A stretch of DNA of 64,000 bases, from IMG/VR virus record IMGVR_UViG_3300047552_000910, positions 1 through 64,000 of that record, one strand, 5' to 3'. The notes under the pieces were generated by a model. It made no database searches. It saw only the letters and a program-made list of their open reading frames with translations, and was not told where the DNA came from. The stretch's first letter is position 1. The number at the start of each line of letters is the position of its first letter. The translations under genes were made by a program, and so were the position numbers. The DNA comes from a virus. This document shows, in pieces, positions 1 through 64,000 of this stretch.

Positions 1-3000
1 GATTTGTACAGAGTACGAGTAGACGGTGCCGTTACTTCAGAAGGAACTATATCAAATCCTTTAGATACAAGCAATTGGGAGTTTTATGCTAGTTCGTTAT
101 TGACTGTAAATAATTTTGATTTAGATATTTTTGATGATAAAGATGCAGCAGCCGATTTAGATAATGAGAATTTGCGTGTATATGTTAATTCTAAAAAACT
201 TAATAAAGCCGACTGGCAATTAGAAGACGGTCCGTATTATAAAAAGATTGTTTTAAAAAAATCAGAGTTGGACGACGATTCTTATACTTCTGTTAATTAT
301 AATGATGTTGTTTCTATTAAGGTTTTTTCAGAATCGCCAATCAATGATAACGGTTATTACGAGATACCTATTAATTTACAACAAAATCCGTTAAATGAAA
401 CAATAGACGGGTTTACATTTGGGGAAGTATTTGACCATGTTGGTTCTATTATAGACAGCTTGCCCACACTCCAGTCAGACATTCCAGTAGAATTAAATCG
501 ATTAGTATTTAAACAAGAATCTATTGGTTATAATAATTTACGAGATATGGGTGCTGTGTCAAAATACGGAACAAAATTTGTTCAACATAGCGGTCCGTTA
601 AGCTTGTCTTTGTATCATATCACTTCTTCTGAAAATAATATAATACGAGCAATAGAACAAAGTAGAGATGATTATAGTAAGTTTAAAAAAGCATTTATTA
701 TAGTTGCAGAAACACTTGGCGTGGATACTGATGTATTCACTCATGTAAATTTGATTTTAGAAGAAGTTAATAGAAACAAGTCGTCGTCTTTTCCTTATTA
801 TCTAAGTGATATGATCCCGTATAATAATTTCAAACGGAATGATTTTGTTGTAATTGATAATAGAATTAAAGCGTATCCATTAGACAACGTATTTACTTTA
901 ACAAGCCTATCAAATAAAGCAGTAGGCGTATACTTGAATAGTATACAACTTTTATATGGTAAAGATTACACATTTGATGAGCAAGGGTTTGTTGTAATTT
1001 CTGCTAAAATTAATGATAACGATGTTATTTCAGTTTATGAGTACGATTCCACAGACGGGTGCTTTATACCAGAAACGCCTGCTAAGTTAGGATTATTACC
1101 TAAATACGAACCAATGTTGTATCTAGATACAACATTGGTTACACCGCGAATGATGATTCAAGGCCATGACGGAAGTCAAATATTAGCATATAACGATTAT
1201 AGAGATCAATTAGTTCTAGAATTAGAAAAAAGAATTTATAACAACATAAAATCACAGTACGATCCTGCTGTTTTTAATATCTATGATTTTATACCAGGTT
1301 ATTCTAGGATATGCAGCTATTCATTAACTGAGTTTAATCAAATTTTAGCTCCTACATTTTATGAATGGACTAGCTTGATAAACAGAGATTTTTCAAAACC
1401 ATTGACGTTCGATGAAAGTAATCCGTTTACTTCGAATTATGCAGCAATTGACGGAAGACAAGTGCCTGGATATTGGAGAGGCATTTATAAATGGATGTTT
1501 GACACAGATCGCCCGCATCTGTGCCCGTGGGAAATGGTAGGATATTCTACAGAACCTGTTTGGTGGGAAGATGTATATGGAGTTGCTCCGTTCTCTAGTT
1601 TAAACATGATAATGTGGACTGACATTAGTAACGGTTTAGTATCCGATCCCCGCAATGCTGTAAAAGTTTATGATGCAAATTTTAAACGACCATTTTTATT
1701 AACACATTTACCAGTAAATGTTGCAGGAGAGTTGTTAGACCCTGCTTCAATTGGTGTGGTAGTAGGCAGTAATAATCTTAATAATCGAAATGGTTATGTG
1801 TTCGGCGACGGCGGACCAGTAGAAAGTGCTTGGAGGAAAAGTAGCCACTATCCATTTAATTTAATAATTGCTGCAATGTTGATGCACCCTGCTAAGACAT
1901 TTGGATTATTATTAGATCGTGCTCGTATAAAACGTAATTTAACTAATCAGCTAATTTATACAGAGACCGGAGTTCGTATAACACCTGCTGATATTATAAT
2001 GCCTAGCGTATTTTTTAGCAGCAGTAGAATTCAAACATCTGGAATCATCAATTATTTGGTTAGCTATATTATACAAGATAAATTAAAAACTTTAGATAGT
2101 TATGTATATGATTTATCGTATATGAAAAGCCAACTTAGCTATCGTCTTGGTGGTTTTACCAGTGCTGAAAAATTTAATTTATTATTAGATAATAAATCTC
2201 CTGCGTCTTCGGCAAGTAGTGTATTTGTTCCTAAAGAAGATTATATCATTTTTTTAAATACATCTTCCCCACTTAAAAAAGTAGTATATAGTGGAGTTAT
2301 TGTTACCAAAACAACTGAAGGTTTTGAAGTTAAAGGGTATAGTAAATCTCATCCGTATTTTAATTATTATCAATGGTCTGGTGCTGGTAAAAATGTTAAT
2401 GTAGGCGGTATTTCCGAAAGTTATATGCAGTGGACTGCTGATAAACTTTACACCATTGGAAAAATTGTACAATATAGCGATAGATTCTATAGAGCTAGTA
2501 TAACCCACACATCGTCTGCAAGTTTTGATTTTGAATACTTTAAATTATTGTCGGCATTGCCTATAATCGGCGGGAAAGAAGCTAATTTTAGAAAAAGCTG
2601 GGATAGGTCTGTTGTGCAGGTGCTTCCATACGGCACAATATTACGAGATATCCAAGATGTTGTTGACTTATTATTAGGTTACGGGGAGTGGCTTAAAGAT
2701 CAAGGTTTTATATTTGATGATTATAATCAAGAAATTAATCAGATAACAAACTGGGAAACTAGTGCTAAAGAATTTCTTTTTTGGACTACGCAAAATTGGT
2801 CCACAGGAAAAGACAAGTGGGCTAATTGGCTCCCGTCAAATGAAATTGCAGCAGAGTCCATTGTCAAATATAATGGAGATTACTATAAAGCAATTCGCCC
2901 GTCTATTAATATAATACCAGATTCAACTGAGGGGTTATATTATTTTAGTAAATTAGACGGATTAAGTTCGGTTGGTAGTAGTGTTATATCAATGAGTCCG

Positions 3001-6000
3001 CTTGCTAATAAAATAACTTTTATTTCTGAACTTAGTGTAGTAGACGATATTACTAATCAATTTAATGAATATGAAATCGTTTCGGTAGACGGTAAACCAA
3101 TTCAGCCTTCTTATATAACTTCGTTTAGAGAAGACAATCGTGTTAGTTATATAAGTACTGATACCAATGGAATATACGGTGCAAGTTTTTATTTAATTCA
3201 AAAAGAACATGTAGTAGTTCTCAATAACAATACAATTTTCAATGATTTAATTTATAATTCATCATCTGGATATAAACAAGATCGAATTAAAGTGTCTGGC
3301 TATGTTATTTCTAACTGGAACGGATCTTTTAACTGTCCTGGTTTTATATTTGATAGAGCTAAAATTGTAGACTGGGCGCAATGGGTTGATTATGCACTTG
3401 GTGACATTGTTAAATATAAAGAATTTTATTATAGTGCAAATACATCTTTATCAGGAACAGAAGAGTTTAACGCAATTAGTTGGACAAAGTTAGATAATGC
3501 CCCAGTTAGTAAGTTATTACCTAACTGGTCTTATAAAGCTGCACAGTTTAATGATTTTTACAACTTAGATAGCGATAATTTTGATGTTGTACAACAGCAA
3601 CTGGGCCAGCACACCGTTGGCTACCAAAAACGTCAATATTTAGAGAATATTATTCAAGATGATGTTTCCGAATTTAAGTTTTATCAAGGTATGATTCTTG
3701 AAAAAGGCACACAGAATGTATTTAATAAGTTATTTGATGTATTAAGCGCAGACGATCAAGAAAGTGTTGATTTTTATGAAGAGTGGGCACTTCGTGTAGG
3801 TCGTTATGGCGCCAGCCCTGCATACGAGTCGATAGAATTTATATTAGATGAGGTGTTATTTAAAAATAACCCGCAAGGATACGAATTAGTTGAAACATTA
3901 GATAATACTCCGGTAGATTATATAATCAGACAGCGCCCACAAGATGTTTACCTAAAACCAATGGGGTACAATTCTGCACCGTGGCCGCTATCAAATCATT
4001 ACAAACAGTTTTTAAAGAGTCCCGGGCATGTTGTAGAGGCAGATGTTAAAGTAGTATTGCCTTCACTTGACCATATCATCGACAAGAACGACACCGGGGA
4101 AAGTTTATATCCAATTGAGGGTTTCGTAGAAGGCGATTATGTTTGGTGTACATTTGATCCTCCCCAATGGAATGTTTATAAGTATACCAATAGTAATATA
4201 CAAATTTTAAATATTACTCCAAATTCAAATTCGTGTACATTATTACTAAACGATGTAGATTCTTTTTTGATTGGTTCTTATATTGGTATAACAAATATAT
4301 CTAAAGGTGCAGGGTTTTATAAAATTATAGGAAAAGGCGAGTACACCATCGATATTTCTGCAAAAGCAGGTATATTTCCTCAGCCGTTCGACGAGATAGA
4401 AACAACGTTATTATATGAGCTAGCCGGCCAGCAAGTACAACGATTTGATGATTTAGCGGATAATAAAGCAGCAGCAAATATTTTTGCTAAAAACCTCAAA
4501 CCAAATGATTTGATGTGGGTGGATTATAATGGTGATACTACACTATGGGCAACTTGGAAATATGTTCCGGTATATATACCAAAATTAATATCATCTCCAA
4601 CACTAGATAGCAATTCATTATACGGCCGTGCTATTGCTGTGAATAAAGCAGGCCGTGTATGTGCAGTTGCAGAAGTGAATAGAAACAGAACAGTAACGAT
4701 GTTTACTAGATCAAACATAGATCGTTATTGGACTCCGGCATATTCGATTAATATGGTTACCGGCACTGAAATAGTAATATTTCAAGATTCACAGGGGGTT
4801 TTACGCCCGAGTGAAGTTGCTACAGAATTGGCATTGTCAGACGACGGTGTTTGGTTAGCAGTTGGTTCCCCTGCAGTTACTCGGGTATTGGTTACTAATA
4901 ATGTTTTACTACGCATGTCAGCGAGCGGCGGGCAATTGGCTCTCTCTACAGGTATTGTTTCGTTGTATAAAAAAGAGCCGAATACGAACAGATATATTCA
5001 TAATTGTACTTTCGCTAGTAGGAATTGTGACTTAGATAAATCCCGAAACGAATCATTTGGATCGTCATTGGTGTTCTCGGAAAATGCATTATTCGTTGGA
5101 GCACCTGGATATAATTCAAATAAAGGAATTGTTTATAAGTTAATTTATAATTCCGGATCTGATTTTTGGTCGTACGGGCAAGAAGCAGATGATATAAATC
5201 CAGAAACTATTACTGATATCGGTAATACTGTGTCTTTTGGTAGTTCCGTGGTATTTAATAATGATTATAGTATTTTATTAATTTCGAGTACTGGAAATAC
5301 GACAGTACCAGGTACTGTATCGGTATTTTATAAAGATGGCAGTTCATATGATTTAGCTACAGTGATCAACGAATCACACACACCTACGTCAAGTTTTGGC
5401 AGAGGTGTGGCGATTTCAAGTAATAATGAAATTGCAATTAGTGCGCAGTTAGAAACTACTGAACGTAAAAATAGAGGAATTGTATACACGTATTCTTTAA
5501 AGAATAATGCAGGTGTTACTACGTTTAGTAAGATACAAAGTATAGAATCTCCGTATCTTGGTTATAACTTATTTGGCAGCAAGTTAGCATTTATTAAAGA
5601 CAGTGTATCGGATTATTACTTACAAACGTATCAAGTGGAAAAATATGATGATACGTTGATGATTTATAACAGCGACGAGGGTTACGATAATTGGAATTAC
5701 GACATTCCGCGGTACGATTCCGAAGGAGCAAAGATTGGTGAGGGCTTAGTCCTGGCATACAATAGGTATTTTAATAAATGGGTATTATCTGAAGCTATTG
5801 GCCGATACGAAGATAATGTGTTTAGTACCGCTTATGGAACAGGATTTGCTGCAAGTAATACTTGTTTGTTAGTAGGGGCGCCATATTACAATTATGTATG
5901 GCCGTATACTAATCAATCTTTTCGAACAGGGCAAGTATTTGAATATCAAAATTTGCAAAGTAAAAGAAGTTGGACTGTTCGCGATTTAGAAGATTCCAAT

Positions 6001-9000
6001 ATAGATGTTTTTAAAATTAAACGAGCCTTTTTGTATAATAAAAAGACTAGTGAGTTAGTTACATATTTAGATGTTCTCGATTCAACGCAAGGTAAAATTG
6101 CAGGAGTTGCAGATCAAGAAATTAAATATAAAACATTTTTTGATCCTGCCATTTATAGTAATTTAACAGATCCAGTTGACGGATTAAGTGAATCTAAAGT
6201 TATAGGTATTAATGTTGTTAATATCGATAACGGCACATCGTGGACAAAAGAACAAGTTGGATTACTGTGGTGGGACTTAAAGACTTCTAAGTTCAATGTT
6301 GTGTCTAATAGAGATACAAATTATAGAAATACCATGCAAAATCGATTAGCAGTCGGTGCATCTGTTGACATTTATGAGTGGGTTGAGTCTTCTTATAAAC
6401 CATCTGAGTGGGACAAGTTGGCAACGTCTACCCAAGGCTATAGTCTTGGAATTAGCGGTACTAGTTTATACGGTGATCTCGTTTATAGTATTGCTAAACG
6501 ATACGATTCAGTTACTAAGATACCCAAAAATGTATACTATTTCTGGGTTAAAAATAAAACAACTGCGTCTCTTGCCCAGAATAGAAGTTTGTCAGCAAAT
6601 GATGTTGCTAATTTAATAAGTAACCCCCGCGGAGCAGGATATAAATTTATAGCATTTACTAGTCCGAGTTCTTTTAGTTTAGTTAACGTAGGTTCTTTAT
6701 TAAACGAAGAAAATGTTGTATTATCTGTGGAATACTGGATTACTGACCAAATAACGCAGAATATCCATTCTCATTGGGAATTAATTAGTGAAAATAAAGA
6801 TGCAGTGTTACCTCTTATTATAGAAGAAAAATGGTTTGATAGTTTATGCGGGCGAGATAAGAATGATTTGTTAGTACCAGATTACTCTTTATCACCGAAG
6901 TTGTTATACGGTGTAGAAAATCGTCCGCGGCAAGGTATGTTTATCAATAGGATAGAAATTGTTAAACAACTAGTAGAATATATTAATAAGGTATTAAAGA
7001 CTAATAGAATAACAGATCAAAAAAGCTTGTCTAAATTAAATTCTTTTGAACGTGCTCCTGGGTTACGTAGCGGCAAATATGATTTAGTAGTTGAGTCGAT
7101 GGTATCATTAGATGAGTTAAGCGATATAGATGTATCGGAATTCAAAGTACCAGAATTGCAAGTAAGAGCAGTCGACGGAAAAATTGATTCAGTACAAGTA
7201 ATTACTGCTGGGAATGGATATGCTGCCATAAACCCGTACGAAAAAGATTTGACTGGTGCTGTAGTTTCGTGGTATGGTCCTAAGTTTATAATAACAGGCG
7301 ACGGCAAAGATGCTGATGTAGTGTCGATAATTAATAGTAACGGAGCAATTATCGGATATAAAGTGATTAATGGTGGAGCAGGTTATAATACTGTTAATTC
7401 TAGGTGTACAATACGTAGCTATTCAGTATTAGTGCAATTGGATTCAACCGCAAGCGATGCATGGAGTATATACGAATACAATGTTGAATTCAATAAATGG
7501 AATAAAGCAGCGTCTCAAAGCTACGATACTCGCCGATATTGGAACACAATCGATTGGTATGATACTGGATACACCCAGTTTAGTGTGCCGGATTATATAA
7601 TTAACACGTATTTAGAATTAACAGATCCTAGATACAACGTTGGAGATTTAATTAAGATTACTGGCTCTGAGAACTGGGTGTTATTAGAAAAATTTGCTAA
7701 TTCTAACAATACTGATATAAGTTTACAATATCGTATTGTCGGGCAACAAAACGGCACCATTCAATTTTTGTCTAGTTTGTATGATTATAATTCTAATATC
7801 GGATACGACGGCACATTATACGATAATATTGGTTATGATAATATTTCTAGTATTGAGTTACGATATATACTCGAATCGTTAAGAGATGATATTCTTATAG
7901 ACGAGTTACGAATTGAATATATTAATTTATTTTTTGTATGTCTTCGATACGCACTGAGTGAACATCATTATTTAGATTGGGCATTTAAAACCAGTCTAGT
8001 AAAAGCTAATCATAATGTGGGTGGATTTAATCAACGATTAACATATAAAAATGATAATTTAAGTAACTTTGAAGATTATATATCAGAAGTTAAGCCGTAC
8101 CGAACTAAAATAAGAGAATATATTTCTAACTATACGAAGTTAGAGAATGTTGATTTAGCGGTTACTGACTTCGATTTACCCCCGGTATATGTCGATAATA
8201 AATCAATACCTGTAACATTGATGTTGCCCGAAGAAGAAAATAAGTGGTTAGATGACAATTTAGTATTATCATCGTACCCGTGGAAATATTGGTATAATAA
8301 TTATAAGCTAGGCATTAACACTGTAGATGTGCTTGCTTCAGGTCACAGTTATACTTCATCGAGTACTTCGATAAGTGTTGCGGGATTGTGTGACCGCCCA
8401 GCGAAATTAAAGGCTATTATTTCAACAGGGGAAATATTACTAATTACTGTTACAAATAGTGGTGCAGGATATAAAACTGCATTTGTGAATATCATCGATA
8501 CGGTTGGCACAGGCGCAACAGCAAATGTTATACTTGTTAATGGTGCAGTATCTGATATTGTTGTAACTAATAGCGGCACACGGTATTCAACAAATACTAC
8601 TATTGAGATTATAGGCCAATGTACTATACCGGCAAGTGCTAATTTATTAGTTTCTAATGGAAACTTAGTGGGTGTTGAAATACTTGACCCTGGCATGGGA
8701 TATACAACTATACCAGAAATTGGTATAGCGTCATCTACTGGTGTTGGCGGCGCCATTACGTGTACTATTGGTAGTGTTGTTCGAACCTCATTAATTAAGA
8801 TGAAGTTTGATAGGATTACAACAAATGCTTCGGTAATAAACCCAATTAAAACGGAAGTATTTGATTTGCCTTCATATGTTGACGGCGAAAGAACTGTATT
8901 CGAGTTAAAAATGTCGCCTAGTATGAAATTAGGAGATACTGTAGTTTCTGTTAAGCAAGGCGGAGATGTGTCGGTTGTTGAATTATCAAGCGACGACTAT

Positions 9001-12000
9001 TCTGTATTTAAAACACGAATACTCGGTGACACACATTATCAGAATACGGGTTTAGTTATTTTAGACGTTGCACCAACCGTAGGTTCGGTTGTTACTATAT
9101 CATACCATATAGACCAAGAAGCATTTAATGCAGCAGACAGAATTAATCACTTATATTTGCCCGCAATAAATCATAAAGGACAACATTTATCACAATTAAT
9201 GTCGGGTGTGGATTATGGTGGTGTAGTAATCGATGGAACTAGTTTCCATGTGGATAACGGCTGGAATAGTACTTCTTATTATTCTAGTAATTGGGACGTA
9301 TTTGATCCAGTGTTCAGTGATTATACTGTAACAGTGAGTGCAGATACGCACGAATTAACTTTGCCATACATTCCTTCCGCAACAGATATTATTAACGTAT
9401 ATCATTTAAAAAATTACGCGTCTTCTGTGTTGTCTGATGGTACAGCTCTGTCTTATAATTTTAACCCAGCGGTGTATCGTATTGCAGTTTCTACAGAGTA
9501 TGCAATAGTTACAGACATTGATATTAGTGCAGGGCAGCGGTTATTACCTTGCGGTATTGCAAGTACCGGCATTGCAGGTTTTACCGATCTCGGCAATAAA
9601 ATTGGTGTAAATTCTGTTGCTAATATACATGTCGGCGATTATATTAAGTTTACGAATAATGTTTTTGGCGGAATTACTCCGCATCAATATTATTATGTTA
9701 TCGAGGTGTTTGAGCCAGTATCTCAAATTACAATAGGAACAATTAAGGGAGATGTTGATTCAATAATTAATTTAACCGCTGCTAATGGTAGTATGACATT
9801 TGATGTAGTGCCAAGCATTAATCGTGCAAATATTAATGTCGGAGATACCGTGGAATTTCCTGTAATAACAGGTGCTGGCTTGTCTACAGACCTCGAGAAT
9901 AAAATTGTAGTAAATTCAGTGATTGGTATTAGTGCCGGCGCAATTATTAGGTTTATTAAAGATGTGTTTGGGGGAGTGGTATTAAATCAATATTATTATG
10001 TACTTGAGGTTCTCCCGTTACTGAATCAAATTACTATCGGAACTATTGAAAGTGATCAAGATTCAATCATTCAACTAACTGCCGGCACCGGAAATATGTT
10101 ATTTGAAATAGGGAGTTATGCAGGAAAAGAACCAACGGGTTTTGCCATTACAACTAGCAAGGCATCCAATAAAATTACATTGGAAGATTCGTATGCAAAT
10201 CAATTAGTGGCTGGCGATTTAATTAGATTTGGAGGGAATACATTTGGCGGGTTAACTGAAGGTCAATATTATATCAAAGAAGTGTTTAACACAACCAATC
10301 AAATCACACTTACTTTAGATATGCAAGTTAATGAGGTTGTAAAATTAAAAAATGGCTCTGGTTTAATGCAATACATTGTTGGCAAAGAGTTTGACAATGT
10401 ATTAGTTGATCGTATAATTCCTGAAGGCATCGTAATTAATCGAATGTTAACCAGAACATTGCCGGCCGGTTCGGCCATTACCTTCCGTAAAACATTGTCC
10501 CATCCTGCAGATATGATTATGTCGACTGAAGGCGAGATTTTGTTATCGAACCCGGTAGCTAGCGGAAGTATTATAAATTTACGCGGAGTTATCGACAGTG
10601 TTCGACTTGATCATGCCAATTTTGGAAAAACATGGACAATTATTAGTTCTAGTGCTACGTCAAATGAATTAGAAACCGTTGAGGATATATCGTTTAATGT
10701 GAACGATCAAATAATTTTTAACGGCACAGTATTTGGTAATGTACTTGTAGATACAAGATATTATGTTAGCCAAATAGTAACTAATAATACGTTTAAAATT
10801 AGTACATTAAGAAATGGTGTGGTTTTTAACCTAGAAACAAATACCGGAAGCATGACGGCATCTCAAGTACTAAAACCTGAGATTGTTATGGAAAGTTGGA
10901 AGGGAGACGGTATTAACAATATAGTCGATATTCCAATAACTGTACTAGTAGAGGACGGCGATCAGTTTGTTCTTCGTAAAGAAAATAGCGACGGTTCGAT
11001 TAATACACCAAGTTCTGCTTACGATACTACGCTATCGGGCGGAGATGTTGCGTATACTACAGCAACTGGTGTAAATCCAGACGATATTATAATTGACGGC
11101 GAAGAATTAATATCGCCAGTAAATTGTCCAGCATTAGAGGAATTAATACCTGGGCAAATGTTTGATGCTGTTGCAATAAAAGTATTTAACAGACCAAATA
11201 CCGGTGCAGCTAATATTAATGTTGAAAATTATATAAGTGACGGTAAGGACACAGTTTATGGAATCGGGCAAACGCCCAATAGTCCGAATGCAGTTATTGT
11301 AACGGTAACTAATACCTTGTATGTTGCACGATTAAACACATTTGATATATTACCAATAATTGGAGATTATTTATATAAATCAGTTATTGATATTGACGGT
11401 GATGCAAGTGTTGTATTATTGGGTACCGTAAACGAAGTTGACGATGTATTGTTCACAGTAACATACACTCCTACAAATTTAATAAGTTTATTTAATACAG
11501 ATGTCGTTCAAGTACAAGATACAGTACTAGGAGTTGTTATTGATGTTGATCATATATCAAATTCTACAATTAAAACGGAAGGAGTTGATTATCGCGTAGA
11601 TAAAGAAACAGTATTATTTACTCAGCCCGTGGCAGAGAATAATATAATTTCTATTTTTAGCATAGGAATTAACGGCGGCATTTATAGCATACAAAATCAA
11701 TATGCAACCGGTGTTAGTGAAAAATTTAGTGTAGATTATCCGTACTCGATTACATCTTATATCAAACCGCTAGTATATGTTAATTTTATGTTAATGATTG
11801 AGGGTGTTGATTATGTTGTTACAAGTCGTAGTAATAATATATTAGGTATTAATTTTAGCACAATACCTGCAGCTGGCCAATTAGTATCGGTGATGTTAGC
11901 TGATAACTCGCTGCAAACATTTGCTATAACAAAAACCGAAAAAATAATCGGAGACGGAAGAAGTAGACCATATAATTTAGCGTATAATGTTGGAGATTTA

Positions 12001-13689
12001 TTACCTAACGAAGCTAGCATGATTGTAAGAGTAGACCAAGAAATAATAAGTGCCCCTAAAAACGAATATTTTAAGATTAAAAGTAATAAGTTATATTATG
12101 CATTAGATTATTTGCAAATCCCGTATAATTCAATAACGGAAGACGATATATTAGTTCGTATAGAAGAATTTACATTGGTAAATGGTGTTGATTATACAGT
12201 AGACTTAGCAATAAATACTATTAAGATATCGTTTGATATAGCGAATAATTATGCAGGACAGGTATTATCTATTATTGTAAATTACGGCGCATCTTATACT
12301 TACACTCCTAGAAATAATGATAATCCTCCAAGAATACAATTTAATAAAGTTTACACGGCAGATAATTTTATTAGTGTAACTAGTTCATTTAAACACGATA
12401 TTTTAAATATTCAAAGAACTGAAATTAGTGCGACGCCCGTTAGTCCAGATTCAACGTTGTATTATAATTATACCAATTTGCATAGCGGGTTAATTTCGTT
12501 AGAACGTGCCGTGTTAAACGAAAACTTCGTATGGGTTATGAAAAACGGTAAATTGTTATCGCCCGTTATTGATTATAAATTAGTAAATGATAGGAAAGGC
12601 ATACAATTATACAGCGCATCAACTGACGAGGATAGATTTACAGTAATGACATACGACAGTAATTTATCGTATTCTGGAATTGCATATATGCAATTTAAAG
12701 ATATGTTGAATAGGATGCATTTTAAACGATTAAGTCTTTATAAGCAAACTCGATTAATTAAAGATTTGCTAGTGGATGATAAGTTTATTGAAGTAGAAGA
12801 CGCTCGCACGTTTAATTTGCCCGATAAAAAACGAAATCGTCCGGGTGTTGTTGAAATACACGGGGAACGAATTGAGTATTTTACAATTAATGGAAATGTG
12901 TTAAGCAGATTACGTAGAGGAACGTTAGGAACTGGCGTGCCCGCTATACATTCGGCAGGCACATTTGTACAAGATATTGGAGTTAGCGAAACAATTCCTT
13001 ATAATGATACAGTATTAGTTGATCGTATGGTATATCAAGATTCAAATACTATTATGTTAGATAAGACGCAAGCTGTCGGCAATACAGCAATGTCTACTGC
13101 TTGGAATTGGAAAAATAAGGAAGTTGGAGAAGGTTTAGCTTTAGAACAATATAACGAGTTAGCTAAAAATTCTTTAGAAATATTAATTGGCGGGTATCAG
13201 ATAGAAAAAAGATGGGGACCCGGTATAGTTTATAAAAAAGATGAAATACTTATAGTCGGCGAGTACACTTATAAGGTGTTAAAAACCCACATTAGCGGAT
13301 CGACGTTTGATGATTTAGTGATTACGTTGATAGAAGTTGACAACACATTGCATGAAGATCAAGTAAATGTTGATAGTAGTACAGTGTATGAGTTCATCAT
13401 GGGGAATATAAAATTACGTAAAGATGATTATTATATGTTTAACTCAAACATTGCTCCGACTAGTCCGGAGGGAGATATTAAGTTTGAAAGAGATTTTATA
13501 ATATCTGCATTAACTGGCGAATATAGTTCGATAGAATTAAATCAACCGTTATTACCTGGAACACAAGTTAATATATTTAAGAAAACCGGAGTAAATTGGG
13601 ATAGTTTTGTGAACATTGAAAATGACACAGGAGAAATTGCAGACTTCTTAAAAGCTGTGCCAGGAGCATTACCAAGTGCAAGCAGATAA
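1..13689 (+). CDS. Giant virion adhesin/fibre-like structural protein, 5' end outside window
   Basis: The frame is open from base 1, so the start probably lies upstream; at least 4562 codons are present, ending TAA at 13687-13689. It is probably a virion surface protein. Around nt 4590-5900 there are FG-GAP/integrin-like beta-propeller repeats (motifs such as VGAPGYNSNKG and LLVGAPYY). Around nt 7170-7420 and 8340-8770 there are short repeats of the form xxGxGYxxxP, common in phage structural proteins. Around nt 9580-10870 there are four tandem beta-rich repeats of about 75 residues. The C-terminal part has an EIHGERIEYF segment followed by an RRGTLGTG turn, also usual in large phage fibre/baseplate proteins. 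There is no signal peptide or enzyme motif that I recognise. It opens the + strand structural module, and the next genes follow at once. Structural role is likely; the exact virion position is unknown. Confidence 0.8.
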   Translation, partial: DLYRVRVDGAVTSEGTISNPLDTSNWEFYASSLLTVNNFDLDIFDDKDAAADLDNENLRVYVNSKKLNKADWQLEDGPYYKKIVLKKSELDDDSYTSVNYNDVVSIKVFSESPINDNGYYEIPINLQQNPLNETIDGFTFGEVFDHVGSIIDSLPTLQSDIPVELNRLVFKQESIGYNNLRDMGAVSKYGTKFVQHSGPLSLSLYHITSSENNIIRAIEQSRDDYSKFKKAFIIVAETLGVDTDVFTHVNLILEEVNRNKSSSFPYYLSDMIPYNNFKRNDFVVIDNRIKAYPLDNVFTLTSLSNKAVGVYLNSIQLLYGKDYTFDEQGFVVISAKINDNDVISVYEYDSTDGCFIPETPAKLGLLPKYEPMLYLDTTLVTPRMMIQGHDGSQILAYNDYRDQLVLELEKRIYNNIKSQYDPAVFNIYDFIPGYSRICSYSLTEFNQILAPTFYEWTSLINRDFSKPLTFDESNPFTSNYAAIDGRQVPGYWRGIYKWMFDTDRPHLCPWEMVGYSTEPVWWEDVYGVAPFSSLNMIMWTDISNGLVSDPRNAVKVYDANFKRPFLLTHLPVNVAGELLDPASIGVVVGSNNLNNRNGYVFGDGGPVESAWRKSSHYPFNLIIAAMLMHPAKTFGLLLDRARIKRNLTNQLIYTETGVRITPADIIMPSVFFSSSRIQTSGIINYLVSYIIQDKLKTLDSYVYDLSYMKSQLSYRLGGFTSAEKFNLLLDNKSPASSASSVFVPKEDYIIFLNTSSPLKKVVYSGVIVTKTTEGFEVKGYSKSHPYFNYYQWSGAGKNVNVGGISESYMQWTADKLYTIGKIVQYSDRFYRASITHTSSASFDFEYFKLLSALPIIGGKEANFRKSWDRSVVQVLPYGTILRDIQDVVDLLLGYGEWLKDQGFIFDDYNQEINQITNWETSAKEFLFWTTQNWSTGKDKWANWLPSNEIAAESIVKYNGDYYKAIRPSINIIPDSTEGLYYFSKLDGLSSVGSSVISMSPLANKITFISELSVVDDITNQFNEYEIVSVDGKPIQPSYITSFREDNRVSYISTDTNGIYGASFYLIQKEHVVVLNNNTIFNDLIYNSSSGYKQDRIKVSGYVISNWNGSFNCPGFIFDRAKIVDWAQWVDYALGDIVKYKEFYYSANTSLSGTEEFNAISWTKLDNAPVSKLLPNWSYKAAQFNDFYNLDSDNFDVVQQQLGQHTVGYQKRQYLENIIQDDVSEFKFYQGMILEKGTQNVFNKLFDVLSADDQESVDFYEEWALRVGRYGASPAYESIEFILDEVLFKNNPQGYELVETLDNTPVDYIIRQRPQDVYLKPMGYNSAPWPLSNHYKQFLKSPGHVVEADVKVVLPSLDHIIDKNDTGESLYPIEGFVEGDYVWCTFDPPQWNVYKYTNSNIQILNITPNSNSCTLLLNDVDSFLIGSYIGITNISKGAGFYKIIGKGEYTIDISAKAGIFPQPFDEIETTLLYELAGQQVQRFDDLADNKAAANIFAKNLKPNDLMWVDYNGDTTLWATWKYVPVYIPKLISSPTLDSNSLYGRAIAVNKAGRVCAVAEVNRNRTVTMFTRSNIDRYWTPAYSINMVTGTEIVIFQDSQGVLRPSEVATELALSDDGVWLAVGSPAVTRVLVTNNVLLRMSASGGQLALSTGIVSLYKKEPNTNRYIHNCTFASRNCDLDKSRNESFGSSLVFSENALFVGAPGYNSNKGIVYKLIYNSGSDFWSYGQEADDINPETITDIGNTVSFGSSVVFNNDYSILLISSTGNTTVPGTVSVFYKDGSSYDLATVINESHTPTSSFGRGVAISSNNEIAISAQLETTERKNRGIVYTYSLKNNAGVTTFSKIQSIESPYLGYNLFGSKLAFIKDSVSDYYLQTYQVEKYDDTLMIYNSDEGYDNWNYDIPRYDSEGAKIGEGLVLAYNRYFNKWVLSEAIGRYEDNVFSTAYGTGFAASNTCLLVGAPYYNYVWPYTNQSFRTGQVFEYQNLQSKRSWTVRDLEDSNIDVFKIKRAFLYNKKTSELVTYLDVLDSTQGKIAGVADQEIKYKTFFDPAIYSNLTDPVDGLSESKVIGINVVNIDNGTSWTKEQVGLLWWDLKTSKFNVVSNRDTNYRNTMQNRLAVGASVDIYEWVESSYKPSEWDKLATSTQGYSLGISGTSLYGDLVYSIAKRYDSVTKIPKNVYYFWVKNKTTASLAQNRSLSANDVANLISNPRGAGYKFIAFTSPSSFSLVNVGSLLNEENVVLSVEYWITDQITQNIHSHWELISENKDAVLPLIIEEKWFDSLCGRDKNDLLVPDYSLSPKLLYGVENRPRQGMFINRIEIVKQLVEYINKVLKTNRITDQKSLSKLNSFERAPGLRSGKYDLVVESMVSLDELSDIDVSEFKVPELQVRAVDGKIDSVQVITAGNGYAAINPYEKDLTGAVVSWYGPKFIITGDGKDADVVSIINSNGAIIGYKVINGGAGYNTVNSRCTIRSYSVLVQLDSTASDAWSIYEYNVEFNKWNKAASQSYDTRRYWNTIDWYDTGYTQFSVPDYIINTYLELTDPRYNVGDLIKITGSENWVLLEKFANSNNTDISLQYRIVGQQNGTIQFLSSLYDYNSNIGYDGTLYDNIGYDNISSIELRYILESLRDDILIDELRIEYINLFFVCLRYALSEHHYLDWAFKTSLVKANHNVGGFNQRLTYKNDNLSNFEDYISEVKPYRTKIREYISNYTKLENVDLAVTDFDLPPVYVDNKSIPVTLMLPEEENKWLDDNLVLSSYPWKYWYNNYKLGINTVDVLASGHSYTSSSTSISVAGLCDRPAKLKAIISTGEILLITVTNSGAGYKTAFVNIIDTVGTGATANVILVNGAVSDIVVTNSGTRYSTNTTIEIIGQCTIPASANLLVSNGNLVGVEILDPGMGYTTIPEIGIASSTGVGGAITCTIGSVVRTSLIKMKFDRITTNASVINPIKTEVFDLPSYVDGERTVFELKMSPSMKLGDTVVSVKQGGDVSVVELSSDDYSVFKTRILGDTHYQNTGLVILDVAPTVGSVVTISYHIDQEAFNAADRINHLYLPAINHKGQHLSQLMSGVDYGGVVIDGTSFHVDNGWNSTSYYSSNWDVFDPVFSDYTVTVSADTHELTLPYIPSATDIINVYHLKNYASSVLSDGTALSYNFNPAVYRIAVSTEYAIVTDIDISAGQRLLPCGIASTGIAGFTDLGNKIGVNSVANIHVGDYIKFTNNVFGGITPHQYYYVIEVFEPVSQITIGTIKGDVDSIINLTAANGSMTFDVVPSINRANINVGDTVEFPVITGAGLSTDLENKIVVNSVIGISAGAIIRFIKDVFGGVVLNQYYYVLEVLPLLNQITIGTIESDQDSIIQLTAGTGNMLFEIGSYAGKEPTGFAITTSKASNKITLEDSYANQLVAGDLIRFGGNTFGGLTEGQYYIKEVFNTTNQITLTLDMQVNEVVKLKNGSGLMQYIVGKEFDNVLVDRIIPEGIVINRMLTRTLPAGSAITFRKTLSHPADMIMSTEGEILLSNPVASGSIINLRGVIDSVRLDHANFGKTWTIISSSATSNELETVEDISFNVNDQIIFNGTVFGNVLVDTRYYVSQIVTNNTFKISTLRNGVVFNLETNTGSMTASQVLKPEIVMESWKGDGINNIVDIPITVLVEDGDQFVLRKENSDGSINTPSSAYDTTLSGGDVAYTTATGVNPDDIIIDGEELISPVNCPALEELIPGQMFDAVAIKVFNRPNTGAANINVENYISDGKDTVYGIGQTPNSPNAVIVTVTNTLYVARLNTFDILPIIGDYLYKSVIDIDGDASVVLLGTVNEVDDVLFTVTYTPTNLISLFNTDVVQVQDTVLGVVIDVDHISNSTIKTEGVDYRVDKETVLFTQPVAENNIISIFSIGINGGIYSIQNQYATGVSEKFSVDYPYSITSYIKPLVYVNFMLMIEGVDYVVTSRSNNILGINFSTIPAAGQLVSVMLADNSLQTFAITKTEKIIGDGRSRPYNLAYNVGDLLPNEASMIVRVDQEIISAPKNEYFKIKSNKLYYALDYLQIPYNSITEDDILVRIEEFTLVNGVDYTVDLAINTIKISFDIANNYAGQVLSIIVNYGASYTYTPRNNDNPPRIQFNKVYTADNFISVTSSFKHDILNIQRTEISATPVSPDSTLYYNYTNLHSGLISLERAVLNENFVWVMKNGKLLSPVIDYKLVNDRKGIQLYSASTDEDRFTVMTYDSNLSYSGIAYMQFKDMLNRMHFKRLSLYKQTRLIKDLLVDDKFIEVEDARTFNLPDKKRNRPGVVEIHGERIEYFTINGNVLSRLRRGTLGTGVPAIHSAGTFVQDIGVSETIPYNDTVLVDRMVYQDSNTIMLDKTQAVGNTAMSTAWNWKNKEVGEGLALEQYNELAKNSLEILIGGYQIEKRWGPGIVYKKDEILIVGEYTYKVLKTHISGSTFDDLVITLIEVDNTLHEDQVNVDSSTVYEFIMGNIKLRKDDYYMFNSNIAPTSPEGDIKFERDFIISALTGEYSSIELNQPLLPGTQVNIFKKTGVNWDSFVNIENDTGEIADFLKAVPGALPSASR
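9580..10870 (+). repeat. Four degenerate tandem ~75-aa repeats inside the giant protein
   Basis: Repeat units begin near nt 9580, 9877, 10147 and 10640. Each has the order: NKI-type beta strand, a short 'GD-I-F' strand, FGG or FGN, a QYY/RYY turn, an 'NQITI' or 'NTFKI' strand, and a G(S/N)M ending. The first two units are most alike and the fourth is most diverged. There is non-repeat sequence between units three and four. This suggests internal duplication of a beta-rich shaft or binding module. Confidence 0.7.
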
Positions 13690-13691
13690 AT
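13684..13691 (+). promoter_or_regulatory. Possible late promoter core GATAAATA
   Basis: GATAAATA overlaps the stop codon of the giant gene and lies 20 nt before the next start codon. It resembles the T4 late promoter core TATAAATA and the GGTAAATA elements elsewhere in this window. The short leader and the single match make this tentative. Confidence 0.25.
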
Positions 13692-13711
13692 ATACAATAC
13701 GGAGAACTGCA

Positions 13712-13807
13712 ATGGAGAATAAAGAATTATCGGGCATCTATATAGAGTGCCATCTTAAAATATGGGACCCCGCATCCGAAGAAGTATTTGTTAATGCCCG
13801 GGCATAA
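13712..13807 (+). CDS. 31-aa peptide resembling the N-terminus of the next protein
   Basis: An ATG preceded by GGAG (spacing about 8) opens a 31-codon frame ending TAA. Its segment LKIWDPASEEVFVNARA lines up with LKIYDPASNDIFFDGHNA near the start of the following 200-aa protein, so the two are paralogous. The match ends where the longer protein continues into IHYENMS. I read it as a tandem duplication of which only the first strand pair survives; the good ribosome-binding site means it may still be translated. Function unknown. Confidence 0.55.
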   Translation: MENKELSGIYIECHLKIWDPASEEVFVNARA

Positions 13808-13819
13808 AAGCGAGACAAT

Positions 13820-14422
13820 ATGAAAGATACAACAGAATTATCCATATATGGATTTTTAAAAATATACGACCCAGCATCAAACGATATATTTTTTGACGGG
13901 CATAATGCTATCCATTATGAAAACATGTCGCAATCATTAGCAGCTAGTATAATTGGAACAGGCGCAGGGGTTATAAAGCACATGGCGTTTGGTAACGGCG
14001 GAACTGCCATAGATCCAACTGGTATTATTACTTACTTGTCTCCTAATAATGTTGGAACTAATGCGAGTTTATATAATCAAACATACCTTAAAACAATTAA
14101 TCAGTATGATAATGGGAATATAGATCCTACGAAAAATTACCTCCAATTTAGGCATGTTACGGGCGCGAACTATTCGGATGTTTTTATTACTTGTTTATTG
14201 GATTACGGCGAACCACCAGACCAAGCAGCATTTGATAATGACACAAATGATTCAGTTTATATATTTGATGAACTCGGGCTAGTATCGTATAGTGCAAATA
14301 TGAATGATCAGTTATTATTGTCGCATGTTGTATTCCATCCTGTGCAAAAAGCATTAAATCGATTAATTCAAATAGATTATACTATACGCATTCAAAGTTT
14401 AACTGGATTAGTTGGAGTGTAA
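13820..14422 (+). CDS. Conserved phage structural protein (200 aa)
   Basis: This follows the 31-aa paralogue and ends three bases before the next start, so it is part of the structural operon. The N-terminus (LKIYDPASNDIFFDGHNAIH) followed by an ENMS segment and a GAGVIKHMAFGNGG turn is a pattern I associate with small structural proteins next to fibre genes in T4-like marine phages. No enzymatic motif, signal peptide or membrane segment is seen. A baseplate or fibre-attachment role is inferred only from position. Confidence 0.65.
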   Translation: MKDTTELSIYGFLKIYDPASNDIFFDGHNAIHYENMSQSLAASIIGTGAGVIKHMAFGNGGTAIDPTGIITYLSPNNVGTNASLYNQTYLKTINQYDNGNIDPTKNYLQFRHVTGANYSDVFITCLLDYGEPPDQAAFDNDTNDSVYIFDELGLVSYSANMNDQLLLSHVVFHPVQKALNRLIQIDYTIRIQSLTGLVGV

Positions 14423-14425
14423 TTA

Positions 14426-15976
14426 ATGTCTTATTTAATACGATATTCCAACCCAAATAAAATTATAGTAGTACAAGATAATGCACTTAATTCAGAAACT
14501 AGTATTTCTTTTGTAGGTAAAGATTATACTAATTATGCGCCTGTTATTGCAGAAAGTTTTTTACATTTGTTAGAAAACTTTGCTAATGTAACACAACCAA
14601 TTAATCCGTTGCCTGGGCAGTTATGGTTTAACACCAGAGATAATTCTCTTTCGGTATTTAATAAAGCATTAAATTGGAAAAGTATTGGTTTAATTACGAC
14701 AGGCGGATTTATACCTACCAATCCAGTAGCTGGAGAATTGTGGGCCGATACTGTAAATAATCAAGTAAAATTATATACAGGTACCGAATGGATTGGTGTT
14801 GGACCAAACCCGTCTGGCCCCGTAAAATCTGGTGCGTATGTAGAAACTATTATAGACACTGCTAGTGTTTCACATGTTGTAATTTTATTATATTCCCGAG
14901 ATGTTATCCTAGCAATAATTAGCGGAGACGTTGCATTCTCGCCTAACGAAGAACGCAGCGGATTTCCTGTAATTTACCCTGGAATAAATTTATCAACCAC
15001 TATTAATGATATAAAATTTTATGGAACTGCAAGTAGTGCGAGTTCTCTTTCTATAAATAACGGCGAACAAATTGTATCCGCAGATAAATTTGTTCGCACT
15101 GATATTTCAAATATTCTTAACTCTTTGTTGCAAATTCAAAATAATGGCGGAGTTTTAGTAGGCCAGCGATTAGATTTTGGTATGCAAGTGATAGACGATA
15201 TTCCGACAATAATAAGCGGGTTACCTGGGTCTGGCGGCGATAACAGTTATAAAGATATTAATATAGATTTATATCCGCAAACCGGTACAAAACAAACAGT
15301 AGTAAAAATTAAATCTGACGGCAAAGTGGTTATCGGAGTTGATTCTGCTGAAGGTAGAGGACGTGATACTTTGCATATTAATGGTAATGTTTATATTGCA
15401 GGAGCATTAACATCTTCTGGTAAAATTGTTGCGAATTCACCAACAACTGAACAGATTTCAACGGAAGTCGAACTTAATTCATCGGGGTATGATATTGGTT
15501 ACGGTATTGATTCTGGTTGTCTATTAGAAGGTGTGTGGGTTGGTTCCAGTGATAGTGTTAAGGCACCGGTATCAGTTAATAAATATGATAGTAATTTTAC
15601 CGCAGCATCTTCGTATACAACTATGACGATTACAGCGGACGGCCAATACGAGATAATTGAGTTTATGACTACTGCAGACGGTAGTTCAATGAAAGAAATA
15701 ACCCATTCTGGCCATATTAATAAAATACGAGATCAGTGCTATTTTAGAGTAGGCGACGGCTCTAACGGTTTAGAGTTGACTCCTATTATTGTTAATCAAT
15801 CTTATGATTCACTAAATATGATTTATATTGGTCCGTCAGTGGGGCAGAGATTGCCAGTTATTGAGCGTCCGTGGAAAACATATTCGTATTATCGGGTATC
15901 TTATGAAACTGATACTGCCGGCGATATAATTACTAGATTATTATCAATAGCAAGACAATGGCCGCATTTACCGTAA
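14426..15976 (+). CDS. Tail fibre-like structural protein (516 aa)
   Basis: The first 130 residues closely parallel those of the next gene: an MSYxIxR start, an S(I/L)xxVGKxY strand, an ESFLHLLENFA helix, then LPGQLWFNT and AGELWADT repeats followed by LYTGTEWIGVGP. The PGQLW(F/Y)(N/D)T motif is frequent in trimeric phage fibre N-terminal regions. The middle is beta-rich and of low complexity, and residues 290-320 contain a DGKVVIG...LHINGNVYIAG segment typical of fibre shafts. Unlike its neighbour it lacks an S74 chaperone at the C-terminus. Probably a virion fibre or adhesin; receptor unknown. Confidence 0.75.
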   Translation: MSYLIRYSNPNKIIVVQDNALNSETSISFVGKDYTNYAPVIAESFLHLLENFANVTQPINPLPGQLWFNTRDNSLSVFNKALNWKSIGLITTGGFIPTNPVAGELWADTVNNQVKLYTGTEWIGVGPNPSGPVKSGAYVETIIDTASVSHVVILLYSRDVILAIISGDVAFSPNEERSGFPVIYPGINLSTTINDIKFYGTASSASSLSINNGEQIVSADKFVRTDISNILNSLLQIQNNGGVLVGQRLDFGMQVIDDIPTIISGLPGSGGDNSYKDINIDLYPQTGTKQTVVKIKSDGKVVIGVDSAEGRGRDTLHINGNVYIAGALTSSGKIVANSPTTEQISTEVELNSSGYDIGYGIDSGCLLEGVWVGSSDSVKAPVSVNKYDSNFTAASSYTTMTITADGQYEIIEFMTTADGSSMKEITHSGHINKIRDQCYFRVGDGSNGLELTPIIVNQSYDSLNMIYIGPSVGQRLPVIERPWKTYSYYRVSYETDTAGDIITRLLSIARQWPHLP

Positions 15977-15991
15977 AAAAGGAAATTTAGA

Positions 15992-18574
15992 ATGTCATAT
16001 ACAATTAACAGATTTAACGGGGCAGAACTTACGGTAGTAACTGATGCCACAGTTGACGAAACACTCAATATTAAGTTAATAGGAAAGAACTATGCTGGGT
16101 ATGGAGAAATGCAAAATGAAAATTTTGTATACTTGCTAGAAAATTTTGCAGGCAAATCCCAGCCATCTAGGCCGTTATCAGGGCAGCTTTGGTACGACAC
16201 AGATAATAATAGGCTTAAATTCTATGATGTATCTTCTCAGTTTAGAAGTTTAGCAGGAATTAATGTACAAGCAGGGTCACCAACTGGTGCAGGGTCGTCT
16301 GTCGGCGAATTTTGGTATGATTCTACCAACAGTCAGCTTCATGCATGGAACGGTAGTAAGTATACTTTAATCGGACCACAAGGCGACGACGTGGGCGGTA
16401 CAGTTATTCGGGCCAGATTAGTGTATGCTCTTGCCGGAGGTCCGTATTATGTATTAGAAGCAACAGTTGACAGTAAATCTGTATTTTTAGTGAGTAACCA
16501 CGGGGCATTTACTTTAGTTCCTGCATCGGACACCAAAAACACGGGATTGGGCGAGTATAATAATTCTATAATACGGCCAGGCATTAATTTAGCAGGAACA
16601 AATTCTCTCGGAGTTACTGACTCTTCTTATAATTGGCGATTTAGCGGAACAGCAACCGATTCTGAACGGCTTGGTGGATATTTGTCGTCTAATTTGCCGG
16701 TCGTTGATACGGTGGTTTTAAGAAACGATGCAGGCGCTATTACTGCAACTAACGGTATTTTTTCAGGTACTTATATAAAGTTGCCTACTGGTACTCCAAC
16801 TAATCCAGAAGGCGGGATGTTACGCTATAATAGCGGGCAGTTCCTTGGGTTTAACGGGACTGATTGGCTCGATTTAGGCGAAATCGGACAACAAGGTACA
16901 TTTTCACTAGTGGGCGGCGGAGGTTCAAGCCCTTCTATAACATTATCGGGCGGGTCCGGCAACCCTATAACATTTGCTGTTGACACTGGCAGTAGTGTAA
17001 CACTATCTCAATCAGGTAACCTTATTACGATCGGCGGTGGCGGCGGGTCGGGCGGTGCGTATTCTTTAGCAATAAGTAATGCATCAGGATCATCTGCTCA
17101 GTTGTTATTGATGAACGGGAGTTCTATTGCAACAACAATACAGTTAAGCGGCACTAATATTACATTCGGCGGGTCCGGCACAGATCTTCAAATTATTGGC
17201 GACCCAGGCCAAGGCGGTGGCTCTGTGACAGGAGTATCCACTAATATTCCTGGGTTAATTTTTAATACACCCGGTACAACACCATTGTTAACACTTAATT
17301 TGGCTGCTCCGCCGGCAGAGTGGGGTACCCTTCCTTACCTCGATGGTACTCCAGCGGGTGTATATATTTCTGGAAATTCTACTGCAGGTAGTGTTGGTAT
17401 TGGTTTTCGAAATTCTCGATCTGGGGGTGGTACTGGATATATTGGAGTGGGTTCGGGGTTAGGGTTGAATTCGACAACAGTGGTGTTAACTGCGCGCAGT
17501 GTGACACCTGTCGTGGGTAGTTCTGATTACTCAACAGTATTTCGAGTAAATTCAACCACAGCTAATCTTGGTACGTTGTTTAGCGGCATTGCAGTTAGTA
17601 AAGTGGTAAATTATTCTGAATTGTTTACCAACAGGCCGAACGACCCGTCAAATACCGGAACCGGCTTGCTTATCACACACAATTCTAGTGGTACAACTCC
17701 TTTTAAGGGGTATATTGGGTGTACTGCTTCGGCTCTACAACTAGTTTCGCCATCTATGTCAGCTAATGTGTCAACAGCCAACGGCGCCCTCGGCTTTAAA
17801 CTTTTTATAAACTCAGCTACTAAATTTGTATTCGATGACAAAGGAATACATCACGGATCAGCGGAAGGCGATGAGTATCAAGTAACCTTTAATTCCGCGA
17901 TAAACACTGGCTCTAATAATAATACTGTACGCGGAATACTAATACAAGGAAATTCTGCAGTAAGCGGAACTGATTCTGCTAGAGATAATTTCGGGGGCAT
18001 TATATTCGGGAATCAAAAATTTACCAACTCAGATCCAACCACGTATGGTTTTATTGGGTGTACCGCGGCCGCGACGTCAATAATATCAGATAAGAAGGTA
18101 AACATTGCATCGGGCAATGGCTCTGATGTCGCAGTCGCCACGACTACGCGGTTATCAGTTACTACAGCAGGAATTGTAGTAACAGGCACAATTAACGGAC
18201 AAACCATCGGCTCAGATATTAGGTTAAAAGACGTAACCGGCAAAATACAAAACCCACTAGAAAAAATTAGTCAATTAACTGGTTATCATTTTAAATTTAA
18301 TAAATTAGGGTTAGAATACGGATTACCGGAAGGTCCACAACTAGGGTTAACTGCTCAAGATGTAAAAGCAATACTGCCGGAATTAGTTGTTAATTTACAT
18401 CTTAAGAACAACGAGTTTGATAATAGTAAAGTCGAAGATCCGTACTTAGGCGTTTTGTACGATAAATTAGTTCCGTTATTGGTAGAAGGAATTAAAGAAC
18501 AAACAAACACGATTAATTCACTTACAGATCGTGTTACACAGTTAGAACAACTTGTTAAAAAATTGGTTGCGTAA
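15992..18574 (+). CDS. Tail fibre/spike with C-terminal S74 intramolecular chaperone
   Basis: The N-terminal region matches the preceding fibre gene (LLENFAGKSQPSRPLSGQLW), which suggests both dock to the same virion partner. Residues 300-420 are Gly/Ser-rich, and the central part is a beta shaft carrying GTGLLITHNSSG-type repeats. The C-terminus has the peptidase S74 pattern: SDIRLKD beginning at residue 741, GYHFKFN, GLTAQDVKAILPELV, and a final coiled coil. In this family the domain assists trimer folding and then cuts itself off at the Ser of SDxRxK. AAGGAAA precedes the ATG at 15992. This is the last gene of the + strand module, followed by a strong hairpin. Confidence 0.85.
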   Translation: MSYTINRFNGAELTVVTDATVDETLNIKLIGKNYAGYGEMQNENFVYLLENFAGKSQPSRPLSGQLWYDTDNNRLKFYDVSSQFRSLAGINVQAGSPTGAGSSVGEFWYDSTNSQLHAWNGSKYTLIGPQGDDVGGTVIRARLVYALAGGPYYVLEATVDSKSVFLVSNHGAFTLVPASDTKNTGLGEYNNSIIRPGINLAGTNSLGVTDSSYNWRFSGTATDSERLGGYLSSNLPVVDTVVLRNDAGAITATNGIFSGTYIKLPTGTPTNPEGGMLRYNSGQFLGFNGTDWLDLGEIGQQGTFSLVGGGGSSPSITLSGGSGNPITFAVDTGSSVTLSQSGNLITIGGGGGSGGAYSLAISNASGSSAQLLLMNGSSIATTIQLSGTNITFGGSGTDLQIIGDPGQGGGSVTGVSTNIPGLIFNTPGTTPLLTLNLAAPPAEWGTLPYLDGTPAGVYISGNSTAGSVGIGFRNSRSGGGTGYIGVGSGLGLNSTTVVLTARSVTPVVGSSDYSTVFRVNSTTANLGTLFSGIAVSKVVNYSELFTNRPNDPSNTGTGLLITHNSSGTTPFKGYIGCTASALQLVSPSMSANVSTANGALGFKLFINSATKFVFDDKGIHHGSAEGDEYQVTFNSAINTGSNNNTVRGILIQGNSAVSGTDSARDNFGGIIFGNQKFTNSDPTTYGFIGCTAAATSIISDKKVNIASGNGSDVAVATTTRLSVTTAGIVVTGTINGQTIGSDIRLKDVTGKIQNPLEKISQLTGYHFKFNKLGLEYGLPEGPQLGLTAQDVKAILPELVVNLHLKNNEFDNSKVEDPYLGVLYDKLVPLLVEGIKEQTNTINSLTDRVTQLEQLVKKLVA

Positions 18575-18581
18575 TAACAGC

Positions 18582-18612
18582 ATTAGGCGACTGAATTATT
18601 CAGTCGCCTAAT
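18582..18612. terminator. Bidirectional hairpin between convergent genes
   Basis: A perfect 14-bp inverted repeat (18582-18595 with 18599-18612, arm ATTAGGCGACTGAA) has a 3-nt loop. It fills the gap between the fibre gene (+) and thymidylate synthase (-) and abuts the latter's stop codon, so it can terminate both. There is no long U tract on either side. Confidence 0.8.
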
Positions 18613-19458
18613 TCAAACAGTAAACGGATAATTAATTGGAGAATGATAGTTATAATTCTGTAATTGTATATCGCTCATTCCAAATTGATTAATATCTTTA
18701 ATTTCAGGATTCAACCATAATTTTGGCGGAGTGAACGGCTCGCGAGATAATTGAATATTTGCATGTTCGATTTGATTTTCGTATATGTGCATATCGCCAA
18801 TAGAATAAATGAATTCTCCGACGTCTAAATCACAAACTTGCGCTATCATATGCGTCAATAAAGAATAAGATGCGATATTAAACGGACTGCCTAACGGTAA
18901 ATCTGCAGATCGTTGATATAATTGGCAACTTAATTTACCGTCGGTTACATCAAATTGGCTTAGTACATGACAAGGCGGTAGGCACATTTGATCCAATTCG
19001 CCCGGGTTATAATTCATTATAATGTGTCGACGGCTATTCGGATCTGTTTTAACACCATTAATTAAATTTTGAATTTGGTCAATTGATTCGCCGGAAGAAT
19101 TTCTCCAATCCCGCATTTGTTTCCCGTAAATTCTTCCACAATCGCCCGGGTAGTTTGCACGATCAATCCAATAATCAGCATAAGCATTTTCAGTCCATAT
19201 AGTTTTATACAAAGAATCTCTGCTGCTATGTAAAATTTCAGCTAGTCTCCGTTCGTCAGAACTACCTTCCAAGAACCACAATAATTCAGACACCATTGAT
19301 TTAAATGGTAACTTACGAGTAGTTATGGCGGGAAAACCATCTTGCAGATTAAAACGCATTTGATAGCCAAACACACTGACAGTATTAGTACCTGTTCTGT
19401 TTGTTTTTATTTTACCGTTATCTAATATATATTTAAGTGCTTTAAGATATTCTTTCAT
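18613..19458 (-). CDS. thyA: Thymidylate synthase (ThyA type)
   Basis: It converts dUMP to dTMP with methylene-tetrahydrofolate. The family signature is clear: R21 in the phosphate-binding loop, R143-R144 from the partner subunit, NPGELDQMCLPPCH with catalytic Cys163, and RSADLPLGSPFN at 183-194 binding dUMP. The length, 281 aa, is close to the usual 264. The start lies inside the end of the DHFR gene (17-bp overlap), so the two are translationally coupled and act together, DHFR recycling the dihydrofolate produced. It is the last gene of its transcript, ending at the shared hairpin. Confidence 0.97.
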   Translation of the reverse strand: MKEYLKALKYILDNGKIKTNRTGTNTVSVFGYQMRFNLQDGFPAITTRKLPFKSMVSELLWFLEGSSDERRLAEILHSSRDSLYKTIWTENAYADYWIDRANYPGDCGRIYGKQMRDWRNSSGESIDQIQNLINGVKTDPNSRRHIIMNYNPGELDQMCLPPCHVLSQFDVTDGKLSCQLYQRSADLPLGSPFNIASYSLLTHMIAQVCDLDVGEFIYSIGDMHIYENQIEHANIQLSREPFTPPKLWLNPEIKDINQFGMSDIQLQNYNYHSPINYPFTV

Positions 19459-19927
19459 ATTTTTCGATTACGCAAGTTTCTCCGACCATTTGATTCGTTA
19501 AATTAAACTGAGGTAGAAATGAATTGATTTCTATTTTAGTATCACAATTATATTTCCCCTTAATTCTAGTAATATACATTTTTTCTATTACGGGTATTGC
19601 TTGTAAAAGCAAATTGCCCCCGCCAATTACAAATATATTTTTTTCGGGCCACATTTCTTGGAGTGTAAGCAAATTTTGGCAAATATCACCATTAATTGTT
19701 TCAACTGGAAACTTTGCCGGAGCCTGCCTTGTAGCAACAATATTAATTCGATTAGGTAACGGTTTAGGCATTCCAGTGGAATTCCATGTATTAGAACCCA
19801 TTACTACTACGTGATTTAATGTAGTAGACTTAAACCAAAACATATCTTCCTTGTTAACAGGCCACGGCATGGAACCGTTAAGCCCCATGCCGTTTTCTTC
19901 GTCTATTGCAAAAATTGCAATTAACAT
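19442..19927 (-). CDS. folA: Dihydrofolate reductase
   Basis: 161 aa, the size of bacterial DHFR. The N-terminal MLIAIFAIDEENGMG strand, the G-S-M-P-W loop at 18-22, acidic E27/D28 for substrate protonation, VVVMGSNTW (about 40-48) and the VIGGGNLL NADPH loop all fit. It reduces dihydrofolate formed by the adjacent ThyA. The start overlaps the end of the upstream gene by 7 bp and its own end overlaps thyA, giving a tight three-gene run. Confidence 0.95.
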   Translation of the reverse strand: MLIAIFAIDEENGMGLNGSMPWPVNKEDMFWFKSTTLNHVVVMGSNTWNSTGMPKPLPNRINIVATRQAPAKFPVETINGDICQNLLTLQEMWPEKNIFVIGGGNLLLQAIPVIEKMYITRIKGKYNCDTKIEINSFLPQFNLTNQMVGETCVIEKYERIS

Positions 19928-20649
19928 TCGCCGAGGATGTCAGTTATTGCTGCAACAGTAGAAGTTTTAGGTGCACGAGCAGAACAGGCTTTCGATGCTA
20001 CGGACGGTGCTAGTCCGTTAGCAATTTTCCGGTAACTATTTGCTACTCTAAATAACTTATTCGCAGCAGCACGATATCTATCAGCTTTTTCTTCTGCAGA
20101 AAGTTCTTGCACAGTTGTTTCGAAATCAATTGGTACAAGATCTTCAACTGTTTTGAGGTGCGACGTTTCGTCCATTTCATCGGCTAACTTAGCAGCAACC
20201 GCGGCCTTTGGTGTTTCTTCTACCTTTGGTACTTCTTTCTTCGGAGTCTGCGCACTGTCGTCGGATTTGATAGCTAGTTCGTCTACCGGAATAGCCCGTT
20301 GATCTGCAATCATTTGATTAAGTTCTGATAACAAAATCTTAACATTTGAATTAGGAATCATTTCTACAGCATCGGTGGGCACTTTAATTAGCTTGCCCGC
20401 TACGTGTAATGCTGGTAGCATTGTGCTGCCGTCAGGAAACTGTGTTCTCGCCATTGCTTCTGCAAATTCAACAGCAGATTGACCAGCCGGACTCTCCACT
20501 AAATTAATAAGAGCATCGTGATAATCGTCTGCTAAGTTTTCTGTAGGAACGATAAGACAATTATACGCATCTCCTGGCAATGTTCGGTATGCAACCAAAC
20601 ATTTACGGTTAGTAGCAATTAAGCGCCCCACATGTTTGATGTTTGCCAT
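19921..20649 (-). CDS. Conserved phage protein of unknown function (242 aa)
   Basis: I do not recognise an enzyme family. The N-terminal 110 residues look folded (MANIKHVGRLIATNRKCLVA start); residues 115-185 are a Pro/Lys/Glu-rich linker (PKKEVPKVEETPKAAVAA), and the C-terminus has a helical EEKADRYRAAANKLFRVANSYRK-like segment. The start ATG overlaps the upstream stop (TAATG). It is probably soluble. A similar combination of folded head, acidic linker and helical tail is common in phage accessory proteins, but no function can be assigned. Confidence 0.65.
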   Translation of the reverse strand: MANIKHVGRLIATNRKCLVAYRTLPGDAYNCLIVPTENLADDYHDALINLVESPAGQSAVEFAEAMARTQFPDGSTMLPALHVAGKLIKVPTDAVEMIPNSNVKILLSELNQMIADQRAIPVDELAIKSDDSAQTPKKEVPKVEETPKAAVAAKLADEMDETSHLKTVEDLVPIDFETTVQELSAEEKADRYRAAANKLFRVANSYRKIANGLAPSVASKACSARAPKTSTVAAITDILGEC

Positions 20650-20897
20650 TATTCTTCCTCAGTTGTAGAAGGCTGCGCTGGTTGATGCTTTTCTATAGCC
20701 TCTAAGAATCGAGATAGCTTATCATAAATTTGGCCGATTGCAGTCATTTCGTTTGCACGAAATGCACCGCGGGTAGTTGCAACATCGACCACATTCTTCA
20801 ACGCAACTAAGTCGTTAATATTTAATTCAGCAATAGCGGGTTGCGCATTGTCTTCGAGAGTCTCGTTGGAAACTTCGTTTGTTACTTCTTCGGTCAT
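20649..20897 (-). CDS. Small conserved acidic protein (82 aa)
   Basis: The ATG at 20897 is chosen because GAGG lies 8 nt upstream, whereas longer starts lack a site. The central segment (IAELNINDLVALKNVVDVA, then TRGAFRANEM) is predicted helical and is the kind of conserved core I recall from small proteins of T4-like marine phages; both ends are acidic and disordered. The stop codon overlaps the next gene's start (TAATG), so the two are coupled. Function unknown. Confidence 0.7.
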   Translation of the reverse strand: MTEEVTNEVSNETLEDNAQPAIAELNINDLVALKNVVDVATTRGAFRANEMTAIGQIYDKLSRFLEAIEKHQPAQPSTTEEE

Positions 20898-20911
20898 TTT
20901 GTTTTCCTCTT

Positions 20912-21184
20912 TTAAGTTAAGTGCGGACAAGACAGCACAAGCATACTTAGCTCTTTCCTGTCTTCAAATCCTAGTTTATTATAATACACGATACTTGAAT
21001 TTTCTACTTGTACAATCGGTAAACAATAGTATCGCCCAGTTAAATTATTATGAATCCAATTGATTAGTTCAGTAACTATACTTGTTTCATAAATAATCAT
21101 TGAACTAAATGTTGGAACTGCATACTTTACTCGTCGCATGTTAAAATAATTTAACGGATTGGGTTTAAGTATTCGTTGAGTCAT
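20912..21184 (-). CDS. Small conserved phage protein (90 aa)
   Basis: There is no known domain. The C-terminal half (NNLTGRYYCLPIVQVENSS, then a KLGFEDRKELSMLVLSCP stretch) is a compact alpha/beta pattern I associate with conserved small proteins of T4-like phages. It sits in the same orientation and spacing as its neighbours, between the VWA gene and the 82-aa gene. The start codon is preceded closely by a TATAAATA string, probably too close to serve this gene. Function unknown. Confidence 0.65.
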   Translation of the reverse strand: MTQRILKPNPLNYFNMRRVKYAVPTFSSMIIYETSIVTELINWIHNNLTGRYYCLPIVQVENSSIVYYNKLGFEDRKELSMLVLSCPHLT

Positions 21185-21198
21185 ATATTTATACTAAA

Positions 21199-22362
21199 TC
21201 AACTTAGTTCCGAATAGTCTACAGTAATACCATGCGGAGCCTCAAATCCGGGCCGCCCGTGATTAATAAAAATTGTTGGGCAATACGACTCTTCGCCAAA
21301 CGAGCCAAAGTCATACATGTCGGAAAACATAATAAATCTTTTAGGGACAATATCATTTTCTCTCATATAATCCCAGTTACATTGAAAGTTTGTGCCACCA
21401 CCACCCTTCAACTTATAATCTAAAAATGTTTCCATGTTATACGCATTGAACGTTTCTTCGTTATAAACCCTAGTGTCAAACGTCCACAACTTTATTTGAA
21501 AGTCTTGATACTCTTCCATGATGCCTTTAATTTCTGATAAGAAGTCTTGGCATTGTTTATCACTAATCGAACCTGACAAATCTATGCTAACAGCAATGTC
21601 GATAGTGTCGGTGTAATTAGTTCCGGGTAGTATTGCAGTAGTGTGCCACCCTTTTCTATTAGGACGCATAAAACTATAATCATTCTTCACAGTACTTTGA
21701 ATTTGTTGGCGGAGCAACTCTCGCCAATTCATCTTTCTTTCGGTGATATCTCTAATTAAGCGTTCTATTGCACCAGGAACAGTGCCCGCAGCTTGTGCAG
21801 CTTGCAACGTGGCTTCGTACAATTCGTCGCGAATTGTAGCTAGTTCCTCTTTAGAATAAACAGGGCGGCCGTTGCCAGTATCCTTGTCCCATTCCATGTG
21901 CTCGTCAATGAGCTGGCCGAGCTTATTCAGCGATTCCTCGTCGTATTCTTTGTATATAATGTCGTATACTTGCTCGGCGCACATGCCTTTATATTTAGTG
22001 TCATGAAACGGCTTAGTTTCCTTAGGCACATCGCCGATTTTATCTTGAATCAGTATGCCGTTTACACAATAATCGGCGGCAATATTAAAGATTTTCTTAT
22101 GACGATTTTCGTATCTGCCCATATGGTCAAAAACATTATGCAGTATTTCGTGACAGAGAACGAACTCTACCTCTTTGATAGACATTTTATCAAAAAAATC
22201 ACGATTAAAGTAGATATGCCTGCCGTCCGTGGCAGCAGTATCACACCAGTCATTGTTTTCTACAATTTTCAAACGAGTAGCCATGTTACCAAAGTAAGAG
22301 TGCTTTAACAGCAATCCAACGCGAGCAGTAATGATTTTTTCAATGACTGGATCTGACATCAT
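21199..22362 (-). CDS. VWA-like protein with zinc-metallopeptidase-type N-terminus
   Basis: Residues 71-90 read HEILHNVFDHMGRYENRH, an HExxH helix with a downstream His as in the DUF2201/'putative metallopeptidase' family. The C-terminal half carries a von Willebrand A fold with a complete MIDAS start at 261-265 (D-L-S-G-S). In such proteins the VWA domain binds clients or partners of a MoxR ATPase. The gene lies 12 bp downstream of a MoxR-like gene and is surely co-transcribed from the sigma-70 promoter at 23508-23536. I infer a two-component remodelling machine; the target is unknown and proteolysis is not proven. Confidence 0.85.
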   Translation of the reverse strand: MMSDPVIEKIITARVGLLLKHSYFGNMATRLKIVENNDWCDTAATDGRHIYFNRDFFDKMSIKEVEFVLCHEILHNVFDHMGRYENRHKKIFNIAADYCVNGILIQDKIGDVPKETKPFHDTKYKGMCAEQVYDIIYKEYDEESLNKLGQLIDEHMEWDKDTGNGRPVYSKEELATIRDELYEATLQAAQAAGTVPGAIERLIRDITERKMNWRELLRQQIQSTVKNDYSFMRPNRKGWHTTAILPGTNYTDTIDIAVSIDLSGSISDKQCQDFLSEIKGIMEEYQDFQIKLWTFDTRVYNEETFNAYNMETFLDYKLKGGGGTNFQCNWDYMRENDIVPKRFIMFSDMYDFGSFGEESYCPTIFINHGRPGFEAPHGITVDYSELS

Positions 22363-22374
22363 AATACTCCTTGA

Positions 22375-23463
22375 TTAGTGAGAAATAGCAGCAACAATAT
22401 AAGAGCCGAATCGATTATGAAATTCGTCGAAGCAATCGATTTCATTCGGGTCCATTGGAAGACCATACTTCTTTAGTGCAAGACGGGCGCCAAGAATAAC
22501 AAGTTCGGTCTCAAAGTTGTCCATCATAAACCTAAAAAAGTTATTAACTTGCTTGCTCCAATCCTTAGCTCCAGCATCGCATGCTTCCTTCAGCTCGTAA
22601 CAAAGATTAATAGTCATAGAATACATAGCGGAAATTTCTTTAGTACTCAGTTTAGTGACTTTTCCTGATAGCACGTCACGGGGATCTGGCAGCTTAGAAG
22701 ACACTTTGCGATGCGCCATGAACTTGATAGCAAGTCCGTCTCCAACTGTGCCCGAGGTGAGATCCGTCAGTGTAGTATCGTCTGTATCGTTATCAGTTAG
22801 CAATTCCGACACAAATGTCCACGAGCGAGGAGTAGCAAACGCCTTACCGGAGCTCTTTGGATCAAAGTCGTGAAGATCCTTCTTATTAAGAGTAAGAAAA
22901 CCAATAACATCGGTGTGCAGTTTGTTAGTGACAGCCCAATCGAACCAATCATCCCAGTTAACGCGAATTTCAAGGTGAATAAACCTGTTACTAAGCGGAG
23001 CAGGCATTCTAAAAGTAACACCTCGGTCAGTTTCACGATTGCCCGCAGCAACAATAATGGTGTTGTTCGGCAAACGATATTGGCCAATCCTTCTATTAAG
23101 GATAAGTTGGTAAGCAGCCGCTTGTACTGCGGGAGGAGCAGAATTCATTTCGTCAAGAAACAAAATAACATGCGGGTGCTTGGAGGCAAGTTCTTCGTTC
23201 GGCAGTTCAGCTGGAGGTGCCCAAACCATAGTATTTGAGTTAGAGTCGAAGTACGGAATTCCTTTAATATCAGTTGGGTCCCACAAAGACAGCCTAACGT
23301 CGATAACGTGTGCAGACATTTCTTCGCCGAGCTGTTTGATAATGTCAGACTTACCGACGCCGGGCTCGCCCCACAAAAAGATAGGACGTTTGCTCTTGAA
23401 GGCTTTACGAAGACTTTTCTTAGCAGCGGAAGGCCCAACAGTACGTCCGATAATGTCACTCAT
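22375..23463 (-). CDS. MoxR-type AAA+ ATPase
   Basis: 362 aa. Walker A GEPGVGKS at 32-39, Walker B ILFLDE at 100-105, a sensor-1 Asn in AAGNRETD at 139-146, and an Arg-finger candidate at R160 (PLSNRF) are all in place, so it should hydrolyse ATP. Insert placement and the NSAPPAVQAAAYQL helix are typical of MoxR/AAA_5. MoxR proteins act with VWA partners to remodel or activate metalloproteins or complexes, and the next gene encodes a VWA protein. It is the first gene behind a near-perfect sigma-70 promoter, which suggests early host-driven expression. Confidence 0.9.
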   Translation of the reverse strand: MSDIIGRTVGPSAAKKSLRKAFKSKRPIFLWGEPGVGKSDIIKQLGEEMSAHVIDVRLSLWDPTDIKGIPYFDSNSNTMVWAPPAELPNEELASKHPHVILFLDEMNSAPPAVQAAAYQLILNRRIGQYRLPNNTIIVAAGNRETDRGVTFRMPAPLSNRFIHLEIRVNWDDWFDWAVTNKLHTDVIGFLTLNKKDLHDFDPKSSGKAFATPRSWTFVSELLTDNDTDDTTLTDLTSGTVGDGLAIKFMAHRKVSSKLPDPRDVLSGKVTKLSTKEISAMYSMTINLCYELKEACDAGAKDWSKQVNNFFRFMMDNFETELVILGARLALKKYGLPMDPNEIDCFDEFHNRFGSYIVAAISH

Positions 23464-23507
23464 TTTATATTCCTGTGTTTATTTACAAAAGTTGTTGCAG
23501 TAGTGTA

Positions 23508-23536
23508 ATTATAGTACAATTCCGATAAGCTGTCAA
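23508..23536 (-). promoter_or_regulatory. Consensus sigma-70 promoter for the MoxR/VWA operon
   Basis: On the minus strand TTGACA (23531-23536) and TATAAT (23508-23513) are separated by exactly 17 bp, matching the bacterial housekeeping consensus at every position. The MoxR start codon is 45 nt downstream of the -10 element. The -35 overlaps the stop codon of the upstream gene. It is likely used by unmodified host RNA polymerase, so early. Confidence 0.85.
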
Positions 23537-23913
23537 CTACGACCTCGTACAGCTTTACGAAGTGCAAATTTATTAATGTCGTCGGTAAACATTAGAAGTT
23601 CCACTCCTTTTTTTTCAGAAAAAACTATGATACTATTGTTAGTGAGATAGTATGGGCAATCCATAGTTTTTTCGAGGAATATAATAGTTAACGGACTAAG
23701 TATTGTGCCGGGCGCAAACGGAATTTCGTATGATTTGAGTTTTAACTCTTCAGTAAGAAATAATATACCTTCGTTGGATAATCTAAATGAGTTATCTATA
23801 TTAACCCTAGTGGATTTCCACCATTTCCTAGAATACATTTTAAGGTTGACGTCGTCAACACTTTTATCTGATTGTTTAAGGAAAATTTTAGTTAGTTCGT
23901 CTCGGGTAATCAT
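23533..23913 (-). CDS. Conserved phage protein (126 aa)
   Basis: No family is recognised with confidence. The pattern KMYSRKWWKS, then a 'NEGILFLTEEL' helix, SYEIPFAPGTI, a 'DCPYYLTNNSIIVFSEK' segment and a final acidic-to-basic tail is a compact alpha/beta domain that I recall as recurrent in T4-like marine phages. It lies two bases from its upstream neighbour and its stop codon coincides with the -35 element of the next operon. Soluble; function unknown. Confidence 0.65.
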   Translation of the reverse strand: MITRDELTKIFLKQSDKSVDDVNLKMYSRKWWKSTRVNIDNSFRLSNEGILFLTEELKLKSYEIPFAPGTILSPLTIIFLEKTMDCPYYLTNNSIIVFSEKKGVELLMFTDDINKFALRKAVRGRS

Positions 23914-23915
23914 AG

Positions 23916-24155
23916 TTAATCGCCAAACTTGCCGCCATCCATGTTAACAGAAACAACTCCAGTATTGTTTTTTATTGTTGAGATCACTTCGTCTTGGTTA
24001 GACAACAACTTTGACATCATCTCGTTTAATGTCAGGCTAATTAATCTAGCCTGTTGCATAGTGATTTGAATGTTAACTTGCTTATTTAATTCAGCCGCTC
24101 GAACTAATTGAATAAATTTTATAATAGGCGACATATTGATTTGATTTTGTAGCAT
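23916..24155 (-). CDS. Small helical protein (79 aa)
   Basis: The start directly abuts the stop of the exonuclease gene (TAA then ATG), with AAGG 11 nt upstream; an internal Met at residue 8 is an alternative. The sequence is mostly helical (LNKQVNIQITMQQARLISL, then LNEMMSKLL) and lacks Cys or membrane segments. Co-directional and coupled to the exonuclease gene. Function unknown. Confidence 0.6.
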   Translation of the reverse strand: MLQNQINMSPIIKFIQLVRAAELNKQVNIQITMQQARLISLTLNEMMSKLLSNQDEVISTIKNNTGVVSVNMDGGKFGD

Positions 24156-25175
24156 TTACACATACCTTGCTTGGAATGGCATAGCGTATTGCTCAATATT
24201 GTCAGAGATCCGTTTCATATCAAATTTATTACAAAATTTTAACATATGAATGCCTACTTGAGTTACTGCTTTTGGGGTAGAATTATTTTTAATAGTTTCC
24301 GTAATAAGTTGTTTAATATTATCCGGTTGTGCTGTAAGATCAATTAGCATTTTGTTTCTCGAATAATCGTCTAATACCCGATGATCCACTCCTTCATGAT
24401 CCACCCACCGTTGTAATTGTAAGTTATTCCAAGCCCACCCTTTATTGTTTCTGTCAGCAAATGCCTCCAATAACCCTACCTTATTCTTAGAACCTTTTAG
24501 CCTAACTCCAGGAAATGCCGAAAATACATTATCACCCGGGTCGCCTGTCATGCATTTTAAAAAAAGAGCAAGAGAAATCCAGTCTTCTTGTGGAGTAAAG
24601 TTGTTGTCAACTTTACCGATTTTTAATTTAGAATTTCTCTCTACGGTAAATGCCAATTTTTGCTTTTTATCATTGAAGACACCGTTGTGTGTAATTAAAT
24701 GTCCAGTTACTCCATTATATTGTTTAACATTGGTGTCGATTAATTGTACAAAATCGCTATCTGTTGATACAATAATATGCTGATCATCGGGGTGATGTTG
24801 AATCCACCCAGCAATTAAGTCATCTGCTTCGAGTTGTGGGTGCTGAAGAACTGTGCAATTTGTTTTTTCCGTAACAAAAGTTTTAATTTCATCAAATGCT
24901 TCCCAAAATAATGCATCTTCTTCTTGTTCGGCGGGAGACAATGCATTTCTTGCTACAGTTCTATTTTTTTTGTACGGAGAATATGCCTCTTTACGCCACG
25001 AGCGTCCTTCGAGACAAATTACAGTATGATCCCCGTGAAAATCACTCCATGCTTTTTTAATAGAATTAAATATTACATGAAATGCCATTCCTATTTTTAG
25101 ATCAGCATTACCTTGTACTGCATGTCTCGCCCTAAAAAATAAGTTTGCTGCGTCCAATAAGATGTATGTTGCCAT
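24156..25175 (-). CDS. 5'-3' exonuclease of the FEN/T4 RNase H family
   Basis: 339 aa. The metal-binding acids of the PIN-like FEN fold are visible: D8 (LLDAAN), E56 (CLEG), E116/D118/D119 (LEADD), D139 and D141 (STDSDF), and D212/D215 (GDPGDN). The helix-three-turn-helix follows (VFSAFPGVRLKGSK). In T4 this enzyme removes RNA primers and 5' flaps during lagging-strand synthesis. It fits with the clamp, loader and polymerase elsewhere in the window. Length is slightly above T4 RNase H (305). Confidence 0.93.
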   Translation of the reverse strand: MATYILLDAANLFFRARHAVQGNADLKIGMAFHVIFNSIKKAWSDFHGDHTVICLEGRSWRKEAYSPYKKNRTVARNALSPAEQEEDALFWEAFDEIKTFVTEKTNCTVLQHPQLEADDLIAGWIQHHPDDQHIIVSTDSDFVQLIDTNVKQYNGVTGHLITHNGVFNDKKQKLAFTVERNSKLKIGKVDNNFTPQEDWISLALFLKCMTGDPGDNVFSAFPGVRLKGSKNKVGLLEAFADRNNKGWAWNNLQLQRWVDHEGVDHRVLDDYSRNKMLIDLTAQPDNIKQLITETIKNNSTPKAVTQVGIHMLKFCNKFDMKRISDNIEQYAMPFQARYV

Positions 25176-25197
25176 TCGGTAGATATTCCGTTATAAG

Positions 25198-25617
25198 TTA
25201 AGTATGAGAATTTTTCAGTTTTTCTAAGTTTGCTAAGTCAACAAACCCAGCTTGCCGAGTAGCATCCATTCCTTCGTCTGAAAATATATTTCTTGCTAAA
25301 TCCCTAAACCATCTGTCGATAATACCTTCTTCGGTGTCCCCGTCAACTCCATACCCTTCTTTTTTAAGTTGAATAATAAAATATTCATTCCAGTCTAATT
25401 CAAAAAAACCATTGTTTGCATTAGTTGTATTAATGTGAGTTTTTATAACATCAACCCACGGTTCTTTTCTTGCAGTAGCTACTTCTTTTGCAACTAACTT
25501 AGCCGTTACCAGGTCCACTGACTGCTTTTTTTTACTAGGCTGTTGCTCTTCTAATGCTGCCAATTTATCTAATGCTAAATTTAGAGCATTTTCCAGCTTT
25601 TTAAGTTTTGCTTTCAT
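25198..25617 (-). CDS. Unknown protein with N-terminal coiled coil (139 aa)
   Basis: Residues 1-30 form a Lys/Leu/Glu heptad helix (LKKLENALNLALDKLAALEE); the rest has a Trp-containing domain (WVDVIKTHI, ELDWNEYFIIQLKKEGYGVD). The start overlaps the stop of the methyltransferase gene by four bases (ATGA). No catalytic motif is recognised. It could bind nucleic acid or a partner protein, but nothing in the sequence decides this. Confidence 0.6.
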   Translation of the reverse strand: MKAKLKKLENALNLALDKLAALEEQQPSKKKQSVDLVTAKLVAKEVATARKEPWVDVIKTHINTTNANNGFFELDWNEYFIIQLKKEGYGVDGDTEEGIIDRWFRDLARNIFSDEGMDATRQAGFVDLANLEKLKNSHT

Positions 25618-26258
25618 TGGAAATTCCTAATCGGTTGATTATATTGTTTACCTTTGATTATAACTAACATGCTATCGTAAAAGTGAACGGATTCAATATT
25701 TGAAACATCGATACCACTATCAAGTGAATTTCGAAGATGTTGTTCATTAATAACATCGATTAGTTTTTTTGAAAATTCTATCATCGAATCGGCGTTTTTA
25801 TATCCACCACCGTATTCATTCCAGTAACTAGTATGTAAATCTTCGCAAATATAAACTCCGCCGTGCGATATTTTCGGCCACACTTTTTTTAAAGTAACTA
25901 TTTGTTGTTCCATTGTATGGCCGCCGTCATCCAAGAAACAATCAATATACGGAATATCCAATAATGTATCATCCCAAAACGCGGGATTTGATTGATCACC
26001 AATAAAAATATTATTTGCGGGTAATTGCATATTTTTTACATTTGGATTTATGTCTATTCCGTAAATAGTTGCAGAATCACCAAAAAACTTGCGCCACATC
26101 TGTATGGAACCACCGTACATTATACCGACTTCCATGAAAATAGCAGATGCTTTGTCTTTAAACTTTGAAAAATACCTATCGTACACCTCAAAGTAACTAG
26201 TCCATTTATCTGATTGTAATGTGATTACGTTATCAAAAATTTCTCTCGTAGTGCTCAT
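25614..26258 (-). CDS. SAM-dependent methyltransferase (Methyltransf_24 / MycE-like)
   Basis: 214 aa with a class I Rossmann fold: motif I MEVGIMYGGS (42-51), acidic D69 after strand 2 (IYGIDINP), and DDGGH (110-114), the metal-binding signature of the cephalosporin-hydroxylase/macrolide-sugar O-methyltransferase group, followed by WPKISHGGVYICEDLH. These enzymes usually methylate sugar hydroxyls. The substrate here is unknown; a glycan or a hypermodified base are both possible given the glycosyltransferase and 7-deazaguanine genes nearby. It overlaps the next gene by 4 bp. Confidence 0.8.
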   Translation of the reverse strand: MSTTREIFDNVITLQSDKWTSYFEVYDRYFSKFKDKASAIFMEVGIMYGGSIQMWRKFFGDSATIYGIDINPNVKNMQLPANNIFIGDQSNPAFWDDTLLDIPYIDCFLDDGGHTMEQQIVTLKKVWPKISHGGVYICEDLHTSYWNEYGGGYKNADSMIEFSKKLIDVINEQHLRNSLDSGIDVSNIESVHFYDSMLVIIKGKQYNQPIRNFQ

Positions 26259-26266
26259 TTAATACC

Positions 26267-26461
26267 TTAATTAGTTGTAATAACAATGCCAACGCCATCG
26301 ACGTACACAACTCCTGTAACCATGATATATGCATCGTTGTTTTGAACAAATATAGGAGTAGTCATGTTTCCTTTTTGTATTTGTCCTGAAGACTTGTCTT
26401 GATTTTGTTGCCAAAGGTCAATTATCTTTTTTGAAATATCGTAAGAATCTAAAAAGTCCAT
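26267..26461 (-). CDS. Small unknown protein (64 aa)
   Basis: The ATG at 26461 is preferred over upstream in-frame ATGs because it follows the queE stop (TAG-T-ATG) with GGAAG 5 nt upstream. It has an N-terminal amphipathic helix and a beta-rich C-terminal half (AYIMVTGVVYVDGVGIVITTN). No family recognised. It is coupled to queE and precedes the methyltransferase gene. Confidence 0.5.
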   Translation of the reverse strand: MDFLDSYDISKKIIDLWQQNQDKSSGQIQKGNMTTPIFVQNNDAYIMVTGVVYVDGVGIVITTN

Positions 26462-26462
26462 A

Positions 26463-27356
26463 CTAGCTTCCGATGACATTTCCGTATACACTCACATGAT
26501 TTCGTGTTGCTACTTTATACCCGCGTTTCATTGCATCGTTGGCAATTTCGCCAACGGTTGGTCCTTGTTGTTGTTCTACGGTTGCACCAACAGGCATAAT
26601 CCAAAGCGACCAGTTTGGATTTTCTTTTATGATATTAGTAAAACCTTCGGTATACGAGTCTATTTCATCCCAACAAGCAGCAGTTCCGTTAGCTACTAAT
26701 TTAATACAGCCTTTATCACTATATCGTGCATATTCTTCAATAATATCGAGATATACTTTATCTTTTTCGCCAGAAACAGAAAATAACTTTGGACTACATG
26801 AAATGTTAACAGTATTATCGAAGTAATTAGTAGAATTTTTAAATTCACTAGTTAATCGTTTAGTTCCGTTTGTTTCTATAGTAATAGGATATGTATCCGA
26901 ATCTGATCTGCGATTCATTTGCTCGATAATATCAAGCATTGCTTTTTGTTGTAGCATAGGTTCACCGCCAGTAAAACACAATTGAACATGTTGTCTTGTT
27001 AGCGGGTGGCACATTTCGTTGATGATGCCGAAACGTTCTCTTCCTACCGTCAATAATTGTTCTACTATTTCCTCCACCGTATAAGAATACGACAGATGTT
27101 TATATTTCTTATACCATGAATAAGAAGAATCACACCCATATTCAAATACCGGCAAGTCCTCCATTTTAGAATAATTCGATATTTTAAGTTCTTTATAAGG
27201 AAGAATATAAGTAGCCGGATTAGTTGGGTCTGCTTGATTAAATCCGTTACATTGGAGATTGCAACCGAAGAATCTAACCCACAAACTTGGCATACCTGCA
27301 TTATTTGCTTCTCCTTGAAACGAAGCAAATATTTTTTCACTTATTTTGATATTCAT
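26463..27356 (-). CDS. queE: 7-carboxy-7-deazaguanine synthase, radical SAM (QueE)
   Basis: 297 aa. QueE converts carboxytetrahydropterin to 7-carboxy-7-deazaguanine using a [4Fe-4S] cluster and SAM. Visible: KIFASFQGEANNAGMPSLW (substrate/cap region), the cluster Cys pair C32-x3-C36, the SAM-binding CFTGGEP segment, and ETNGT. The third cluster Cys is not at the usual +3 position (F39 is there) but at C75, in a CDSSYSW motif that in ordinary QueE directly follows the pair; a 38-residue insertion separates them. Works with FolE and QueD encoded in this window. Confidence 0.9.
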   Translation of the reverse strand: MNIKISEKIFASFQGEANNAGMPSLWVRFFGCNLQCNGFNQADPTNPATYILPYKELKISNYSKMEDLPVFEYGCDSSYSWYKKYKHLSYSYTVEEIVEQLLTVGRERFGIINEMCHPLTRQHVQLCFTGGEPMLQQKAMLDIIEQMNRRSDSDTYPITIETNGTKRLTSEFKNSTNYFDNTVNISCSPKLFSVSGEKDKVYLDIIEEYARYSDKGCIKLVANGTAACWDEIDSYTEGFTNIIKENPNWSLWIMPVGATVEQQQGPTVGEIANDAMKRGYKVATRNHVSVYGNVIGS

Positions 27357-27385
27357 AATTGTGCCTTTTGCAGTTATACTGATAA

Positions 27386-27733
27386 CTAACTAGCAGTAGT
27401 TAGTGTTTGTTTTTTACCGCCATAATACGGCACACCTAACTTTTCTTCTAATAGAATTTCATTGATTGATGTATCAGATTCTTTTAGATAAATTTCTCCA
27501 AGGAAATAACCCCACTTAGACATTTTAAATGTTCTAAGAATTACTTCTTTGCCTAAAATTAACTCAATTAATCGGTCCTTTGCCTCATTATATCCCGCCT
27601 GGCCTCGTTCTGGTGTATCGATATTTGCCAATCGAATTCTTTGATGCGAATATATTTTAAATCCTAAGTCAACCGACAAATCTACAGTATCGCCGTCAAC
27701 TATATTCATGACCTTAGCCGAGTAATTAAACAT
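27386..27733 (-). CDS. Staphylococcal-nuclease-like protein
   Basis: 115 aa, the size of a bare SNase domain. DGDT (13-16) and RIRLANIDTPE (32-42) match the Ca-binding and catalytic strand, with E42 in the position of the general base. However, the later loop, usually KYGRxL with an essential Arg, reads KWGYFLG, so the second catalytic Arg appears to be replaced by Tyr. It may be a weak nuclease or a binding protein. No signal peptide. It overlaps the upstream gene by 8 bp. Confidence 0.8.
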   Translation of the reverse strand: MFNYSAKVMNIVDGDTVDLSVDLGFKIYSHQRIRLANIDTPERGQAGYNEAKDRLIELILGKEVILRTFKMSKWGYFLGEIYLKESDTSINEILLEEKLGVPYYGGKKQTLTTAS

Positions 27734-28157
27734 TTATTTTTCCTTTATTTGCTCGAAACTCTTGTACATCAATAATGGCCTTCTTAAGAGTTTCTGCATA
27801 ATTTAATGCTGATTGTTGAGACATGATGAGTGCTGCTTGGTATTCGAGATATCCGTGAACCCAAATTCCGTATGTTAATTTGAGTTTAATAGCCAGAGAA
27901 TTCCAAATACCCTTCCAAAACCAATCAAAACGTTGAAGGAACCAGTTATCAATATTATAGGATTTCTTTATTGTTTCGTCCCAGTCATTTGTTGACTGTT
28001 TGGTACAAGTCATAACAGTCACGCCCATCTCATCGGCTTCGATCCAGATATTATGTTCATGATCTGGGTCGGTACAATCACATGCTACTGTATAATGTTT
28101 TGCATCTCCGTAGTCGTGATTTACTAAAATGCCTTCTGCTGGTGTTTGTGGAGTCAT
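27726..28157 (-). CDS. Conserved protein with Cys/His-rich N-terminus (143 aa)
   Basis: The N-terminal region contains VACDCTDPDHEHNIWIEAD, which could bind a metal through two Cys and two His, followed by a Trp-rich helical segment (NWFLQRFDWFWKGIWN) and a long helix. No named family is recognised. The start is 4 bp after the folE stop, so it is translationally linked to folE. Function unknown. Confidence 0.6.
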   Translation of the reverse strand: MTPQTPAEGILVNHDYGDAKHYTVACDCTDPDHEHNIWIEADEMGVTVMTCTKQSTNDWDETIKKSYNIDNWFLQRFDWFWKGIWNSLAIKLKLTYGIWVHGYLEYQAALIMSQQSALNYAETLKKAIIDVQEFRANKGKINV

Positions 28158-28161
28158 ATTT

Positions 28162-28824
28162 CTACTCTTTGATTGCTGTTAAAAATTCATTTTTGAGATG
28201 AGGATCATCCCTAAATGTGCCGCGCATAATAGAATTAATCATTTGTGTGTCGTGTTCTTTGACACCCCGCCATGTCATACACATGTGAGTTGCTTTTAAT
28301 AAAACAGCAATTCCGCGAGGCTTCATTAACTTTTCAAGTTCATCTGCAATCATAATGACAGCTTCTTCTTGAATATGCGGGCGAGACATAACCCAATCAA
28401 TAACACGGTTAAATTTAGAAATACCAATAACCCTATCAGACGGTAAAATACCAACCCATGCCTTGCCTACAATAGGAACTAAATGGTGACTACACGCAGA
28501 TCGCACAGTAATTGGTCCCAGGATATACAACTCATCTAAGTTCTTAGCATTCGGAAAATCAGTTACTCTTGGTTGAGGATGATATCTGCCCTTAAAGACT
28601 TCGTTGATATACATTCTTGCAACACGTTGAGCTGTTTCTTTGGTATTATGATCGTTGTCGATATCGATAATTAAAGAACGCATTAATGTATCGATATTTT
28701 TAGCAACTTCTTCTTGTAGCGGCACTAATTCGTTTGGCAGTATAAATTCGCTAATGTTGTCGTTAGCGAAATATGATTTGTCGGTTTCTAAAATCCGATT
28801 TCTTATAATTTCTGATGTGTTCAT
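28162..28824 (-). CDS. folE: GTP cyclohydrolase I (FolE)
   Basis: It makes dihydroneopterin triphosphate from GTP, the entry to both folate and 7-deazaguanine synthesis. Zinc ligands C111, H114 and C182 sit within one residue of the E. coli positions (C110, H113, C181), in the motifs SACSHHLVPIVG and THMCMTWRGVKE; ISKFNRVIDW supplies the substrate pocket. 220 aa, normal length. In this window its likely role is with queD and queE. A sigma-70-like promoter lies directly upstream. Confidence 0.96.
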   Translation of the reverse strand: MNTSEIIRNRILETDKSYFANDNISEFILPNELVPLQEEVAKNIDTLMRSLIIDIDNDHNTKETAQRVARMYINEVFKGRYHPQPRVTDFPNAKNLDELYILGPITVRSACSHHLVPIVGKAWVGILPSDRVIGISKFNRVIDWVMSRPHIQEEAVIMIADELEKLMKPRGIAVLLKATHMCMTWRGVKEHDTQMINSIMRGTFRDDPHLKNEFLTAIKE

Positions 28825-28844
28825 AATTTTTCCCTTAAAGATAC

Positions 28845-28873
28845 ATGATATAGTATAGTATAATATATATCAA
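28845..28873 (-). promoter_or_regulatory. Probable sigma-70 promoter for folE
   Basis: TTGATA (28868-28873) and TATCAT (28845-28850) on the minus strand are separated by 17 bp, each 4-5 of 6 to consensus, 21 nt before the folE start codon. The region is AT-rich, so chance matches are possible. Confidence 0.5.
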
Positions 28874-28875
28874 GT

Positions 28876-29103
28876 TTAAGAATTTAAATCTAATCCTTTT
28901 TGCTTTGTCGGCAGTTTAGACTTATTGGGTTCTTTGGGCTCTGTTTTATGATAATATATAAGTGTCACTGATATCATTGTCAAATAACCCGCAAATAATA
29001 TAACGGCCAACTTAAAATTAAATATTATTGCTGCTATGATGATAACGCAAAGCCAAATTTCTGCTATGATTACTTCCATTGGTTGCCCTAAAAAACTTTT
29101 CAT
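28876..29103 (-). CDS. Small membrane protein (75 aa)
   Basis: Two hydrophobic segments, about residues 10-30 (VIIAEIWLCVIIIAAIIFNF) and 32-50 (AVILFAGYLTMISVTLIYY), are followed by a charged, Lys-rich C-terminal tail. It is presumably inserted in the inner membrane. The start overlaps the HIT gene's stop by 4 bp. Function is unknown; it is not part of the lysis cassette position-wise. Confidence 0.6.
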   Translation of the reverse strand: MKSFLGQPMEVIIAEIWLCVIIIAAIIFNFKLAVILFAGYLTMISVTLIYYHKTEPKEPNKSKLPTKQKGLDLNS

Positions 29104-29486
29104 TTGGTTTTCCTGTTTGTATAATAATTGCCTTTAGCGGGAATACAGTTACGAATACCCCCGCGCGGATCTTCCGTATCATTTAATCTTCGAGGAATCA
29201 TATGAACATGCGGGTAATCTACCGTTTGTCCAGCAACTTCTCCTACATTTTGCCCTATGTTAAATCCAGACCACTTTCCGTCGTCCACTCCGTCACATCC
29301 CCATTTATAAGCAGCTTCGAAACATTTATATAAACAAGCAGGAGTTTTCATAACAGGAACAAATAATAAATGACCTGTGCTAACAGGGAATCCGTCAGCA
29401 AAAACCCAAAAATCGTGGCAGCGATATTCTATCTCTTTCCACGGAGCAACTCCAGTATTTAATGCTTGTTCAATATCAGAAACCAC
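29100..29486 (-). CDS. HIT-family nucleotide hydrolase/transferase-like protein
   Basis: 128 aa. STGHLLFVPVMKTP matches the HIT beta strand after the first helix, and NIGQNVGEVAGQTVDYPHVHMIPRR carries the histidine triad region with H93 and H95 in place; the first triad His is Y91 (YPHVH). The middle His is the usual nucleophile, so activity remains possible. HIT enzymes act on nucleoside phosphoramidates or dinucleotides. It overlaps the phosphoribosyltransferase gene by 11 bp, suggesting a shared nucleotide-metabolism role. Confidence 0.8.
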   Translation of the reverse strand: MVSDIEQALNTGVAPWKEIEYRCHDFWVFADGFPVSTGHLLFVPVMKTPACLYKCFEAAYKWGCDGVDDGKWSGFNIGQNVGEVAGQTVDYPHVHMIPRRLNDTEDPRGGIRNCIPAKGNYYTNRKTK

Positions 29487-30018
29487 GATGCCAAGCCTCC
29501 CAAGGATATATCACCCAAATATCTTCTTTGGACTTGTCAATTTGCTCGGTAGTGTAATCAACTTTCTCAGGTGATGCAATGTTATTCACAATCGTTGCGA
29601 ATCGAACATTATGCCCCCAGATATTATTCCATCTCGGATCGGCTGGTAAACAAGAATCTTGCCAACTTTTTTTAATCCAAGCAATAGTTGCTCCTGTGTC
29701 GTTAATATCATCGACTATTAAAATGTTTTTCTTATTTTCTTCGGAAGGATATCCATATGCATCTTCAGCCATTCCTAAATCGTGCGTACAATCTTCATGA
29801 TCTCGTAAATTAACCATTAACGGCTTCATCGGAATTCCTAGCAGTTGACTTAGCAAAATTGCAGGAATTGCGCCACCCCTAGTAATTCCAACGATATAAT
29901 CTGGTTCCCAGTTGCTTGCAACTAACAGGTCGCTAATATCCATACAAGCATTTTCAATTTCGTACCAGTTATATTCCATTTCTTTGACGTTATCTCGTTC
30001 TCTGATTGTGATCATCAT
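29476..30018 (-). CDS. Type I phosphoribosyltransferase
   Basis: 180 aa. The PRPP-binding motif ILIVDDINDTGAT (99-111) is canonical and YIVGITRGGAIPA (41-53) gives the PPi loop. Hood residues differ from E. coli Gpt/Hpt, so the base specificity (guanine, xanthine, hypoxanthine or a deazapurine) cannot be read. A purine salvage enzyme next to 7-deazaguanine genes is notable. The start used overlaps the upstream gene by 29 bp; an internal Met14 is a possible alternative. Confidence 0.85.
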   Translation of the reverse strand: MMITIRERDNVKEMEYNWYEIENACMDISDLLVASNWEPDYIVGITRGGAIPAILLSQLLGIPMKPLMVNLRDHEDCTHDLGMAEDAYGYPSEENKKNILIVDDINDTGATIAWIKKSWQDSCLPADPRWNNIWGHNVRFATIVNNIASPEKVDYTTEQIDKSKEDIWVIYPWEAWHRGF

Positions 30019-30319
30019 TTAAGTTGTCCCAAGTTTTATATTTTTCTAAGGTAGCAGTGTATTCGTTTGCGAGCCGGACAAGTTCAGGATATTTCTTCTC
30101 CATACCAATGTCCCTATTAATAATATTAAGAAGTTGTTCGATTAAGTCAAGTCGCTGGTCAATTCTTTTAAGATTTTGTTGTTCTATCCTTTTGAGTTGA
30201 TGTTCTATCTCAATATAATTATTATCAATATTTCCGTTTACTGAAACTGTTGAAACATTAATATAGTCAAGCGGGTTTACAAACCCGGTAGTAACAGCTG
30301 GAATACTAACATCATTCAT
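29990..30319 (-). CDS. Coiled-coil protein (109 aa)
   Basis: Residues 33-75 form a heptad-rich helix (EIEHQLKRIEQQNLKRI, then DQRLDLIEQLLNII). The N-terminus is neutral and beta-like. No family recognised. It overlaps the glycosyltransferase stop by 4 bp and the PRTase start by 29 bp, so it is part of the same operon. Possibly an oligomeric structural or accessory protein. Confidence 0.55.
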   Translation of the reverse strand: MNDVSIPAVTTGFVNPLDYINVSTVSVNGNIDNNYIEIEHQLKRIEQQNLKRIDQRLDLIEQLLNIINRDIGMEKKYPELVRLANEYTATLEKYKTWDNLNDDHNQRTR

Positions 30320-31413
30320 TGTTGATTTCCTACTGAATTTATTTGATTAATCAGACTAGTTGCTGAAAAATAATTAGTGTATGCATCGGCTACTAATTGG
30401 CTAAGTTCGTAAAGGTAGCGATAGTAATTTTCTATGTAATCAATAAGTCTATTAACCACTTTATCTCTGTTTAAAATATAATTATCCCAACTGCTAGTCC
30501 ATTCAGATGGATATAAAAATGAACGATGATTTTTGAAAATTTCTGAGTAACTTAATCTGTCCGGCACCATCGGAATAGCTCCGAGAATGGGACCTTCTAT
30601 ACAAGTAGAAATACCCAATGTTTCTTGAAGATTAGCACTAAAAACAATTTTAGCCTTGCCAAGCAAGTTATGATATTCAGGCTTGGTTAATTGGGTTGAC
30701 TGGCACATAACAAATTCATATTGCGGAAGTTGCTTCTGTAAATCGAGAAAAATATCTGGTTGTTTTTCGACTGAAATTCTATGGGGGAACAAAATTAGGT
30801 TTTGTTTACTATCGAGCCTATATGGATTAAGTTCAAATGGCATGTACTCCATGGGCCACCCTGTTCTAATAATCTTTTTAGAAGCAAGACAACTTTCTTT
30901 ATTAAGGCCAAACACATCACAAAACATGTCAATGTGAAAGTCTGTAGCAAAATAATTATGCGTGAATGATTCAAAAAAACTTTGTTCGGCGTGTCGAACC
31001 CACGGAGCAGCTCCGATTAAGTCTCCTAGTCTGTCGGCTGGATCCCAACTACCTGCATGATACAATCCGTGAAATGTCCAATTAAGCCCCAATAAATCAT
31101 TCATATATTTAAGTTGAATAATTGTAGGGTTCCACGCGTCAGTAAACAAGAAATGATCATTCGGGCTTGTTTTATTATTGTCGTAGTACACTAAAAAATT
31201 GCAGAGTTGTGAACTTTTCCAATAATTAGTGTCGGAAAAATTCAAAAATGCACCAGGTGTTGTTTGTGTACTTTTTTGAATACCTGGCACTTGCATAACT
31301 AAAAACTCGTCGTGCAGCTTGCTTTTGAGCAAAGGCGGAATATGTTTTTCCCACTCGCACGTATATCTGGTAGGAATTGGTTCTAAACTAAAAATCCATA
31401 GTGTTTTTTTCAT
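30316..31413 (-). CDS. GT-B glycosyltransferase (GT4-like)
   Basis: 365 aa. The C-terminal half shows the GT4 arrangement: LILFPHRISVEKQPDIFLDL (donor-domain entry with the basic loop), YEFVMCQS, and ETLGISTCIEGPILGAIPMV, where the E-x7-E-like element contacts the nucleotide sugar. The N-terminal half is divergent. It should transfer a sugar from an activated nucleotide. Acceptor unknown: DNA base, virion protein or host glycan are all possible. Gene order with methyltransferase and 7-deazaguanine genes makes DNA decoration worth testing. Confidence 0.75.
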   Translation of the reverse strand: MKKTLWIFSLEPIPTRYTCEWEKHIPPLLKSKLHDEFLVMQVPGIQKSTQTTPGAFLNFSDTNYWKSSQLCNFLVYYDNNKTSPNDHFLFTDAWNPTIIQLKYMNDLLGLNWTFHGLYHAGSWDPADRLGDLIGAAPWVRHAEQSFFESFTHNYFATDFHIDMFCDVFGLNKESCLASKKIIRTGWPMEYMPFELNPYRLDSKQNLILFPHRISVEKQPDIFLDLQKQLPQYEFVMCQSTQLTKPEYHNLLGKAKIVFSANLQETLGISTCIEGPILGAIPMVPDRLSYSEIFKNHRSFLYPSEWTSSWDNYILNRDKVVNRLIDYIENYYRYLYELSQLVADAYTNYFSATSLINQINSVGNQQ

Positions 31414-31438
31414 GATATGATTTAATTATTGAAATGGT

Positions 31439-31462
31439 GAACGGAGCAATAACGCTCCGTTC
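31439..31462 (-). terminator. Hairpin between the 83-aa gene and the glycosyltransferase gene
   Basis: A perfect 9-bp GC-rich inverted repeat (GAACGGAGC with GCTCCGTTC) has a 6-nt loop, just after the stop of the upstream minus-strand gene. There is no U tract, so it may be an attenuator or RNA-stability element rather than a full terminator. Confidence 0.55.
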
Positions 31463-31472
31463 GTGTTTAGGT

Positions 31473-31724
31473 TTACGCAGATTGCGTGGGCTTTACTGCG
31501 GGTCTTGAGTTATGTTGCTTACGCGGGTACGTTCGTTTGACGCCTGTGCTTTTTTCGTATGCTCGCCAAATATAACTTTCTCGATTGTACAAGTCTGCAG
31601 GGTTAAACGGCATCCAGTTTAATCGACAAAAATCTAGGAATACTTCGAGATCATCAAAAATCTTAGTAATTTCAGGATGATTATTAAAGTAGGTGTGTTC
31701 GTACTTCTTATATTTCTTTGCCAT
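31473..31724 (-). CDS. Conserved small phage protein (83 aa)
   Basis: The core (HPEITKIFDDLEVFLDFCRL, then PFNPADLYNRESYIWRAYEK) is a helical pattern I recognise from conserved hypothetical proteins of T4-like phages; the N- and C-termini are basic (KKYKKY, RKQHNSR), which suggests nucleic-acid binding. It is the first gene of a minus-strand transcript; the 200 bp upstream hold a TATAAT at about 31844-31849 on the minus strand without a clear -35. Function unknown. Confidence 0.65.
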   Translation of the reverse strand: MAKKYKKYEHTYFNNHPEITKIFDDLEVFLDFCRLNWMPFNPADLYNRESYIWRAYEKSTGVKRTYPRKQHNSRPAVKPTQSA

Positions 31725-31924
31725 GGTATTATAGAATTAAAGTTAAGGGTTAAAAGGTATAATTAAAAACAATCAATTAATCGTATTCAATGATGCATCC
31801 GCATTCTCCGTTACTTATATATCGGTTGTTATTTTAACTTAATTTATTATACACGCCTTCTACTAAAGTTTCTATACTATATCGCGTGTTTCGGTTTTTA
31901 CCGTTTAACAAAAGTTAATAGGCT

Positions 31925-31932
31925 GGTAAATA
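31925..31932 (+). promoter_or_regulatory. Late-type promoter core GGTAAATA before the HNH endonuclease gene
   Basis: CTGGTAAATA on the + strand matches the GGTAAATA core seen before several presumed late genes here. It lies 63 nt before the endonuclease start codon and is immediately followed by an RNA hairpin. The flanking AACA of the other copies is absent. Confidence 0.45.
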
Positions 31933-31971
31933 AGCGTGCCGATCACAATACTAGTCATATTCATCGGCGCT
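31933..31971 (+). promoter_or_regulatory. Leader hairpin of the HNH endonuclease gene
   Basis: AGCG/CGCT and CCGAT/ATCGG pair with a 2-nt bulge on the left arm and a 19-nt loop. It lies between the promoter-like element and the ribosome-binding site (AAAGGA at 31981). T4 free-standing homing endonuclease genes are known to be controlled by leader RNA structures, so translational control is plausible. Confidence 0.4.
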
Positions 31972-31995
31972 AACGATTATAAAGGAATCATCAGC

Positions 31996-32700
31996 ATGAA
32001 TATATATCTTCAGGAGCTAGATAGCTTCGTTATCCCCAATAAATATACCAAATGGTATAATTCTCTTATTGAAAAGGCAGCAAACAGATTTAATATTGAT
32101 CCTAGTATTCAAATAATTCAAAACCGCCGACGTGCTAAAAAACAATTCGGTTATATTGAAGGTCATCATATTATTCCTCGCTCAATCAAACCAGAACTCT
32201 CAATTAATCATTTTAACATTGTTTATTTGACAGCCAAGGAGCATTTTATTGCTCACTTATTATTAACAAAAATGTTTCTAGGAAAAGAGAAACAAAAAAT
32301 GATTTTTGCTTTTCGAAGAATGCAACACCATAATAACGGAAAGCGATATACAAGTAAAGTATTTAGTAATTTTAAATTGCAAATGCCTCCTACTAATCTA
32401 GGTAAAATACAAATTACTGACGGTATTAACACGCGTCTTCATTTAAAATTTGAACCAATGCCCGGCGGGTGGACAAAAGGCGCCGGCTTGCTTTATAAAA
32501 ATGCCCGCAAAATAACTAATATAAATCTGCATTGTAATACCTATGAAGTATTTAATATTATTAATCAGGATAGATTTTTAGTTACAAATTTAAAAGAATG
32601 GGCCGTGACCGTAAATATTCCTTATTACACATTAGCTAGTGCGTGTCGCTTAAATAATGTTGTAAGAAAAACTTTTATTATAAATAAAATTAAAACTTAA
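31996..32700 (+). CDS. Free-standing HNH homing endonuclease
   Basis: The ATG at 31996 is preferred, with AGGA about 10 nt upstream and the characteristic MNIY start. The HNH core YIEGHHIIPRSIKPELS (with the first catalytic His pair), then NIVYLTAKEHFIAHLLLTK, is the pattern of phage HNH endonucleases of the MobE/HNH group. 234 aa. It is encoded on the + strand inside a long minus-strand block and overlaps the convergent gene's end by 11 bp, consistent with a mobile insertion. The C-terminus (YYTLASACRLNN) resembles a NUMOD/helix-turn-helix DNA-binding tail. Confidence 0.88.
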   Translation: MNIYLQELDSFVIPNKYTKWYNSLIEKAANRFNIDPSIQIIQNRRRAKKQFGYIEGHHIIPRSIKPELSINHFNIVYLTAKEHFIAHLLLTKMFLGKEKQKMIFAFRRMQHHNNGKRYTSKVFSNFKLQMPPTNLGKIQITDGINTRLHLKFEPMPGGWTKGAGLLYKNARKITNINLHCNTYEVFNIINQDRFLVTNLKEWAVTVNIPYYTLASACRLNNVVRKTFIINKIKT

Positions 32701-33058
32701 TTAGCGCGCCATTTTCATTATCTTCAGAGACTTCGATCTCTATTTCCCGATCGGGGTATTTTTTAGAAATTTGTTCGTGCAAATCTTCCGCAATCATTTC
32801 GCAAGATTTATAGTCTAATTGTAATGTTTTTTGTGTATAAAGGTTTTCAAGCCACCGCTTTAATTGAATAAACTCAATTGAACGATTTGAATGTTCTACA
32901 GATATCCACACTTTAAAATGAAAAATGTGGCGGTGCGGATAACCTAAAAATCTAACGTCATATTCATCATCAGTTGATAATAATGAATCGGTTAACGCCT
33001 CAGGATACTTGTGTATGCCCTCTTTTTGAAATGTTACCCATATCCACTTTTTACTCAT
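32690..33058 (-). CDS. Possible T-fold (QueD/PTPS-like) protein
   Basis: Start ATG 33058 is chosen for its GGAG site, which overlaps the deaminase stop. 122 aa, about the size of QueD. The order of elements is like 6-carboxytetrahydropterin synthase: PHRHIFHFKVWISVEH in place of HxHGHxY, a following RSIEFIQLKRWLE helix, SCEMIAEDLHEQI in place of PTxExxA, then EIEVSEDNENGALIKF in place of V-x-E-T. Several zinc and catalytic residues are not clearly kept. I infer a diverged T-fold protein; catalytic activity is doubtful. The family link is tentative. Confidence 0.5.
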   Translation of the reverse strand: MSKKWIWVTFQKEGIHKYPEALTDSLLSTDDEYDVRFLGYPHRHIFHFKVWISVEHSNRSIEFIQLKRWLENLYTQKTLQLDYKSCEMIAEDLHEQISKKYPDREIEIEVSEDNENGALIKF

Positions 33059-33060
33059 AA

Positions 33061-33450
33061 TTAACTCCAATATACTTTTTTAATGCCTACTGCGTCTATA
33101 AACGCTTGGCAAGAACTGCACGGCTTCGACAAGCCGATATTTCCAGACCTCGATACTTTAATAACATACAACGAACATTTCTTAAGTACTTCGTAATTAT
33201 ATCTATTTATTGCTTTAATAATAGCATCTTTCTCTGCATGAAGATAATCAGCACCTAAACATCGTTGATATTTCTTTTCAATGGGATGAGTTTTTTGATT
33301 CGAATGTCCAATTGATAGTACAGTTTTTTTGTATACTACGGCAGCAACATGTTTTCCACCTTTTACGTATCTGTTATTATTTACGGAATTGATCATCAAT
33401 AATTCAAAGATTTTGTCATTTTGGTGTGTGGGTGCAGAGTTCCAAATCAT
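33061..33450 (-). CDS. Cytidine/deoxycytidylate deaminase-like protein
   Basis: 129 aa. The zinc motif is complete: H71-A-E73 (YLHAEKDAI) and P110-C111-x2-C114 (KPCSSC), with a final QAFIDAVGIKKVYWS strand. It would deaminate a (deoxy)cytidine derivative. If dCMP is the substrate it would feed dUMP to the phage ThyA. The dCMP-specific features of T4 Cd are not obvious, and the protein is shorter than T4 Cd (193 aa), so the substrate is uncertain. Confidence 0.82.
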   Translation of the reverse strand: MIWNSAPTHQNDKIFELLMINSVNNNRYVKGGKHVAAVVYKKTVLSIGHSNQKTHPIEKKYQRCLGADYLHAEKDAIIKAINRYNYEVLKKCSLYVIKVSRSGNIGLSKPCSSCQAFIDAVGIKKVYWS

Positions 33451-33455
33451 GTTAG

Positions 33456-33956
33456 TTACGTTATCGTGTCGTTAATGTATTGATCCCAGTCAGTAAATGC
33501 AGTATCTGTTTTAAGTGATTCTAGCTTATGCGTCCATACTCCGGTGTTTGAATGCCCCCACGTTATGTCGTCTAATTTAATAGTTGCATTGTTATTTAAT
33601 AGTGAAATATTTGGCAATTTTACACTAATCATTGGAATAAATTTATCGAAATAATTCCAACTAAATTTGTATAAAAATTTAGCGTAGTTTACATCAAAAT
33701 CGAGTGTAACCCAATAATCGAGTTCTAATAATCCGAGAATCATTCTATCCCATTGTTTCCAATCAGTAATGGAAGATGGGTTAAAGCTTTGGCTAGTCCC
33801 TAAGTACACATGTTGTATATTATACGCTTTTTTAACAATGTCGTCAATGGGTTGTATCCCAACTACAAATAATGTATCCTGGCCAAACATTGGCGTGTGT
33901 TCAACTTCACTACCTGTAAAATATTGTACATTTTGCCGATTTTCTGAATCTAACAT
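33456..33956 (-). CDS. Unknown conserved protein (166 aa)
   Basis: No family is recognised with certainty. It starts MLDSENRQNVQYFTGSEVEH and contains TLFVVGIQPIDDIV, HVYLGTSQSFNP, and DYWVTLDFDVNYAKF, which look like alternating strands and helices of a small alpha/beta (Rossmann or TIM-like) domain. It sits two bases after the alcohol-dehydrogenase-like gene in the modification/oxidoreductase run, so a role in the same pathway is inferred from position only. Confidence 0.6.
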   Translation of the reverse strand: MLDSENRQNVQYFTGSEVEHTPMFGQDTLFVVGIQPIDDIVKKAYNIQHVYLGTSQSFNPSSITDWKQWDRMILGLLELDYWVTLDFDVNYAKFLYKFSWNYFDKFIPMISVKLPNISLLNNNATIKLDDITWGHSNTGVWTHKLESLKTDTAFTDWDQYINDTIT

Positions 33957-33957
33957 A

Positions 33958-34851
33958 TTAATTCCACCTTATATACGCACGACTAAAACCACTTGGCCGA
34001 TTAAGAGAATCGGTAAATGCTAGTTTCCAATTATAATCTCTGTCATACCCAATTGTCCAAAAAGGATCGACATTTAAATGCTTGTCTTTAATGTTTTGTG
34101 CGGCCATAATCATTGCATTATAAAACTCGTTACTTCTTGGGGAAGGAAATACCATAGTGCAAGCTTTCCAAAGTAAATTAGAGAAATCGGTAATTATCTG
34201 TTTTTGTACGCCCATTATGACTAGTGCTTCGTCTTTTACAATGGGCAACTTAAACACGTCGTCTTTATTAGATAAATCGACAATTACATCAAATTGGCCT
34301 TCGTAATTAGCTTGTAATAAATCGCCCCATACATTTTTATTAGAATTGCCTACAATAGTAATATCATATGATAAATTAGTTAAGTGAATAGCATTATAAA
34401 CAACCCATGCAAGAAAACCACTCCCTAATATTAATAATCTTTTGTTTGGCCCTTCTCTTTTTTGTAATTCCATGATGGGCTGTAAAATAACATTTATTCC
34501 GCAAGCAACTGGTTCGATAATATATCGTGGATGTGCTTCTGGTACTTTTACATAAGTGCCATATTCTGCATTATATTCGTCAGCATACCCTGGTTCTCCA
34601 CGAGTAGCAACCAAATCACCAATAGAAACATCAGTAATGTTCTTTCCCACCTCAATAACTTTACCAAGTCCTTCGTGCCCTTGCATATGGATAGGTAATG
34701 GTCCAAAATTGCCTTGCATCATATCAATGTCGGATCTGCACACACCCGTCATAATAGACTGTACACAAATTTGATTATCTGTTATTTCTGGTCTGTTAAA
34801 TTTTGTTTCGTAAAAATAACCGTTCCCGTCTGTGACTAATATTCTGTTCAT
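33958..34851 (-). CDS. Zinc-dependent alcohol dehydrogenase-like oxidoreductase (MDR)
   Basis: Start ATG 34851 overlaps the upstream stop (ATGA) and has GAGG 7 nt before it. 297 aa. C38 (GVCRSD), H59-E60 (GHEGLGKVIEVG) and the GDLVATRG strand give the catalytic zinc site of medium-chain dehydrogenases; RLLILGSGFLAWVV is the NAD(P) loop, though less regular than GxGxxG. The structural-zinc Cys lobe is missing, as in shorter MDR enzymes. Substrate unknown; the neighbour is a second NAD-dependent oxidoreductase, so a two-step conversion is possible. Confidence 0.8.
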   Translation of the reverse strand: MNRILVTDGNGYFYETKFNRPEITDNQICVQSIMTGVCRSDIDMMQGNFGPLPIHMQGHEGLGKVIEVGKNITDVSIGDLVATRGEPGYADEYNAEYGTYVKVPEAHPRYIIEPVACGINVILQPIMELQKREGPNKRLLILGSGFLAWVVYNAIHLTNLSYDITIVGNSNKNVWGDLLQANYEGQFDVIVDLSNKDDVFKLPIVKDEALVIMGVQKQIITDFSNLLWKACTMVFPSPRSNEFYNAMIMAAQNIKDKHLNVDPFWTIGYDRDYNWKLAFTDSLNRPSGFSRAYIRWN

Positions 34852-35714
34852 ATAACCTCTATTTGCTTGTGTATCCACATATCTTGATGATATTGTTCAA
34901 TCCAGAATGCATCATTATTTAGATTTTGGATTGCTGTTTCTATCATTGCTTTATAGGCGTATTCCGGACACAACCCCAACTCCATTTTATAAGCATTAAA
35001 ACTAATAGAAGCATCGTTGTCGTTGTCTGTTTTCCAATTAGCACTTAATACCCAATTAACTGAATTGTTATTATATTTAAGTTCGCAAAAATCATCAACA
35101 TCATAAACGCCATCTTTATTTACAACACCATAATCGGTATCTACGATATTATTGAGATTATGATTTTGTTTATAAGTAAAAGATGTCAGCTCTCCGTTTT
35201 TGTAATCAGTTAATGCACAGTAATAACTTAACATGTGAGGAATTAAATCGCGGCTAACTCCGCCGAACGCTAATTCTTTATTAGTAAACCAGCTGCCGGG
35301 GTTAGGAATCCTGTTCTTATTATGCCAAGTTACTTTAATAGTTTCGGATAAATTTACTAATTGTTTAAGGTTATTAATCGAACGTCTATATTGGTTGTTC
35401 TTAACCATCATAAACCGAGTATCAGGATAATCTGTTAGCAATCGATGCCACAATTCATGATTTTTTAGACCCGGCTTTTCTATTAACACAATTCGGCACT
35501 TGGTACTTATTGCCCTAGCCATATTTTCATGTAAAAAATTGGGGGCAGCAATAATACCTATGTCGTATTTTTTAATATACGGTACTTGGCTAATTGAAGT
35601 ATATGTTGGATTTTTAGAAGTATCTGTGTCTACTGTATCTACCTCATACCCTAGCTCGTTGCAAACTGTTTGATATAATTGCCCGATGCCTAATCCGATT
35701 ATTAAGCAGTTCAT
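34848..35714 (-). CDS. Gfo/Idh/MocA-family NAD(P)-dependent oxidoreductase
   Basis: 288 aa. The Rossmann start IIGLGIGQLYQTV (5-17) with acidic D27/D29 after strand 2, IIAAPNFLHENMA and the family's EKPG at 79-82 (Lys contacts substrate and cofactor) are clear; GVSRDLIPHMLSYY fits the catalytic DxxxH element. These enzymes oxidise or reduce sugars and related compounds. It is coupled by 4-bp overlaps to the zinc-dehydrogenase-like gene downstream and the DpdA-like gene upstream, suggesting a joint role with base or sugar modification. Confidence 0.8.
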   Translation of the reverse strand: MNCLIIGLGIGQLYQTVCNELGYEVDTVDTDTSKNPTYTSISQVPYIKKYDIGIIAAPNFLHENMARAISTKCRIVLIEKPGLKNHELWHRLLTDYPDTRFMMVKNNQYRRSINNLKQLVNLSETIKVTWHNKNRIPNPGSWFTNKELAFGGVSRDLIPHMLSYYCALTDYKNGELTSFTYKQNHNLNNIVDTDYGVVNKDGVYDVDDFCELKYNNNSVNWVLSANWKTDNDNDASISFNAYKMELGLCPEYAYKAMIETAIQNLNNDAFWIEQYHQDMWIHKQIEVI

Positions 35715-37405
35715 AGCGAATTCTCCAATGTATCTAAGTTTTCTTCTTCGTCTGTAGTAAATTCTTCTGAGTGCTCGTCTGCATAAGAAAAAAGTGCATT
35801 AAAGCTGGTTGAAGAATTAGTTTCTTTTTTACCTGTTGCGCCACGCGTACCGATAACTTTCGATAATATCCTATCATACTTTTTAATCAATTTTAATGCA
35901 GTAGGCATATCAGCAGCAAATATTTGATCAACTAAGTCACCGATATAAATTCTTTCGTGTACTTCGCTAACTAGCATAGCAGGACAGCTTTGTTTATTTT
36001 CATAAACTTGGTTTGCTCGTAATACAGCATTCAAGTGGGCATAAACATTATGCCCCATTTGAATTGCATAAGAAAAAGAATCCCAGCTAGTGCTATTTTC
36101 TTTTCCTGCTTTATTTAAATCGCCTGGCGCGTATATACAAACATCTTTTATTTCACATTGGTCTATAACAGGACTAGATTCAAAAATAGGAAAAATGCCG
36201 TCTTGAATTACTGCATCTTTAAACAATCTTGTATCTTTTGCATATTTTTTATCGTCTGCAGACGATACCATTCGATAAACCCACTTCTTTCTATCTTCTA
36301 ATTCAGTTCGAACATAAATTTGTCCGTTTGCTGTTGCTAAGAACGGAGATGCACAATCGAAACTAATAGTAAAGTTGGGATTATGATATTTTCTAACGGC
36401 TTTTTGAATATCAGTTAAAAAAACAGCCCATTCTAATTTAGAAGTACCAAGAAAATGCATCCAATCGTGCTGGCCTTGAATCATTAATCCGTCATCAATA
36501 ATACGCCTAACCATTTTAATGGCTAATGTGGGAGAGCACATTAATTGGCCGCCTGCAGCCCACCCATTAAACGCTTTATCACCATATATTTTCGGATCGC
36601 AGAAATCTTTCATCTGTACATACCAATTTTCTGCTTGTGTATGGTTCTCGCCCTGAAGAACATTTAAGAACTTGCAATTACCATTGCGGTTTTTAATAAA
36701 GTATTCATTATTATATCGAGTGGCGTTAACTGCATCTTGATATGAAGATATGCCCGTTGCGAGCATGCTTGCAGGATCGCGGCAAGTCCATGCAGGAATA
36801 TCAAGAATCATACCGTAATCCATTAACGAGTCCATCCATGTTAATACCTGCTCTCGTTTCTTTTGTGCAGAGTCAAGTAGCCCTTGATATGCCTTAGCAT
36901 GATTAACAGCAGTAGTCTTCACATTACCTTGCTTAGTAAGAACAACATTGCCAGACTTATCTAAAATCGGTTTTTGCTCGATACCGAGTGCTGCCATTTT
37001 AGCCATCTTTTGTTTAACTTCAGTAGAAGTAGGAGCGCGCCACTCGCCGGCCCAAACACCCTTTCCTATTTGGAACCCACCGGAGTCGCCAATCACAATG
37101 GAAGTGTTTTTATTCCTGTTGCGAAACATATCTTCTGTTTGTTCTGGTTTATTTAAATCTAGTTTTGCATGGCCAGCCGAATAGAGGCTCCATTTATAAT
37201 AAAAAAGACCTTTATCCGGATCTAAGTAGTTAAGACTTTCCACACCGTTAACAAATGACTTTGGTACTCGTGTATACGGGATATACTCACCAAATCGCTG
37301 TTTACCTATAAAAGTGGCGTAAAAGCTTGACGTTGCAGGTAAAAAAACAGCATATTTGCTGAGACCATTTTCGTCTAATTGTATTTCAGTTAAGTTAACT
37401 TCCAT
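35711..37405 (-). CDS. dpdA: DpdA/TGT-like DNA 7-deazaguanine transglycosylase
   Basis: 564 aa from the ATG at 37405, chosen for its GGAG site (an upstream GTG would add 10 residues). GDSGGFQ (106-112) supplies the TGT general-acid/base Asp107, and MILDIPAWTCRD the likely nucleophile Asp202. The protein is much longer than tRNA-guanine transglycosylases, and the canonical CxCxxC zinc site is not seen, only a looser C-x5-C near residue 415. In the family, DpdA proteins swap guanine in DNA for a 7-deazaguanine. FolE, QueD and QueE in the same window support this. The C-terminus is acidic and disordered. Confidence 0.85.
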   Translation of the reverse strand: MEVNLTEIQLDENGLSKYAVFLPATSSFYATFIGKQRFGEYIPYTRVPKSFVNGVESLNYLDPDKGLFYYKWSLYSAGHAKLDLNKPEQTEDMFRNRNKNTSIVIGDSGGFQIGKGVWAGEWRAPTSTEVKQKMAKMAALGIEQKPILDKSGNVVLTKQGNVKTTAVNHAKAYQGLLDSAQKKREQVLTWMDSLMDYGMILDIPAWTCRDPASMLATGISSYQDAVNATRYNNEYFIKNRNGNCKFLNVLQGENHTQAENWYVQMKDFCDPKIYGDKAFNGWAAGGQLMCSPTLAIKMVRRIIDDGLMIQGQHDWMHFLGTSKLEWAVFLTDIQKAVRKYHNPNFTISFDCASPFLATANGQIYVRTELEDRKKWVYRMVSSADDKKYAKDTRLFKDAVIQDGIFPIFESSPVIDQCEIKDVCIYAPGDLNKAGKENSTSWDSFSYAIQMGHNVYAHLNAVLRANQVYENKQSCPAMLVSEVHERIYIGDLVDQIFAADMPTALKLIKKYDRILSKVIGTRGATGKKETNSSTSFNALFSYADEHSEEFTTDEEENLDTLENSL

Positions 37406-37469
37406 TATTTCTCCGGATATTTCCACTTTATTCACAACAAAATATGTTTTTAGTTGTTGACTTACGAGT

Positions 37470-38030
37470 TCATTTCAGTAACTGGGAAGTAAAATCGTCG
37501 TACGGAGTATTTTGTTGCGGATCCCCTGCCCATTCAAACCGAACATTATGCCGCCGGGTTACTGCCCATGCGCAGACAAACACGTAGTCGCTCAAAATAT
37601 TTAATGCCCGTATATGCAGATCCATATTAGGATTAGTTTCTTTTAATTTGCAAGCTACTAATTCAGTATGGCGAATAATGCATCTGAGTTGCATTAACTT
37701 AGCGTTCTTTTTAGTAGTCCTAATAAAACCAGTTAATGGGTTTAGCCGCGGTGCTTCTGCCTTAATTACAGCTTCAAATTGAGCAGCTGACAAATTGATT
37801 AAATCTATGTATTTTTGGCTAGTAGGGGAATGATGATTTGCACCCAATGCAAACACTAAATCTTGAATCGAATACATATCTGCGGAATAGCTTTGTATCC
37901 AATCTAATAGACCAATATATTCGATATTTAAATCGGTTTTTGGAAATTGTTTATTGCCATTAAACCAAGTAGTGCCATTGTCACCGTATCCTGTTCTAAC
38001 AACTGTTATTACTTTTTCGGGTTTGTTCAT
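37470..38030 (-). CDS. PduO-type cobalamin adenosyltransferase-like protein
   Basis: 186 aa. The ATP-binding start VVRTGYGDNGTTWFNGNKQF parallels the T(R/K)xGDxGxTxL motif of PduO, followed by NIEYIGLLDW in place of the ...E-x-GxxDEL... helix. Later IIRHTELVACKL and ALNILSDYVFVCAWAVTRRH parallel the RRAER and NRLSDYLFxxAR helices of the five-helix bundle. Family members transfer 5'-deoxyadenosyl to cob(I)alamin; some Arg/Asp contacts differ, so activity is uncertain. It overlaps the clamp stop by 4 bp. A cobalamin-linked function in a phage replication/modification operon is unexpected. Confidence 0.7.
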   Translation of the reverse strand: MNKPEKVITVVRTGYGDNGTTWFNGNKQFPKTDLNIEYIGLLDWIQSYSADMYSIQDLVFALGANHHSPTSQKYIDLINLSAAQFEAVIKAEAPRLNPLTGFIRTTKKNAKLMQLRCIIRHTELVACKLKETNPNMDLHIRALNILSDYVFVCAWAVTRRHNVRFEWAGDPQQNTPYDDFTSQLLK

Positions 38031-38758
38031 TTGGAATGCGCCGGGAGGATATAATTATAGGTAGTAATGCCGGAATCTACCGTAATTTGTAAGGCACCTG
38101 CGTCGGAAATATACATCGTGATATCTCCGTCTAAATTCAATAAACTTTGAATTCTGTTAATGGGCCAAGCTAGCGTATGCTTCAACGCGCCAGTAATATC
38201 ACTTTGGAATACAAATTTTCCAGCATGTGTGGACGCATCACCAAAACTAAACACCAAGTTATTATCACTTGTTGATATTTGGAACACAGTTTCTTCTGTA
38301 TGCGCAGCCGCTTGATATTTAAACCGAAGAATACTAGCAGCCGACGGTTTTAATTCGATGTTCCACTTTGCTCCTTTGAATTTTACGGAACGAAGTTTTT
38401 CGTTAACAACTTCATGATTCATAAATCGATAATCATTCTGGAAATCACCCGAAGCATTCTTAAAATGAATACCTACTGGGACTTCAGTACCATTCTTTTC
38501 TCGCGTAATTAAAGAAAGATCAGCAGAATCTCGATATTCTCCACACTTTAAATGGAGGTCTAGCTTATTAAGATTAGGCATACCGAAGACGCCGTCGAGT
38601 TCTGTAACAGGCTTATGTGTAGTAGCTGTCATAATAACAGACTTATCTTCGGCCATTGATTCAATCAATGTCTCTGTTGGCGACGCTGTGATTTTAATAA
38701 AAGGGAGGAATCCTAAATTGTGAGTGTGTGTTACTAAATCAAGTAAAAAGTCTTTCAT
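38027..38758 (-). CDS. 45: Sliding clamp (T4 gp45-like)
   Basis: 243 aa, near the 228 of T4 gp45. The first domain (FLPFIKITAS, TLIESMAEDKSVIMTA, then VFGMPNLNKLDLHLK) and the C-terminal repeat (RIQSLLNLDGDITMYISDAG, then YNYILPAHSK) follow the two-domain PCNA-like pattern of T4-type clamps. It tethers the phage polymerase encoded just upstream. Its own sigma-70-like promoter and a GGAG site 8 nt before the ATG indicate expression independent of the polymerase. Confidence 0.88.
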   Translation of the reverse strand: MKDFLLDLVTHTHNLGFLPFIKITASPTETLIESMAEDKSVIMTATTHKPVTELDGVFGMPNLNKLDLHLKCGEYRDSADLSLITREKNGTEVPVGIHFKNASGDFQNDYRFMNHEVVNEKLRSVKFKGAKWNIELKPSAASILRFKYQAAAHTEETVFQISTSDNNLVFSFGDASTHAGKFVFQSDITGALKHTLAWPINRIQSLLNLDGDITMYISDAGALQITVDSGITTYNYILPAHSK

Positions 38759-38781
38759 ACAAATGCTCCAAGTTAATGTAC

Positions 38782-38810
38782 AGTATAATTTAATTTATTT
38801 TGAATGTCAA
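38782..38810 (-). promoter_or_regulatory. Sigma-70 promoter for the clamp/PduO/dpdA operon
   Basis: TTGACA (38805-38810) and TATACT (38782-38787) on the minus strand with a 17-bp spacer. The -10 is 24 nt before the clamp start codon. It follows directly on the polymerase terminator hairpin, so this is a clean operon boundary. Confidence 0.8.
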
Positions 38811-38847
38811 ATACTACTTTCTACCGTTATATAATAGAAAGTAGTAT
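38811..38847 (-). terminator. Terminator hairpin after the polymerase 3' gene
   Basis: A perfect 13-bp inverted repeat (ATACTACTTTCTA with TAGAAAGTAGTAT) and an 11-nt loop, 8 nt past the stop codon of the polymerase C-part. The 3' arm abuts the -35 of the next promoter. Confidence 0.75.
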
Positions 38848-38854
38848 TAATTAT

Positions 38855-39838
38855 TTAGGAAAATTCGAATAGAGATTCAAATTCGTTATTTTTCACAGTA
38901 GACGCCAAGTCCCAAGATAATACACCAATTAGATTATCCAATTTTTTATGAATAATTGCGTTTTCCATTTCGTCGTGTGCAAACGGCAATCCTTTAAACC
39001 ACGCAGGTAGCCGTAACTCGTCTGTTGGGTATGCTACACTAGTAAATCCTAAAGGATTATGTTTCAATTTACAAACGATTACTTTTGTTCCGTCTGTAAT
39101 AGTAGAAGAATATTTGTCGTCGAATAATCGTTTAAGTGTATTCCAATTAATCGATGCTCTTACATGCCCGGGCATTGTAGATTTACCTACCAATGCTTCT
39201 TTATCTTGGTATTTAGTAATGTTATTAGCTCTCTTTGGGGATCCTTTCTCCCAACCCGGCCGTTCTTTAAATTCTTTTTTGAATTGATTAATATGCTCTA
39301 ATATCTCAGTTTCTTCGTGCCCTGTTAAAACCATCTCCAATACTTCACTCAAGAAATGTTGAATCACTTCTGGGGTATCGGATCTTCTAAGGTCCAGCCC
39401 CATTGCTTTAATTTTTCCTGGCTTGCCGTTTACATCGGTGCGTTTGCCGTCTTTATCGAAATATAAAATAGCATATCGTTTTTTAGTAATAAACAATGCT
39501 TTAGAACCCACTAATTCTCTGCCCGCCCTAATTACTTGTCCTCGAGATAACGGGCAATGAAACGTATTTAACATAAAGTCGGGGAAGCTGTCATTTGTTT
39601 CAGAACCAATCTGATCATATAAATTGATTACATTTTCTCTGGACCAATTAATTCGTTTAGCATCTATGTCGGTTTTTAAAGTTTGATACGCAGAAAAATA
39701 AATGGAATCTGTGTTATGTACTAAAATATCATTTGCGAAAAAGAAAGGATCTTGTTCGTCTATGCTTATATCATAAACATAATCATCTACATCGCCTAAA
39801 CACTCTATACTTTTTATTGTTGTTCTTTCAATATCCAT
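38855..39838 (-). CDS. 43: Split-intein C-half plus C-terminal part of DNA polymerase (family B)
   Basis: 327 aa. Residues 1-42 are an intein C-fragment: VYDISIDEQDPFFFANDILV then the terminal His41-Asn42. The +1 residue is Thr43, and the extein continues TDSIYF, the second half of polymerase motif C (DTDS). The following 284 residues are the rest of the palm and the thumb (KKRYAILYFDKDGK matches the KKxY element). Trans-splicing with the upstream gene would give a polymerase of about 941 aa. The start lies 25 nt inside the endonuclease gene. Confidence 0.93.
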   Translation of the reverse strand: MDIERTTIKSIECLGDVDDYVYDISIDEQDPFFFANDILVHNTDSIYFSAYQTLKTDIDAKRINWSRENVINLYDQIGSETNDSFPDFMLNTFHCPLSRGQVIRAGRELVGSKALFITKKRYAILYFDKDGKRTDVNGKPGKIKAMGLDLRRSDTPEVIQHFLSEVLEMVLTGHEETEILEHINQFKKEFKERPGWEKGSPKRANNITKYQDKEALVGKSTMPGHVRASINWNTLKRLFDDKYSSTITDGTKVIVCKLKHNPLGFTSVAYPTDELRLPAWFKGLPFAHDEMENAIIHKKLDNLIGVLSWDLASTVKNNEFESLFEFS

Positions 39839-40767
39839 TGTACCACCTTTTCAATAGTAAACTTTTTGTCTAACATAAAGTCTTGTTCCCACACCGTAAG
39901 TGCTGAGAATCCTAAATCTGTTACTGTTTTTATTTTTAACATATCTCTATGTTGTATATCTTTTGCACAACTGCCGCGAATAATTGCAGTATCTGTGTAA
40001 ATTTTAGGATTTGCGTGCCAATAATCGCCATTAAATTCTATTATACAATTTTTATGTTTTATATCATAAATTACATACGTGTTTAATAACGGCGACCATT
40101 TTCCGAATGGTTTGTTAAAGCTGGTGTGTTCTAATTCACCTATGCATTGAATTACTAAGTCAGTAAATTCTTTTTCCATCTTACTAGAATGAGACGTATT
40201 TTGCCGGGTTATAATTAGTTGGGCTGCTTCTTCTTCGGTAATTGCAAGATGCGCCGCTAACAATGCAGGGTTGTGTGGTATTGATTTTTTATGATTAACT
40301 TCTAAGTATTTTTGAACCCCAATGTTATTTCCGTATTTTTTTATAAAATATTCTTTTGTATTTGTGTACCCTTGACGCAAACAATACTTTTCCCATTTTT
40401 CGGCGCCAGCAACTTCTCCGTGGCGCGCTATCATTTTTTCTAGTGTCTGCGACCTTGATGAGTTATAACTATCGAACTGCTCTTTGCTCCATCCGTATTT
40501 TTCTTTTTTATAATCAAAAGAATTTGTTATTGCTTGTTTTTCTGTGTATTGCCGCCACCGATCGTTACCGTCAGTGTCCCCGTATTTTTTTATAAAATTT
40601 TCTAAAGTTACTGCCTTGGCCTTTGCTGATTCCGCGGATATAATTTGTGCGCCAGGGTACGCCAATTTATATTCTCTCCCATTATTAAATCTTCCGGTAC
40701 ATTTATATTTGAAGTGTGTCCATTGGAGCAGCGGGCTTTCAAATCCGCATTCTAAACATTTAACCAT
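39814..40767 (-). CDS. Free-standing Vsr-like homing endonuclease inside the fractured polymerase
   Basis: 317 aa. An N-terminal C4-C7...H-C zinc-finger-like motif (CLECGFESPL) is followed by three or four short repeats around KYGDTDGNDRWRQY and KYGNNIGVQKY, likely DNA-binding. The C-terminal domain has IIEFNGDYWHANP and SALTVWEQDF, the signature of the Vsr/EDxHD-type endonucleases found between split-intein gene halves. It has its own ATG with AGGAG 10 nt upstream and a late-type CATAAATA element. It presumably spreads the split arrangement by cutting intein-less polymerase genes. Confidence 0.9.
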   Translation of the reverse strand: MVKCLECGFESPLLQWTHFKYKCTGRFNNGREYKLAYPGAQIISAESAKAKAVTLENFIKKYGDTDGNDRWRQYTEKQAITNSFDYKKEKYGWSKEQFDSYNSSRSQTLEKMIARHGEVAGAEKWEKYCLRQGYTNTKEYFIKKYGNNIGVQKYLEVNHKKSIPHNPALLAAHLAITEEEAAQLIITRQNTSHSSKMEKEFTDLVIQCIGELEHTSFNKPFGKWSPLLNTYVIYDIKHKNCIIEFNGDYWHANPKIYTDTAIIRGSCAKDIQHRDMLKIKTVTDLGFSALTVWEQDFMLDKKFTIEKVVQWILKEQQ

Positions 40768-40791
40768 ATACTGATACTCCTATCCTTATAG

Positions 40792-40799
40792 TATTTATG
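40792..40799 (-). promoter_or_regulatory. Late-type promoter core CATAAATA before the endonuclease gene
   Basis: CATAAATA on the minus strand contains the stop codon of the polymerase N-part and lies 25 nt before the endonuclease start. It differs from the T4 late core TATAAATA at one position, and the spacing equals that of the GGTAAATA elements at 56517 and 62865. Confidence 0.5.
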
Positions 40800-43113
40800 T
40801 ATTTAAGCAAATTATAAGGTCAGTATCTTTAATCTCTAGCGGAGTCACTTCTAGCAGGAACCCGGCTCGATCAACCATTACGCTATGATCTTCAGTAACT
40901 GTCACAGATTTATCATTTTGCAATGTAATTTTATACAACTTCTTTTTAGTTTTGTGCCTCATAACATACGAAATTGTAGACATAACAGGGGAATCTTCAA
41001 AAGCATTAAACCCAACTACTTTAGCAAAAGATTGTACTCCGTATTCTTTTCCGTATTCTATCACATGTTGGCAGCATTGTTCATAGAGCTCTTTAATTGG
41101 TATCTGCCCTCCGTCAGTTCTTATCATAGTGTCGCCAGTAACACTGTCGTTATATTTGACTGATTCCCCTTTATAATCATAAAAGCCTGTTATAATCTCA
41201 TTAACTTTAGCGGACATGTGCTTAACTACCTGTCTGCCAGTAAGAGTAACTGATTGCCCTAACCGTTTGTCAAAGAATCTAGAACCTGCATTGAGTAGCG
41301 CGCCGTAAAGGGAATTTAACTGTATCTTGGTAACCTGTTGGCGTTTATCCCAGTGTTCTTCTGCAACTTTATCTTTCTTTTCAATTGCTTCTTGTAAGTT
41401 CTTTTGATATGTTTGCCTATCAGAATACCACTTAGTTAATATTCCCGGAATAACTCCTTCCTTGGAATAAGTAAAAATAGTGCCGTTAGCAGAAAGCATA
41501 TACGGTTGATTCGAGTTATAAATTAGTTCGTGTATTTCTGCACCTGAAAGGGTATCGGTTGTACCATTCTCCCAGTCTACAGTAATCATTTTACCTTTGT
41601 CTTTTTCAAGAACAGCAGTAAATTCTAACGATCCAAACAATCCTTCCCATGCGGTTGCAAAGCTTGTACCATTTTCTATTTTATTTTGGATAAAGTTTTC
41701 GGTATCGGTTTGTCTAAGTTGTCCTACTATTGTTTCGGGACTCATATTCATTGCACGGATAACCGACGGATATAGACTCTTAACATCAAGTAATCCCACC
41801 CAATCGTGTAATCCTTTTTTTGGATAAGCTACATACGCGCCTGCTGCTTGTGTATCTAAATCTTTAGTACGAACACGATCTTTGATACAAAAACCTAGTT
41901 TATGAGCTTCGTTGATTATTGCTTGGTCTGTAGCAGAAACAACGCCCATTGTGGTTGGAATTAATACTCCAATTTCGTGAGCAACCTCGTTAGCAATATC
42001 AATAAATTTAAGTTTATTATCAAGTTTATTTAGAAGTGCGCAGTCTTGTCGGTTGTATTCGACAAATTTAGCAAAATCATCGTGATACAGTTGATCTAGT
42101 GTACCTTCATAAACAGTTTTTCGTTCATGCAGTTCATATTCTGCAATAGCATCCAATTTATACGAGTGCCGTTCTTCGTAAGTATATTTGCGATACAACT
42201 CCAGACTATCTATATGCATTCTTCCTACTAAGTCGTAAGTAAATGCAGTTCTTCCGTACTTTTCATATTCGCGTTTCTTAGGGAATTGGTCGAATAGACA
42301 TAACTTCTTAGTATATTCCTTGGATAAAATCCGAGTAATCCTATTCACAACATACGGAATATCAAATCCTTCTCCGTTCCAAGCAGAAAGTACATCAACA
42401 TCTTCGATTAAATCTAGAAATGTCAATAACATTTCTTTCTCAGATGTAAAAAGATATGTATTTGGAATATCTTTTATCAATTCAGCAGCAGCTTCCTCAG
42501 TTAATGAGGACGGAATCAATGCCAAACAAATTAATGCATCGGACCATTGCAGATGAACAGATATTGCAGTAATGGGGAGGAATGCTTCTTGAGAAGCAGC
42601 ATAGCCAGGTCCTGCTTCTATATAACGGCATGTGTTAGCTTGCACCCACTTTTTATCGATATGATCGTAAACTTTATATCGTTCTCTATGAGGAAGTAAT
42701 CCTAATTCTCGTACAGTAATATCTTTGTCTGGCGGTGTAATTCTAAGTTTGAAGCCCGACGGAAACGCATACGGTTGGAAATCGGTTTCAATGTCAAAGA
42801 AACAGACATTAAGTTTCGGGGTTGGGAGGTTTGCGTAATATTCCGATAAGCAAGTAAAAATAGGATTTAAATCAGTTTCGAATAACTGCTTAGTAGCGTA
42901 TGCAGAACGCGCCATTTTAAAATCTTTTAAGTTTTTGCAAGTAACCTTTCTTACAGCATCTCCATAAATTGATTTATGTTTGCCGTTATGATCTTCTACA
43001 TAAAAGGAATATTGCACAGGGTGGGTATTAAAAACACGATTACCATCTTTATCTCTGCCTACTACATGAATAATATCCGTGGTTTTATTGTGCCAGCAAT
43101 TAACGTAATTCAT
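40795..43113 (-). CDS. 43: N-terminal part of family B DNA polymerase fused to split-intein N-half
   Basis: 772 aa from ATG 43113 (GGAGAGAAGA just upstream). Exonuclease: Exo I D107/E109 (FFDIET), Exo II D251 (NGEGFDIPYV), Exo III Y353...D357 (YNRQD). Polymerase: motif A D443 (LLDVKSLYPS), motif B KIQLNSLYG (596-604). The extein ends KYND at residue 656; intein residues 657-772 begin Ser1 (SVTGDTMIRTDGG) and contain the block B TEDH at 740-743. The break falls inside motif C, so the enzyme is inactive until spliced to the 38855-39838 product. Confidence 0.95.
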   Translation of the reverse strand: MNYVNCWHNKTTDIIHVVGRDKDGNRVFNTHPVQYSFYVEDHNGKHKSIYGDAVRKVTCKNLKDFKMARSAYATKQLFETDLNPIFTCLSEYYANLPTPKLNVCFFDIETDFQPYAFPSGFKLRITPPDKDITVRELGLLPHRERYKVYDHIDKKWVQANTCRYIEAGPGYAASQEAFLPITAISVHLQWSDALICLALIPSSLTEEAAAELIKDIPNTYLFTSEKEMLLTFLDLIEDVDVLSAWNGEGFDIPYVVNRITRILSKEYTKKLCLFDQFPKKREYEKYGRTAFTYDLVGRMHIDSLELYRKYTYEERHSYKLDAIAEYELHERKTVYEGTLDQLYHDDFAKFVEYNRQDCALLNKLDNKLKFIDIANEVAHEIGVLIPTTMGVVSATDQAIINEAHKLGFCIKDRVRTKDLDTQAAGAYVAYPKKGLHDWVGLLDVKSLYPSVIRAMNMSPETIVGQLRQTDTENFIQNKIENGTSFATAWEGLFGSLEFTAVLEKDKGKMITVDWENGTTDTLSGAEIHELIYNSNQPYMLSANGTIFTYSKEGVIPGILTKWYSDRQTYQKNLQEAIEKKDKVAEEHWDKRQQVTKIQLNSLYGALLNAGSRFFDKRLGQSVTLTGRQVVKHMSAKVNEIITGFYDYKGESVKYNDSVTGDTMIRTDGGQIPIKELYEQCCQHVIEYGKEYGVQSFAKVVGFNAFEDSPVMSTISYVMRHKTKKKLYKITLQNDKSVTVTEDHSVMVDRAGFLLEVTPLEIKDTDLIICLNT

Positions 43114-43176
43114 TCTTCTCTCCGCGTGACCTTTGCGGCGGCCACATACCACTCTTTGTGAACCTTTAATTCGTCA

Positions 43177-43195
43177 GGTATTGTCAGGCAATACC
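43177..43195 (-). terminator. Hairpin between dsbA-like and polymerase genes
   Basis: GGTATTG pairs with CAATACC around a 5-nt loop; a second 6-bp hairpin (CGAATC/GATTCG, 43198-43213) overlaps the upstream stop codon. No strong U tract is present; partial termination or RNA processing is possible. Confidence 0.5.
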
Positions 43196-43204
43196 GTCGA
43201 ATCG

Positions 43205-43462
43205 TCAGATTCGTTTAGTAATATCTAGTATAGCTTCAATTTCCTCCCAATCTGAATTATGAGAATCCCAATCACCTTTATGTGCTATTCTAATAGCCTT
43301 ATTAATAATTGACGGTTTAATTTGGAGTTCTTCAGCCACTGCTTTTACAGTATCTCTAAGTCCGTCTTGAAGATCTTGCACTTCTCTTAGAACAGTAGAG
43401 CCCTCAGTAATTAGTCTTTCTAACTTCTTTTTTTCTTCTTCGCCATAAGCACGACTAGTCAT
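43205..43462 (-). CDS. dsbA: DsbA-like dsDNA-binding late transcription factor
   Basis: 85 aa, close to the 89 of T4 DsbA. The layout fits: a long N-terminal helix (EEEKKKLERLITEG), LREVQDLQDGLRDTVKA, then a short DNA-binding region with EELQIKPSIINKAIRIAHKG, and an acidic C-terminal helix. Members bind DNA near late promoters in T4. Sequence identity to T4 is low and the call rests mainly on size, layout and position upstream of the polymerase gene in T4-like phages. Preceded by a palindrome and a late-type AATAAATA. Confidence 0.65.
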   Translation of the reverse strand: MTSRAYGEEEKKKLERLITEGSTVLREVQDLQDGLRDTVKAVAEELQIKPSIINKAIRIAHKGDWDSHNSDWEEIEAILDITKRI

Positions 43463-43494
43463 CGTTTACTGTCTCCTAAATGAATATTTTAAGG

Positions 43495-43520
43495 CATAAC
43501 AACTGTTATGTCTATTTATT
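43495..43520 (-). promoter_or_regulatory. Palindrome and late-type element upstream of dsbA
   Basis: On the minus strand AATAAATA (43513-43520) is followed by a 7-bp inverted repeat CATAACA/TGTTATG (43495-43510, 2-nt spacer). The start codon is 33 nt further on. The palindrome could be an operator or a 5'-leader hairpin. Confidence 0.4.
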
Positions 43521-43565
43521 GTTTGTTTTTGTAGGAAGTAACCCGTTTAAACAGGTTATATTTGA

Positions 43566-44333
43566 TTAGTTAAGCCATGCAGCAGGAGTCCACTCAACAG
43601 CAGGAATATCATTCACAAACATATCGAGTTTTTCCATAGCATTTCTTACTTGTGCAGTCTTACCAGCAGAAGATGCAGCAGCTTGATCTATTGCAATTCT
43701 AGCATCATTTACTAGTTTTTGAATTTCAGGACTAACGGTTTGCTTTGAAACGGGCTGTGTTGCACTAGATGCAGGTTGTGGGCTTGTTCCAGTAACCGGT
43801 GCGGTAGGTGCGCCGCTTCCGCCTTGTTGTGGGCTTGTGCTTGTAGCCGATTGCGTGCCGGTGCCTAATTTAGAAGTAACGGTGTCTTTGTATTTAACAG
43901 CCGCGGTAATAATTCCCGCACCGATTAATGCCTTTTTCCAACTAGAATCTTGTATTAAAGTTCTCAATAAAGATAGTCGTGAGATTGGAGGCACTGGAGG
44001 CACGGGCGGCCGGGGCGGCGGAGTTGGCGCGGGAGGCAATTGGGCTCGAGTTACACCTCTTAATGCTGCAGGATCGGTGCCTGCTATTCTGTTATTTTGC
44101 GTATCAATCCAATGATTGCCATTCCATTTATAATCTATTGAATCGGTGCCTCTTCTTATCTCGCCAACCACCGGAGGGGGTAGTGGCCCGCGAGAAAACA
44201 ATGATTTAATTTTTCTGCCCGCAGTTCTAAGAGTGCCTGCTCCAACTTCGTTTAGCACTTCTTTTGATTCAATGTTTCGCAATCTACTTTGCAATAAAGA
44301 CATCGATTCGGTTAGTGTAGGTTGATTATTCAT
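43566..44333 (-). CDS. Unknown protein with proline-rich linkers and one hydrophobic segment (255 aa)
   Basis: The N-terminal helix (SMSLLQSRLRNIESKEVLNE) is followed by a basic stretch, a Pro-rich linker (residues 100-120), a hydrophobic segment KALIGAGIITAAV (134-146), a Ser/Thr/Gln/Pro-rich linker and a C-terminal helical domain with ARIAIDQAAASSAGKT. Modular with disordered linkers, as often seen in virion or head-internal proteins. No family recognised. It is the last gene of the six-gene run from 49277 down to here. Confidence 0.6.
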   Translation of the reverse strand: MNNQPTLTESMSLLQSRLRNIESKEVLNEVGAGTLRTAGRKIKSLFSRGPLPPPVVGEIRRGTDSIDYKWNGNHWIDTQNNRIAGTDPAALRGVTRAQLPPAPTPPPRPPVPPVPPISRLSLLRTLIQDSSWKKALIGAGIITAAVKYKDTVTSKLGTGTQSATSTSPQQGGSGAPTAPVTGTSPQPASSATQPVSKQTVSPEIQKLVNDARIAIDQAAASSAGKTAQVRNAMEKLDMFVNDIPAVEWTPAAWLN

Positions 44334-44342
44334 ATGTTAGCT

Positions 44343-45404
44343 TTATACTTCTGCAATCGGCAATTTAACACCGGAATTTATAAACTCTTGTTTTAACGCA
44401 GCAACCAATTCCTCAGTTTTAGCAGTCGGGGGCAGATGCACGTTGTTTGCTGCAAGGAATTGTCGCACAGCTTCGTCTACAACAGGTATAGATCCTGTAA
44501 TTGGTACATTGGCTGCAGGTTTACCCGATGGCATTTTAATCGGTGTAGTATCTGTTGCTGTTTGTTTGGGCAAGTCTTTTAAATTTGGGGTTGGGTTATT
44601 TGTAATTGGTTTAGGTTCGTTGGTTTTTAATGGTGCAGTTGTTACGGAATTATCTGTCGGTAGTGCTAATGCTTGAATTGTTTCTGGTTGTTTTGCATCT
44701 CTATATGCATAATCAACTACTGCTCCTACAATTTCTGAAACATCGTCTCCTGCGGCATAATCAGCAGCAAAGCCCCCGGCAATAAATCCAGGCAGGGCAC
44801 CGATACCACCCCCCAATGCACCGCCAATAATTCCGCCAAACACGCCCCCAACCCAAAACACACCATATTCGGCGACTAATTTAGCTATTATTTTAGTAAC
44901 TTCTTGCTTGTATTGCTGTTTTGTTAATGTTTTTGGTAATTCTTCTATTTGCGTCCAGCCGGCATATACTCCCATTGCTATTCCAACAGAAGGACCTAAC
45001 ATCTTTTTGCCGCCCCGCTTAATCTTATCCCACATTCCGGGTTCGTCGGCTTCGTTAATGTCATATCCAAAACTTTCTATTAATTGGTTTGCAATATTGA
45101 ATTCAAACGACTCATTTGGGTTGTTACGGATGGCGGCTTGCAGTTTATTATAAATATTATTCAGCCTAGTAACATGCCTATCCATTTCAGATGAGTTATC
45201 AGTTCCTGCTTGCCGTGTCGGCTTACCTTTATTAGGTGCACGACCGAGTATATACGGGTCAGTCAAATCCGGTTTCCCACCACCACGAGTCATCCATCGT
45301 TGATCCTCTGGACTTAATGATTGATAAATTCGGGATTGGTCGGGGTCATCCTCGTATGGGTTAGATATTTCGTCTAATTTAGAAATGAGTTGTTTAAAAT
45401 TCAT
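44343..45404 (-). CDS. Unknown protein with glycine-zipper membrane-like region (353 aa)
   Basis: Start ATG 45404 follows the preceding stop (TAG-T-ATG); a longer frame start overlaps that gene without a site. The N-terminus MNFKQLISKLDEIS is shared in style with its neighbours. Residues about 180-220 are Gly-rich and hydrophobic (VFGGIIGGALGGGIGAL), a glycine-zipper pattern that could insert into or cross membranes. Pro/Thr linkers follow. A C-terminal globular part repeats 'VDEAVRQFLAANNVHLPP'. It may be a virion protein that acts on the host membrane at entry, but this is inference. Confidence 0.6.
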   Translation of the reverse strand: MNFKQLISKLDEISNPYEDDPDQSRIYQSLSPEDQRWMTRGGGKPDLTDPYILGRAPNKGKPTRQAGTDNSSEMDRHVTRLNNIYNKLQAAIRNNPNESFEFNIANQLIESFGYDINEADEPGMWDKIKRGGKKMLGPSVGIAMGVYAGWTQIEELPKTLTKQQYKQEVTKIIAKLVAEYGVFWVGGVFGGIIGGALGGGIGALPGFIAGGFAADYAAGDDVSEIVGAVVDYAYRDAKQPETIQALALPTDNSVTTAPLKTNEPKPITNNPTPNLKDLPKQTATDTTPIKMPSGKPAANVPITGSIPVVDEAVRQFLAANNVHLPPTAKTEELVAALKQEFINSGVKLPIAEV

Positions 45405-45405
45405 A

Positions 45406-45912
45406 CTATTGTTCCGGTGGCGGTGGCAATGCTTTTTGCTCGCCGACAATAGCGTCATATTGATCCATTGTTAAAACATCGTGTTCCTTAGAGAATTCAA
45501 TTAGTTTATCTGCAACATTATGTAGATCCATATCTGTTTCTGCATCTTCTTTTGCATATTCTAATAAACGAATTAATAATGGAACATCTACCCGAACTGT
45601 ATCAATAGAATCGTTCACTTCTGCTGATTGAGAATAGTTATCATCTTCTCGTAATTTAATTCGATTGACAATAGCTTTAGCATGTTCGTGTGTTTTAGCT
45701 AACTTATTCTGTTTAACAACAGCATTTTCGTTTTCTATTAGTTTTATATACTTCTTAGTGATACTATTTTTTGGTTTTGCAGCAATATCTGCATTTTGAT
45801 ATTGCTGCATAGCCATTCTAACGGACAAACTAGTACCTTCGTGTAACTGACTATTCTTTTTAGCGGGTTTATCACAAGAATCTATTACTTGCAGTAGTTT
45901 CTTCAAGTCCAT
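45406..45912 (-). CDS. Unknown helical protein (168 aa)
   Basis: Nearly all predicted helix: MDLKKLLQVIDSCDKPAKK, a Lys/Asn/Gln-rich middle and an acidic second half (RLLEYAKEDAETDMDLHNVA). No Cys clusters or membrane segment. The start comes two bases after the stop of the 338-aa gene, so they are cotranslated. Function unknown; a scaffold or head-internal role would fit the composition. Confidence 0.55.
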   Translation of the reverse strand: MDLKKLLQVIDSCDKPAKKNSQLHEGTSLSVRMAMQQYQNADIAAKPKNSITKKYIKLIENENAVVKQNKLAKTHEHAKAIVNRIKLREDDNYSQSAEVNDSIDTVRVDVPLLIRLLEYAKEDAETDMDLHNVADKLIEFSKEHDVLTMDQYDAIVGEQKALPPPPEQ

Positions 45913-45913
45913 G

Positions 45914-46930
45914 TTACATTCCAGAAAGGAATCGCATCTCGTCTAATGAAAATTCCTTGGGCGGTAACTTATCGGTAAACTGCTCAGGCGGCACTACGGC
46001 TTTTTCCAAGCCGCCATCTCCCATTACAGGACCTAATCCGTCATTTAGGCGATTTAGTAATGCCTGTATTCGACGTTCTATTTGATCTAAGTGTGCAGTA
46101 CCTTGATATTTTTGCTTCATATTTAAAAGCTTTGCCATCTGGTCAACAGATTGTGCCCACTCCTCGGGTGTTTTATCGGCGCCAAATGCTTCGCCCATAC
46201 CAGAGTCAGCAGGATCAGCAGGTACAGCAGTATCGCCTGCTGGATTATATGTCGGATAATCGGTATTTTCCTTGATAGCCTTTTGTTTTGCTTTGTTCCA
46301 AATAGCCGATCCTGCTACTGACTTTGGGTCTTTCTTAGGTGCGGTTTTTGATGTTACTGGGGTTTTTGCTAATGCAGTTCTTGCAACGCCTGTCTTCTTT
46401 GCTAACGTGTCTTTTGCAGTAGTTAGCTTCTTTGGAGTTGCAGGTTTCTTTGGCAGTACCTTTGTTGCATTCTCATCTAAATCGTCTTTTTTATCTTTAG
46501 TATCGGCCTTAGCTGCGGGCTTTTCTTTAGTGATTTTATCTGCTTGGGCGATTTTAATCTTAGCTAACTTCTCTTTAGCCTCCGTTAGCTTATTTTTGAG
46601 TTCTAGCTTTTGGGATTCGTTATACATATCGGAATCTTCAATACGTTTACCGTATTCTGAGAACTTCATCTCGTATTCAAGGTAATGATATACACTAGCG
46701 ATATAATCCGCCGCTTTTGTGATTTTTGCTTGTACCCAACCTTCTAATTGGTCTTCATCGTTAATCTTTTCGTATAACTTATAGCTATACTTAGCCAATT
46801 TAAATAGATCAGCCTTTGCCATAGCACCTTCGTCGTCCCGAATTTCGTTATCTAACCCAACATCATCCACTGATACATCAGGCGCTTTTTCGTCAAAATC
46901 GAAATCAAAATTTTCAAACTCATTAAACAT
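45914..46930 (-). CDS. Unknown acidic/helical protein with Lys-Ala-Pro linker (338 aa)
   Basis: Acidic N-terminus (DFDFDEKAPDVSVDDV), then a helical domain (KADLFKLAKYSYKLYEKI), then a coiled coil (KLELKNKLTEAKEKLAKI), a Lys/Ala/Thr/Pro-rich linker of about 75 residues and a C-terminal segment ending PKEFSLDEMRFLSGM. The composition is like phage head-core/scaffold proteins, but no family is recognised. GGAG 9 nt upstream of the ATG. A GGTAAATA element 23 nt upstream suggests late expression. Confidence 0.6.
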   Translation of the reverse strand: MFNEFENFDFDFDEKAPDVSVDDVGLDNEIRDDEGAMAKADLFKLAKYSYKLYEKINDEDQLEGWVQAKITKAADYIASVYHYLEYEMKFSEYGKRIEDSDMYNESQKLELKNKLTEAKEKLAKIKIAQADKITKEKPAAKADTKDKKDDLDENATKVLPKKPATPKKLTTAKDTLAKKTGVARTALAKTPVTSKTAPKKDPKSVAGSAIWNKAKQKAIKENTDYPTYNPAGDTAVPADPADSGMGEAFGADKTPEEWAQSVDQMAKLLNMKQKYQGTAHLDQIERRIQALLNRLNDGLGPVMGDGGLEKAVVPPEQFTDKLPPKEFSLDEMRFLSGM

Positions 46931-46953
46931 GGTTTACTCCATCCTATATCGTG

Positions 46954-46976
46954 TATTTACCGTTTTTTACGGTAAA
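46954..46976 (-). promoter_or_regulatory. Late-type GGTAAATA element inside a hairpin
   Basis: TTTACCGT pairs with ACGGTAAA (8 bp, 5-nt loop), and the right arm, read on the minus strand, forms ACGGTAAATA. The element is 23 nt before the start codon of the 338-aa gene. The hairpin can also terminate the upstream transcript. Confidence 0.5.
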
Positions 46977-46988
46977 ACTACAAAGTTT

Positions 46989-47972
46989 TTACTTGCGTTT
47001 AGCAGGCCCACCAAAAATACTAGTGCCTTTTAAATCAATTCCGTTTTTTGCAACACCGGCCTTTGTTTTTGGTTGAACTACTTTTGGTTGCGGTGGTGAT
47101 TTGGTACCAGATTGCCCAGGAGCACCAGTATAGCTCTTATTTCTTCGTGCAGCACCGGGCGAAATATGCGGATTTGGTATGGAAGCAATGTTAGCAGAGC
47201 TAGTTGCGCCTGCTGTAGCAGTTTCTTTAATGGGATTGCCCGGAACCGCAGTGTTTACTACTGGTTTTTTGCGAGTCATCGCTCCGGGTGTTGCTACTGT
47301 TAGTCCTGGAGCACGTAATCTGTACTTTTCATTAATATTTTCTACACGAGAGTCAAAAACTAAGTTATAGAATTGTTTATTACCGAGTCTATTTGCTTCT
47401 TTAATATAATACCGGCCGTGTTCTATTAAACCAGCTGCTAATGCATCGGGTCCAGACATTGAAAATGCATATAATGGGTTTGCAGCACTTGCAAACCTGT
47501 CTCTAATAGGTTTAAGTCCGGGTTCTGGGCCAAACGATAATATAAGTTTTGGTCCTTCAACAATATATGCAAATGTACTTTCAGGATTAGTCACTAACTC
47601 AGTAGCAAATTCTACGTTAAAGTTAATTTGCGAAGGTCGATTACCGGAAACTTTTGCGTACTCTTCCTCTTGGGCTGCTTTTTCTAGTTGTTGTTTCTCT
47701 AAGTGCTGATCCACTGCTAAACGAATATTAGCAGTTGCTTCTTTTCTAGTAGCACCGACTGCCTTAACTATAATTTTACCTTTTGGTGTAATTTTTTGTG
47801 CCCACGCATTTACTTGATTATTACTATCTGGGAACTTTTTGACAAAACAATCAAATTCGTTATACTTACCCAAGTCAATTTTCATCATGTTTTGTGGAAC
47901 GCTGTCCGGCTTCCATGCAACTTCTTCGAGGTCGGAATCGATATCCTCTAATAATAGTTCTGATATTTTCAT
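46989..47972 (-). CDS. Unknown late protein (327 aa)
   Basis: Starts MKISELLLEDIDSDLEEV, a short acidic helix style typical of proteins packaged in or cleaved within phage proheads. A folded middle domain (residues 30-230) contains GKIIVKAVGATRKEATANIR, ESTFAYIVEGPKLILSFGPE and ALAAGLIEHGRYYIKEANRL. The C-terminal 90 residues are a low-complexity Pro/Ala/Lys tail. No family is recognised. It precedes the 338-aa gene with a hairpin between them. Confidence 0.6.
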   Translation of the reverse strand: MKISELLLEDIDSDLEEVAWKPDSVPQNMMKIDLGKYNEFDCFVKKFPDSNNQVNAWAQKITPKGKIIVKAVGATRKEATANIRLAVDQHLEKQQLEKAAQEEEYAKVSGNRPSQINFNVEFATELVTNPESTFAYIVEGPKLILSFGPEPGLKPIRDRFASAANPLYAFSMSGPDALAAGLIEHGRYYIKEANRLGNKQFYNLVFDSRVENINEKYRLRAPGLTVATPGAMTRKKPVVNTAVPGNPIKETATAGATSSANIASIPNPHISPGAARRNKSYTGAPGQSGTKSPPQPKVVQPKTKAGVAKNGIDLKGTSIFGGPAKRK

Positions 47973-47975
47973 TTA

Positions 47976-48242
47976 TTAAGTCTCCGAGTGGTTTCCAAAC
48001 CATAGTTCGAACCACTCCGGGCAACCTGGCTTGATATTTTGTTCTTTTTGAATTTGGCTTTTGTTAGTTACCTTAATTACCGGTAATTGTTGATTTTTAT
48101 AATCAGCTAACGCTTGTTCAGAACCCAATCCGCCTAATTGAGAAACACTTTTTAATTGATGTACAGGATCGTCGGGCGATAAGTAACAATCAGTTGGGTC
48201 TTCTTTGTGTAAGTCTGCCGTAGTAATTCTATATTGTTTCAC
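47976..48242 (-). CDS. Small unknown protein (88 aa)
   Basis: Its sequence YRITTADLHKEDPTDCYLSP and a C-terminal KPGCPEWFELWFGN suggest a small folded domain with two Cys. It fits exactly between its neighbours, 3 bp each side, so it is certainly part of the operon. Function unknown. Confidence 0.6.
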   Translation of the reverse strand: MKQYRITTADLHKEDPTDCYLSPDDPVHQLKSVSQLGGLGSEQALADYKNQQLPVIKVTNKSQIQKEQNIKPGCPEWFELWFGNHSET

Positions 48243-48245
48243 TTC

Positions 48246-49277
48246 TCAGACTCCGTATTTGTTTTTATTTCGTTTTGCAACAGGACTTTTACTATTTGTG
48301 CTAGGCAATTCTTTACTGCCGGCAGTAGTACAACTTGACGATTTCACACCAAATGACTTTTCTGCACTCTTTCGAATTTCTTTATCTCCATCACTATAAT
48401 CAATCATTACAAGTTTAGATCCGAGTGGTCCTTCTTGGGGAAGATTAGAGGCAGGGCTGCGAGCAAGTGCTACACCAAATCGATAAGACAAATACGGATG
48501 ATTATTATTATCTAAGTGGGAGTATGAATGCATACCAGGTGTCGCATCTTTTACGCTATTTTTTAATTGCGTTTTAGCTTCTGATAAAGAAACTTCTAAT
48601 TCAAGAAATTTGTCTTTTAAAGATGGATTTGAAGAGATGTCTTCTTGTGCTTTTGCTCTTAGTCTTTCAAAGAACTCGCCTTGTAATCGGGTTTCTAGTG
48701 CTTGTTCTAATAAAAATACACCTAGATGAATAGTATCGGGATTATTCATCCATTTTTCAAATTGTTTATGTTTTGGAGAGTGGAAACCAACTTTATCAAC
48801 AAACTTAAACATTTCGGCGAAGCCAATGTTGGTTGCGTACACTGCTTCCAATAAAGAAAACTTTTTAGTTATTACTTTTTTTGTTTCTTTTATTGAAGGT
48901 ATTGAATTTGGTGGTTTTTCTTCTTCTTGATAGTGTTCTAAAATATCAGCTTTTAACTGCTTGCATACTTTAACTAATATTTTAGTATCTAATTCGTCAG
49001 GCAATTCTTTTATTGGGTATTCTCTTGTGTATTCATTGTAGCTATTAATTACTGCTGATTTAAAGATTGCAGAATTAAAACTTTTTTTACTTTTTAACGC
49101 AGCAACACATTTAACTACAACCGGATATAATTGATTACGATAAACTTTGTCGTTGTTATTCATGAAATAAACAAGATCATCAACTAAATCATAGTTTATT
49201 TCGTTCCCATCGTCTTTTCCCTCAATATAATCGGTATCGATAAAATGATTTTCGCGTAATAATTCTATAAGGTTCAT
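48246..49277 (-). CDS. Unknown protein, first gene of the late run (343 aa)
   Basis: The first 190 residues are helical (MNLIELLRENHFIDTDYIEG start), followed by a helix-rich LEQALETRLQGEFFERLRAK and SLKDKFLELEVSLSEAKTQL coiled coil. The C-terminal part has HSYSHLD-like and LSYRFGVALARSP segments and ends basic (KRNKNKYGV). No family is recognised. It is preceded by the 66-bp inverted repeat at 49292-49357 that holds an AACAGGTAAATA element, so it is the first gene of the late operon. Confidence 0.6.
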   Translation of the reverse strand: MNLIELLRENHFIDTDYIEGKDDGNEINYDLVDDLVYFMNNNDKVYRNQLYPVVVKCVAALKSKKSFNSAIFKSAVINSYNEYTREYPIKELPDELDTKILVKVCKQLKADILEHYQEEEKPPNSIPSIKETKKVITKKFSLLEAVYATNIGFAEMFKFVDKVGFHSPKHKQFEKWMNNPDTIHLGVFLLEQALETRLQGEFFERLRAKAQEDISSNPSLKDKFLELEVSLSEAKTQLKNSVKDATPGMHSYSHLDNNNHPYLSYRFGVALARSPASNLPQEGPLGSKLVMIDYSDGDKEIRKSAEKSFGVKSSSCTTAGSKELPSTNSKSPVAKRNKNKYGV

Positions 49278-49291
49278 ATTTAATCCGTGAA

Positions 49292-49357
49292 GTAACGAAC
49301 TTGCAAGTCAGCAGTTTAAGTATTTACCTGTTTATAAAAATCTTGCAAGTTCGTTAC
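49292..49357 (-). repeat. 16-bp inverted repeat enclosing a late-type promoter
   Basis: GTAACGAACTTGCAAG (49292-49307) is the exact reverse complement of 49342-49357; the 34-nt loop contains AACAGGTAAATA. Each arm ends in the 8-bp palindrome CTTGCAAG. It could terminate read-through from the upstream gene, bind a regulator, or sequester the promoter-proximal RNA. Confidence 0.8.
49321..49332 (-). promoter_or_regulatory. Late-type promoter AACAGGTAAATA
   Basis: The 12-mer AACAGGTAAATA lies on the minus strand 43 nt before the start of the 343-aa gene. Identical 12-mers precede genes at 56491, 59322 and 62839. The GGTAAATA core resembles the T4 late promoter TATAAATA. Confidence 0.6.
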
Positions 49358-49364
49358 ATCCGAA

Positions 49365-50009
49365 TTAGTTGATAATAGTATTGATTTTTTTAATAGACTC
49401 GCCTAGTTGTAATTTTACCAATAAAAGTGTTTTTTCGTCTGAAACATAAAAGTATTTGCCATAAGTCAAATGCGGGTAATTTAATTGAAGAATGCTGCTT
49501 TCGGTCATTCTAATATTTTTATTATTCTTAGCCCAGTTAACAAATGTTTCGTTATTTGATTTCAAAGATTTCAAAGTTACTTTATAACCGAATGGTACAT
49601 TTGGCATTCTAATGGTGTCGGGCGATAGTGTTATTCCGTCTTCTGGTTTATGTATTTCTCTTACTCGATTTTTACACAAATCCATTAATTCTAAAATATC
49701 ATCGTATGAATTAGTATAAACCGACACATATCGTTCAACCCGCAAATCTATATCTTTAAATCCTTTCAAACAACGGAGGAATTTTAATGCAAATTCTTTA
49801 TCAGCTGCGGTATTAATATGATTATATTTCCAAATACTTAATTGGAGCGGCTTAGGATTGTATACGGTGGTGGCTAATAACCGTTCTATTGAATCGAAAT
49901 CTGGCTTTTTGTTAACCTTTGAACGAAATATTCTAGAGCCAGGACAATCGATTACAATTTTAAATTGATATTGATTCTTGTACAGTCGTCTCATCGGAAA
50001 AAATTTCAT
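49365..50009 (-). CDS. Unknown protein (214 aa) overlapping the clpA-like gene
   Basis: The start (ATG 50009, AAGG 9 nt upstream) lies 50 bp inside the clpA-like gene; Met6 is an alternative. An alpha/beta protein: QFKIVIDCPGSRIFRS, KPLQLSIWKYNHIN, VERYVSVYTNSYDDILELMD and YFYVSDEKTLLLVKLQLGE. There is no known motif, and it is not the usual ClpS adaptor in sequence. Because it is coupled to the clpA-like gene it may be a partner or adaptor, but this is only positional inference. Confidence 0.55.
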   Translation of the reverse strand: MKFFPMRRLYKNQYQFKIVIDCPGSRIFRSKVNKKPDFDSIERLLATTVYNPKPLQLSIWKYNHINTAADKEFALKFLRCLKGFKDIDLRVERYVSVYTNSYDDILELMDLCKNRVREIHKPEDGITLSPDTIRMPNVPFGYKVTLKSLKSNNETFVNWAKNNKNIRMTESSILQLNYPHLTYGKYFYVSDEKTLLLVKLQLGESIKKINTIIN

Positions 50010-52263
50010 GTGGTACCTTATTAAGTTGTGGTTTAATTCTTTTAGCCTTTCCGACTAATATTAGTTTATTGTTAGATGCATCGGTAGTAATATTCAACAC
50101 CCCTCCATTTTTAAGATTGCCGTAGAGGAGCATTTTAGCCAATTCACGCTTAATTTCCTTGTCAATAACGCGGCCCAACGGCCTTGCTCCCATTTTAGGA
50201 TCAAATCCTTTTTCTAAAAGCCAGTTAGTTGCTTCGTTGGTAAGTTTGATAGTAACACCTTTACTCTTTACTTGCCCTCTTAGTTCATTAATAAATTTTT
50301 CAGTAATAAGTTTCATTGTATCAACATCGAGCTTGTTAAACTGAATAATGCCGTCTAATCTATTTCTAAACTCTGGCGGGAAAAATTGTTTTAATTCAGT
50401 ATCTTCGTAAGTAGCTTCGAAGTTAGTAAATCCGATATGATTCTTTTCAGAAGCTTGCGCGCCTGCATTAGTTGTAAGAATAATAATAAGATTTCGGCAA
50501 TCTGCTTTCTTGCCATTCGATCCAGTGATTGACCCAGTATCCATCATTTGCAGCAAAATGGTTGATACATCCGGATGACTTTTTTCAATTTCGTCTAGTA
50601 GCAAAACTGCATTAGGATGTTCTTGAATTTGTGTAATCAGTACTCCGGCATTATCATCGAATCCAATATATCCGGGCGGACTACCTAATAATTTACTAAT
50701 ACTGTGTTTTTCTTGGTATTCCGACATATCTAACCTAATTAGTTCGACGCCAAGATGTTTAGCTAATGTTTTTGCAAGGATTGACTTTCCAGTACCTGTT
50801 TGGCCGGAAAATACAAAACTACCAACTGGTTTATGTTCTGGTTTTAATCCTGCTTGTGATATAGTAATAATGTTAACCAATTCGTCGATAGCAGTTGCTT
50901 GTCCGAATACTTCCGATTCTAACTTCTCCTTCAATGTTTCAATTTTATTATCTTGAGTCTCCATAATTTGCTCTTTGGGCAAATTGACCATTTTTGACAG
51001 TTCGTATTGGATATCTTCTTCTTCTATCACACGATGTTCTGTTGTTTTTAAATTAAACCTAGAACATGCGCAATCGATTAAATCGATTGCTTTATCGGGT
51101 AATTTTTTATCAGCTTGATACTTTACAGAAAGATCGATTGCTGCTTGCAGTGCAGCAACTTTAATTTTAACTTTATGAAATTGTTCGTAGTACTTCTTAA
51201 TACCTTTAAGTATTTCCAATGTCATTTCGGGGGACGGTTCATTTATTGTAACACGCTGGAATCTCCGCATTAATGCACGGTCTTTTTCGAAGTGTTTACG
51301 ATATTCTTCCCATGTAGTAGACGCGATTACTTTGATATTGCCTTTACTCAATGCAGGCTTCATCATATTCGCTAGGTCGTTTGATGAGTTGCTGCCCGCA
51401 CCTGCTCCGCTCATCATATGAGCTTCGTCTATTGCTAATATCGTTTTCCCTTGCTTTTGTAATGCAGCCAATACCGCTTTAAATCGTTCTTCAAATTCAC
51501 CTCGGTATTTGGATCCTGCTAATAATGCAGATATATCTAAATTGTATACAGTATAATTTGTTAAAAATTCAGGTACCAGTTTATTAACAATATTATAAGC
51601 AAGCCCTTCTAAAATTGAAGATTTGCCTGTACCTGGGTCGCCAACTAAAATAATAGAATTTTTAGTTCGTCTGCCCATAACTAATGCCACAGCAGTGAGT
51701 TCTTCTTCTCTGCCAATAACAGGATCAATTTTTTTGTCTTTAGCTAATTGGTTTAAGTTTGTAGTAAACGCCATTAATGCTTTTGAACTTCGGGCATCTA
51801 CTTGGTTATTATCAGTATCGCCCGTATCATTATTTGTAATACCTTCAATATAATCGTTAAATTTTGCCTTATCGATATTTGCGGGAGAGATATAATAATG
51901 AGCCCAAGTTTTTGTTTCGCTCATGATAGACAATAATACATCCAATGTTTCAATTTCTTGTCGGCCATTGAATAGTACTCGAGTAAATGCTCGATTTAGT
52001 ACCCTAGCAACTGCTTGGGTTTTTTTAGGCTTAACTACTTCGGTTACTGTGATTTCACTACATTGCGTTTTTAAATAATTAAGTACCGTGTCACTTAATT
52101 CTTGGGGATTTATTCCAAATTCTTGTACAGAGTCAATCACAGTTGACTCTGTTAATGATGCAAATAACAAATGTTCTACGGTAACATATTCATGATGTAA
52201 GTTTTGTGCAGTATCGATTGCTTTATCAAAAACTGCCTGTACATTTTCACTGAGTTTAACCAT
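49960..52263 (-). CDS. clpA: ClpA-like AAA+ unfoldase
   Basis: 767 aa, close to E. coli ClpA (758). Order: ClpN double-repeat domain (1-140), D1 with Walker A GDPGTGKS (208-215) and Walker B LAIDEAH (276-282), no M-domain, D2 with Walker A GQTGTGKS (487-494) and Walker B LLLDE (554-558). The loop before the EFRNRLD Arg-finger carries Ile610-Gly611-Phe612, equivalent to the IGL/IGF tripeptide by which ClpA docks ClpP. It should therefore form a protease with host ClpP. It overlaps dnaJ by 1 bp. Confidence 0.92.
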   Translation of the reverse strand: MVKLSENVQAVFDKAIDTAQNLHHEYVTVEHLLFASLTESTVIDSVQEFGINPQELSDTVLNYLKTQCSEITVTEVVKPKKTQAVARVLNRAFTRVLFNGRQEIETLDVLLSIMSETKTWAHYYISPANIDKAKFNDYIEGITNNDTGDTDNNQVDARSSKALMAFTTNLNQLAKDKKIDPVIGREEELTAVALVMGRRTKNSIILVGDPGTGKSSILEGLAYNIVNKLVPEFLTNYTVYNLDISALLAGSKYRGEFEERFKAVLAALQKQGKTILAIDEAHMMSGAGAGSNSSNDLANMMKPALSKGNIKVIASTTWEEYRKHFEKDRALMRRFQRVTINEPSPEMTLEILKGIKKYYEQFHKVKIKVAALQAAIDLSVKYQADKKLPDKAIDLIDCACSRFNLKTTEHRVIEEEDIQYELSKMVNLPKEQIMETQDNKIETLKEKLESEVFGQATAIDELVNIITISQAGLKPEHKPVGSFVFSGQTGTGKSILAKTLAKHLGVELIRLDMSEYQEKHSISKLLGSPPGYIGFDDNAGVLITQIQEHPNAVLLLDEIEKSHPDVSTILLQMMDTGSITGSNGKKADCRNLIIILTTNAGAQASEKNHIGFTNFEATYEDTELKQFFPPEFRNRLDGIIQFNKLDVDTMKLITEKFINELRGQVKSKGVTIKLTNEATNWLLEKGFDPKMGARPLGRVIDKEIKRELAKMLLYGNLKNGGVLNITTDASNNKLILVGKAKRIKPQLNKVPHEIFSDETTVQESISI

Positions 52264-53111
52264 TAATTTTTCCCTAAGTAGCTGTTAAGTTCTAGATTTA
52301 ACGTTTGGAGCTTATCTAACATCGTTTTATCTGTAATTTGCGGAGTTTTAATTTTTACAACACACACCATTCTACCTATTTGATTATTGTGTGGGTTTTT
52401 AAACCCGTAGTTTGGCACTGCTAATTTTGTGCCTGTTTCCGCACCAGGGTGGACTTTTAACAAAATAGTTTTATTGGTTATAGTTTTAATTTCTTTACTA
52501 GTGCCGATAATTGCTTCTATTGGATTAATCGTTACTTCGGTGTATATGTCGTCATCGTGCCGAGCAAAATTTGTGTCAGGCAATACCAGAATTGTTAAAT
52601 TAAGATTTCCTCTGGGGATATTTGGTATAGTGTCGTCACCAAGTCCATTGTATCTAACTGTTTCGCCGTGCGAAACTCCAGGAGGGATAGTAACATTGAC
52701 AGTATGCTGTTTATTAAACAGTTGGAATGTTGCTTCTATTTCTTTTCCTAAATAAGAGTCGAGTAATGATATTTGGCACCTAATATTCACATCCCTATTA
52801 CGTGGTGCTCGATTATTCTGCCGGCGAATATTTCCGAAGATATCGCCAAACGGGTTGTGGCCGTTAAATAAATCTTCGAAATTAATATTAGAAGTATTAA
52901 ATTGTGAATAACCGCCAGCCCGCATTGCATCATATTGCGCTCGCTTATTAGAATCACTAAGTGTTTCGTAAGCATGGTTAACACTTTTAAATGTTGCTTC
53001 GTCGCCGCCCCTGTCAGGATGATGTTTCATTGCTGCGGACTTAAATGCTTTTTTAATTTCTTCTTGCGAAGCAGACGGTTGTACGCCTAATGTTTCGTAA
53101 AAATTATCCAT
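52263..53111 (-). CDS. dnaJ: DnaJ/CbpA-like co-chaperone
   Basis: 282 aa from ATG 53111. J-domain (1-65) with YETLGVQPSASQEEIKKAFK and the HPDRGG loop that stimulates DnaK; then a Gly/Asn-Phe-rich linker, and two CTD beta domains (DVNIRCQISLLDSYLGKE, VTIPPGVSHGE). The zinc-finger domain is absent, as in CbpA (type B). No DnaK gene is in the window, so host DnaK is the likely partner. First gene of the dnaJ-clpA operon. Confidence 0.93.
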   Translation of the reverse strand: MDNFYETLGVQPSASQEEIKKAFKSAAMKHHPDRGGDEATFKSVNHAYETLSDSNKRAQYDAMRAGGYSQFNTSNINFEDLFNGHNPFGDIFGNIRRQNNRAPRNRDVNIRCQISLLDSYLGKEIEATFQLFNKQHTVNVTIPPGVSHGETVRYNGLGDDTIPNIPRGNLNLTILVLPDTNFARHDDDIYTEVTINPIEAIIGTSKEIKTITNKTILLKVHPGAETGTKLAVPNYGFKNPHNNQIGRMVCVVKIKTPQITDKTMLDKLQTLNLELNSYLGKN

Positions 53112-53142
53112 ATTTGTAAACCGTAGATTTTGAAAATGCAAA

Positions 53143-53192
53143 GTATGTTAAGTATATAAACATATGATATAACATACAAAGAAAAAAGTCAA
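53143..53192 (-). promoter_or_regulatory. Sigma-70 promoter with an overlapping inverted repeat before dnaJ
   Basis: TTGACT (53187-53192) and TATCAT (53164-53169) are separated by 17 bp. An 8-bp inverted repeat, GTATGTTA (53143-53150) with TAACATAC (53170-53177), spans the -10 region and could be an operator. The start codon is 32 nt beyond it. Confidence 0.65.
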
Positions 53193-53200
53193 GAGTAGTA

Positions 53201-53428
53201 TTACTTGCCCGATACTGGGGTGCCTTCGTGTTTTTGGTGCAGTTTTATTGTTTTACACTGTTCAACTAATTGACCTTGTTTATTTTTTACTGTTTCACAA
53301 ACTTGTTTTGTGGAAGATGCATTAGTTGGAGATTGTTTAGTATTAGTTGGCGGAGTGTTGCCAGTATCTTCTACACAGCCCGTCAAAAGCAGCATAGTTA
53401 TTAATAGAATTTTCAAAGTTGAAGCCAC
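53201..53428 (-). CDS. Small lipoprotein (75 aa)
   Basis: An N-terminal signal (KILLITMLLLTGC) has a lipobox LLTGC with the modified Cys at residue 18. The mature part is Thr/Asn/Pro-rich then CETVKNKQGQLVEQCKTIKL, where two Cys may pair. It lies at the end of the lysis cassette, after the holin-like gene. It could be a second spanin-like or surface-exclusion lipoprotein. Function unproven. Confidence 0.65.
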   Translation of the reverse strand: MASTLKILLITMLLLTGCVEDTGNTPPTNTKQSPTNASSTKQVCETVKNKQGQLVEQCKTIKLHQKHEGTPVSGK

Positions 53429-53433
53429 TGATA

Positions 53434-53847
53434 TTAATCCTCCTGCGTCGGTTCGTATTTTACATGTTTTCGTGGAGAGTCGCGTTGCTCGTCGTGATAT
53501 GCTCTATAATCCGCGTCTTCGTCATCTTTATCTTTACTTAATGCTTTACCAATGAGGGCATTAGCAACCCATGCCCCCATGTAGCCAATAAAATACCATT
53601 CTGATAAGTTATCAGATATTATCAAATATACAAAACCCCAGGTACTAACAATCCATGCTCCGAACCTAGAAATTTTTCTTTCGTTTAATTTACCGTTAAC
53701 TGCTATTAAATCTATTACTTCTATATCGTTTTTATTGTTTCTGTTTTGTGCCCATAAAAAAATGATTGTTCCTAGGACAAAAAAACCTAAAATAATATAC
53801 ATTATATCATTTGAGGTTAATAGTCCGTTGACGATTTTATCGAACAT
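53434..53847 (-). CDS. Putative holin-like membrane protein (137 aa)
   Basis: Three hydrophobic stretches: about 15-33 (IMYIILGFFVLGTIIFLW), 64-80 (AWIVSTWGFVYLIISDN) and 84-100 (WYFIGYMGAWVANALIG). The C-terminus is strongly charged (DKDDEDADYRAYHDEQRD). This layout is compatible with a class I holin and the gene sits directly after the o-spanin gene, but no sequence family is recognised, so the holin role is inferred from topology and location. Confidence 0.55.
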   Translation of the reverse strand: MFDKIVNGLLTSNDIMYIILGFFVLGTIIFLWAQNRNNKNDIEVIDLIAVNGKLNERKISRFGAWIVSTWGFVYLIISDNLSEWYFIGYMGAWVANALIGKALSKDKDDEDADYRAYHDEQRDSPRKHVKYEPTQED

Positions 53848-54110
53848 TATTTAACAGAATCGAATATTTTCTTTTGTTCTTTATGCCAGGCAATCCAAGC
53901 ATCGACTTTTAAACTGCATTCATAGTATTTAGAATAGTTTATAGTAACTACATCTAATACTTCACTTAACTTTGTTGTTTTATTATCAGTTAATACCAAT
54001 TCTCCGCACGGAGCAGTTAAACTAGGCGGAATATCTGGAAAATTTCTATTAACAGGGGCAGTTAGGCACCCACTTAATAGCATACACGGTAAAATGATTA
54101 AATATTTCAT
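53847..54110 (-). CDS. O-spanin-like lipoprotein (Rz1-type)
   Basis: 87 aa. Signal with lipobox (LPCMLLSGC, Cys15), followed by a Pro-containing PDIPPSLTAPCGELVLTD stretch, then NYSKYYECSLKVDAWIAWHK. That C-terminal pattern (NYxxYxEC...W..W) is common in outer-membrane spanin subunits of Gram-negative phages. It overlaps the upstream TM/coiled-coil gene by 4 bp, its likely inner-membrane partner. Together they would fuse the membranes at the end of lysis. Confidence 0.75.
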   Translation of the reverse strand: MKYLIILPCMLLSGCLTAPVNRNFPDIPPSLTAPCGELVLTDNKTTKLSEVLDVVTINYSKYYECSLKVDAWIAWHKEQKKIFDSVK

Positions 54111-54541
54111 TTCTTTTTTGGTTTTTTTGCCGAAGAATTAAGAATATCAACTACTTCGGGTGAAATTGTACATTTAGCATCTATTTTTGAAGAAACGTTT
54201 CGTATTTGTGCCTGGAGAGACTGCCGCATTTCTGTAACAGACTGTAAAGCAGCCATAAATTCATGATCTATCCTAGAATTAGCCTCCTCGGCTTGTTTTT
54301 CCGATATTGCAATCTTTAATTCTAATTCTGCAATCGCTGCTTTATATTCAGCGTCTTTTGCAATGCCGCCTTCGTACCACACGCTAATAACAGTCAGTAA
54401 AATTCCTAAGAGTTGAATTGGTAAGTTATACGTCGAAATAAAAGGTACAAATGTTAGTACAATGCTAGCAATTATCAGCAAAATGCCAATAATTAACATT
54501 ATATGAACTACAAAAGCAGGTAAAAAGTTTAAAATCCACAT
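54107..54541 (-). CDS. Putative inner-membrane spanin or holin-like protein
   Basis: ATG 54541 is preferred because it comes right after the endolysin stop (TAA-A-ATG). 144 aa: two hydrophobic segments (NFLPAFVVHIMLIIGILLII; LPIQLLGILLTVIS) then a long alpha-helical periplasmic-type coiled coil (AAIAELELKIAISEKQAEEA) and a Lys-rich end. A membrane anchor followed by a coiled coil, next to an o-spanin gene, suggests an i-spanin, although two TM segments are unusual; a holin is the alternative. Confidence 0.65.
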   Translation of the reverse strand: MWILNFLPAFVVHIMLIIGILLIIASIVLTFVPFISTYNLPIQLLGILLTVISVWYEGGIAKDAEYKAAIAELELKIAISEKQAEEANSRIDHEFMAALQSVTEMRQSLQAQIRNVSSKIDAKCTISPEVVDILNSSAKKPKKK

Positions 54542-54542
54542 T

Positions 54543-55172
54543 TTAAGCAAGTATTTGTTTAATTTTTTGATACAATTCCAATCTAGAATTGAGTCCAATT
54601 GTGCCACCGTTAATTTTCTTTGTTAACCCGAGCATATCTCCCTTGTCAGCTAATGGATTTAAGTTATTTTCCTCCCAAAACCAAGCTGCTGCTTGTATTG
54701 CTCCTTCGTATGTGCCTAAATAAGCAGGTATTTCTTCTAATGGAGTATCGATTGATTGTGCAAACGCTTTATAATTATTTTTGCCTGTTATTTGTAAAAT
54801 ACCTCGCCCACGATATCGATATCCATCTCCGGATGCTTCATCACCATTACCCATTCTATTACTGTATACTTTATTAGCAATTTTTTCTGGTTTATGAGCA
54901 TATCGATTTGCGTCTGCTAATGTAGGAAAATACTTAGGGAATACTTTTCTTAACGTTTCTGCCCGATAATTTAAATTTTCTGATAATACTGTGAAATTTA
55001 TGCTTTCATGCGCAGTTTGCGCTAAAAATGCTGAGACCCGTGGTTTAGTATTGATCTCATAATCAGGTAATATTTTGATTAGCGCAATATACCATTTATC
55101 TACATTATTATTACCCGCTAAAATTTTTGATAAATCAGCAATGCTAAAATCGAAGTCAAATTCCGTAGTCAT
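54543..55172 (-). CDS. GH19 (chitinase-like) endolysin
   Basis: 209 aa. The GH19 catalytic Glu pair is E56 (LAQTAHESINF) and E65 (LSENLNYRAE), followed by VYSNRMGNGDEASGDGYRYRG at 102-122 and RGILQITGKNNY. This family in phages cuts peptidoglycan glycan strands. No signal peptide, so it needs a holin to reach the wall. It overlaps the upstream gene by 4 bp and begins the lysis cassette: endolysin, TM/coiled-coil protein, o-spanin, holin-like protein, lipoprotein. Confidence 0.93.
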   Translation of the reverse strand: MTTEFDFDFSIADLSKILAGNNNVDKWYIALIKILPDYEINTKPRVSAFLAQTAHESINFTVLSENLNYRAETLRKVFPKYFPTLADANRYAHKPEKIANKVYSNRMGNGDEASGDGYRYRGRGILQITGKNNYKAFAQSIDTPLEEIPAYLGTYEGAIQAAAWFWEENNLNPLADKGDMLGLTKKINGGTIGLNSRLELYQKIKQILA

Positions 55173-55903
55173 ACTTTCTCCAATGCTACTGCATAATTAT
55201 TTGTTTCAAAGATGTATGTATTATTAATTTTATTAATATTATACGGACCAATATATTTGGTTAGATATAGTACATCAGCTATATCTTTATGTTCTAACAT
55301 AATAGGTCCTTTAATTTTACTGTATACTTCTTTTGATGTGCCGCTTGTAATTATATTAAACATTATTGGTGATTTATTACCGTTTCTAAATATAATAGAC
55401 TCGTCTAATAGTGTAATATCATCGACAAAGCTATTATCAAAGAAATTAATAAAATTTTCTAATACATTACGATTAGTAGCATCTTCATATTGGTTTTTAT
55501 CTAAAGGAACTACTTTTATTAAATTTTCCTTAGTGGCTGCATGGCTTTTAAAATTTTTGAAGTATCTAAACCGCATATCTTCGATACCTGTTAGTTGTTC
55601 AATACCTTTTAGTAGTTTTAAGATATAATCAACTGCATGACGATTTCGTTCAAGCTCGACAAATACAATATAATCACCGTCATCTGTTTCCCCGGCACTA
55701 ACATCGGCATCCAATACAAAATCATACCCCATTTCTATAAAGTTTTCTAGATCCTTAGCAGGATCTTCGTATTGAACTATAAAGTTCAGCACCATAATAT
55801 CTTCATCATCGCCAATTTTGCTCTTATAAGCATCTATGCCAAAAACTTTTTTGACTAAATTATTAAGATCGTTTGCTCGTAAGTTTTCTACAATTTTTGT
55901 CAT
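55169..55903 (-). CDS. Unknown conserved protein (244 aa)
   Basis: An alpha/beta protein: MTKIVENLRANDLNNLVKKV, DIMVLNFIVQYEDPAKDLEN, DFVLDADVSAGETDDGDYIV, and later EHKDIADVLYLTKYIGPYNI. No catalytic signature. Coupled by 4-bp overlap with the endolysin gene downstream and adjoining a Pro-rich protein gene upstream; all three would be transcribed from the late-type element at 56517-56528. A virion or assembly role is possible. Confidence 0.6.
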   Translation of the reverse strand: MTKIVENLRANDLNNLVKKVFGIDAYKSKIGDDEDIMVLNFIVQYEDPAKDLENFIEMGYDFVLDADVSAGETDDGDYIVFVELERNRHAVDYILKLLKGIEQLTGIEDMRFRYFKNFKSHAATKENLIKVVPLDKNQYEDATNRNVLENFINFFDNSFVDDITLLDESIIFRNGNKSPIMFNIITSGTSKEVYSKIKGPIMLEHKDIADVLYLTKYIGPYNINKINNTYIFETNNYAVALEKV

Positions 55904-56491
55904 TTACATCATTCCTGGAACTGGTGTGGGCGGCATGCCTCCTGCAACGGGCGCGCCGGTTGGAGAAGGTGGCATTCCTGGTACAGGCGGCGTGGGTGGT
56001 ACTGGTGCATTTCCAGGAGCCGCGATATTATCAACAGGTGTACCCAACGATTCTTCGTTGTCATTGCGTAATTTGTCCATATAGCCTTTATACATATCAA
56101 ATGCCAACTTTTTAGGCATCATAATATTAACAAGCCAAATTGGCTTACGTTCTAATTTTCCTTTTTTAGTTCCTGGCCTAAAATCGTTTTCGGTTTTAAT
56201 CGGAACTGGTTCTATCAGGTGTGATTGTTCGTACTTAACCTTGCAGCCGATATCTAGTAACCGTTCGGCACCTGTAGGGTCAGGCATTTTTAATTTTGGC
56301 CACATAAATGCTACAGATATCCAATGTCTGTCTACTTGCGGACCATATGCCAATTCACCGTCTTCCCAGTTATCATAAGCATAAATATCCATTTCATCTA
56401 ATACTCGTTCGAAGTCTTTTAAAACAGCGAGATTAGAGTTGTTTTCGTATAAATCTTGTATATTTTCAATTACATCTAGAATGTCGTGCAT
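55904..56491 (-). CDS. Unknown protein with Pro/Gly/Met-rich tail (195 aa)
   Basis: The folded part (1-145) has an N-terminal acidic helix (ILDVIENIQDLYENN), VDRHWISVAFMWPKLKMPDP and KPIWLVNIMMPKKLAFDMYK. The last 45 residues are PxPxPPxPGMP repeats, as in some phage accessory proteins. The start has AGGA 8 nt upstream and a late-type AACAGGTAAATA 25 nt upstream. Function unknown. Confidence 0.6.
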   Translation of the reverse strand: MHDILDVIENIQDLYENNSNLAVLKDFERVLDEMDIYAYDNWEDGELAYGPQVDRHWISVAFMWPKLKMPDPTGAERLLDIGCKVKYEQSHLIEPVPIKTENDFRPGTKKGKLERKPIWLVNIMMPKKLAFDMYKGYMDKLRNDNEESLGTPVDNIAAPGNAPVPPTPPVPGMPPSPTGAPVAGGMPPTPVPGMM

Positions 56492-56516
56492 AATTAATCC
56501 TGTTGAGCATTATGAG

Positions 56517-56528
56517 TATTTACCTGTT
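56517..56528 (-). promoter_or_regulatory. Late-type promoter AACAGGTAAATA
   Basis: An exact copy of the 12-mer, 25 nt before the start of the 195-aa gene and 19 nt after the terminator of the clamp-loader gene. It heads the unit leading into the lysis cassette. Confidence 0.6.
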
Positions 56529-56547
56529 TCGACACGCTAGTCGTGGA

Positions 56548-56575
56548 AAAAGGTGAATGTATGCATTCACCTTTT
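56548..56575 (-). terminator. Rho-independent terminator after the clamp-loader gene
   Basis: A 12-bp perfect stem (AAAAGGTGAATG / CATTCACCTTTT) with a 4-nt loop, followed on the minus strand by a T run. It lies 6 nt past the clamp-loader stop codon. Confidence 0.88.
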
Positions 56576-56581
56576 AATTTG

Positions 56582-57505
56582 CTAGTTCAAGTAACTTAAT
56601 TTTATCAAGCAAGCTGCCATATTTATTTCAGAATCTGCACAAATAACATGATCCACTAATGCTTGTTTAATGATAAGGGTTGCTTTATTTTGTTTCTCTT
56701 CGTCTCCAAATAAGGAAATATTATTGTAGAGCCATACATAGATATCTTGCATTTCTTCCGGGCGAGCAGTCCCGCAAATTAGTTTTCTTGCTTCGGTAAT
56801 CTTGCCTGCCTTAAATAATTCAACCATTTTAATCTTATAATCGGCCGTAGTATTATCCGATGATTCTGGAACCATCAGTTTCTTATTAACGCTATTCAAT
56901 TGTACATTATTAATACATTTGCGTAAATCTGGGTAAGTACCTTTAACAAAAGTATCGAGTGTATCTAAATCAAATTCGATATCTTCAGAAATCAATATCT
57001 GTGCTGTTCGTGCAGTAAATTCATTTAAATCTAATTTTTCTATATGAAACCCTTGACAACGAGAATGTATAGCAGGAATAACCCTATTAGGATAATTTGC
57101 TGTGAATATGAATCTAGTAGTAGCGTGATGCGCTTCCATAACTCCGCGCAGTGCCGCCTGAGCCGCAGTTGATAAAAAATCGCATTCGTCCAAAAAGATT
57201 ACATTAAAATCACCAAACGGTATCAGTTGTGCAAAATTTACAATTTTATTACGGACATCATCAACCGAATTAGTTCTACTAGCATTTATTGCTAATACAT
57301 CTAGGTTATTAATTTGTAATTCGTTAATTAATATTTGGGCAAGACAAGATTTTCCTGTTCCTTGAACACCCGAAAAAATACAATTCGGAATTGACTGTTG
57401 TGTAATCCATTCCATTATTTGAGCTTTTTGTTGTTCATCTTTAAAAACATACTCGTCGATTGTTTTGGGTCTGTATTTTTCAACCCAAAGATCTTTAATT
57501 GCCAT
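56582..57505 (-). CDS. 44: Clamp loader ATPase subunit (T4 gp44/RFC-small-like)
   Basis: 307 aa (T4 gp44 is 319). WVEKYRPKTIDEYVF start, Walker A GVQGTGKS (46-53), Walker B IFLDECDF (103-110) and the SRC motif at 148-150 (IHSRCQGF) are the RFC boxes. It opens and loads the sliding clamp found at 38027-38758. The small gp62-type partner was not recognised in the window. It is a single-gene unit between two terminator hairpins. Confidence 0.93.
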   Translation of the reverse strand: MAIKDLWVEKYRPKTIDEYVFKDEQQKAQIMEWITQQSIPNCIFSGVQGTGKSCLAQILINELQINNLDVLAINASRTNSVDDVRNKIVNFAQLIPFGDFNVIFLDECDFLSTAAQAALRGVMEAHHATTRFIFTANYPNRVIPAIHSRCQGFHIEKLDLNEFTARTAQILISEDIEFDLDTLDTFVKGTYPDLRKCINNVQLNSVNKKLMVPESSDNTTADYKIKMVELFKAGKITEARKLICGTARPEEMQDIYVWLYNNISLFGDEEKQNKATLIIKQALVDHVICADSEINMAACLIKLSYLN

Positions 57506-57537
57506 GACGGCTCCTGATAATTGATTTATTGTTTAGA

Positions 57538-57571
57538 AAAAGTATTGAGGTCTTAAGACCTCAATACTTTT
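57538..57571 (-). terminator. Perfect palindromic terminator before the clamp-loader gene
   Basis: A 15-bp stem (AAAAGTATTGAGGTC / GACCTCAATACTTTT) with a TTAA loop, followed on the minus strand by TTTTTC. It overlaps the stop codon of the 95-aa gene and isolates the clamp-loader gene. Confidence 0.9.
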
Positions 57572-57857
57572 ATAGGCTATTTAATTGTGAAAATAATTCT
57601 TTAATTCGGCTAGTGTGTTCGTCAAGTGTACCCGAGGAACAAATCGCCCAAGTTGTTGGGACTTTAAAACAGTTCTTAATATTTCGATTTCCTGTAGTAA
57701 ACACTTGCATTTCTACCGAATAAGTAGAAGAAATTATTAATTTTCTACAACTTCCAGCCCGTTGGCGTTTCCATTCGTAACTAAGTAATTGGCAGCCAAG
57801 CCAACCATGTGATTGATAATAAACATTATCGACTACATATAATATACGATTAATCAT
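57570..57857 (-). CDS. Small unknown protein (95 aa)
   Basis: It starts one base after the stop of the collagen-like gene and ends in the terminator stem. Sequence features: aromatic-rich ILYVVDNVYYQSHGWLG, three Cys, and TWAICSSGTLDEHTSRIKE. It may be a small folded accessory or assembly protein for the fibre encoded next to it. No family recognised. Confidence 0.55.
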   Translation of the reverse strand: MINRILYVVDNVYYQSHGWLGCQLLSYEWKRQRAGSCRKLIISSTYSVEMQVFTTGNRNIKNCFKVPTTWAICSSGTLDEHTSRIKELFSQLNSL

Positions 57858-57858
57858 A

Positions 57859-58722
57859 TTAGAACCAACTAGTTACAAACAAGTATAGCACACCACCAAT
57901 ACTTTGTACATACAAGCTCACAGTTTCGTTAGTTCTTGGGCTAATTGACAAGTTATATCCGTCTGCCCATTTTAACGGTGCCGCGGAATCTACCGTTATG
58001 GTATTTGTTCCGTTAGTTGACGAAGTTAACAATAATAAGCATTCCCCGTATTGGCTAGCACCTAATGCATTTATTGAAATCGCGCCACCTGTGTATATCA
58101 CATTGGCTGTATAAACATTGATACCAGTTAATGCAGGTGTAATTTCAACCCCGCCAACATTGCCAAGGTTAGTCACTAACCGTGTATATTGCGGCCCAAC
58201 TACTCCTTGAATTCCTTGTAAGCCGATTGACCCTTGCGAGCCTAGTACTCCTTGAATTCCTTGCAAGCCAGAGGGCCCAGTTGTGCCGGTGTTGCCGGTT
58301 TGCCCAAAGAATCCTTGAAGTCCTTGCAAGCCCATTGCTGCATATTCTCCAGCAATGCCTTGTGCACCGGCTGGCCCAGTTTCTCCGAAGAATCCTTGAA
58401 GTCCTTGCAAGCCTATTGCTGCATATTCTCCAGCAATGCCTTGAGCACCCATTATGCCTTGCGCACCGTCTGCGCCCATTGCTGCATATTCTCCAGCAAT
58501 GCCTTGTGCGCCGGCTGGCCCACGTTCACCAGGCAAGCCTTGCTGGCCAGTAGCACCTTGCAATCCAGTTTGAAAAAGCTGTAACTCTGAAATTTCAGTT
58601 TTAGCTGCGGAAAATGCTGTTTTAATTGATTGAAAATTACTTCTAAAACCAGCCGACGAGTTATCTCTGCCTTCTATTGGAAATGCTTCATCTATATCAT
58701 CATAATTAATTTGGCTTGCCAT
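57859..58722 (-). CDS. Collagen-like fibre protein (287 aa)
   Basis: The N-terminus (NSSAGFRSNFQSIKTAFSAA) resembles that of the 496-aa collagen-like protein and is typical of fibre attachment regions. Residues 53-175 are Gly-X-Y repeats with imperfect triplets, including three copies of a GIAGEYAAMG block. A C-terminal beta domain of about 110 residues (VEITPALTGINVYTANVIYT start) probably trimerises the fibre or binds a receptor. Likely virion surface fibre. Confidence 0.8.
   Translation of the reverse strand: MASQINYDDIDEAFPIEGRDNSSAGFRSNFQSIKTAFSAAKTEISELQLFQTGLQGATGQQGLPGERGPAGAQGIAGEYAAMGADGAQGIMGAQGIAGEYAAIGLQGLQGFFGETGPAGAQGIAGEYAAMGLQGLQGFFGQTGNTGTTGPSGLQGIQGVLGSQGSIGLQGIQGVVGPQYTRLVTNLGNVGGVEITPALTGINVYTANVIYTGGAISINALGASQYGECLLLLTSSTNGTNTITVDSAAPLKWADGYNLSISPRTNETVSLYVQSIGGVLYLFVTSWF
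58331..58510 (-). repeat. Near-identical DNA repeats in the collagen-like gene
   Basis: The segment GCATATTCTCCAGCAATGCC and its flanks occur three times (near 58340, 58420 and 58485), giving the repeated GIAGEYAAMG protein block. The near-identity at DNA level, beyond what the protein needs, indicates recent duplication or recombination. Confidence 0.75.
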
Positions 58723-58730
58723 GGTATTTC

Positions 58731-59060
58731 CTAAATTCTAATTTGGCTAGGGTGAACTTTCGATGATATTAGGATACTATTTGTATCAACTTTTCTAATA
58801 GTAATGTCGTTGTTATTTTCTTCTACCAGAATGCCTCGTGACCATCTGCCGTGTTCAATTAAAACCCAGTCATTAACCTCTAAATCTTTTTGCGCAGGAC
58901 CAATTGCCCACACTCGCCCCCATCGAGGACGTATTCCTTCAGTTTTCCCGTCATCACTTCTTATAATAATACCAGATGCGGTAATTACTTCCCCGAAGTG
59001 CATATCAGCCACCAGAACAGTATCATTCAGCGGCTTGATTTTTCCTTTTATTGGTAACAT
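58731..59060 (-). CDS. 31: GroES/gp31-like co-chaperonin
   Basis: 109 aa (T4 gp31 is 111). IKPLNDTVLVADMHFGEVIT and ASGIIIRSDDGKTEGIRPRW correspond to the GroES core and mobile loop, with 'GRVWAIGPAQKDLEVNDWVL' and 'IEHGRWSRGILVEENNND' as the last strands. In T4 the protein replaces host GroES to let GroEL fold the large capsid protein. It overlaps the upstream gene by 38 bp. Sequence divergence from GroES is large but the fold order is clear. Confidence 0.82.
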   Translation of the reverse strand: MLPIKGKIKPLNDTVLVADMHFGEVITASGIIIRSDDGKTEGIRPRWGRVWAIGPAQKDLEVNDWVLIEHGRWSRGILVEENNNDITIRKVDTNSILISSKVHPSQIRI

Positions 59061-59322
59061 TTGCTATATTCTCTCGGATAGGTTGGTTTGTAACATTATT
59101 AGCAGGTGCGGATGTTCTAACATTTGATTGGGCAGGAATAACATTCTTATCACGTGTTACTTCTTCTCGCTTTCTAATAATTCTACCACCAGGACCTAGC
59201 TCGTCGCCGCGAGCATTAACGCGGGCATTTCCAATAGCCACTGTCATTTCATTTTGATTTAAAAGCTTATTCATGTCAATCTCTTTGCCTTGCATTGACC
59301 TATGAATTGTATGTACTTCCAT
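59023..59322 (-). CDS. Small conserved protein (99 aa)
   Basis: The pattern (IDMNKLLNQNEMTVAIGNAR, VNARGDELGPGGRIIRKREE) and a disordered Asn/Pro/Ala-rich end is one I associate with conserved small proteins of T4-like marine phages. GGAG 7 nt before the ATG and an AACAGGTAAATA element 19 nt upstream. It overlaps the co-chaperonin gene. Function unknown; probably late. Confidence 0.65.
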   Translation of the reverse strand: MEVHTIHRSMQGKEIDMNKLLNQNEMTVAIGNARVNARGDELGPGGRIIRKREEVTRDKNVIPAQSNVRTSAPANNVTNQPIRENIANVTNKRKNQAAE

Positions 59323-59341
59323 ATTTTTTCTCCGTATTTGA

Positions 59342-59353
59342 TATTTACCTGTT
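59342..59353 (-). promoter_or_regulatory. Late-type promoter AACAGGTAAATA
   Basis: Exact copy of the 12-mer, 19 nt before the start of the 99-aa gene, and just after the stop of the DnaE-like fragment. Confidence 0.6.
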
Positions 59354-59360
59354 AAGGTGC

Positions 59361-59861
59361 TTACCGTAAAAATTCTCTATAATCAAGATTATATTTTAAG
59401 CTATTAATTTTGTGAACGCCGATTTTATATAAAACAAACGAACTAACGCTACTTCCTCGGCCAACTCCTATAATAATATTTCTTTTATTACAAGAATCTA
59501 CAAAATACTTTAACCAGCGTAATAAGTCGATCATATTTCTTTTTTCGAATTCTACCAACTCTTGATTGGCTCTAATAATTTCATCTGGTGAGGTACATTG
59601 TTGTATAACCCATTTTCGTATATTAAATGATTTATATTCATCAGGAATAAACCAGTTATCTTGTCTTTCTTTATCAGACGAATATTGTAATATGTTTGTT
59701 TCATCGAATATGTCAAATTGAATATTCGATACTTGCACCAATCTTTGAATATCTTCCGATGAAACTACTGTCAGTTGATTTAACTCCACATTATTTTGAT
59801 ATAATGCATTAAATATATCCGCCTCTTCGAAGACAACCGTATTATATTCATTTGTATACAT
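59361..59861 (-). CDS. DnaE (Pol III alpha)-like fragment protein (166 aa)
   Basis: The last 36 residues (IIIGVGRGSSVSSFVLYKIG, then INSLKYNLDYREFLR) match the start of the bacterial Pol III alpha palm domain, where the motif is GPGRGSAAGSLVAY...DPLxYxLLFERFL. The preceding helix also fits. The protein stops before the catalytic PDxDxD motif, so it cannot polymerise. The N-terminal half is unrelated or too diverged. It could be a domesticated fragment that contacts host replication factors, or a relic; the frame itself is intact and starts with an ATG. Confidence 0.7.
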   Translation of the reverse strand: MYTNEYNTVVFEEADIFNALYQNNVELNQLTVVSSEDIQRLVQVSNIQFDIFDETNILQYSSDKERQDNWFIPDEYKSFNIRKWVIQQCTSPDEIIRANQELVEFEKRNMIDLLRWLKYFVDSCNKRNIIIGVGRGSSVSSFVLYKIGVHKINSLKYNLDYREFLR

Positions 59862-59899
59862 TTATGTATTTTAAATGACTAATGTAAAAATATCAAATA

Positions 59900-60130
59900 T
59901 TAAGATATATGAATAAGATTATCGAGATCTTTGTTACGGCTATCAAATGATTTTTGTAGATCGATTTTACTTCGCTCATTTCGATGTTCCGTGTATGTTT
60001 GGAGTAATAATGCTATTTGCGACTTAACTCCTTGGTTGGTTGCCATAAAATACTTCGATGTGAGATCTGATATCTTAGCTTCCAATTGGGAGTCTTTAAG
60101 TTTTTCTAGATTTTCTATTAGAGGATGCAT
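59900..60130 (-). CDS. Small helical conserved protein (76 aa)
   Basis: An alpha-helical protein: HPLIENLEKLKDSQLEAKIS, DLTSKYFMATNQGVKSQIAL, then an acidic/basic end. Similar small helical proteins sit among structural genes of T4-like marine phages. One base separates it from the upstream 398-aa gene. Function unknown. Confidence 0.65.
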   Translation of the reverse strand: MHPLIENLEKLKDSQLEAKISDLTSKYFMATNQGVKSQIALLLQTYTEHRNERSKIDLQKSFDSRNKDLDNLIHIS

Positions 60131-60131
60131 T

Positions 60132-61328
60132 TTAATTGATAGTAATTATATCGTTTTTAAATATAATATGGTCGTCTACAACATACCGATTAACAACAAA
60201 ATCTAATTGATTAAATGTAAATTTAGTATCGGCCATATGTTTTTGTATATTTTTAACAATTTTAGTGCCACTTCCTGGCAAGCAATAGCATAATACCACG
60301 GAAGGAGTAAAACCCATTTCTTGTTTTGCTGTAAGTTGCGAGCTTCGCATCCAATACGGCAAATAGTTACGTTCAACATTTAATACTTCGTCGTTATTTC
60401 GCCAATCTCTAATTCTATTACGCCAATTAGTAATAGAATTAACGGAATATACAGTGGGTAGCGGATCTGATACTAAGTATTCTCCGTTATCTACACTTAA
60501 ATAAACATTAGCTTTAACATTATTTCGACTTGCGTCATTTAATTCATCAAAATCTCTAGTCCAGTATATATCACAATCGTTGTCTGCAGAAATTGGAGAG
60601 GTCACCATTGATGATAGTTTAACTCTATCAGGTAATGCAATGTTATTATATTCTAAAGAATCTTTCATTATTAGATAAACAACTTCGTATATTCCTATAG
60701 CAGGATTTGTTTGCGGTAAAACTGCTCTAGCTACTTTAAGTTGGCCGAATGTAAATCTCTTTGTTCTATTACCAGCCCGCATTGCACTAATATACTTTAT
60801 TACATTAGTTTTTTCAACGCCCGCTAACACTAACATATTAAGTTCTCGTTGAATACCGAATTGTTTATTATCTGGCTCGTATATATATTTTGGCGGGAAA
60901 ATGTAATTGTTATTTATAAATTCATTCCATATATTTCGTTGTTCTTTAGATAACAGCGGTTTAGCTATAACATTTTTATATGCAATGTTAATTACCGTGA
61001 ACACAAATTCTTTATTAGCCGATTCGAAATTATTAGGATCAATTGCTGTAACAGTAAATGTAAAGGTTGCATCTATATTAGTTGAGCTGTTGTCAAATGT
61101 AGTATTTCCTGAATCGAATTTAGTTATGCCTTCAGTATCATAATCATAAATTAAGTTTACTTCGCCGGAAATAATACCGTAAAGACTTAAATCTAAACCT
61201 GGAGGTAATTTGCCTGCTGCAATAGTATAAAAAACTAACCCGCTATTTGAAGTAGCAGTTAATATTTTAGTAACCGCCGTATTTGGCGTTAATATGCCTA
61301 AATCGGAATTAGTGATCCAAGATATCAT
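60132..61328 (-). CDS. Phage structural protein with Ig-like N-terminal domain (398 aa)
   Basis: Residues 1-110 have the putative-Ig pattern: ILTPNTAVTKILTATSNSG, AAGKLPPGLDLSLYGIISGE and FTFTVTAIDPNNFESANKEF. The rest (RELNMLVLAGVEKTNVIKYI onwards) is a structural domain rich in Asn, Tyr and Trp, with PYWMRSSQLTAKQEMGFTPS. Likely a tail/fibre-associated virion component. It follows the 496-aa collagen-like gene in the same direction. Confidence 0.72.
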   Translation of the reverse strand: MISWITNSDLGILTPNTAVTKILTATSNSGLVFYTIAAGKLPPGLDLSLYGIISGEVNLIYDYDTEGITKFDSGNTTFDNSSTNIDATFTFTVTAIDPNNFESANKEFVFTVINIAYKNVIAKPLLSKEQRNIWNEFINNNYIFPPKYIYEPDNKQFGIQRELNMLVLAGVEKTNVIKYISAMRAGNRTKRFTFGQLKVARAVLPQTNPAIGIYEVVYLIMKDSLEYNNIALPDRVKLSSMVTSPISADNDCDIYWTRDFDELNDASRNNVKANVYLSVDNGEYLVSDPLPTVYSVNSITNWRNRIRDWRNNDEVLNVERNYLPYWMRSSQLTAKQEMGFTPSVVLCYCLPGSGTKIVKNIQKHMADTKFTFNQLDFVVNRYVVDDHIIFKNDIITIN

Positions 61329-61348
61329 TAATAAGTTTACTCCAGCAA

Positions 61349-62839
61349 TTAACCGCGAATTACATAAAATGTAGCAGGGTCGGGTGTCGGTATAGCATCA
61401 TATAGTGCTTGTGTTAATGAAATAATATTTGTAATTCTTGTTGCACCAGGCACCGAAGATATATCTGATACCACTTTTGTATCATTTAATATTTTACCTT
61501 GTGCTGCAGACAGTGCAGCTACAATGGACGTACTGTCAAGTGAATTAATTACCGATATGGTAACTCCTTGGATGCCTTGTGTACCTTGTATGCCCTGAAC
61601 ACCTTGCGAACCAACGCCAGCATTGCCAGTTCTGCCGGTGCTACCTTGGATTCCTTGCATGCCATCGGCACCCTGTATACCAATACTGCCAGTGTCTCCG
61701 GTTGTTCCTTGTGTTCCTTGAAGTCCTTGTGTTCCTTGGAAACTTCTACCTTGCGTGCCTTGATTTCCTTGTAAACCTTGAATGCCTTGGACTCCTTGCA
61801 ATCCGATTACACCGGATGTGCCAATTAATCCTTGTAAGCCAATTAGTCCTTGTGTGCCGTCTATTCCTTGAATGCCTTGCCCTGCAAATAAGCCATCTAT
61901 GCCTTGTAAGCCAATTAATCCTTGGAGTCCTTGGAGTCCAAGTTCTCCTTGGAGGCCAGTTTCGCCGGTATAGCCTTGTATTCCTTGTACGCCCTGTATG
62001 CCAGCTTGTCCGGTAGACCCGTCCAAACCTTGAAGTCCTTGAATACCTTGTCCTGCAAATAACCCATTAATACCTTGGGCACCGTCAAATCCCTGGACAC
62101 CTTGCTCTCCTTGGAGTCCTTGTGTCCCTTGTCTTCCTTGGAGTCCTTGTGTCCCCTGCCTTCCTTGAATACCTTGAATACCTTGAATACCTTGAATACT
62201 TTGCGTTCCTTGCGTGCCTTGCGTTCCTTGCGTTCCTTGTAATCCTTGTCTGCCTTGCGTCCCTTGTAATCCTTGCCTACCTTGAACTCCAGTAAAGCCC
62301 TGAATACCTTGAATGCTTTGATTTCCTTGTACGCCCTGAACTCCTTGCGTACCTTGTGTTCCTTGCCTTCCTTGTACGCCCTGGCGACCTTGAATACCTT
62401 GTAACCCTTGTATGCCTTGAATACTTTGAACACCTTGAATTCCTTGTATACCTTGTATACCCTGTATACCTTGGTTGCCGCGAGCACCTTGCGCACCTTG
62501 TTTTCCTTGAATGCCTTGTACACCTTGATTACTTGATAACCCTTGCAAGCCTTGCAAGCCTTGTAGTCCGTACAAGCCTTGTAATCCTTGTATGCCTTGT
62601 ATGCCTTGCAGTCCTTGTATGCCTTGTATGCTTTGTATGCCTTGGAATCCTAATAACCCCTGGAGACCTTGGATTCCAAATACACCTTGCAAGCCTTGCG
62701 GCCCGGGTATTAGATGAACCCCGTCAATTATGCCTTGCATTGATAAAAAATTATTATTAACCTTTTGGAATGCGGCGCGAACATTGTCGCCTGTGCCATC
62801 ATTTGCATAATTGCCGATAAGAATAGGGTCTATTGTCAT
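61349..62839 (-). CDS. Long collagen-like fibre protein (496 aa)
   Basis: The first 40 residues (GTGDNVRAAFQKVNNNFLSM) form an attachment region like that of the 287-aa protein. From about residue 44 to 430 the sequence is almost wholly Gly-X-Y with QG dominant (GIQGIQG, GTQGTQG), a stiff triple-helix-type fibre. Pro is rare, so stability would rely on Gln/Arg/Asp contacts. The C-terminal 60 residues (SVINSLDSTSIVAALSAAQG) form a cap. The start has an AACAGGTAAATA element 25 nt upstream. Confidence 0.85.
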   Translation of the reverse strand: MTIDPILIGNYANDGTGDNVRAAFQKVNNNFLSMQGIIDGVHLIPGPQGLQGVFGIQGLQGLLGFQGIQSIQGIQGLQGIQGIQGLQGLYGLQGLQGLQGLSSNQGVQGIQGKQGAQGARGNQGIQGIQGIQGIQGVQSIQGIQGLQGIQGRQGVQGRQGTQGTQGVQGVQGNQSIQGIQGFTGVQGRQGLQGTQGRQGLQGTQGTQGTQGTQSIQGIQGIQGIQGRQGTQGLQGRQGTQGLQGEQGVQGFDGAQGINGLFAGQGIQGLQGLDGSTGQAGIQGVQGIQGYTGETGLQGELGLQGLQGLIGLQGIDGLFAGQGIQGIDGTQGLIGLQGLIGTSGVIGLQGVQGIQGLQGNQGTQGRSFQGTQGLQGTQGTTGDTGSIGIQGADGMQGIQGSTGRTGNAGVGSQGVQGIQGTQGIQGVTISVINSLDSTSIVAALSAAQGKILNDTKVVSDISSVPGATRITNIISLTQALYDAIPTPDPATFYVIRG

Positions 62840-62864
62840 GGTATATCCTGAAATTCACTTATAG

Positions 62865-62876
62865 TATTTACCTGTT
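62865..62876 (-). promoter_or_regulatory. Late-type promoter AACAGGTAAATA
   Basis: Exact copy of the 12-mer, 25 nt before the 496-aa collagen-like gene and downstream of the terminator at 62908-62929. Confidence 0.6.
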
Positions 62877-62907
62877 ATTGGATAAAGCTAATTTTCTAAT
62901 CAAAAAA

Positions 62908-62929
62908 ATACCGCAAATGATTGCGGTAT
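62908..62929 (-). terminator. Terminator after the queD / small membrane protein unit
   Basis: ATACCGCAA pairs with TTGCGGTAT (9 bp, 4-nt loop); on the minus strand a run of six or seven T follows. It lies 8 nt after the stop codon of the 54-aa gene. Confidence 0.88.
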
Positions 62930-62936
62930 GTTATAA

Positions 62937-63101
62937 TTAATTTGACCAGTGTTGAATAATTCCGGCAATAATAGTCAAGTTAGTAATTAAATATATTAGA
63001 ATTATCATAGTTCGGACGATAGCAATTTTATCGGCTTCGGCATCATCCGAACTTGCTTTTTCACCAAGGGACTTGGCCCATATTCTCCAAATTTGTTTCA
63101 T
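62937..63101 (-). CDS. Small membrane protein (54 aa)
   Basis: ATG 63101 overlaps the queD stop (ATGA). The N-terminus MKQIWRIWAKSLGEKA is basic/amphipathic, DDAEADKIAIVRT follows, then one transmembrane helix (MIILIYLITNLTIIAGIIQH). The pattern resembles a small conserved membrane protein I recall from T4-like marine phages. It is the last gene before the terminator. Function unknown. Confidence 0.7.
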   Translation of the reverse strand: MKQIWRIWAKSLGEKASSDDAEADKIAIVRTMIILIYLITNLTIIAGIIQHWSN

Positions 63102-63649
63102 TCGCCTGTATATTTACAATGCGATTTTGCAGTTTCCCACAATTCTACTGATACAACAGTAGCAAAGTCTTTAATTTGCGATTGCACATATTGTTTAATA
63201 TGTTTACAAATATTTTCAGAAGTAGGAACAAAATCAACCAATACAAACGAATCAACAAATTCATCCATTAGCGTATCTGCATCTAACGGTAATGCTCCGG
63301 AGCACAACTCTCCGAGATTTGTAAAATTTAACAACGGACCAGGAGCCCATTTCATCCCTGTAATTGTACGGAATAACGGATCGTTAACATCGATCATAAA
63401 CTTATGATCTAGTACTTCGTCGACAAACTTTTTTACGAAGTTTAAGTTCTTAAAATCTGTAACCATTCCAGACTGATCTAATTTATCCGATCCAAGATGC
63501 ACTTTAATCGTATAGCTGTGGCCGTGAAGATGTTTGCATTTTGTGTACGTATCGATACTAAGCTCTGGATTATTTAGTTGTTGTGCCCAAACACGATGCC
63601 CCATTTCAAAATTAAAACTTTTTGATATTGTCCACTTATAGTCGTTCAT
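63098..63649 (-). CDS. queD: 6-carboxytetrahydropterin synthase (QueD)
   Basis: 183 aa, longer than the usual 120-140 because of an insertion after the zinc site. FEMGHRVW and KHLHGHSYTIKVHLG give the three zinc His; MVTDFKNL then LDHKFM supply the T-fold core; PTSENICKHI carries the substrate Glu; the final ELWETAKSHCKY contains the catalytic His partner. It converts the FolE product to carboxytetrahydropterin, QueE's substrate. AAGGAG precedes the ATG; the upstream AT-rich region holds TATAAA (minus strand) but no clear -35. Confidence 0.92.
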   Translation of the reverse strand: MNDYKWTISKSFNFEMGHRVWAQQLNNPELSIDTYTKCKHLHGHSYTIKVHLGSDKLDQSGMVTDFKNLNFVKKFVDEVLDHKFMIDVNDPLFRTITGMKWAPGPLLNFTNLGELCSGALPLDADTLMDEFVDSFVLVDFVPTSENICKHIKQYVQSQIKDFATVVSVELWETAKSHCKYTGE

Positions 63650-63702
63650 TTAACGCTCCTTAAAATATATATTTTATACGAAATAAAAAAGAAAAGCAAA
63701 TT

Positions 63703-63710
63703 TATAAATA
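63703..63710 (+). promoter_or_regulatory. T4-type late promoter TATAAATA before the GIY-YIG gene
   Basis: TATAAATA is identical to the T4 late promoter core. It lies 60 nt before the endonuclease start codon on the + strand, in the divergent gap next to queD. Confidence 0.6.
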
Positions 63711-63736
63711 ATGGTGTAGTTCGCGGAACACCCATT
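63710..63736 (+). promoter_or_regulatory. Leader hairpin of the GIY-YIG gene
   Basis: AATGG pairs with CCATT and TGT with ACA (one bulged C); the loop also holds a small TC/GA stem. It follows the promoter core directly, as in the HNH gene leader, and stops 34 nt before the start codon. Confidence 0.4.
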
Positions 63737-63770
63737 CCCAACTACCCTAACAATATGGAGCATTGCCAGC

Positions 63771-64000
63771 ATGAATATTTATTATGTTTACGCATATTTA
63801 CGAAACAAATCTTCCCAAATAGCAGAAATTGGAACGCCTTATTACATCGGCAAAGGTAAAAATAATAGAGCGTATCAGAAACACCGAACTGGTTCACGCG
63901 GCATTTCGCTTCCTTTAGACAAATCTAATATTGTAATATTAGAAAGAAATTTAACCGAAGTTGGTGCACTTGCATTAGAGCGCAGAATGATAAGATGGTA
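63771..64000 (+). CDS. GIY-YIG homing endonuclease, 3' end outside window
   Basis: An ATG preceded by GGAG (spacing about 10) opens a frame that continues to the end of the window (76 codons seen). It begins MNIYYVYAYLRNKSS and has GTPYYIGKGKNNRAYQKHR, the GIY-YIG catalytic layout with the catalytic Arg in KNNRAY. ERRMIRWY follows. It lies on the + strand beside the minus-strand queD gene, as expected for a mobile free-standing endonuclease gene. Its start context (GCCAGCATGAATATTTAT) resembles that of the HNH gene at 31996. Confidence 0.85.
   Translation, partial: MNIYYVYAYLRNKSSQIAEIGTPYYIGKGKNNRAYQKHRTGSRGISLPLDKSNIVILERNLTEVGALALERRMIRW

Follow-up and report, generated by a model that had tools for sequence, protein, structure and literature searches.

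Organization of the locus

The window analyzed here is a stretch of 64,000 nucleotides, corresponding to positions 1 to 64,000 of IMG/VR record IMGVR_UViG_3300047552_000910, and its source virus infects bacteria. On the minus strand of the window, a break in motif C leaves the DNA polymerase (PolB) encoded by two genes separated by a third open reading frame. The features of the locus, in order of transcription, are as follows.

43120-43123 (-): GGAG, Shine-Dalgarno-like, ahead of the PolB N-ORF
41146..43113 (-): PolB N-extein, 656 aa; covers the exonuclease domain and the polymerase motifs, stopping after the first Asp of motif C (...VKYND)
40798..41145 (-): N-part of the intein (IntN), 116 aa; Ser1, block A SVTGDTMI, block-X-type His64 (VMRH), block B T84-E-D-H87
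40795-40797 (-): stop codon (TAA) closing the N-ORF
40777-40781 (-): AGGAG ahead of the endonuclease gene
39814..40767 (-): free-standing endonuclease gene, 317 aa; Vsr-like / I-Bth0305I-like C-terminal domain
39843..39849 (-): AAGGTGG, a putative Shine-Dalgarno-like element inside the endonuclease gene, 4 nt ahead of the IntC-C-extein start
39713..39838 (-): C-part of the intein (IntC), 42 aa; block F DDYVYDISIDEQDPFFFAND, block G LVHN
38858..39712 (-): PolB C-extein, 285 aa; motif C resumes at TDSIYF; stop at 38855-38857

The names of the intein blocks follow common usage and PMC6892783. Translation of the ORFs bears out the division proposed in the initial annotation: the N-ORF, 43113-40795(-), encodes 772 aa, of which 656 extein residues ending in KYND are followed by 116 intein residues starting from the Ser of SVTGD, and the C-ORF, 39838-38855(-), encodes 327 aa, namely a 42-residue intein end closing with LVHN and 285 extein residues opening with TDSIYF. 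The break is indeed located inside motif C, between its first Asp and TDS (D|TDS), and the joined extein parts (656+285) amount to the 941 aa foreseen for a spliced product. The endonuclease gene, 40767-39814(-), starts 27 nt past the N-ORF stop and overlaps the beginning of the C-ORF by 25 nt, so that the start codon of the IntC-C-extein falls within its last 25 nt. Each of the three ORFs has its own start codon and a purine-rich stretch upstream. An Rfam scan of the window returned no match.

The proposed kinship with T4-type gp43 was recovered in profile searches, in which both extein parts matched the phage PolB family phrog_262 (1.9e-138 and 3.6e-50). The window PolB also matches PF00136 and PF03104, carries both the exonuclease and the polymerase domains of a phage PolB of the T4 gp43 type, and has as best PDB chains 3kd1 and 1clq, both of RB69 gp43.

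Splicing residues and intein fold

All the splicing residues are present in the window: S1, T84-E-D-H87, H41-N42 of IntC and T+1. Among 56 distinct inteins of the family, Ser1, T-x-x-H and the terminal Asn are kept in every one, and the block-X-type His was detected by pattern in 55 and by eye in the last (L016, IRH). The Ser replacing Cys at position 1 and the Thr at +1, emphasized in the initial annotation, are thus both present but not special to this locus, as Ser1 is found in 56/56 inteins and Thr+1 in 47/47 of those inserted at D|TDS. The extein residue -2 does set the window apart: it is Asn (KYND) in this locus alone among 98, the others displaying Gly (89) or Ala (8), and this Asn may affect splicing.

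The expected relationship to split inteins was likewise recovered. The window IntN gives a match at 4.3e-13 to the split intein of Aes123 PolB1, whose crystal structure is known (9HTH). With Pfam Intein_splicing, the last part of the N-ORF scores 2.8e-8 and the first part of the C-ORF 1.2e-4; both are slightly under the Pfam cut-off, the N-ORF match passing it in the genome search. On account of these matches, the intein parts are not attributable to chance. For the AF2 model of a contiguous relative, L097 (pLDDT 91.7), the top PDB hit is 9HTH (E 1.2e-13, TM 0.89), and this relative is accordingly predicted to fold as a Hint domain. The locus encodes two separate proteins, N-extein+IntN and IntC+C-extein, which together complete a Hint domain and the host protein.

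The gap endonuclease

The gap gene had been described as a Vsr-like endonuclease, a description upheld by its fold. The beginning of the protein is Cys-rich (C..C...H...C) and zinc-ribbon-like by eye, its middle is helical, and residues ~190-317 form a Vsr-like / I-Bth0305I-like nuclease domain with the motif EFNGDYWH. The AF2 model (pLDDT 92.9) was aligned in a second-look structure comparison with Vsr (1cw0, Z 11.7 over 116 aligned residues) and with the homing endonuclease I-Bth0305I (3r3p, Z 10.8 over 96). Foldseek alone gave only a weak match, to Vsr (E 6.7e-3), Pfam MTES_1575 stayed below its cut-off, and the profile search against the PDB listed Vsr chains at E 0.026-0.034 ahead of unrelated chains at 1.9, with no sequence match to 3r3p. 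Residues D235, E244, H251 and K278 are invariant in 44 relatives and D248 is kept in 90% or more; they are candidates for the catalytic residues of the EDxHD homing endonuclease family. A gene of this fold, with its own start, stands between the two halves of a broken gene.

Relatives of the locus

Each of the best 80 among 273 endonuclease relatives is preceded by a PolB N-half ending in IntN; in these 80, the distance from the N-half stop is within 50 nt in 75 cases and 171-367 nt in 5, and 77 precede a C-half starting with IntC, the contigs of the other 3 ending first. In the fetched contigs, IntN is 116 residues long in 45 cases and otherwise falls within 115-128. Two insertion sites, two codons apart in motif C, are occupied: D|TDS (site a) and DTD|S (site b). 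Site-b halves also adjoin the endonuclease, on the N side only in L119, on the C side only in L121 and L123, and on both in L124.

A relative of the endonuclease occurs in 49 cultured-phage records, among which eight contexts were read. Polymerase genes flank it in Aes144, Aes508, CP21, VPALA, phiKp_21 and KP13-7, the three-ORF layout being present in the cultured phages Aes144, Aes508, MIJ3 and KP13-7, and only a C-half was seen in Lak-C1. A motif scan found no intein halves beside the endonuclease relative of Nitratidesulfovibrio phage SRB7757 (L112); beyond the best 80 of 273 relatives, it is therefore possible for the endonuclease to be located elsewhere. Bacterial and archaeal genomes yielded only two weak endonuclease relatives, neither with polymerase halves in the motif scan, and a search with the whole N-half returned one stretch and zero confirmed relatives.

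The analysis was delimited as follows. Re-fetched contigs (L095, L100-L102, L104-L107) and the window's own pieces (L001, L002) were dropped, and L119, L121, L123 and L124 were the only loci retained from L119-L158. For the intein tree, 32 of 88 inteins were dropped because they were at least 98% identical to another that was kept, as were L027, L060 and L064, which are devoid of a C-part. The C-extein tree comprised rows of at least 200 aa (57) and the endonuclease tree rows of at least 250 aa (48). Identity matrices were computed for 26 site-a loci with all four parts long enough, excluding the divergent L012 and L094.

Endonuclease remnants, possible re-fusion and double occupation

The polB genes of the relatives are encountered in several states: free of any intein (as in L003), carrying a contiguous intein, split around an endonuclease gene, split around what is left of one, and occupied at both sites. 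In L103, a 75-residue remnant, 46/74 identical to residues 244-317 of the window endonuclease, persists between halves that are still split; the remnant in L098 is weak (8/21 residues). The contiguous inteins L096, L097 and L099 are placed apart among split ones, a single clade being rejected at p 0.0004 and an L096+L097 grouping at p 0.001. This scattering suggests, from sequence comparison, that split inteins re-fused into contiguous ones. In L091, both sites are occupied at once, two residues apart; a DNA pattern for this arrangement matched L091 locally and, in IMG/VR, only the contig of L091, so that double occupation was seen once for that pattern.

We are inclined to view motif C as a battlefield where related mobile inteins occupy two sites, and fractured genes as no dead end: the endonuclease would decay to leave split inteins with remnants, the halves could re-fuse in frame into mini-inteins, and the L091 polymerase would require two splicings, one in trans and one in cis, round a Thr-Asp extein for its active site to be restored. 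The converse, namely that contiguous mini-inteins are ancestral and that the gene was split many times without any re-fusion, appears unlikely, although it could draw on the fact that the intein trees are unrooted with some weak key branches (L097 within 91/88 where some forks stay open; a long branch for L099), on the Met kept in L096, which could be ancestral, and on the poor remnant of L098. Repeated splitting would nevertheless have to fall at nearly the same position every time, with the same endonuclease and an equal overlap; it has to accommodate the separate placement of the three contiguous inteins, and L103 is precisely the intermediate expected under re-fusion. No description of re-fused natural split inteins or of inteins two residues apart was found in the open-licence literature searched.

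Mobility of the cassette

The intein and the endonuclease move horizontally as one unit, largely independently of the polymerase. The window polymerase groups with L063/L037/L050/L051 (support 99/96, 98/88) and its endonuclease with L014/L015/L016/L018 (support 100/98); AU tests on these clades, which were picked after the trees were seen, reject each swap of the groupings (p 0.0009 and 5e-8; intein data p 0.029). Across the identity matrices, rho is 0.74 between N-extein and C-extein, 0.76 between intein and endonuclease and 0.42-0.54 for the cross pairs, three of the four cross correlations still exceeding the permutation maximum, so some linkage of cassette and polymerase remains. Between L026 and L033, the cassette is 97-100% identical in every bin of its 1,439 nt while the flanks are at 73-92% per bin; the downstream edge is sharp (identity drops from 100% to 72% within the first 50 nt) and the upstream edge soft (84-92% in the last 200 nt). 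Between L024 and L026, the synonymous difference is 0.22 for the endonuclease and 0.30 for IntN versus 0.74 and 0.82 for the exteins. Vertical inheritance of the cassette was rejected on the evidence of the trees, the AU tests, the identity matrices, the synonymous differences and the bin identities. Relative to L014, the window cassette is only 53-79% identical per bin against 51-70% for the flanks; its own transfer must therefore be old.

It is improbable that the endonuclease is a passenger targeting some other place and that the cassette was moved by homologous recombination between co-infecting phages. Plain recombination would give the pattern of L026/L028, alike at 96-100% per bin over 900 nt of upstream extein and at 97-100% in the cassette and diverged only downstream, and would suit the soft upstream edge of L026/L033. 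Against it, both flanks have diverged around a similar cassette in L026/L033 and L024/L026, one edge is sharp, the histories of intein and endonuclease agree, and the best 80 of 273 relatives are all found at this one place.

Integrity of the polymerase

A continuous polymerase gene elsewhere in the genome had been named as grounds against the split-intein reading. No other PolB and no match to PolA was found in the 98,929-base virus record, itself an IMG/VR fragment. In each of ten related split-PolB records (93-453 kb), the phrog_262 search detected pieces of one PolB only, and PolA was absent from all 11 records, that of the window included.

The two halves might also form a non-covalent two-subunit polymerase, with the intein dead or reduced to a dimerization tag, as gp43A/gp43B of some Aeromonas phages constitute such an enzyme. 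In six relatives (L096, L099, L103, L029, L052, L088), PolB is moreover broken elsewhere, the N-part ending near extein residue ~540-586, with no intein seen at that break, so that non-covalent splits seem tolerated in the PolB family. The window break, however, lies between the aspartates of DTD, where an unspliced intein would remain in the active site; Ser1, TxxH and the final Asn are kept throughout the 56 inteins. Purifying selection also acts on IntN (dN/dS 0.06-0.11 in the 6/9 pairs where computable). This alternative is very unlikely. As to an artefact of assembly or sequencing, in which a contiguous intein with an in-frame endonuclease was frameshifted, the metagenomic and fragmentary nature of the record would permit it, but recurrence of the three-ORF layout in 77 of 80 fetched contigs and in the four cultured phages refutes it, and the individual starts and purine-rich stretches of the window ORFs leave it a negligible probability.

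Proposed mechanism

The residues, the continuity of the exteins, the 56 inteins and the folds of the relative and of the endonuclease uphold the initial reading, and we regard it as very likely that a PolB gene of the T4 gp43 type is fractured here by a split intein; for this locus we infer trans-splicing, cutting of the site by the endonuclease and homing. Trans-splicing is expected by analogy with the tested relative Aes123 PolB1 (PDB 9HTH). The three adjacent or overlapping ORFs would be translated separately; IntN and IntC would bring both PolB precursors together and fold into one Hint domain. Ser1 would take over the peptide of Asp(-1), attack by Thr(+1) would yield a branched ester, and cyclization of the Asn of VHN would release a scarless polymerase of 941 aa with motif C (D-TDS) restored. 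The gap endonuclease, through its Vsr-like domain, most likely homes, cutting the uninterrupted motif-C codons of an intein-free polB, whose repair would transfer a complete copy of the IntN-endonuclease-IntC cassette to it. The mobility of the cassette lends such cutting indirect support.

Comparison with known systems

Fractured genes were reportedly described by Dassa et al. in 2009 as genes that a split intein interrupts, with a free-standing endonuclease between the two pieces, in other host genes. Salicola phage SCTP-2 (L011) carries a related PolB mini-intein at the same D|TDS site; it is contiguous, without an endonuclease between the intein parts, whereas that of the window is split. 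The archaeal PolB split intein of Nanoarchaeum equitans occupies the same site, D|TD, but the two halves are far apart with no endonuclease known between them. This intein is cysteine-less according to PMC8861304.

The replicative polymerase host, presented initially as unusual, is correctly identified but shared with MIJ3, Aes144/Aes508, Aes123 and CP21. For phage MIJ3, a PolB encoded by split-intein genes has been published (PMC6892783). MIJ3 (L010) resembles the window in its split-intein PolB with an endonuclease gene between the halves, its related intein and its polymerase (43% identity), and differs in its DTD|S site, its Ser at +1 and its gap gene, annotated as HNH, which was not found as a relative of the window endonuclease. 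Aes144 and Aes508 (GenBank JN377900, JN377894) share with the window a T4-type PolB, a split intein in motif C and a Vsr-like gap endonuclease, annotated as VSR endonuclease and 35% identical to that of the window; their polB gene also has a group I intron and an extra split, and their site is DTD|S with Ser at +1 (..LVHN SVYL), against D|TDS and Thr in the window.

PMC11923092 and PMC12707363 describe Aes123 and CP21 as split-intein PolB of the same kind; in the former, the authors report that Aes123 PolB1 trans-splices and call its intein cysteine-less, while that of the window has four non-catalytic Cys. Insertion at D|TDS with Thr+1, instead of DTD|S with Ser+1, excludes the window intein as an Aes123-type PolB1 allele and makes it a homologue inserted next door. 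In the literature covered, the natural split inteins of phage-type PolB have Ser1 and the NX-motif His as in the window, and +1 is Ser in all phage members where it is readable (MIJ3, CP21, LCGC14, GOM-OPS-1, Aes144, Aes508), versus Thr in the window.

Split inteins are used as protein-joining tools and new cysteine-independent ones are wanted; in the family of the window, natural split pairs with Ser1 and Thr+1 are available by the dozen, inserted at a second site of PolB. The range of states among the relatives bears on the origin of split inteins and the reversibility of splitting, and suggests ways in which these elements move, degenerate and in some cases become contiguous once more. The kind of system is already known and widespread, and the evolutionary comparison is the new part.

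Anatomy of the interrupted polymerase gene

The minus-strand layout was re-read, and the positions and residues of the initial annotation proved correct. The N-part of the PolB polymerase (656 aa, minus strand) ends in KYND and is followed in the same ORF by 116 intein residues (IntN) and a stop; Ser1, a TEDH block B and a block-X-type His64 are present in this segment. The gap between the PolB halves is occupied by a 317-aa gene on the minus strand. The C-part ORF begins with 42 intein residues (IntC) ending in VHN and continues from TDSIYF onward for 285 aa, giving a total PolB extein of 941 aa. The last 25 nt of the gap gene overlap the C-part ORF, and AAGGTGG lies 4 nt upstream of the C-part start codon. 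The Asn at extein position -2 is the sole case among 98 loci.

39838-38855, minus strand: PolB C-part ORF, starting with IntC
37470-38030, minus strand: cobalamin adenosyltransferase domain (PF01923, 2.5e-17)
35711-37435, minus strand: 574-aa protein, with look-alikes (by eye) beside PolB in the compared loci L003, L005 and L097

The adenosyltransferase domain was unexpected beside replication genes. The 574-aa protein has neither a Pfam nor a PHROG match; by its look it may be a tRNA-guanine-transglycosylase/DpdA-type enzyme.

Within the 98,929-base virus record, itself a fragment, no second PolB, no PolA, no further intein and no second copy of the endonuclease were found. According to the initial annotation, a continuous polymerase gene elsewhere in the genome would refute its reading; none is present in this fragment. 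In ten related records (93-453 kb), every match to the phage PolB family phrog_262 is compatible with a single split gene.

Identity of the encoded proteins

By sequence, both exteins are T4-gp43-type PolB. The split-intein identification is borne out by the homology of IntN to the crystallised Aes123 PolB1 split intein (PDB 9HTH, E 4.3e-13); the model of a contiguous relative, the L097 intein (pLDDT 91.7), has 9HTH as its top structural match (TM 0.89). The gap protein was modelled with a pLDDT of 92.9. Its first ~190 residues are mainly helical. A second-look alignment superposed its C-terminal ~125 residues on Vsr over 116 residues (Z 11.7, rmsd 3.5) and, over 96 residues, on the catalytic domain of the homing endonuclease I-Bth0305I (Z 10.8, rmsd 3.3). 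Foldseek alone gave only E 6.7e-3 for Vsr, and a profile search returned Vsr chains at E 0.026-0.034. The initial annotation had also called the gene a Vsr-like endonuclease.

Distribution and conservation among relatives

An IMG/VR search with the endonuclease gave 273 confirmed relatives, of which the best 80, many of them near-copies, were fetched. In all of these best 80 the endonuclease lies downstream of an IntN-bearing PolB N-half, within 50 nt of its stop in 75 and at 171-367 nt in 5. An IntC-bearing C-half follows in 77, the remaining 3 contigs ending earlier. The insertion point within motif C is D/TDS (site a) in 67 of these 80 (3 of them seen on the N side only), DTD/S (site b) in 12, and both in one (L091). 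Ser1, TxxH and the terminal Asn are invariant across 56 distinct inteins, and the +1 residue is Thr in 47/47 site-a and Ser in 9/9 site-b inteins. His occupies the penultimate position in 52 inteins, and Lys does so in 4 (L016, L011, L091 at site a, and L096); two of the latter, L096 and L011 (SCTP-2), are contiguous. This Lys could possibly slow C-terminal intein cleavage. Intein-free polymerases are found in L003-L009 and L013.

Additional DNA separates the split halves ahead of the endonuclease in L070-L072 (gap of 1,937 nt) and L073 (2,027 nt); the L071 gap holds a 206-aa ORF with a membrane-anchored look (by eye). Nitratidesulfovibrio phage SRB7757 (L112) carries an endonuclease relative, and no intein halves were found there by motif scan.

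In L091 (IMGVR_UViG_3300009194_000009, polymerase features spanning L091:2462-7380), the order is YGD, a split intein with endonuclease ending in LLKN, TD, a contiguous intein ending in LVHN, and SSYF. Only Thr-Asp separates the site-a split intein from the site-b contiguous one, and removal of both leaves YGDTDSSYF. Both have Ser1, TxxH and a final Asn, preceded by Lys in the first. This junction pattern was found in no other IMG/VR contig. Adjacent inteins within one gene are reported for archaeal MCM (PMC10643990). At motif B, the L091 polymerase gene is further interrupted by a group I intron.

Group I introns (RF00028) were detected in 10 of the 19 distinct loci scanned, a sample that is not random (L058, L061, L090, L091, L092, L008, L096, L103, L108, L109); those checked sit at a polymerase break around motif B. 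An extra PolB break near extein residue ~540-586 was observed in L103:1760-4577, L096:1312-4700, L099:2965-4700, L029, L052 and L088. No intein was seen at this break in these six loci, several of which have a different endonuclease-like gene in the gap; it resembles the annotated gp43A/gp43B split of Aeromonas phages.

Movement of the cassette

In the polymerase tree the window pairs with L063 as its sister, and their clade further takes in L037, L047, L049-L051 and the intein-free L003 (99/96, 98/88); in the endonuclease tree the window groups with L014, L015, L016 and L018 (100/98). Forcing the polymerase grouping on the endonuclease data, or vice versa, was rejected (p 0.0009 and 5e-8), as was the constrained grouping on intein data (p 0.029), the groups for these swap tests having been chosen post hoc from trees already seen. 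Across 26 loci, rho was 0.74 between N- and C-exteins and 0.76 between intein and endonuclease, and lower (0.42-0.54) between the polymerase unit and the intein-endonuclease unit. Three of the four cross values exceed the permutation maximum, so that polymerase and cassette are loosely linked rather than unlinked; the N-extein/intein value of 0.42 falls inside the permutation range (maximum 0.52).

Between L026 and L033, cassette identity is 97-100% in every bin versus 73-92% per bin for the polymerase, with a sharp downstream edge (72% in the first 50 nt) and a soft upstream one (84-92% in the last 200 nt). Synonymous difference between L024 and L026 is 0.22-0.30 in the cassette versus 0.74-0.82 in the exteins. 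These are plain cases of recent cassette transfer. The site-a locus L055 and the site-b locus L092 are 83% identical in the C-extein, whereas their inteins, inserted two codons apart, show 41% identity; for L103 and L032 the figures are 97% in the C-extein and only 73% in the intein. Ordinary recombination also occurs, since L026 and L028 are similar upstream and across the cassette and diverge downstream only.

Endonuclease decay and probable re-closure of inteins

Translation of the ~200-nt stretch that separates the two L103 halves (L103:5350-5574) gives the final 75 endonuclease residues, 46/74 being identical to residues 244-317 of the window protein. At the still-split junction of L098 (L098:4253-4315), 21 codons overlapping both ORF ends, of weak likeness (8/21 to L032, 5/20 to the window), may be a last trace of the gene. 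L096, L097 and L099 have single-ORF inteins at site a. They are separate in the intein tree (single clade rejected, p 0.0004; L096 with L097, p 0.001), and the contiguous inteins are placed among split ones, L096 with L053, L055 and L061 (98/92). L096 retains the C-part start Met in frame. In L097, 20 of 25 positions agree between the linker AAAAGGTGACAAAATAGATGTTGAA and AAAAGGTGGTACAATGGATATTGAA, the window's stretch around the ribosome site and start; some of this stretch is IntC coding sequence in both. These three derive probably, though not provenly, from split inteins whose endonuclease was lost and whose two parts then rejoined; the intein trees are unrooted, L099 has a long branch and the L097 DNA resemblance is short.

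Proposed mechanism and comparison with known systems

The two PolB halves and the endonuclease would be translated separately, IntN would associate with IntC, and Ser1/Thr+1 trans-splicing would yield an active 941-aa polymerase. Such splicing of the window intein is most likely by analogy with Aes123 PolB1, which trans-splices with an efficiency of ~30% according to its authors (PMC11923092). The endonuclease would cleave uninterrupted motif C and thereby spread the cassette, the most likely route given the cassette movement and the nuclease fold.

The arrangement is of an already known kind, since comparable systems have been described or annotated. The PolB of MIJ3 (L010) is interrupted at site b by a split intein accompanied by an HNH gene (PMC6892783), whereas the window has a Vsr-like endonuclease at site a. 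The GenBank polB annotation of Aes144 and Aes508 lists an N-intein, a VSR or VSR-like endonuclease and a C-intein, as in the window. The CP21, LCGC14 and GOM-OPS-1 inteins all have Ser+1 as described in PMC12707363, in contrast to the Thr+1 of the window. In searches of an open-licence library, no paper was found to describe the D/TDS site with Thr+1 together with a Vsr-like endonuclease, and it is this combination that distinguishes the window.
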